A stretch of DNA of 20,119 nucleotides from positions 1 to 20,119 of the IMG/VR virus record IMGVR_UViG_3300006638_000032; one strand, written 5' to 3'. The notes under the pieces were generated by a model. It did no database searches. It was not told where the DNA came from and saw nothing but the letters and a program-made list of their open reading frames with translations. The position numbers and the translations under genes were made by a program. Numbering within the stretch: position 1 is the first letter of the stretch; the number at the start of each line of letters is the position of its first letter. This document shows, one piece after another, positions 1 through 20,119 of this stretch. This stretch comes from a virus.

Positions 1-313
1 GGCTCGGCGGGGTGTGGCCAGGCTCGGCAGGGCGCGGCAAGGCAGGCGAGGCGTGGTAGGGCAAAGCACGGCGAGGCTAGGCGAGGCTTGGCAGGCATGG
101 TGTGGTAGGGCTAGGCGGGGCATTGGCAGGGCTAAGCAAGGCAGGCAAGGCTCGGTTGGGCTCAGCTAGGCGGGGCTGGGCTTGGCGAGGCAAGGTACGG
201 CAGGCGGGGCATAGCACGGCAAGGCGAAGCGCGGCTGGGTAGGGCATGGCAGGCATGGCTCGGCTAGGTTGGGCGAGGCGAGGCAAGGCGGGGCTAGGCG
301 GGGCGAGGCGAGG
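1..313. repeat. Degenerate GGCNN pentanucleotide repeat array
   Basis: About 60 units of a five-base repeat of the form GGCNN (often aggcg, aggca or gctag) run almost without a break from the window edge to about 313, with a few phase slips. Because the period is five, all three frames read as a five-residue repeat rich in Pro, Ala, Arg and Leu, and open frames arise by chance; I see no ribosome site and call no gene. On the minus strand, the direction of transcription, the RNA would be rich in C and relatively poor in G. That composition resembles Rho-loading sites, so a role in termination after the upstream genes is possible but only inferred. The array runs off the window edge. Confidence 0.85.
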
Positions 314-343
314 TTTATCTAGGATTTACGGCGCGATGAGGCT

Positions 344-589
344 CTAGTCCTGTACCGCTTTCGCCTTGCGCATCGCCTTTAGCTTTGCTAATGCTTCTCT
401 ATTCACTTGATCCTGCTTTATTGCCTGTACCAGTACAGGGTCCAGTCCCACAGTAGCCTCGCGCCAATCTTCGATCTCGGCTTGCTTCTCTAGCTCACGC
501 TTAGCTTCCCCGCGCAACTTATGCTCGACGGTCGGCTCCTGCCTCGTCGAGTCGGACTTAGAGAGCGGCCCTAATATCGGCTCAGGCAT
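344..589 (-). CDS. Small charged protein of unknown function (81 aa)
   Basis: No family recognised. The protein is rich in Lys, Glu and Arg and looks mostly helical, with a likely amphipathic or coiled-coil stretch from about residue 20 to the end. I chose the ATG at 589 because GGGAG lies 8 bases upstream; the open frame reaches back to a TTG at 631 with no ribosome site. The start overlaps the end of the previous gene by 8 bases, which suggests coupling. It follows the portal gene, where phages often keep small head-assembly or scaffold-like proteins, but nothing in the sequence confirms that. It is the last gene before the pentanucleotide array. Confidence 0.6.
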   Translation of the reverse strand: MPEPILGPLSKSDSTRQEPTVEHKLRGEAKRELEKQAEIEDWREATVGLDPVLVQAIKQDQVNREALAKLKAMRKAKAVQD

Positions 590-812
590 GGCTAGCTCCC
601 TGCGCAGCTTCCTCTTGCAAAGCACGAACAAACGCTGCCCCCCGACTTCCTACTAGGCAACCTTCATCTCCGCCTAGAGGGTTAGCGTCTACCATTGAGC
701 GCTTGGGCAGAGCGAGCCGAACGCTTACTTCGCGCTTACCGCTTTCCCAAAGAGAATACTTGAACCTAAACGGGCCTATGGTGCGGTCTTTGCTTGTTCC
801 GTAATTGAACAT
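582..812 (-). CDS. Small protein of unknown function (76 aa)
   Basis: No family recognised. The start is well supported: AGGAGG lies 5 bases before the ATG at 812. A longer open frame back to 929 overlaps the end of the portal gene and is rejected. The N-terminal half has alternating hydrophobic residues and aromatics (residues 3-36) typical of a small beta-rich domain. A Gly-rich segment follows (about 45-57) and then an Ala/Glu-rich helical tail. The gene starts 16 bases after the portal stop, so it is probably on the same message and may have a structural role. Confidence 0.65.
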   Translation of the reverse strand: MFNYGTSKDRTIGPFRFKYSLWESGKREVSVRLALPKRSMVDANPLGGDEGCLVGSRGAAFVRALQEEAAQGASHA

Positions 813-828
813 AACTACCTCCTGGTTG

Positions 829-3800
829 TCATTCTTCCGGAGCTGCTTCCTCAGCCGGCCCGTCAAGGCTAACGACGGGTGACAAGGCGCACCTGCAACT
901 CGGGTGGGCAGGCGGTTCTTCTCCGCCATCTAGAGGGTAAGGCGAAGCGTCTGCATTTTCTTCACAGATCGGGCACGCATCTGCCTCCGCGAGCCATTCT
1001 ACTTCCGTAACCCCTGCGTCCTTGTACGTTTCGACGCTCGCAGTCGTCATCGCCCTATTCATCTCGGTATTCGCGATGACTTCCGCGCGGCTACCCGTCA
1101 CGTCTTCGAGTGCTTTCGCGGTCGCTTCGTATGAGTCGCCTTTGCTCAGCCCTTCGCTGATCGCGTTCCCGATCCTTTCAATGCTCGTATCCGTCATGCC
1201 CTGGATCGTGATGCCACCGTTCGATAGCAAGTCCGCCATGCCACCGTTCGCGGTCAACGCAGCAGCCTCACCGTAGCCAGGCGTCCACGCATCCCAGTAC
1301 GCGGCGTCCGGCTGAGCGGCAATGTCCGTTAGCGAGGCTAGGATCGAGCTGTGCGCGGCAGCTGCTGCATCGTGGGCGCCTTGCAGGAAGCCGTCACCGT
1401 ACAGTTCGCGCAGAGTCGCTTCCAACGCCTTCGGGCTCGCACTCGCTGCTTCGAGCGATTTGATCGCGGCCGCAGCTACCGGATCCGGTTCCGCCGCCTT
1501 CGCCACGTTCGTACTCGATTTGGCGGCGGCATTGTACGCTGCTTTGACTGCGCTCGCGCTAAACAGCTTACCTAGCGCAGCAGCAATCACCGGGCTGTAG
1601 TGCTCAACGATCGCGTCAGCGTTGTGGTGAAACGCCGGCCGCGCCGGCTTAGCTTTTGGGCTAGCCTTGAAGGCGGCGTCCACCTGCACGCGCGTCTTCG
1701 CTTTCTCCAGCTTCGACCAGATTTCGTTATGAGCCTCGGGCGACAGGCTTGGGTCTACGAACTTACGAGGCGCCCTACCCTTCTTCAGCCGGTTCCGGCT
1801 GTTCTCGCGCCAGCGCCGAAGAGCCAGCGCAGTCGCCGCAGCCTTCGTAGCAGCCTCTTCCTCGTCATCGTCATCTTCTTCCTCTTCGCTTTCAAGGTCT
1901 ACTCCCTGAACGCCTGTCGCCGCCGTAACTCCTGCGGTCTCAGCCTTCATTAGCAGCGCGTCGATATCCTTGAGCATCTTCTCGATCGGCGTTTCTTCCG
2001 CGGATTCTTCGGTTCCTTCTTCGGCGCCTTCGGGTTCTTCATCGGTGCCTTCGGTCGGTTTGCCGGTTGTAGCCGACCGCAAATCCCGCGCTACCTGTTC
2101 GGTGTGCTGCGCGGCTTGCTTCTGCTCTTCCGAACCGTTCGGCGGGATCACACCCGGCAGCGGCGCGTACGGGGTCGTCACGAGTTCCTGCGAGTCCGCG
2201 ATCCCGAGCGTATCCGCGTCGATCTTGCCGGACATCGACTCCAACGCCAATAGTGGAATAGGACCGTTGCGTGCGTTGTTTATGTAACGCGGCGACGGTT
2301 TGCTCTTGTCGATCGCTTTGCCGAGCTCCGTACGCACCTCGTCTATCCCGATGACTCCGTGATCCAGGTATATGCCTGCTGCTTGTGCGGCAGCGACCCG
2401 ATCCTCAGTCTCTTTGCCGTCATCGAAACGTATCCGCACACGCAGCTTGAGGTGCTGCTTGACGAACAGGTTGATGACATCCTCGACGTATCGCAGTAGC
2501 GGGGATGTGCCGACGCGGAACTGAACGTCGATCTGGGTGTCTCCTGTCGCACGGTTCACGTTCTCCGTAAAGCCAAGGTCGTTAGGTGTGACGCCATACG
2601 AAGCGCAGGTACGACGCATCAAGTACAACGGGAACTCTGAATCAAACTTGTTCGCGGCAGGCTTCGCTTCGGTAAACTTCGCGCCGGACGGCACCCAGCG
2701 GATCTGCCGGAGCTTCGTCTGGTCGCCCTGCATCAGCGCGTCCCACGCATCCTGCATGGATGCGATCTGTGCCGGGTCGGACATGTCCGGCGGCGACTCC
2801 ATGAAGCCGGCCGGCATGGTGCCTTCCGTAAAGAAGTTCAGAAAGTGCCATTGAAAGCGGATGTCGGTGTTGGCGCTGAGCAGCACGGCCTCGATCGGGG
2901 ACAGGCCATACTGCGATTCCGGGAGCGGGTTCCACGGCAGATACATCAGATCGTCCGCGGCCAACCAGTCCCATGGCAGCCCCTCAATGATTTGCACATA
3001 CGCCGGGGTTATCTCCCCGCCGAACAATCCTTCAGGGCTAGCGTTCTCATCATCCTCGTCTTCGGGGCGGCGCCCGTAGTAGTCGATGAGCGGAATGATC
3101 GTGCTACCGCTGATGACCTCAAGCGCGATCGGCTCGTCGGCTTCGTTACGGCGGATATATAGCGCGCCGGCATCGTACCGCAGCACGTCCTGCAACCACT
3201 CGGCAAGCCATGTTCGGAACGGCTGGCGCTTGTCTGGCGAGGAGAAGAACGCGATTGCCTGCTCGATCTCGTCTGCTACATCAGCCTTGATGCCGGGGAT
3301 CGGCTCCCAGTTGTAGTCGAGGGAGCGCACATCGTTTATCAAGTGCCGCACGCATATCTGCGCCACATCGTAGGCGTCATAGACCGCCTTGATGGTCGGG
3401 AAGCTAACGCGGTTTGAGCGCGGTGTAAGTTGGACGTTCGCGCCAACTGGGTAGTCGAATGTGCGTGGTGGTCTGCGAACGCCAAAGAATGGGTCGAGTG
3501 GCCGGCCTGGCGGGAACGGTGGTCCCCATGTGAGTCCTTGTACGGCGAGCGCTTCCTCTAGCTTCGGCTGAGACTCGCTAAACCCGCTGGCGAGGTTCTG
3601 TTCTAGCCTCGCCTTTAGCTTCGCGCTGAGCGCGCTCGACGGCGACCAGCCGGTGCTGGTTTGTGTGATAGCGCTACCGGGCGCGTGTCCGGCTGACGAG
3701 AGCGCTGCCGCGCTGGAGCCAAAGCTCTTCTCGACATCGGTTGCGTCTAGCGTGCCGGTCTCGACTAGCGACTGTCCGACCGCGTGCATGGTCTTCTCGA

Positions 3801-3864
3801 TCGCAGCTGTCTCGATCGCTTTGCGGCTGAGGTCTCGGCGTGCGCTGATAACGGGAACCTTCAC
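829..3864 (-). CDS. Portal protein fused to a MuF-like minor head protein
   Basis: The portal is the ring at the capsid vertex through which DNA enters and leaves; MuF/SPP1 gp7-like proteins are minor capsid proteins at that vertex. Residues about 150-535 look like an HK97-type portal, including DAGALYIRRN near 231-240 and the segment YGLSPIEAVLLSANTD at 319-334. A hydrophilic linker with a solid acidic run (656-670) follows. Residues about 890-995 match the MuF domain, with NTEMNRA at 932-938, CPIC at 964-967 and HPSCRC at 987-992, a probable metal-binding set. The 1011-residue length fits a fusion of the two proteins. The start is GTG at 3864, overlapping the previous stop as GTGA with GAGGGG just upstream. 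The first ~110 residues are unassigned. Confidence 0.9.
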   Translation of the reverse strand: MKVPVISARRDLSRKAIETAAIEKTMHAVGQSLVETGTLDATDVEKSFGSSAAALSSAGHAPGSAITQTSTGWSPSSALSAKLKARLEQNLASGFSESQPKLEEALAVQGLTWGPPFPPGRPLDPFFGVRRPPRTFDYPVGANVQLTPRSNRVSFPTIKAVYDAYDVAQICVRHLINDVRSLDYNWEPIPGIKADVADEIEQAIAFFSSPDKRQPFRTWLAEWLQDVLRYDAGALYIRRNEADEPIALEVISGSTIIPLIDYYGRRPEDEDDENASPEGLFGGEITPAYVQIIEGLPWDWLAADDLMYLPWNPLPESQYGLSPIEAVLLSANTDIRFQWHFLNFFTEGTMPAGFMESPPDMSDPAQIASMQDAWDALMQGDQTKLRQIRWVPSGAKFTEAKPAANKFDSEFPLYLMRRTCASYGVTPNDLGFTENVNRATGDTQIDVQFRVGTSPLLRYVEDVINLFVKQHLKLRVRIRFDDGKETEDRVAAAQAAGIYLDHGVIGIDEVRTELGKAIDKSKPSPRYINNARNGPIPLLALESMSGKIDADTLGIADSQELVTTPYAPLPGVIPPNGSEEQKQAAQHTEQVARDLRSATTGKPTEGTDEEPEGAEEGTEESAEETPIEKMLKDIDALLMKAETAGVTAATGVQGVDLESEEEEDDDDEEEAATKAAATALALRRWRENSRNRLKKGRAPRKFVDPSLSPEAHNEIWSKLEKAKTRVQVDAAFKASPKAKPARPAFHHNADAIVEHYSPVIAAALGKLFSASAVKAAYNAAAKSSTNVAKAAEPDPVAAAAIKSLEAASASPKALEATLRELYGDGFLQGAHDAAAAAHSSILASLTDIAAQPDAAYWDAWTPGYGEAAALTANGGMADLLSNGGITIQGMTDTSIERIGNAISEGLSKGDSYEATAKALEDVTGSRAEVIANTEMNRAMTTASVETYKDAGVTEVEWLAEADACPICEENADASPYPLDGGEEPPAHPSCRCALSPVVSLDGPAEEAAPEE

Positions 3865-4022
3865 TTCATCCCCTCGATCGCTAGCTTAGCTGAGCGTCCT
3901 TGCCCGTTTAGCAAGCCGTCAGTTGCAAGGATAGCGCCGTCCTTTGTGACGGTTAGCTCTATAGCTCCAGCACAGTAGCGTTTCAGTTGGGTTGCTGTCA
4001 TCAAATCTATCAAATCGGTCAT
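3861..4022 (-). CDS. Small protein of unknown function (53 aa)
   Basis: The ATG at 4022 has GGGAG seven bases upstream, and the TGA stop overlaps the GTG start of the portal gene as GTGA, so translation of the two is probably coupled. The product starts MTDLIDLMTATQLKRYCAGA and ends AKLAIEGMK. It has an N-terminal helix and then an ELTVTKDGAILATDG segment that could be a beta hairpin. No family is recognised. The position between the terminase group and the portal gene fits a small packaging or head accessory protein, which is inference only. Confidence 0.7.
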   Translation of the reverse strand: MTDLIDLMTATQLKRYCAGAIELTVTKDGAILATDGLLNGQGRSAKLAIEGMK

Positions 4023-4070
4023 TCAAATCTCCCGCCGAGGCTTGCTCTAGGCCCAGCCCGGTTGAGGTTT

Positions 4071-4307
4071 CTATACGGTCCGGTATTCCGGATTCCAACG
4101 TCCACAATACTGGCATTGGTACTCGACGCCTAGCTCCATCCAACGGTGTCGTCCTCCTGCCTGGCTCTTCTTGCACCTACTGCCGGGCTCAGCGTATTTG
4201 CGAATGTTCTCATCAGTCAGCTTTGGTAGCTGTCGAAGCTGTGCTTCACCGTCGAGTCGGATTGCGTGCTCCTCCTTCGACTCGCGGAGCTTTGGAAAGA
4301 GCTTCAT
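4071..4307 (-). CDS. Small zinc-knuckle protein (78 aa)
   Basis: The ATG at 4307 overlaps the terminase stop as ATGA, so the gene is probably translated with terL. Cys65-x2-Cys68 in YQCQYCGRW forms one clear knuckle, and Cys45 and His54 could complete a zinc site. The N-terminal 40 residues are charged and helical. No enzyme family is recognised; a DNA-binding or packaging-accessory role is possible. It belongs to a cluster of three small Cys-rich proteins around the terminase gene. A gap of 48 bases, in which I see nothing, separates it from the next gene. Confidence 0.7.
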   Translation of the reverse strand: MKLFPKLRESKEEHAIRLDGEAQLRQLPKLTDENIRKYAEPGSRCKKSQAGGRHRWMELGVEYQCQYCGRWNPEYRTV

Positions 4308-6085
4308 GTGATCATCCGTTTCTGAAACTCGTCGCAGCCATCAACAGCACATTCATCGTAGCCCGGATGCTCGGGGCTCGGTTGCCATGCGTCATGCCCA
4401 CACGGCTCAGACTCGACCTCCTCATACTCGACCTTGCCGCTGAAATGCCCGGTCGGAATATCTCCCGCGCTACCATACTCGACCTCAGCCTGGATAGCCT
4501 TCAAGTACGCCTCACCCGCACCGCCCACTAGGTAGAACTCCGCCAACGCCTGCGACACTTGGTCGACCTGGTCATCGTGCGCCCCGTTCGGAAAGCTAGT
4601 CGCCTCGGTAATCAGCGCCTCCACGTCCCAGCTGATCTCCGGTTGCATTGACGCAAGTTGAGCTGACGGCAGGTACACGTTGCCGGCGCGAATAAACGGG
4701 GACACCGCCTCCGCTCTCGCTCGCTTGTGTTGTACCGGCACGATAGGGAGCAGCCCTGTCACCGTCTTCTTCAGCGAGTCGATCACCGCGGTCCCGTTGG
4801 CCTTGTCCTCTACCAGCTTTGAGTAGCAGTCCGGGAACAGGTTTGCGACGCGAACCAGCGCCGAGCACGTATCCGTAAACGAAAGACGCGCCCATACTTG
4901 ATAGATCAGGTATGTCTCAACACTCCATTTGCCCCACACGCCGATCGTCACATAGTCCGATGTGGACTTGTCCTTGAATGCGCAATCCACTGAGAGCAGT
5001 GCCTTATCGACCCCAGGCAAACGAAACGATCCGTCTGCCTGCTGCTGCCACTTCGGCTCGTCGTACCGGCGCCACCAATGCTTCAACCACACCTCACCTA
5101 CGTCTGGTGCCGGGCGCCCCTGGTATAGGGCTGTCCAGAACCGTGGGGCTAGTTCTGCCTTCTTTGTCAGCCACTGCTCTTGGGTGCGCCCTCTCGCGGA
5201 TGCCATGAACTCGCCGGGTTGCCGGCCGAGGATGTCGTCCTCGTCCTCCGCTTGCGCTGGGATGCTGACGACACGCCACTTGTCTATATGCGGCTCGCCT
5301 GCCTGTTCGCTTTCTTGCTGGTTGAGTAGCAGCCGTCCGATCAGGTCCAGCTCGTGCCAACGGGTAGCAACAACAATCACTGGTGCCCACGGTGCGAGAC
5401 GCGCGCTTGCGACTGTCTGCCACCAGTCCCACGCCTGCTGGCTTTGCAGCAGTGAGTCTGCGGCCCTGATGTCCTTTACCGGATCATCTATCAGCAGCAT
5501 GTCTACGTGCCGGCCAGTGAGCCCTCCGCCTATCCCGATCGCGTACACGTCGCCGGCGTGGGGCTGCGCGAGCCGCCAGCGTCCGACCGCCTTCGAGTCT
5601 TTTGCTAGGCGCAACCCCAAATCAAGGTTTCCGTCTGTGCCGTCGAAGGCTTCGATGTCTGCGCGTAACAGGTAGCTGATCTCGTTAGCGCGGGTACTGT
5701 CGTAAGACACAAGCCCGACGTGCAAGCCGGGAAACTGCCTGAGAAGCCACAGTATCCCGTAGCGCCCTATTCGTGATGTCTTCCCCTCCTGTGGAGGCAT
5801 CGAGATCGTCAGCCGCGCATTGCCTTTATCGGGCACCATATCTTGCGCGGCGAGGACGGCGCCTTCCTCGGACAGCCCGGACTTCATCGCTTGCGCGAAC
5901 TGCTGGCGGCGAGCGAACATGACCGTTAGCTGGTCTCGTATCATTACCAGCTCGGCATCTATGATGTCTAGGGCTGCTGTCTGCACGATTTGCGAGTCGC
6001 ATCTCCGGGCTAGATCACCAGGGGTAACGTCCGTCTCTGTTATTGACGCGGCGACGTGTTCGGCCGCGAACCGCCCTCTGCCCAT
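4304..6085 (-). CDS. terL: Terminase large subunit
   Basis: This is the ATP-driven motor and nuclease that packages phage DNA into the prohead through the portal. The ATPase half shows a Walker A-like PPQEGKTS at 97-104, Walker B MLLIDDP at 196-202 and a TRWHE segment at 241-245. The RNase H-like nuclease half has LLSVDCAF with Asp367, VEDK around Glu426-Asp427, and AHDDQVD with Asp504-Asp505. At 593 residues it has the usual length plus about 60 extra C-terminal residues containing Cys and His (CGHD and DECAVDGC), perhaps a further zinc site. The start is ATG at 6085, overlapping the previous stop by one base (TGATG). The end overlaps the next gene as ATGA. Confidence 0.95.
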   Translation of the reverse strand: MGRGRFAAEHVAASITETDVTPGDLARRCDSQIVQTAALDIIDAELVMIRDQLTVMFARRQQFAQAMKSGLSEEGAVLAAQDMVPDKGNARLTISMPPQEGKTSRIGRYGILWLLRQFPGLHVGLVSYDSTRANEISYLLRADIEAFDGTDGNLDLGLRLAKDSKAVGRWRLAQPHAGDVYAIGIGGGLTGRHVDMLLIDDPVKDIRAADSLLQSQQAWDWWQTVASARLAPWAPVIVVATRWHELDLIGRLLLNQQESEQAGEPHIDKWRVVSIPAQAEDEDDILGRQPGEFMASARGRTQEQWLTKKAELAPRFWTALYQGRPAPDVGEVWLKHWWRRYDEPKWQQQADGSFRLPGVDKALLSVDCAFKDKSTSDYVTIGVWGKWSVETYLIYQVWARLSFTDTCSALVRVANLFPDCYSKLVEDKANGTAVIDSLKKTVTGLLPIVPVQHKRARAEAVSPFIRAGNVYLPSAQLASMQPEISWDVEALITEATSFPNGAHDDQVDQVSQALAEFYLVGGAGEAYLKAIQAEVEYGSAGDIPTGHFSGKVEYEEVESEPCGHDAWQPSPEHPGYDECAVDGCDEFQKRMIT

Positions 6086-6354
6086 CAGACGAAAGCGTCA
6101 GAGAAAAGCGGTAGCTCTGAGGCGAGCCGGTCGATCTCTTCCTTAGCGATGCGGTCGTCTCGCTTCTCGCAGAACGCTTCGAAGTCGATGTGTGCTTTTA
6201 GCTTCGATGCTTCCTCGCGCGTCGGCACGTCATCGTCCGATTCTATCGGCTTGCTCCAACACTTGCTTTCACATTTGGTGCACTTGGAGTAGGCGGGTTG
6301 GTAAGGCCAGCAGGTTCCGCATGTTGAGCATCTGTAGCATCTTCCTGTACGCAT
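6085..6354 (-). CDS. Zinc-ribbon protein next to terL (89 aa)
   Basis: The N terminus carries a dense Cys set: Cys6, Cys9, Cys12 and Cys15, then Cys25, Cys28 and Cys32 around KCTKCESKC, enough for one zinc ribbon with spare ligands. The remaining 55 residues are acidic and basic helix. The ATG at 6354 comes just before the Cys cluster; GAAGG lies about 10 bases upstream. The frame is open further upstream to 6471, but that part is read in another frame as a different zinc ribbon. The stop overlaps the terL start by one base. Function unknown; nucleic-acid binding in packaging is a guess from position. Confidence 0.65.
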   Translation of the reverse strand: MRTGRCYRCSTCGTCWPYQPAYSKCTKCESKCWSKPIESDDDVPTREEASKLKAHIDFEAFCEKRDDRIAKEEIDRLASELPLFSDAFV

Positions 6355-6494
6355 AGCTCTTCGGCCTTCCACTCTAGTAGCGGTCTGCTTGGGCAGCGTT
6401 TGCAGTAGGCGTGGGCGTGGTCGCCCGCAGGCTTTCGCAGCCATATCCCAGACCAGCCACACGCCGAACACGATCCAATCAATAGGCTCGCCAC
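6243..6494 (-). CDS. Zinc-ribbon protein overlapping the next gene (83 aa)
   Basis: Translation from GTG at 6494, four bases after the previous stop, gives a protein with CSAC (Cys9, Cys12) and CKRC (Cys31, Cys34), a classic four-Cys zinc ribbon, followed by LLEWKAEEL. The ribosome site is weak, so the start may depend on coupling. The last 37 residues are low-complexity, and this stretch overlaps the next zinc-ribbon gene by 112 bases in a different frame. An overlap this long is unusual here, where others are mostly 1-14 bases. Either both frames are used, or the two ribbons are joined by a -1 frameshift or separated by a sequence error. Function unknown. Confidence 0.55.
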   Translation of the reverse strand: MASLLIGSCSACGWSGIWLRKPAGDHAHAYCKRCPSRPLLEWKAEELCVQEDATDAQHAEPAGLTNPPTPSAPNVKASVGASR

Positions 6495-6498
6495 TTTC

Positions 6499-6984
6499 TC
6501 ACACGTTCTCCGCTAGGTAGGCCGGCGTTAGCTCAGCTGGATCCCACGGATTGAAATTATATCCAAGACGCTCAAGCGACCTGGCTGCGAGCCCCGAGCA
6601 GATCGACGTGCCTTGCACACCAAAGTCAATACGCCCCTTGGTGAGTGCTTTGACGGCGATCGCTGCGATCGTCCACCAGCCGTAAGACTGACCCACGCAG
6701 GATCGAGCAAACTGGGAGGCGTTACCTCTCATTGCGCCACCATATTCTCCTAAGACGAGTCCTCGTGGATGCGCTTTGATCGGTTGTGTATCTAGGTAAG
6801 GGTACTTGTCAACTTTAGAAAGCACAACACCTTGTGTTAGTGCCTCGACGATCTGTTCTTCACCAACACACACCGCTACGTGATTCCAGCGTGCTGCCTC
6901 TTTCCCATAGCCTCGCTGCCCCCACTGAATGAGTTTCGAGGCGAAGTGATTAGTTCGAATCAACAGCAGGTCTCCCGGCTGCAT
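6499..6984 (-). CDS. Permuted NlpC/P60 (YiiX-like) papain-fold protein
   Basis: The order of catalytic residues matches the circularly permuted NlpC/P60 or YiiX/YebB-like group. A His comes first in RWNHVAVCV (His35), Glu47 follows in IVEAL, and the nucleophile Cys129 lies near the C terminus in GTSICSGLAARSLERLG. Family members are peptidases or amidases; in a phage a cell-wall or host-protein target is plausible. No signal peptide is visible. The length of 161 residues is normal for the fold. The start ATG at 6984 overlaps the previous stop by one base (TAATG). The gene sits between an HNH protein and the terminase group, downstream of the lysis-like cluster. Confidence 0.75.
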   Translation of the reverse strand: MQPGDLLLIRTNHFASKLIQWGQRGYGKEAARWNHVAVCVGEEQIVEALTQGVVLSKVDKYPYLDTQPIKAHPRGLVLGEYGGAMRGNASQFARSCVGQSYGWWTIAAIAVKALTKGRIDFGVQGTSICSGLAARSLERLGYNFNPWDPAELTPAYLAENV

Positions 6985-7472
6985 TAGGCGACAGCCCCCG
7001 CGTTTGAGACCGCTTGCAAGTGAGGCTTCACGACAGGGATCTCGTTGTTTGCTAACGCTTCAACTACATGTTTCGGGTCTGTAGCCGTACGCAGCACGTT
7101 CCAAGTCGGGCCGTCCAGACTGTGAATCCCCTCTTGCCCTCGGTGATGCAACGTGCAGAGCGGCTCTAGGTTGCCCTCTTCCTCAACGTACTTCTTGAAA
7201 TCCTCGTCGCTAAGATGCAGCCCATAAGCGTGGTTGAACTTGTCGAGCGATATGTCGTTGACGTGCGCGAACTCGACCTTGGAGTGATGCAACTCAATAG
7301 GACCATCTGAATGATAGTCGGACTCGACGTTGCACTTCAGCAGGCCAGCCCTCTTCATGCGGGCTTTCGCCTGGTGAAAAAGCTTGTAGTTGGGATCTTG
7401 CTCGCGGGGTTCATGCGCCGGCCAGCGTACGAGCAGACGAATCGTGACTTCTTGTTCGTGTGCGGCGGTCAT
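6984..7472 (-). CDS. HNH-type nuclease-like protein (162 aa)
   Basis: Residues 59-120 resemble an HNH/beta-beta-alpha-metal site: IELHHSKVEF with His62-His63, then EEEGNLEPLCTLHHRG with Asn101, Cys106, His109 and His110, and EGIHSL with His117. Such proteins nick or cut DNA, and in several phages an HNH protein next to the terminase helps packaging. This one lies three genes upstream of terL. The usual paired structural Cys of HNH enzymes is not complete. The ATG at 7472 overlaps the stop of a 34-codon gene as ATGA and has no good ribosome site of its own, so it probably relies on coupling. Confidence 0.65.
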   Translation of the reverse strand: MTAAHEQEVTIRLLVRWPAHEPREQDPNYKLFHQAKARMKRAGLLKCNVESDYHSDGPIELHHSKVEFAHVNDISLDKFNHAYGLHLSDEDFKKYVEEEGNLEPLCTLHHRGQEGIHSLDGPTWNVLRTATDPKHVVEALANNEIPVVKPHLQAVSNAGAVA

Positions 7473-7573
7473 CGTAGCCGCTCACGTAGCGGCTGTCGTA
7501 GTAGAGCGCGATACACGATGTTCGTGACGGCCAACCCTACCCCTAAACATGTTGTGAACGGATGTCTCATCAT
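7469..7573 (-). CDS. Mini membrane protein (34 aa)
   Basis: This short gene is tied to its neighbours at both ends. Its ATG at 7573 overlaps the previous stop as ATGA, with GAGG seven bases upstream. Its TGA overlaps the start of the HNH gene as ATGA. It fills the only gap between those genes. The product begins MMRHPFTTCLGVGLAVTNIV and ends with an Arg-rich tail (RALLRQPLRERLR). That suggests one short hydrophobic helix with a basic end, as in small membrane proteins. A second ATG directly follows the first. Function unknown; a leader that couples translation of the HNH gene is an alternative. Confidence 0.5.
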   Translation of the reverse strand: MMRHPFTTCLGVGLAVTNIVYRALLRQPLRERLR

Positions 7574-7812
7574 GTGAGTGCCTCTTCCTCTATCGCGTCG
7601 CAGAGGACTTTCATAACGCCGACCATGTAGCCGTCGCGGATGCTGCCGTCTGTGTTTATCATCTGCGCGAGACTCGCCTCGCTATCGGGCATGCAGGCGA
7701 GTACATGCAGCTCGTCATCAACCACTACACAGTACGGCTGGATGCCCTTTGCAAGAAGAGCAAGCGAGAGTGCGTACGCGCTCGGCTCTAGCTCCTCCGG
7801 CTCATCATCCAT
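7570..7812 (-). CDS. Small acidic protein of unknown function (80 aa)
   Basis: No family recognised. The N terminus is acidic (MDDEPEELEPS), then comes an Ala/Leu-rich helix, a CVVVDDELHVLACM segment that looks like a beta hairpin, and a C-terminal helix ending EEEALT. The ATG at 7812 overlaps the stop of the lysin-like gene by one base (TAATG), so translation is probably coupled. The small alpha/beta layout would suit a regulatory or accessory protein. Confidence 0.65.
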   Translation of the reverse strand: MDDEPEELEPSAYALSLALLAKGIQPYCVVVDDELHVLACMPDSEASLAQMINTDGSIRDGYMVGVMKVLCDAIEEEALT

Positions 7813-8492
7813 TAGTGCGTCCGATTCCTCAACTGGTTATACCGATACAGACGGTTCGCGATGCTCCAGCCTGTGCGGTGGGCTGCTTTAGTGATTGCAC
7901 GCCGCCTTAGCAGCATCCTGCTTCGTAGATACAGCCGACGTAGATGTGCGGCGAGCGTCTTGCGTGCGATGATTTTGTCCCACTCACGGCACCAGTTCAC
8001 CTCGTCTCCTGGCTGCCAAGTGTCTGATGCGCTCGCAAAGAACGTGTCCTTGCACCAGCTGATGTCGAGGTTCCGGCCGAGCGCTTTGTCATACCATTGG
8101 GTTGCGTCGGAGCCTGGCTCGATGTGCGGTACTCCTGTGTAGTGCGCTGTCCAGACTCGGTACTGGCTGCGCGGGATACCACTCTTTGTCAGAGCCGCTA
8201 CAACAGACGGCATCGTTGAAGAGTTCGCGTAGAAGCACGGCAGCTTTTTACCAAGCTTGATCTGGCGCCGATACCAAGCAGGAGCGTCAGCCGGTGTCCC
8301 GTCTCCGGTCTCCACGTCGAGACAGTCAGCATCCTCACCCGAGTCCACTGCGATCGAAAGCAGGTGCGCGTGCGGGAAGCGTTGGGCGAGGACAGGGAAG
8401 GTCGGATATAACCCCGTTGTGTACCCAGCAACGGCTTCAGCAGTCACGGGTATCTGCGAAACATCAACGCTGTCGTACATTGTTATGGTCAT
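7812..8492 (-). CDS. Glycoside-hydrolase-like putative lysin with basic tail
   Basis: The first ~165 residues resemble the TIM-barrel glycoside-hydrolase-like domain related to GH25 and DUF1906 found in phage and actinobacterial proteins. Visible are YDSVDVS (Asp7, Asp10), the acidic strand end CLDVETGD with Asp59 and Glu61, PCFYANSSTM, RVWTAHYTG and DATQWYDKALG. Such proteins probably cut peptidoglycan glycans. The last 54 residues contain 16 Arg/Lys and no acidic residue, a strongly basic helical tail. I chose the ATG at 8492, which has GGAGGT five bases upstream. A GTG at 8567, overlapping the previous stop as GTGA, would add 25 residues. No signal peptide is seen. Confidence 0.75.
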   Translation of the reverse strand: MTITMYDSVDVSQIPVTAEAVAGYTTGLYPTFPVLAQRFPHAHLLSIAVDSGEDADCLDVETGDGTPADAPAWYRRQIKLGKKLPCFYANSSTMPSVVAALTKSGIPRSQYRVWTAHYTGVPHIEPGSDATQWYDKALGRNLDISWCKDTFFASASDTWQPGDEVNWCREWDKIIARKTLAAHLRRLYLRSRMLLRRRAITKAAHRTGWSIANRLYRYNQLRNRTH

Positions 8493-8563
8493 ACTGTACC
8501 TCCATTCCATTACGTACCAAGGATGCTGGTCGGTGGCCTCAGGGATCATGCTGGAGAAGCCGG

Positions 8564-8752
8564 TCACGTGCTCACCGGCCCGATGAACTCGACGTTGGTG
8601 AGTTCCTCATGGCGCGCTTTCTTGAGCTTATCGCGCATAGCTTCCATCAGAGCGTTGGCTGCGGCGTACTCGGCGCCAGGCACACAGGTCAAGTCTAGCT
8701 TGATTTGCTTGGTTCCTACAATGAGCACCAGTGCGCAATCTAGATTACCCAT
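8564..8752 (-). CDS. Small protein of unknown function (62 aa)
   Basis: No family recognised. The ATG at 8752 has a GGGGG run six bases upstream and lies inside the end of the previous gene, a 13-base overlap. The N-terminal half alternates hydrophobic residues (CALVLIVGTKQIKLDLTCV), suggesting a beta hairpin. A helix around residues 26-48 follows. It lies just before the lysin-like gene and after a gene of a widespread phage family. Confidence 0.65.
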   Translation of the reverse strand: MGNLDCALVLIVGTKQIKLDLTCVPGAEYAAANALMEAMRDKLKKARHEELTNVEFIGPVST

Positions 8753-9045
8753 TCGCTACCCCCGACACTTCTCGTCAGGCTATCCGGCCATACGTCGCTG
8801 TTCTCCAAGCGCTTCCGTTCCTCGTAAGGTTTGACGACGCGCTCGATCAGGTCGAGCTTGGCGCCCTCCAGCGCCCCGAGGCATTCAGCCAGCGTCTGAT
8901 ACTTCAGCTCGTGGCCCTTTATGAATGCGAGCAGGTTTTGTTGTAGCTGGTATGTCAGCTCGCCGGCGTTCAGTGCGCGGCGCGAGCGAGCCGGCAAGTC
9001 TGGGTCGCTTAGTCGATCGCGGGTGTGTGGGTCAACGTAGGGCAT
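8740..9045 (-). CDS. Conserved phage protein of unknown function, DUF6899-like (101 aa)
   Basis: The pattern matches a small family very common in phages: it begins MPYVDPHTRDRL, then has NAGELTYQLQQNLLAFI, YQTLAECLGALEGAKLDLIERVV and PYEERKRLENSDVW. From memory this corresponds to DUF6899; I could not check. The fold looks all-helical and the function is not known to me. The ATG at 9045 directly follows the TAG of the previous gene; CGGAGG lies nine bases upstream. Confidence 0.75.
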   Translation of the reverse strand: MPYVDPHTRDRLSDPDLPARSRRALNAGELTYQLQQNLLAFIKGHELKYQTLAECLGALEGAKLDLIERVVKPYEERKRLENSDVWPDSLTRSVGGSEWVI

Positions 9046-9345
9046 CTAACGCGGCCTCCGTGATTGAGCTATGCGAGCCATAGGGTGCTGGTTGCGACGA
9101 AGACCCATTCGTGCTGAGCGGCGCTCCTGCCTGCTCGGTGTACGGAACTCGTCCTCGCCTATCTGGATCATACTCACCCGGCCGACCTGTTGCAAGTGCG
9201 TGTAGGTGGTCATCTGGTCTGCGCGCTTTGCGCGTCGCCTCGGTGTCCAAGGAAACTTCACCTCAGCCTTGGTTTTGTCGAGCTTGAGTACCTGTACGCC
9301 GGGCCGTATTAGGCGGTTAGTGAGGGTCGCAGTCTTGTTCAACAC
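9046..9345 (-). CDS. Basic protein of unknown function (99 aa)
   Basis: No family recognised. From the start the protein reads VLNKTATLTNRLIRPGVQVL and is strongly basic, with Arg/Lys-rich segments (WTPRRRAKRADQ and a tail full of Arg) around a QVGRVSMIQIGEDEF strand. It could bind nucleic acid. Two starts compete: GTG at 9345, five bases after AGGAG, and TTG at 9342, eight bases after it and overlapping the previous stop as TTGA. The frame is open to 9420, but the upstream part is read in another frame as the preceding small gene. A second open frame through 9032-9250 is rejected. Confidence 0.55.
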   Translation of the reverse strand: MLNKTATLTNRLIRPGVQVLKLDKTKAEVKFPWTPRRRAKRADQMTTYTHLQQVGRVSMIQIGEDEFRTPSRQERRSARMGLRRNQHPMARIAQSRRPR

Positions 9346-9500
9346 CCGTGCTCCTGCGCAGTACCCTCGCGGGCAGCGGCCCGGATCTCGTCCAGCGTCG
9401 GGTATGGCGCTCGCCGCCAAGGTCTACGAACTGCTAACGGGCTGACCTGTATCCAACCGATGCAGCCGATGCCGACCAGTATCCAGACCCACCAGCTCAT
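9339..9500 (-). CDS. Small single-pass membrane protein (53 aa)
   Basis: The product starts MSWWVWILVGIGCIGWIQVS, a clear hydrophobic N-terminal helix. A basic stretch follows (RRPWRRA), then YPTLDEIRAAAREGTAQEHG, a soluble helix. The stop overlaps the next gene as TTGA and the start overlaps a nine-codon frame as ATGA. The DNA coding for YPTLDEI shares 23 identical bases (9383-9405) with 13129-13151, where the same peptide occurs in the DUF4406-type enzyme. The position in the lysis-like cluster allows a holin- or spanin-like role, but the sequence does not prove it. Confidence 0.6.
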   Translation of the reverse strand: MSWWVWILVGIGCIGWIQVSPLAVRRPWRRAPYPTLDEIRAAAREGTAQEHGC

Positions 9501-9526
9501 CGCATCTCGCGCTCTTGACCGATCAT
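9497..9526 (-). other. Possible nine-codon leader ORF
   Basis: A short frame, MIGQEREMR, starts with ATG at 9526, with AGAGAGG seven bases upstream. It ends in a TGA that overlaps the start of the small membrane gene as ATGA. That gene has no good ribosome site of its own, so this mini-ORF may deliver ribosomes to it. Chance is also possible at this length. Confidence 0.3.
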
Positions 9527-9551
9527 TTCATGGCCTCTCTCAAAGTTTGTT

Positions 9552-9577
9552 GGGTGACGGCCTCTGAACCGTCACCC
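9552..9577. promoter_or_regulatory. Perfect 9-bp hairpin between genes
   Basis: gggtgacgg at 9552-9560 pairs perfectly with ccgtcaccc at 9569-9577 around an 8-base loop. It lies in the 101-base gap between the 3D-domain gene and the small membrane gene. No run of T follows it on the minus strand, so it does not look like a standard intrinsic terminator. It may protect the message end, cause pausing or bind a protein. Confidence 0.6.
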
Positions 9578-9601
9578 GCATACAAGACTACCTACTCGCC
9601 T

Positions 9602-9952
9602 CTACCGTGTCAAGAGCACAAACCCGCGACGTTGCCGGCCATATGCTTCGCACCGAACCTCACTTGGGTAGAACACGTCGAGTTCTGAGCCGCTCCCGAT
9701 ATGATCCTCGACGCGGAACACTCGCCGGCCGAACGCGGGATTGTCCAGCTTGATCCGTGAGCCTAGCGGTAGGAAGCCTGGCATCACCGCTACCTCTCCG
9801 AGGTGTGCTTGCGTTCCACTTGCGGTCAGACCACCTTCGGCGTAACAGGTCGAATCGACTGTGAAATGCTCCTGGTTTGGGTGAGTCAGATGTGGGTGAA
9901 ACAGTGCAGCAACGGCTATGAACGCGGCTGTGAGTATGTCTAGCACCCACAC
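9602..9952 (-). CDS. Membrane-anchored 3D-domain protein (putative murein lytic enzyme)
   Basis: After an N-terminal hydrophobic helix (residues 4-18, ILTAAFIAVAALF), a signal peptide or anchor, the protein matches the 3D domain of the double-psi beta-barrel group (MltA and cell-wall-binding proteins). Seen are TCYAEGGLTASG at 35-46, EVAVMPGFLPLGSRI at 53-67, and VEDHIGSGSELDVF at 81-94, with Asp83 and Asp92 as expected acidic residues. It would act on peptidoglycan outside the membrane. The start is GTG at 9952, or GTG at 9946 two codons on; both have weak ribosome sites. The gene directly follows two small membrane proteins, a lysis-cassette layout. Confidence 0.75.
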   Translation of the reverse strand: MWVLDILTAAFIAVAALFHPHLTHPNQEHFTVDSTCYAEGGLTASGTQAHLGEVAVMPGFLPLGSRIKLDNPAFGRRVFRVEDHIGSGSELDVFYPSEVRCEAYGRQRRGFVLLTR

Positions 9953-9955
9953 ACT

Positions 9956-10165
9956 CTAGCACAATCCGTCATAGCGCCAGAGCCAACCGACAAAAGCTAA
10001 ACTGACGACGGTGCAGGTGACGGTCAGCAGGTAGAGTCCCGCGGCTCCTAGCGGCGTTACCCACGGCAGGCTAGCCCCTTCAATCATCCACCAGTCGAAG
10101 AGGCCGGTGATTGCGAGCAACCAAAGACCTACGAAACCGCGAACCCGGCCGCCTGTGCGCCTCAC
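9956..10165 (-). CDS. Small two-helix membrane protein, holin candidate (69 aa)
   Basis: A basic N terminus (MRRTGGRVR) precedes two hydrophobic segments. The first is near residues 11-27 (FVGLWLLAITGLFDWWM) and the second near 37-62 (including LYLLTVTCTVVSLAFVGWLW). Size, charge and topology suit a class II holin, which opens the inner membrane for lysis. The start is GTG at 10165, overlapping the previous stop as GTGA; another GTG directly upstream (10168) is possible. It lies between another small membrane protein and the 3D-domain protein. Holin function is inferred from context, not from a recognised family. Confidence 0.65.
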   Translation of the reverse strand: MRRTGGRVRGFVGLWLLAITGLFDWWMIEGASLPWVTPLGAAGLYLLTVTCTVVSLAFVGWLWRYDGLC

Positions 10166-10338
10166 CACTCAGTCCACCAGGAGAACAAGCCAACAAGAAA
10201 AACGACAGCAAGCCCGATCACAAACGGTATCCAGAACGGTGCCAGCACCCAGACCCACGACCAGTGAATCACGCCGACGAGCCGCAAAACAATGAAAGCA
10301 ACGCCTAGCAGGCTACCTCTCCCCAAATCAATCTTCAT
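10162..10338 (-). CDS. Small two-helix membrane protein (58 aa)
   Basis: The ATG at 10338 has AAGGAG six bases upstream and fixes the start; an upstream ATG in frame lacks such a site. After MKIDLGRGS come two hydrophobic stretches separated by Trp-rich SWVWVLAPFWIP, the layout of small phage membrane proteins. With the next gene it may form a holin or holin/antiholin pair. No conserved family name is recalled. Confidence 0.7.
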   Translation of the reverse strand: MKIDLGRGSLLGVAFIVLRLVGVIHWSWVWVLAPFWIPFVIGLAVVFLVGLFSWWTEW

Positions 10339-10348
10339 CGTGTACTCC

Positions 10349-10612
10349 TTAGTAGCCGACATCAACCGGATCCTTGCTGATGGCCCGAAGTATTAGGTGG
10401 ACTGTGGCTTCGCTTAGTTGCTTGGTGGGATTCACGCGGGCGCCGGGCGCGCTCCCCGGCTTGAGACCAAGCACTCGAAGCAACCGAGCCGTATCAGCTT
10501 GTTTCGACGAAACAGTCATACCGCAGTTGTAGGCGATATCAGACCAAGTGTATGTGCCGTTCGCTACCAGGCGCTCACACTCACGAGCTAACGGCGCCGC
10601 GCGAAGCCTCAT
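10349..10612 (-). CDS. Helix-turn-helix-like small protein (87 aa)
   Basis: Residues 8-50 look like a helix-turn-helix: a helix (LARECERLVANG), a turn, YTWSDIAYNCGM as a second helix, then KQADTARLLRVLGL as a candidate recognition helix. It may bind DNA as a regulator or a packaging accessory. The ATG at 10612 overlaps the stop of the zinc-finger gene as ATGA. The C-terminal part (TKQLSEATVHLILRAI) is another helix. Assignment is by pattern only. Confidence 0.6.
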   Translation of the reverse strand: MRLRAAPLARECERLVANGTYTWSDIAYNCGMTVSSKQADTARLLRVLGLKPGSAPGARVNPTKQLSEATVHLILRAISKDPVDVGY

Positions 10613-11265
10613 GTGTCCTCCTCAACACACGTCGCGTCGATTGCGGTTAGCTCACGGTGCACAAGAGCAAGCACTTTAGCATCCATCTTGATGTCGAGCC
10701 CAGCAAGTATCGCTAGCACCGCATCCCCTATCTCGTGGCCACGTTCTTCGTCAAGTTTCAGTTTGCGGTCGTCGAGCCCTAGTGACGCAATATCCTTACT
10801 GAGCTTTGTGCTCCGGTCGAGCCACACACCGAGCTGCCGTATCGCGATGTTCACATCAGCCGGCGCTTCGGTGATCTCTTCAACCACAACCGCTGGATCC
10901 TCGCCTTCCTTGCCTTCATTCAGCGGCCTGCGTAGCCTGCTAGTCGGGCGTACGTATTCCATGCTCGGGTCGAGAGCGACGACCTGCTGTCTGAAGTGCT
11001 CGACGAATCCCCACTCGATCGCTAGCGCATCCGTGAGCGCCTCATAGGGGTGGATACGAACAGGGATCGCTAGCCGGTCTGCCAGTCTCTGTGCGAGCTC
11101 TCGTTGCCCGGAGACTTCATGGGTGAGGGTCCTGCCTCCATGCAGCGAACAGCGACCAACCCCAACATGATGAGTTCCCATGCCTGCACGGTTTCCGCAC
11201 CCGTTGGGTTTTTTGGTGTTCTTGGCGCCCCCACACAGTGTCTTACCTGGCCCAGCTTTAGCCAT
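10609..11265 (-). CDS. Zinc-finger protein, possible small terminase subunit (218 aa)
   Basis: The N terminus holds a conserved phage zinc motif: Cys11 in TLCGGAKN, Cys23 in NGCGNRAG, then THHVGVGRCSLHGG with Cys39 and His42. From memory, proteins with this CG..C.N.AG..T.H.G.G.C..HGG pattern followed by a helical body are often annotated as small terminase subunits in phages of Actinobacteria, which recognise DNA for packaging. The rest (50-218) is helical and charged. The ATG at 11265 has AGGAG ten bases upstream. The frame is open to GTG at 11367 (252 aa), and that stretch also reads like protein, so the longer start cannot be excluded. It is far upstream of terL. Confidence 0.6.
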   Translation of the reverse strand: MAKAGPGKTLCGGAKNTKKPNGCGNRAGMGTHHVGVGRCSLHGGRTLTHEVSGQRELAQRLADRLAIPVRIHPYEALTDALAIEWGFVEHFRQQVVALDPSMEYVRPTSRLRRPLNEGKEGEDPAVVVEEITEAPADVNIAIRQLGVWLDRSTKLSKDIASLGLDDRKLKLDEERGHEIGDAVLAILAGLDIKMDAKVLALVHRELTAIDATCVEEDT

Positions 11266-11376
11266 GTCTTGTGAATCTCCTGGGTTTAGGTGTACGTCGA
11301 GGACTTCGCACTCGCGCAGCACCTCTATTGAGGGCAGTCGTCTCGGGCGGCTGTCGCAGCATAGCACACATGCACA

Positions 11377-11901
11377 TCAGTCTGGCCATCCGACGCCGTA
11401 CGTCGGATCTGAATGGGTTTCTCTTTCTTGCTTGTCTGCTTTTGGGTGCCGTATCCGCTTCGGGAGCTTGCGCCGGAAGCGTTTCTCTTCGCTTGCTGCT
11501 TGTGCTTGCGCTGCGAACTGGTTGAGATCAACGTCTGCTACCGCCTCCATGTCCGACATCGTCTTCTTATGCCCGAGGAATAGGTCTCCGTAGCCGCGTT
11601 CATTTCCGCCTCGACCGGACCAATGTATGTGACGTGGTTTGTCGGTTCGGTCTCCGGCTACGATCACTACCAGCCAGAGTTGGCCTTCTCCGAACCTCTC
11701 GTTTAGGGTCGCGTATTCAGCTTTTCCAAACCGCCGTAGGATGTCTCCGTCGCTCAATAGCTCTACAGAGACCACCGTGTACTCCTGACCTCCTGATCGG
11801 TAGCTCTTTCCTGGCTCAGCGTAGGGCGGCTCCACGGCTCTCCATGCTTTGCATGGTTTCTGTTTCTTTAGCTCGGTTGTCTCATCTGCTGTGAGCCTCA
11901 T
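11377..11901 (-). CDS. Protein of unknown function (174 aa)
   Basis: No firm family. Residues 17-95 (KPCKAWRAVEPPYAEPGKSY through LWLVVIVAGD) have the feel of a small beta-barrel such as ASCH/PUA-like RNA-binding domains, but I see no diagnostic motif. Residues 130-165 are a long charged helix with a Lys/Arg-rich patch (EKRFRRKLPKRIRHPKADKQ). The start ATG at 11901 overlaps the previous stop as ATGA. The 111 bases after its stop (11266-11376) stay open in the same frame into the zinc-finger gene. Confidence 0.7.
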   Translation of the reverse strand: MRLTADETTELKKQKPCKAWRAVEPPYAEPGKSYRSGGQEYTVVSVELLSDGDILRRFGKAEYATLNERFGEGQLWLVVIVAGDRTDKPRHIHWSGRGGNERGYGDLFLGHKKTMSDMEAVADVDLNQFAAQAQAASEEKRFRRKLPKRIRHPKADKQERETHSDPTYGVGWPD

Positions 11902-12032
11902 GAAAGCAGAACTCCGTTCGCGCCGGCCAGGAGCAGGCTACCGATCGCGATCTTCCAGTTTCCTTCTACCGCTTCGAGCGCAGCTATTCCGACGAAAGAA
12001 CAAATCATCATCACCAGCAGCCCATCCTTCAT
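11898..12032 (-). CDS. Small membrane protein (44 aa)
   Basis: The ATG at 12032 has GGGAG five bases upstream and overlaps the previous stop as ATGA; its own stop overlaps the next start as ATGA. The product begins MKDGLLVMMICSFVGIAALE, then VEGNWKIAIGSLLLAGANGV: two short hydrophobic helices joined by a charged loop, a hairpin membrane protein. Function is unknown; small proteins like this are common in phage operons. Confidence 0.7.
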   Translation of the reverse strand: MKDGLLVMMICSFVGIAALEAVEGNWKIAIGSLLLAGANGVLLS

Positions 12033-12271
12033 GCTAGCTCCCACTCTCTGGTATGAGGAAAGCTCGCGGCACGAGGCCGCACCTTCTTAGCGTAGCTACC
12101 TAAGCTGCGGCCAAGCCCTTCGAGCTGTTCCATCCCGACCGCTACGGCTCGCGGCGTCAGCAGCCAGATACGTACCGCCGCTCCAAGCTCGTCCTGCCCG
12201 TACGCCACTCCTTGTCGTTTGTTCCGCGTCAGCTTGACGGTATGAATAGTCACTTGCTTGTGTTCAGTCAT
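12029..12271 (-). CDS. Small protein of unknown function (80 aa)
   Basis: No family recognised. The N-terminal half alternates polar and hydrophobic residues (KQVTIHTVKLTRN and AVRIWLLTPRAVAVG), suggesting a beta sheet. A basic segment (LGSYAKKVRPRAASF) follows. The ATG at 12271 and the TGA at the end both overlap the neighbouring genes as ATGA, so it is coupled on both sides. Confidence 0.65.
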   Translation of the reverse strand: MTEHKQVTIHTVKLTRNKRQGVAYGQDELGAAVRIWLLTPRAVAVGMEQLEGLGRSLGSYAKKVRPRAASFPHTREWELA

Positions 12272-12687
12272 GGGCGGTCATCCGTTCCAATGCTGCGCTT
12301 TACGAAGGCGAGCAGTGCTAGGCAATGCCTCTCAAGGTACTGGTTTACCTGCTGTAAACGCATGTCCTCAACTTTTCCAACTAACGTATTACAGCGCGCA
12401 CAGAGCAAGCCACGCACCTCGTTTGTTGCGTGATCGTGATCGACGTAAAGATCGTAGCTAACAGTTTCGTCGCACGCCCAACAGGCACCGTTGTGTTGGA
12501 GTAGAAGATCTGCATACGCCTCTAGCGTCAACCCGTAGCGCGAGCGAAGTTGTCGCTCTCGCTCTGAGCGAACTGGAGGAAATATGCCTTGCTTTACCGC
12601 TGAGATACGTTCCCCTCTGGTCATATCTTTCATTCGCTTGCCGCGGAGCTTTGTAAGGTCGTGTTTAGGTAGTCTAGAGGGATACAC
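12268..12687 (-). CDS. Recombination endonuclease VII (first copy)
   Basis: Endonuclease VII cleaves branched DNA and mismatches and clears junctions before packaging. The core is clear: RYGLTLEAYADLLLQHNG, then CWAC (Cys69, Cys72), VDHDH (metal and catalytic site, 82-86), GLLCARCN (Cys96, Cys99) and the following helix. I suggest GTG at 12687 as start (139 aa), overlapping the previous stop by 14 bases. GGAG is rather far upstream, and ATGs 18 and 21 codons further in are possible. The basic N terminus precedes the nuclease domain. A second endonuclease VII gene lies two genes upstream. Confidence 0.85.
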   Translation of the reverse strand: MYPSRLPKHDLTKLRGKRMKDMTRGERISAVKQGIFPPVRSERERQLRSRYGLTLEAYADLLLQHNGACWACDETVSYDLYVDHDHATNEVRGLLCARCNTLVGKVEDMRLQQVNQYLERHCLALLAFVKRSIGTDDRP

Positions 12688-13465
12688 TGCGATCGTCTTT
12701 CTCCGGGTACTGCTCCTCAAAACGCATTAGCGCTAGGAGGTGAAAGATAGCCGACGCTAGATGGTGACATTTTGTTTCGGAATCAAGCGACTCGTGATCT
12801 TGCCAAAACATCTTCATGTGTCGGTGTGCTGAAGCGAAGGAGAGAGACCACGCATACCCAAGCTCCCAATTTCTCGGCTCGTACTTTTCTGCGCCGCACC
12901 CATACAGTTCAGCTAGCTTATCAAGTTGATCCCAAGGAAGCAAGTCATAGCGTTGAATCTTGCTCCCCTTCTGGCCGCCTGTCTTTGGGTCTGTGACCCT
13001 TATCTCGTGAGGATCGTCTCGGTATGTATCTGGTACGAACTCCATTTCTTGTATTTCTTTTGTTCGATCGGTTAGGTGTTTGTAACTTGCCTCCTCATGT
13101 CCGTGGGCGTGGTCGATGCGGTTTGCGTGGATCTCGTCCAGCGTCGGGTATTCGAGTAGCGGCAGCCCGCATAAACGGGCAACGTATGTCTCTAGTTTTC
13201 CGCCGCGTGAGCGTTCCCACCCTGGTAGGCAGATGATCGCGTCGATTGCTCCGTCTGCGATGAGCTTTACGTCGCGGGCTAGTAGGTCTCCCCAACTGTC
13301 GTTTGCTGCGTAGTGTGAGGCGTCGCCGGTTAGGGACTCTTCGGCTGCTTTTTTCGCTTCTGGTGAGTCGAGCTCTGCGGGTGAGGTTATTTCCCAGCCT
13401 CGTTTCCGTAGCTCTTTTGCTGCTGCGTGAAACAGCGGGAAATTGAAGTGTGGAATGTGTGTCAT
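12674..13465 (-). CDS. DUF4406-like domain fused to a dATP/dGTP diphosphohydrolase-like domain
   Basis: Residues 6-106 resemble DUF4406, related to nucleoside 2-deoxyribosyltransferases: FPLFHAAAKELRKRGWEITS, WGDLLARDVKLIADGAIDAI and CLPGWERSRGGKLETYVARL. Residues 155-256 resemble the MazG-related dATP/dGTP diphosphohydrolase N-terminal family (DUF5664): RYDLLPWDQLDKLAELYGCG, GAEKYEPRNWELG, AHRHMKMFW and the metal-site-like ESLDSETKCHHLASA. The second domain would cut purine dNTPs to monophosphates, adjusting the pool beside the polymerase. The joint (107-154) carries YPTLDEI, repeated in another gene. The ATG at 13465 has no strong ribosome site. The 39 bases before it hold nothing obvious. 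Confidence 0.8.
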   Translation of the reverse strand: MTHIPHFNFPLFHAAAKELRKRGWEITSPAELDSPEAKKAAEESLTGDASHYAANDSWGDLLARDVKLIADGAIDAIICLPGWERSRGGKLETYVARLCGLPLLEYPTLDEIHANRIDHAHGHEEASYKHLTDRTKEIQEMEFVPDTYRDDPHEIRVTDPKTGGQKGSKIQRYDLLPWDQLDKLAELYGCGAEKYEPRNWELGYAWSLSFASAHRHMKMFWQDHESLDSETKCHHLASAIFHLLALMRFEEQYPEKDDRSVSL

Positions 13466-13504
13466 AGGGCCGATCTACCGCACAGATAACCGTGTTTCGT
13501 TGGT

Positions 13505-14059
13505 TTACTGGGCATAAGGCATCACCTCCTGGTTCTCTAGGTATAGAAGTAAACCACGAATCCGCTCGGGTGAATCGGATAGGAGCCCTAGAGAGGTATT
13601 ACATCGCTGGCATAGTAGCCCGCGAATAGCTCCTGTTTCGTGGTTGTGATCTACTGCAAGTCGTACAGGTCCGTGCTGGTTGCGATGTGTCTCGGGGAGA
13701 TTGCAGGCAGCGCATACGCCGCCCTGCGCCTCAACCATCGCGTCGTACTCTAGCACAGTTATACCGTGCGTAGATTTGAGGTTCGCGTTTCGAATAACCG
13801 CGGCACCTTTTGGGGTCTGTCGATACGCACGCATCTTCTCTGCTGCGGTTAGGTGCTGCTCGTCATCGTATTTTGTGCCCCCACATTTTCTGCATTGTTT
13901 AGACGATCTAAACTTCGGACCACCACAGCGAGGACACGGCGGCTTGCCTCCTTTCCAAGCGTTGCTTGCAGCGCCCGCGTCTTTGCAATGTACGCACAGC
14001 CGCGACCGCACGAGCTTTCGCCCTTTGCATCGCGGACATGTGTCGTACTCCGACTTCAT
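13505..14059 (-). CDS. Recombination endonuclease VII with N-terminal zinc ribbons (second copy)
   Basis: The C-terminal half is an endonuclease VII domain: THGITVLEYDAMVEAQGG, CAAC (Cys116, Cys119), VDHNH (136-140), GLLCQRCNTSLG (Cys150, Cys153). The N-terminal 60 residues contain four CxxC pairs (Cys8/11, 22/25, 42/45, 56/59), enough for two zinc ribbons that may direct it to DNA or partners. The ATG at 14059 has AGGAGG just upstream and overlaps the resolvase stop as ATGA. It has diverged from the copy at 12268-12687, which lacks these ribbons. Possible alternative: a homing-type nuclease of the same fold. Confidence 0.85.
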   Translation of the reverse strand: MKSEYDTCPRCKGRKLVRSRLCVHCKDAGAASNAWKGGKPPCPRCGGPKFRSSKQCRKCGGTKYDDEQHLTAAEKMRAYRQTPKGAAVIRNANLKSTHGITVLEYDAMVEAQGGVCAACNLPETHRNQHGPVRLAVDHNHETGAIRGLLCQRCNTSLGLLSDSPERIRGLLLYLENQEVMPYAQ

Positions 14060-14475
14060 ACTACCTCCTGTAGTTCGTTTCGGGTCAAGTAGTATTGGAG
14101 ATGTAAGAGAGCGTCAGAAGCGTGTCCGCTCTTATTGTCCTTCCACTGAATGTGTCGCGCCTTGCATTGCCGGCGTGTTGGGTTCTTGATGTCAGCACCT
14201 TGCATTACGACTTCCACCGTTGCCTCGGCCGCTATCCAGCGCATCGCCCCGATCATTTCACTCGTCGTCATTGGAGACCATGATTGCGCTGAAGCCTTTC
14301 CTGGATATAGGACAAACTTCTCGATTATCACTACGTCGGCGCTCTTTATCATCCGCCTAAATAGAGGCAACCACATCTCGGCATCGATCTCTGTAGCGTC
14401 GATCTCCTCTCCCCCATGCCAGGTCGCGACGCCTACGTGCGCTCCCCCGGGATCTACTGCGATAACGCATTTCAT
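14056..14475 (-). CDS. RuvC-like Holliday junction resolvase
   Basis: The protein shows the RNase H-like fold of phage RuvC-type resolvases. The first strand VIAVDPGGAHVGVATW carries Asp8, VVIIEKFVL carries Glu52, and the C-terminal helix SGHASDALLHL has His118 and Asp121, together forming the acidic metal site. It would resolve recombination or replication junctions. At 139 residues it is short but typical of phage versions. The ATG at 14475 overlaps the polymerase stop as ATGA, with GGAGGT nine bases upstream. Two endonuclease VII genes follow, so junction processing is well covered here. Confidence 0.85.
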   Translation of the reverse strand: MKCVIAVDPGGAHVGVATWHGGEEIDATEIDAEMWLPLFRRMIKSADVVIIEKFVLYPGKASAQSWSPMTTSEMIGAMRWIAAEATVEVVMQGADIKNPTRRQCKARHIQWKDNKSGHASDALLHLQYYLTRNELQEVV

Positions 14476-16319
14476 TTCACGTACACCTCCAGATCCACAG
14501 TCATCGGAGTATCGAATAAGGCACTTGCTCGCTCGGCGGCTTTATCAGCCACCTTTTGAGCTGTTTTTTTCGCGGTGCGTTTAGGGAGCTCAAGCACCAC
14601 ACTATCATGTACGGTCAGTACGAGTGCGCCTGGCACCTCGCGCTCGATTTCAACTAACCACAACCGGAGCCACGCTGCCAGCGACCCTTGCACCATTCGG
14701 TTCCACCCGGTATGCGGCCAATCCCCGTCAGCGAGATACGACTTGCTCTCGTACTCGGTCCCTGGCAGTATTCTCACGTATCCACGCTCACGGAACACGC
14801 GCTCGGCTCGCCTGTAAGCGGCCATGATCTCGGGATATGTTCGACGCCAGTCTGCAACCAAACGGTCACACTCCGCTACCTCTAGTTGAAGGTCTGTTTC
14901 CCGTGTGAGTAGTGCTTGAAAGCTCTCACCGCCGATACCGAAGATCGCGCCGAAGGTCAGCTTCTTACCGATGTCTCGCTTGAGCTTCCATTCGGGATGG
15001 TCGCGCCCTACGTGCATTACGTCTTCGGTTGCTTTGCCGTGGAAGTCAACTCCCTCGTTTAGCATCGTCAGCATCTTCTCACACTCACTGTACTTTGCGG
15101 CGCACCGAAGCTCGGCCTGTGACATGTCCAGCGAAATCAAACTGCATCCCTTCTTAGCGAGTAGCAGTTCCCGAACGCCGACCATCCCCTCCTCGATCTT
15201 GTCGCCTTTGGGCATTGCTTGCAGGTTTACGCGCTCGGCCGACAGCCGCCCTGCCCTTGATCCACTATCACCACCGTCATCTCGTTGCTTCGTTTGTCGG
15301 TAGCGGCACCGGAGCCTCCCGTCCTCCCCGAGCTTCTCTGCATATCCCCGATACCACATTGAGGCTGCGCGTTTGGCTTTGGTTGCATCGCGGTACTCGG
15401 CAGCCCACTGGGCGCCTTCCTCTGCCCAGTCGCGGATCTGCTCTTTGTCGATCGACGGGGCTCCCTTTGGGGTCGTGCGGTCAACTGTTAGCCCTTGCTC
15501 TAGAAAGTATCCTCTGGCGCCGGCTGGCGTTAGTTTGAAGGGTAGGCGCGCGACAATGTCAGCGCACTTTTGTTCCATCTCCTCAGCTGCCAACAGGGAT
15601 CGCTCGGCGTCGTAGCCTAGCCCGCGCTGCTCCATTCTCATCAGCACCACCGCTAGGTCGAACTCGCGCCGGCACTCTCGCAGGCGACGCTCTCGCTCGA
15701 TGGCTGGATCCTCCTTGAAGTGGCGTACCTGTTCTTCGTACAGCGCCAGTGTTGTCTCAGCGTCCCCTCGCACATACGGCTCAATAACATGCCAGGGCGC
15801 TAGGTCGTAGCGTCCCTTCGGCTTTTTCGCTGTTCGTAGCCAATCCTTTACCTCATCTAATCCTTGCTTTCCTCCTACTCCTAGCTCTCGTGCGGCGTTG
15901 TCTAGTCCGGCTGAGCTGTTGGGTCTGAGTATGCGGTGCGCGATCATCGTGTCCCAATGGAGCATGTCACCTAAATCGGCCCCTTTCCAATGTCGGGTTC
16001 CGGCTGCGAGCATAATCAGATCGAAGCCGGCATTGTGGAACACGAGTCGTTTGCTGCGGAGTAACCACAGCAGCTGTTTCCACTCGTGCTCGTCGAGATT
16101 AGGGTCCTCTTCGGTGTCCTCGAAAGTGAACTGACCCGTTTGTTTCTCTTCCTTGTCGCGGTCACCTTGATCGAAGGGTAACGCGAGGCTCCCGCCCTCC
16201 CAGGCGCAGGCTACGCACGAGACGCGCGCTCCGTCATCTGGAAATAATCCGTTGCTCTCGCAGTCCACAGCTACTACGTCAGCGGCCGCTAGTCCCTCCC
16301 AGTCGTACTTCTGTTCCAT
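14472..16319 (-). CDS. polA: DNA polymerase I with 3'-5' exonuclease domain
   Basis: Family A replicative polymerase (615 aa), without a 5'-3' exonuclease domain. The proofreading domain has Asp19 and Glu21 (VAVDCESNGLF), Asp100 (FHNAGFD) and Asp186 (YVRGDAETT). The polymerase domain has AGRLSAERVNLQAMP (356-370), motif A SLDMSQAEL with Asp398, motif B KRDIGKKLTFGAIFG (447-461) and motif C VHDSV with His571-Asp572. Phe456 corresponds to E. coli Phe762 and Phe460 to Tyr766, as I align them. Position 762 has been linked to phage lifestyle, Phe being usual in virulent phages. The start overlaps the methyltransferase stop by one base (TAATG). Confidence 0.95.
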   Translation of the reverse strand: MEQKYDWEGLAAADVVAVDCESNGLFPDDGARVSCVACAWEGGSLALPFDQGDRDKEEKQTGQFTFEDTEEDPNLDEHEWKQLLWLLRSKRLVFHNAGFDLIMLAAGTRHWKGADLGDMLHWDTMIAHRILRPNSSAGLDNAARELGVGGKQGLDEVKDWLRTAKKPKGRYDLAPWHVIEPYVRGDAETTLALYEEQVRHFKEDPAIERERRLRECRREFDLAVVLMRMEQRGLGYDAERSLLAAEEMEQKCADIVARLPFKLTPAGARGYFLEQGLTVDRTTPKGAPSIDKEQIRDWAEEGAQWAAEYRDATKAKRAASMWYRGYAEKLGEDGRLRCRYRQTKQRDDGGDSGSRAGRLSAERVNLQAMPKGDKIEEGMVGVRELLLAKKGCSLISLDMSQAELRCAAKYSECEKMLTMLNEGVDFHGKATEDVMHVGRDHPEWKLKRDIGKKLTFGAIFGIGGESFQALLTRETDLQLEVAECDRLVADWRRTYPEIMAAYRRAERVFRERGYVRILPGTEYESKSYLADGDWPHTGWNRMVQGSLAAWLRLWLVEIEREVPGALVLTVHDSVVLELPKRTAKKTAQKVADKAAERASALFDTPMTVDLEVYVK

Positions 16320-16990
16320 TAGAATAGCTTACCCTGCGCGAGTCGGCCCTCAATTATCTCCACGTACTTTTTCTCTTTCTCGATGAGCACCACCTCGCGG
16401 TTCTCTTCTTTAGCTGCGACTCCCAGCGAGCCTGATCCGGCGAATGGGTCTAGGATCGTCTCGCCTACCTCAGTGCTGTTGGTGATCAGCGGTCGCAGTA
16501 CACGGATCGGCTTCTCGGTTGGGTGAACCATCTGTCCTGGAGCTACACGACGGGCCTCGATGACATTTGACGGGCGCCCATTCATGAGATCACGTGTGCC
16601 CTTATGTGCGAACACACAAAACTCAGTGAAATGAGCATAGTCCCCGGTGAGGTCCCCCATCCCTGACGCATCCTTCACCCAAACGATTGTGCGCTTTACC
16701 GTGAAGCCTGCCTCTGCACAAGTTGACCTGAACTCACCAAGGTGTAAGTCGTTGCAGAAGGCGTAGAAGTGCCTGTCGTTCTTCAGCAGTCGATAGCACT
16801 GCTTCATCCACGCTAACTGCCACTCTGGGTCAAAGACTGCATCGTTGTCGATTGCGTCGAACTGTGGCGTGGCAGTTCGATAGTTCGATTGGTAGGCCAT
16901 GCCGTACGGCGGGTCGGTGATTACGGCGTCAACGCTTTCAGCCTCCATCTTCTGCATTACTTCTAAACAGTCGCCTTCAATGATATTCAT
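16319..16990 (-). CDS. DNA methyltransferase, N6-adenine/N4-cytosine type (first of two)
   Basis: This enzyme would transfer a methyl group from S-adenosylmethionine to an exocyclic amino group of adenine or cytosine. DPPY at 26-29 is the catalytic motif IV, and DPFAGSGS at 181-188 is the AdoMet-binding motif I; with IV before I the order is of the beta class. HPTEKP at 156-161 is also typical. The ATG at 16990 has GAGGAGGT five bases upstream. No restriction enzyme gene lies nearby, so it is probably an orphan used to evade host restriction or regulate phage DNA. It shares its layout and ending (RL.QG.LF) with the next methyltransferase. Confidence 0.9.
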   Translation of the reverse strand: MNIIEGDCLEVMQKMEAESVDAVITDPPYGMAYQSNYRTATPQFDAIDNDAVFDPEWQLAWMKQCYRLLKNDRHFYAFCNDLHLGEFRSTCAEAGFTVKRTIVWVKDASGMGDLTGDYAHFTEFCVFAHKGTRDLMNGRPSNVIEARRVAPGQMVHPTEKPIRVLRPLITNSTEVGETILDPFAGSGSLGVAAKEENREVVLIEKEKKYVEIIEGRLAQGKLF

Positions 16991-17001
16991 TCCGTACCTC
17001 C

Positions 17002-17661
17002 TCAGAAAAGATTACCTTGCCCAAGGCGCCTGGCCGCTACCTCGCAGTACTTCTCTTCACGCTCTACACCGACAGCACGCATTCCTAAATCCTTCGCGGC
17101 GCGTAGAGTTGTGCCGCTCCCCATGTAAGGGTCACAGACCATGCGAGTGTCGTCAGCTAGAAATTTCAGCGTCCAGAGCATAACTTCTAGTGGCTTCTGT
17201 GTCGGGTGGAAGCGTTCTTCCTTGCGATTCTTCTTGAACATTCCCTTCCACTCATGTTTTATGAGTCGCACCGCCATCGGTAGATCGGTCCATGCTAGCT
17301 CACAGTCAGCGTACGTGTTTGCTCCTGTCTCCTTGTCCCACACGAGCCAACCTGATTGCGGCGGGAGCACGAAGTAGTTCCCGCCCCAAAAGATGTGCTG
17401 CTTGCTAAGTTTGAGAAGCTGTCTGAAGTCCTCCGGTGTTGGCGGCTCCTGATCCCAGTCGGTGGCTCCGTAATCAATGCTGGCGGCCAACGCCGCTCCG
17501 CCTTGCACGTTTGCTCGGAGCGCCTGTGTCGTATCAGCTCCAATCCCGTACGGAGGGTCTGTAACTACCGCGTCGATCGGGAGCGCCTTCAACTCCGCGG
17601 CGGCATCGTGCCAGTCGGCGCAGAATATGGTTACGTGCTCGTCCTCGTAGTATGGCTTCAT
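17002..17661 (-). CDS. DNA methyltransferase, N6-adenine/N4-cytosine type (second of two)
   Basis: Same class and order of motifs as the gene that follows it in transcription: DPPYG at 35-39, FHPTQKPLE at 151-159 and CDPYMGSGTT at 176-185. The 219 residues include IDYGATDWDQEPP (62-74), which may lie near the target-recognition region. The ATG at 17661 overlaps the stop of the winged-helix gene as ATGA. The pair looks like a duplication that has diverged, probably with different target sites. The target bases cannot be read from the sequence. Confidence 0.9.
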   Translation of the reverse strand: MKPYYEDEHVTIFCADWHDAAAELKALPIDAVVTDPPYGIGADTTQALRANVQGGAALAASIDYGATDWDQEPPTPEDFRQLLKLSKQHIFWGGNYFVLPPQSGWLVWDKETGANTYADCELAWTDLPMAVRLIKHEWKGMFKKNRKEERFHPTQKPLEVMLWTLKFLADDTRMVCDPYMGSGTTLRAAKDLGMRAVGVEREEKYCEVAARRLGQGNLF

Positions 17662-17885
17662 CTCAGCGCATCTTTGAGTATCCAGCGGTCTTCTTCTACT
17701 CCGTGCGCGCCGATCTTTCGTTCATGGTCTACGTCGGCTCGCATGGCGCGTATGGCGTTGCGTACTCGTCGCCGGGACCAGCCTAGCTGGCGGGCTAGTT
17801 CGCTTGTGTTCCCCCACCCCGATCCGAGCGGCTTCAGCAGCGTTTCACAGTCTTTGGGTCGCTTCTGCTCTCTGTGCTCAAACAT
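17658..17885 (-). CDS. Small winged-helix-like DNA-binding protein (75 aa)
   Basis: Residues 24-50 (WGNTSELARQLGWSRRRVRNAIRAMRA) form a clear helix-turn-helix with a basic recognition helix, followed by a short wing-like segment and ERKIGAHG...EDRWILK. It probably regulates transcription or takes part in replication initiation. The ATG at 17885 has GGAGG six bases upstream and overlaps the previous gene by 8 bases. Together with the upstream winged-helix protein it lies just after the GGGGACA array, so either could bind that array. Confidence 0.75.
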   Translation of the reverse strand: MFEHREQKRPKDCETLLKPLGSGWGNTSELARQLGWSRRRVRNAIRAMRADVDHERKIGAHGVEEDRWILKDALR

Positions 17886-18234
17886 TCGTGTCCTCCGTTA
17901 GTCGGCAGATGATAGCTTTTCCGACACCTGATCGCTGCTCGAAGCTGAGCTTACCTGCTTGCTCTAGCTGAGCTAGCGCGAGAGAGCCGCCGGAAGGGTA
18001 GCACCCGACATGAAGGTAGACCTGCGACTTGTTTAGGCCGTCAGGGTGTTCTTTCAAAGCTCTCAGGATTCGCGGCTTCAGCGCTACCTCTTCTCGTGCC
18101 TGACGTTTAGCTTCTTTCTCTTGAGACTTCTGAGCTTGCTTGAGGCGCCGTAGGATCTCTTGGCGAGGAATCTCAACCGTGACTTGCTCACCATCGTACG
18201 CGATGGTTTCGTACTCTCGTTTGAGCTCTTCCAT
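17878..18234 (-). CDS. Winged-helix-like DNA-binding protein (118 aa)
   Basis: The first 30 residues form a small beta/helix segment, residues 28-50 are a Lys/Glu/Arg-rich helix, and residues 53-110 fit a winged helix: LKPRILRALKEHPDGLNKSQ, then GCYPSGGSLALAQLEQAGKL as recognition helix, then SFEQRSGVGKAIICRL as wing. It is the first gene after the regulatory gap and may control its own message or bind the repeats there. The ATG at 18234 has AAAGGAG five bases upstream, directly after a small hairpin. Confidence 0.75.
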   Translation of the reverse strand: MEELKREYETIAYDGEQVTVEIPRQEILRRLKQAQKSQEKEAKRQAREEVALKPRILRALKEHPDGLNKSQVYLHVGCYPSGGSLALAQLEQAGKLSFEQRSGVGKAIICRLTEDTNV

Positions 18235-18247
18235 TTCAATCTCCTTT

Positions 18248-18260
18248 AGGGGTGTCCCCT
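18248..18260 (-). promoter_or_regulatory. Leader hairpin just before a ribosome site
   Basis: aggggtgtcccct is a 5-bp stem with a 3-base loop that ends just before the AAAGGAG ribosome site of the gene starting at 18234. A second, near-identical hairpin lies at 18291-18304. In the RNA they could hide or present the ribosome site or act as a protein-binding site. The loop and right arm coincide with TGTCCCC copies, so they may instead be DNA operators. Confidence 0.45.
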
Positions 18261-18323
18261 CTAAAACCCATGATTTGCGGGGGATTCGTTAGGGGTGTCC
18301 CCCTGCGCATCAAAATGATTCAT
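18261..18323 (-). other. Possible 20-residue leader peptide
   Basis: An ATG at 18323 is preceded by AGGGGG eight bases upstream (part of a repeat copy), and the frame runs to a TAG at 18261, giving a peptide that starts MNHFDAQGDTPN. It would end just before the leader hairpin of the winged-helix gene. No homology is recognised and chance is quite possible. Confidence 0.2.
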
Positions 18324-18416
18324 AAAATTGTCCCCCTATAAAGTGCTGATTTGCAGGGATTTCGTGATTGTGTCCCCCTTCTTGGCAGATATGCTCGTCT
18401 ACGTAGGTAAAAGCTA

Positions 18417-18453
18417 CTTGTAGTAATATCTAATGATTATATACTACTACAAG
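18417..18453. repeat. 9-bp inverted repeat around a -10-like box
   Basis: CTTGTAGTA at 18417-18425 pairs with TACTACAAG at 18445-18453 across 19 AT-rich bases. The spacer contains the best minus-strand -10 candidate, so this looks like an operator that brackets a promoter, or an unwinding element of an origin. Confidence 0.65.
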
Positions 18454-18465
18454 CAAGATTCTCAC
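18436..18465 (-). promoter_or_regulatory. Candidate promoter for the leftward replication operon
   Basis: On the minus strand TATAAT (18441-18436) is a perfect -10 box, with GTGAGA (18465-18460) 18 bases upstream as a partial -35 (four of six matches). Transcription would start near 18430 and give a leader of about 195 bases before the ATG at 18234. That leader would contain all four left-side repeat copies. Confidence 0.45.
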
Positions 18466-18559
18466 GTTATAGTATTTTGATGGGGGACATGGGGACAAAT
18501 GGGGACAAACTCTATATTATGTATGGGTCTGTATGGGGACAGAAAAACGCGAATTCGGC

Positions 18560-18874
18560 TTACTGGGGGACATACCACTGATCCACGTCTTTCTGTTCTT
18601 TCTGACGCCTCTCCTTGTCCGCTGCTCTATGGCAAGGATCACACAACCACTCAACATCGAGAGGCTTTCTATAGTCGGTGTGATGCGCTGATATTCTTAC
18701 GGTTTTTCCCTGCAAACGCCACCAATCTGCATCTCCGCAGTTATCACAAATGTTGGGTCTCGCTAGCTCTCCTTCCTTGATTGCACGCGCTACTTGATTC
18801 ATCGCACGACCCTGCGGATCTCTGCTCTTCTTTAGTCCTCGCGCCGTTTGAATGTAAACGCCCGATAAAGACAT
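18560..18874 (-). CDS. Small HNH-like zinc-binding protein (104 aa)
   Basis: Residues 43-85 match a short HNH-like zinc domain frequent in phages: ICDNCGD (Cys43, Cys46), VRISAHHTDYRKPLDVEWLC with His63-His64, and CDPCHRAAD (Cys78, Cys81, His82). It may be a nicking or homing-type nuclease, or only a zinc-binding DNA protein. The ATG at 18874 directly follows the previous TAA and has GAGAGG six bases upstream. A GGGGACA copy lies in its last codons. It is the last gene before the control region. Confidence 0.75.
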   Translation of the reverse strand: MSLSGVYIQTARGLKKSRDPQGRAMNQVARAIKEGELARPNICDNCGDADWWRLQGKTVRISAHHTDYRKPLDVEWLCDPCHRAADKERRQKEQKDVDQWYVPQ

Positions 18875-19747
18875 TTAGTGCCTCTCGTACGACTGTGTGA
18901 AGCCGGTTTCGGTCAGCAGCTCGCGGATGTCGCTCCCCTTCCGACTCATCAGACAGGACTCCGTAAAGGGGCATCGCCAACCACATCTGTCCGGATCCGG
19001 CGAGCGCGGCGGCAGTATGTCCCCCCCCTTTGCCCCCCTAACATGTCCCCTATACGCCGACCTAAACGTCTGGAGCGCCTCGCCAGCCATCGTCTCCAAC
19101 TCACGGTCTGTTCGGACCGTGTACTCGCGTCGGAAGCGCTCGTCGAGCGACATATCACGCTTCAGTTTTTTGGTTCGGCAAGCGTTGTATATCACGCCTC
19201 TGATGTCGTGCCCTTGCCGTTTCAACAACCACATATATATCCCGAACTGGTCATCGAAGTCGAGCGCCTTCTGCTTCGGGAGTTCGGAGCACGTCTTATG
19301 GTCTACGATCCACAGTCCGCCGCCGGCTGAGTGATCGCGTACGAGCAGGTCTACGATGCCCTTGAGCTTGAATGTAGACCTCCGCCCGTTAGGTGTCCGC
19401 AGCCAATCCTCTACTCGCTGCTCGACCGCTAGTATCTCCCACTGCGAGTCATCCCCCCATTGCTCTATGTAGCCATCGAACATCCAGCGCACTAGCTCGG
19501 TCTCCTCGTTTTCGTCGGCTGCGTCAAGTATTGCGTACGGGTCTCCGGTCTGCATTACCCCACCACCATCATGCGTTGCGACTTTTGTGCTGTAGTAAGC
19601 CTCCATCACGCTATGAAAGAGCTTGCCGCGCGACAGCGCTGCGCTGATTGTCTCAGGCTGCCACCGCTCCTGATAGCTCAAATAACTCTTCAACTTACAT
19701 TGACGTATCGCATCCAACTCACTATAAGAAACCACGTGCGTACTCAT
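18875..19747 (-). CDS. Cas4/RecB-like iron-sulfur exonuclease (PD-(D/E)XK)
   Basis: The nuclease motifs are in order: SYSELDAIRQC (Cys17), RGKLFHSVMEAY with His45, FKLKGIVDLLV with Asp133, LWIVDHKT with Asp149 and Lys151, and DDQFGIYMW with Gln167 and Tyr171. Cys17 with Cys255, Cys259 and Cys265 makes the four-Cys set that holds an iron-sulfur cluster in Cas4 and AddB. Phage versions probably resect DNA ends for recombination. There is no CRISPR array or cas1 in view. The start at 19747 is set by an ATGA overlap with the MazG-like gene; the longer frame to 19816 is rejected. The coding strand contains two GGGGACA copies near 19018-19050. Confidence 0.9.
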   Translation of the reverse strand: MSTHVVSYSELDAIRQCKLKSYLSYQERWQPETISAALSRGKLFHSVMEAYYSTKVATHDGGGVMQTGDPYAILDAADENEETELVRWMFDGYIEQWGDDSQWEILAVEQRVEDWLRTPNGRRSTFKLKGIVDLLVRDHSAGGGLWIVDHKTCSELPKQKALDFDDQFGIYMWLLKRQGHDIRGVIYNACRTKKLKRDMSLDERFRREYTVRTDRELETMAGEALQTFRSAYRGHVRGAKGGDILPPRSPDPDRCGWRCPFTESCLMSRKGSDIRELLTETGFTQSYERH

Positions 19748-20061
19748 ACCAGCCCCGAATCCATCAGCAACGTCAGGTACTCCATCCACGCGACCGACAG
19801 AGCAGCGACCTGACACAGCTCCTTGTGCAGTGCTACTAGAGATGTGTCCCCGTCTGTTACAAGCCCCTCACTTGCGAGCACGTCGCGACCCACCTCACCA
19901 ACCTCCTCTATGATGCAGGCGAGCTTTGCGAGCTCTGGCATCTCCCTGTCTGCGAGCGTGTATCTGAAGCGCCCCTCGGCCTTCAACTGCGCTTGCCGTC
20001 CTCGCTCTATATAGACAATCTCCAACTCAGCTCCGGTTGGGTCTGTTGGGAACGTAGTCAT
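19744..20061 (-). CDS. MazG-like nucleotide pyrophosphohydrolase (105 aa)
   Basis: Residues 15-95 resemble the small MazG/NTP-PPase-like family found in phages: IVYIERGRQAQLKAEGRFRY, then LAKLACIIEEVGEVGRDV with the EExxE-type metal site (Glu52, Glu53, Glu56), and LHKELCQVAALSVAWME with Glu81 as a further acidic ligand. It would hydrolyse nucleoside triphosphates to monophosphates. The ATG at 20061 has AAGGTG five bases upstream and overlaps the previous stop as ATGA. It is the first complete gene in the window and probably works with the other MazG-related enzyme at 12674-13465. Confidence 0.75.
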   Translation of the reverse strand: MTTFPTDPTGAELEIVYIERGRQAQLKAEGRFRYTLADREMPELAKLACIIEEVGEVGRDVLASEGLVTDGDTSLVALHKELCQVAALSVAWMEYLTLLMDSGLV

Positions 20062-20119
20062 TGAGACACCTTCGCGTCACCGTACACCCACGCGTTACCG
20101 TACACCTTCGCGTTACCGT
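20058..20119 (-). CDS. C-terminal end of a hexapeptide-repeat protein (partial)
   Basis: The last 62 bases contain a tandem repeat of 18 bases. Read on the minus strand, it gives GNAKVYGNAWVYGDAKVSQ and then a stop that overlaps the MazG-like start as ATGA. The V-Y-G-N/D-A-x pattern is that of left-handed beta-helix (hexapeptide) proteins, which often carry many such units and occur in phage and bacterial proteins of poorly known function. The rest lies outside the window. Confidence 0.75.
   Translation of the reverse strand, partial: GNAKVYGNAWVYGDAKVSQ

Follow-up and report, generated by a model that had tools for sequence, protein, structure and literature searches.

Phage genome and repeat array

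The DNA analysed here, a window of 20,119 nt, is tailed-phage DNA that encodes a portal-MuF fusion, a large terminase, a family A DNA polymerase (PolA), an exonuclease and methylases. The IMG/VR contig 3300025862_000001 (G001; 55,862 bp) represents the same phage, being 99.97-100% identical. The window crosses the ends of this contig, which share 127 bp, indicating that the genome is circular or circularly permuted and approximately 55.7 kb in length. In G001, the repeat array that is our subject (Table 1) is preceded by genes encoding a Sak4-like annealing protein, a DUF669-like protein, a methylase, an 829-aa PrimPol/PriCT/helicase protein (hereafter the primase-helicase), a beta-solenoid protein, an exonuclease and an HNH protein, and is followed by those encoding two winged-helix proteins, methylases and PolA. 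The primase-helicase gene (G001 44973-47462), whose primase is an AEP Prim-Pol domain (3e-21), lies outside the window; the array is located approximately 2.3 kb beyond it, with the exonuclease and HNH genes between. The gene for the 267-aa beta-solenoid protein (YdcK/hexapeptide-like; G001 47528-48331) includes an 18-bp tandem repeat, at window 20066-20119, that probably broke the assembly at the window end. Elsewhere in the window (12674-13465), DUF4406 is fused with a dATP/dGTP diphosphohydrolase N-terminal domain, and related phages have genes for PurA-like adenylosuccinate synthetases close to PolA, hinting at modified DNA bases.

The array comprises nine exact copies of GGGGACA within 320 bp, arranged as two inverted arms (four sites on the left, five on the right) that face each other across an AT-rich core, where the lowest 50-bp window has a GC content of 26% vs. 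58% for the locus. The last site falls within the HNH gene, at its 3' end, which gives the array a slight overlap with coding sequence. A preliminary description of this DNA had reported these nine sites and five additional copies (at 2897, 4698, 19018, 19044 and 19845) as an excess over chance; all were confirmed, and the resulting 14 copies in the window compare with a mean of 2.12 and a maximum of 6 in 100 dinucleotide shuffles. The 16 copies in G001 consist of the nine in the array, two in the exonuclease gene and five elsewhere, the last being approximately the chance rate; thus, the motif is not spread evenly over the genome, whereas an even spread is what the same description had named as counter-evidence. 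Dispersed operators (stoperators), for which one site recurs at many places in a phage genome, were rejected, given that the motif is near chance in G001 outside the array and the neighboring gene.

Within the core are an imperfect inverted repeat, which is weak as a DNA hairpin (z -1.96), and a sigma-70-like promoter candidate, a class for which two candidates were found vs. 1.1 expected. Cumulative GC skew, which the preliminary description had suggested as a check, showed no turn at the array in G001, and Rfam gave no match. Separately, three G-rich sites 13 bp apart occupy glycine codons of the exonuclease gene (window 19018-19050), and a relative, L286, has GGGGGTCGCGAGAGGGGGTCA at the matching place; these sites probably reflect coding constraint.

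Table 1. Features of the array and of the neighboring replication genes, in window coordinates
Feature	Position	Strand	Remarks
Whole iteron array, proposed replication origin	18253..18572		Same layout in G002, with GGGGTCA
Iteron GGGGACA (+ strand reads TGTCCCC)	18253..18259	-	Exact match
Iteron GGGGACA (+ strand reads TGTCCCC)	18296..18302	-	Exact match
Iteron GGGGACA (+ strand reads TGTCCCC)	18329..18335	-	Exact match
Iteron GGGGACA (+ strand reads TGTCCCC)	18371..18377	-	Exact match
AT-rich core, proposed melting region	18378..18482		Low GC
Imperfect inverted repeat in core	18417..18453		Two 18-nt arms, 89% complementary, 1 nt between
Sigma-70-like promoter candidate in core, GTGAGA-18-TATAAT, towards winged-helix genes	18436..18465	-	Consensus match only
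Iteron GGGGACA	18483..18489	+	Exact match; first of tight triplet
Iteron GGGGACA	18491..18497	+	Exact match; triplet spacing 8 and 10 bp, as in G002
Iteron GGGGACA	18501..18507	+	Exact match; last of tight triplet
Iteron GGGGACA	18535..18541	+	Exact match
Iteron GGGGACA, within 3' end of HNH gene	18566..18572	+	Exact match
Family A DNA polymerase, downstream end of replication module	14472..16319	-	
75-aa helix-turn-helix protein	17658..17885	-	Weak HTH_29 match, under curated cut-off
118-aa winged-helix protein, possible local regulator	17878..18234	-	Predicted MarR/ArsR-like fold; only here and G002
HNH-type endonuclease-like protein	18560..18874	-	phrog_2340, 2e-15
PD-(D/E)XK exonuclease (Cas4/RecB-like), between primase-helicase gene and array	18875..19816	-	

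Arrays in related phages

A relative of this phage, G002 (contig 3300037222_000058), encodes a PolA and a primase-helicase that are 74% and 83% identical, respectively, to those described above, and carries the homologous intergenic gap between the same two flanking genes, with GGGGTCA as its motif. Its triplet TTGACCCC-GGTTGACCCC-ATGACCCC is spaced by 10 and 8 bp, as is TTGTCCCC-ATTTGTCCCC-ATGTCCCCC in this phage; its other arm has three full sites at similarly wide spacing, and an inverted repeat lies at the centre. Between the two phages, the layout is retained and one base of the site is changed. The preliminary description had taken a lack of conserved sites in relatives as evidence against its proposal; the array is indeed conserved, but the site sequence drifts, so absence of the sites misleads as a test. 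The G002 exonuclease gene (L002 5491-7374; G002 32804-34762) is open throughout (652 aa) and contains an in-frame insertion resembling an intein. The contig of L286, a 60%-identical relative, ends directly past its exonuclease gene in repeated GACCCC (L286 9320-9358), apparently the first sites of its array.

Among named phages, 147 records contain a protein homologous to the 829-aa primase-helicase. The long gap after the primase-helicase gene, or between divergent operons, often holds a repeat of its own, in or near the interval between PrimPol and PolA: GGGTAAC in Hiyaa and Galactica, GTTCAC in Sapo and Ghobes, TGCTAGA in Zanella, TGCTAAA in Milani, GGATAC in LazerLemon and GATACA in Microdon. 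Most of these arrays scored above all 200 shuffles of the same gap; that of Korra was not significant alone by this measure, and Parvaparticeps had no array in the gap tested. Bacterial genomes almost entirely lack the primase-helicase family, with three matches that are partial and distant, which fits virulent phages.

An IMG/VR search with a 13-member alignment yielded 80 loci, 51 of which were used for a test of array position in which the strongest both-strand 7-mer window was located blind to gene position. This window was unique to the primase-helicase stop codon in 27 of the 51 loci, vs. a mean of 2.07 and a maximum of 9 for random anchors (200 trials); as some loci are interrelated, these are not 27 independent events, although their iterons are widely different. 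The other 24 loci fail this strict test, with an array farther off, a higher-scoring coding tandem repeat or no clear array; G001 and G002 themselves count as failures, because their arrays lie approximately 2 kb or more from the primase-helicase gene. Almost all lineages have a 7-mer of their own (GGGTAAC, GGGTACA, TGCTACA, CAGAACA and others). A universal NNNNACA consensus was considered and rejected: many iterons end in ACA, but TCACAAC, TGGTAAG, CATATG and TGCTAGA do not, leaving only a tendency.

In a spaced-triplet scan, other phages also proved to contain dense clusters of GGGGNCA, N mostly being the same base throughout one phage; several clusters adjoin other kinds of primase-helicase: PrimPol with AAA_25, Toprim with AAA_25, and D5. 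Among the IMG/VR matches listed, a primase-helicase was present within 5 kb of 14 of 42 GGGGACA clusters that included opposite-strand copies, of one of 76 that did not, and of none of 116 reversed-motif control clusters, a comparison of cluster quality, not abundance, that is not fully independent because some tblastn queries came from motif-found loci. Very dense GGGGTCA arrays (at least 15 copies) occur in GC-rich phages (L010 10835-11194, L013 2692-3059 and L352 near 8450-8950); that in L013 overlaps a gene matching DUF2637.

On the anatomy of the arrays, the following figures are descriptive rather than a blind test, as motifs and regions were picked after inspection. In 26 non-redundant arrays, 62 of 102 same-strand neighbor spacings were 13 bp or less (random mean 24.9, maximum 38), and the longer ones cluster near 22, 33, 44 and 55 bp, a phase of approximately 11 bp (R 0.48) that none of 500 random placements equaled. 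A stretch in the lowest 10% of GC for its own locus accompanies 20 of the 26 arrays, and sites flank the core on both sides in 30 of 33. Strictly divergent arms were rejected as a defining feature, with ten arrays opposite and seven the same.

A probable origin and a probable initiator

We consider it likely, judging from sequence arrangement and analogy, that the array is the replication origin of an autonomous phage with the layout found in SaPIs and PICIs, the self-loading primase-helicase being its probable initiator. The preliminary description had raised an iteron origin, a proposal now strengthened by synteny and by the comparable arrays that dozens of related phages carry; its impression of an unrecognised kind was half right, as the layout is that of SaPIs and PICIs but the replicon is an autonomous phage. 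The assignment as an origin draws on synteny, recurrence, spacing and analogy, and the steps of initiation are inferred. The C-terminal winged helix of the 829-aa protein would bind the 7-bp iterons of both arms; the protein would load there, assembling as helicase rings on each side of the AT-rich core; the core would be melted open; and replication would start at this place, with the primase-helicase priming both strands for the family A polymerase that the phage itself encodes.

AlphaFold2, given 33 aligned C-terminal regions, predicted a winged helix at the primase-helicase C-terminus (mean pLDDT 82). The best Foldseek match of the predicted C-terminal model was SaPIbov1 Rep (8tch), a weak one (E 0.11, probability 0.85), and VIA-align gave similarly weak scores of Z 5.0 over 207 residues to 8tch and 4.9 over 203 to SCCmec Cch (5dgk); these two are the solved structures that match most of the model. 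A DUF927 sequence match in five of 13 family members (best 1.9e-5) points in the same direction as the weak fold matches. Two sequence searches of the PDB returned only the ORF904 PrimPol, at E 0.014 at best, and one chance match. The preliminary description had linked the array to the two adjacent winged-helix genes, a connection that did not hold up: no phage other than this one and G002 was found to carry the first gene, and elsewhere the arrays are followed by unrelated small genes, some arrays lying directly before PolA. As a general binder, an adjacent winged-helix protein was rejected for this lack of conservation with the arrays; the pair beside the array probably does not fill that role, and the predicted C-terminal winged helix of the primase-helicase is the better candidate.

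In near-isogenic pairs, the predicted recognition helix differs where the iterons differ by one base. For instance, between L353 and Milani one helix residue changes from A to Q and the iteron from TGCTAGA to TGCTAAA, the proteins differing elsewhere too. An amino-acid-to-base code in this helix was tried and is not claimed, because a partial Mantel test across 34 phages found no significant effect of helix similarity beyond phylogeny (partial r 0.056, p 0.21).

Could the array instead be a multi-site operator, at which a repressor, perhaps the 118-aa winged-helix protein, would control a core promoter driving the downstream operon? The predicted MarR/ArsR-like fold of this protein, the position of the first site 19 bp from its start codon and the promoter candidate pointing to its gene are all consistent with such control, but the gene was found in two phages only, arrays elsewhere precede unrelated genes or PolA itself, the motif occurs about as often as chance predicts in the rest of the genome, and the arrays associate with primase-helicases; we therefore regard an operator as unlikely. 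Iteron plasmids autoregulate from their own iterons, and the promoter candidate lies within the core, so that an origin at which the initiator or the adjacent winged-helix protein also controls the operon through the same sites might be envisaged; it is quite improbable, most arrays being downstream of the initiator gene rather than at its promoter. A non-functional or selfish repeat, such as a G-rich slippage product present by chance in an intergenic gap, would suit short, G-rich sites but is already disfavoured, and is extremely improbable, in view of the inverted arms, the spacing conserved in G002 despite a changed motif, the 11-bp phasing and the fact that other lineages have, at this position, repeats of their own that differ greatly in composition.

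The origin assignment is directly testable, because the named relatives include Arthrobacter, Microbacterium, Streptomyces and Gordonia phages that are in culture. Further, the near-isogenic one-base pairs GGGGACA/GGGGTCA, TGCTAGA/TGCTAAA and GGATACG/GGATACA offer material for studying how initiator and origin specificity change together.

Comparison with known replicons

No report of these phage origins was found in the literature searched. The closest parallel is the origin of PICIs, in which two sets of iterons flank an AT-rich region (PMC6092414), and of SaPIs, in which the C-terminal domain of Rep is reported to recognise iterons directly downstream of rep (PMC7581432). Like the array described here, the SaPI/PICI origin (SaPIbov1 Rep, PDB 8tch; PMC6092414, PMC7581432) has short iterons in two sets with an AT-rich region between them, and its iterons vary between elements. 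It is placed 3' of, or close after, the gene for a primase/helicase initiator, a position seen immediately after the gene in 27 of 51 family members, whereas in this phage the exonuclease and HNH genes intervene; Rep likewise combines a DUF927-like helicase with a C-terminal DNA-binding domain, a likeness suggested here by weak matches and a predicted fold. In contrast to a satellite island, the present replicon belongs to an autonomous phage, which encodes its own PrimPol-helicase fusion as well as a family A polymerase; its 7-bp sites are phased at 11 bp, and its array is 2.3 kb from the initiator gene. Nor does the window resemble a PICI element itself, a helper-dependent satellite, as it encodes its own portal-MuF protein and large terminase.

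Other systems share part of this arrangement. The SCCmec Cch2 operon, with AAGTG direct repeats (PMC7581432), also has a helicase that loads itself and, through a C-terminal domain, binds short repeats lying downstream of its own gene, but has three iterons only, a D5-type helicase and a different type of element. ORF904 of pRN1 (PMC4234260) similarly joins PrimPol, helicase and a C-terminal winged helix, with the origin just downstream of its gene; that origin is a stem-loop of approximately 100 nt from which iterons are reported to be absent (PMC4234260), whereas here there are iterons and a weak core hairpin (z -1.96). Phage P4 alpha, as described in PMC4234260 (citing Ziegelin and Lanka, and Yeo), likewise unites in one protein a primase, a helicase and a winged helix that binds the origin by recognising its repeats; it differs in its Toprim-type primase (here AEP Prim-Pol), its iterons and its being from a satellite phage.

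Tentatively, we postulate one origin grammar, consisting of short lineage-specific iterons, helically phased arms and an AT-rich core near a primase-helicase gene, that may be common to phages with DUF927-like, AAA_25/RepA-like and D5 initiators, while the iterons of close relatives drift one base at a time. If so, sequence alone could reveal the origins of many uncultivated phages, and the PICI origin, which has been described as exclusive to PICIs, would represent a phage-type replicon.
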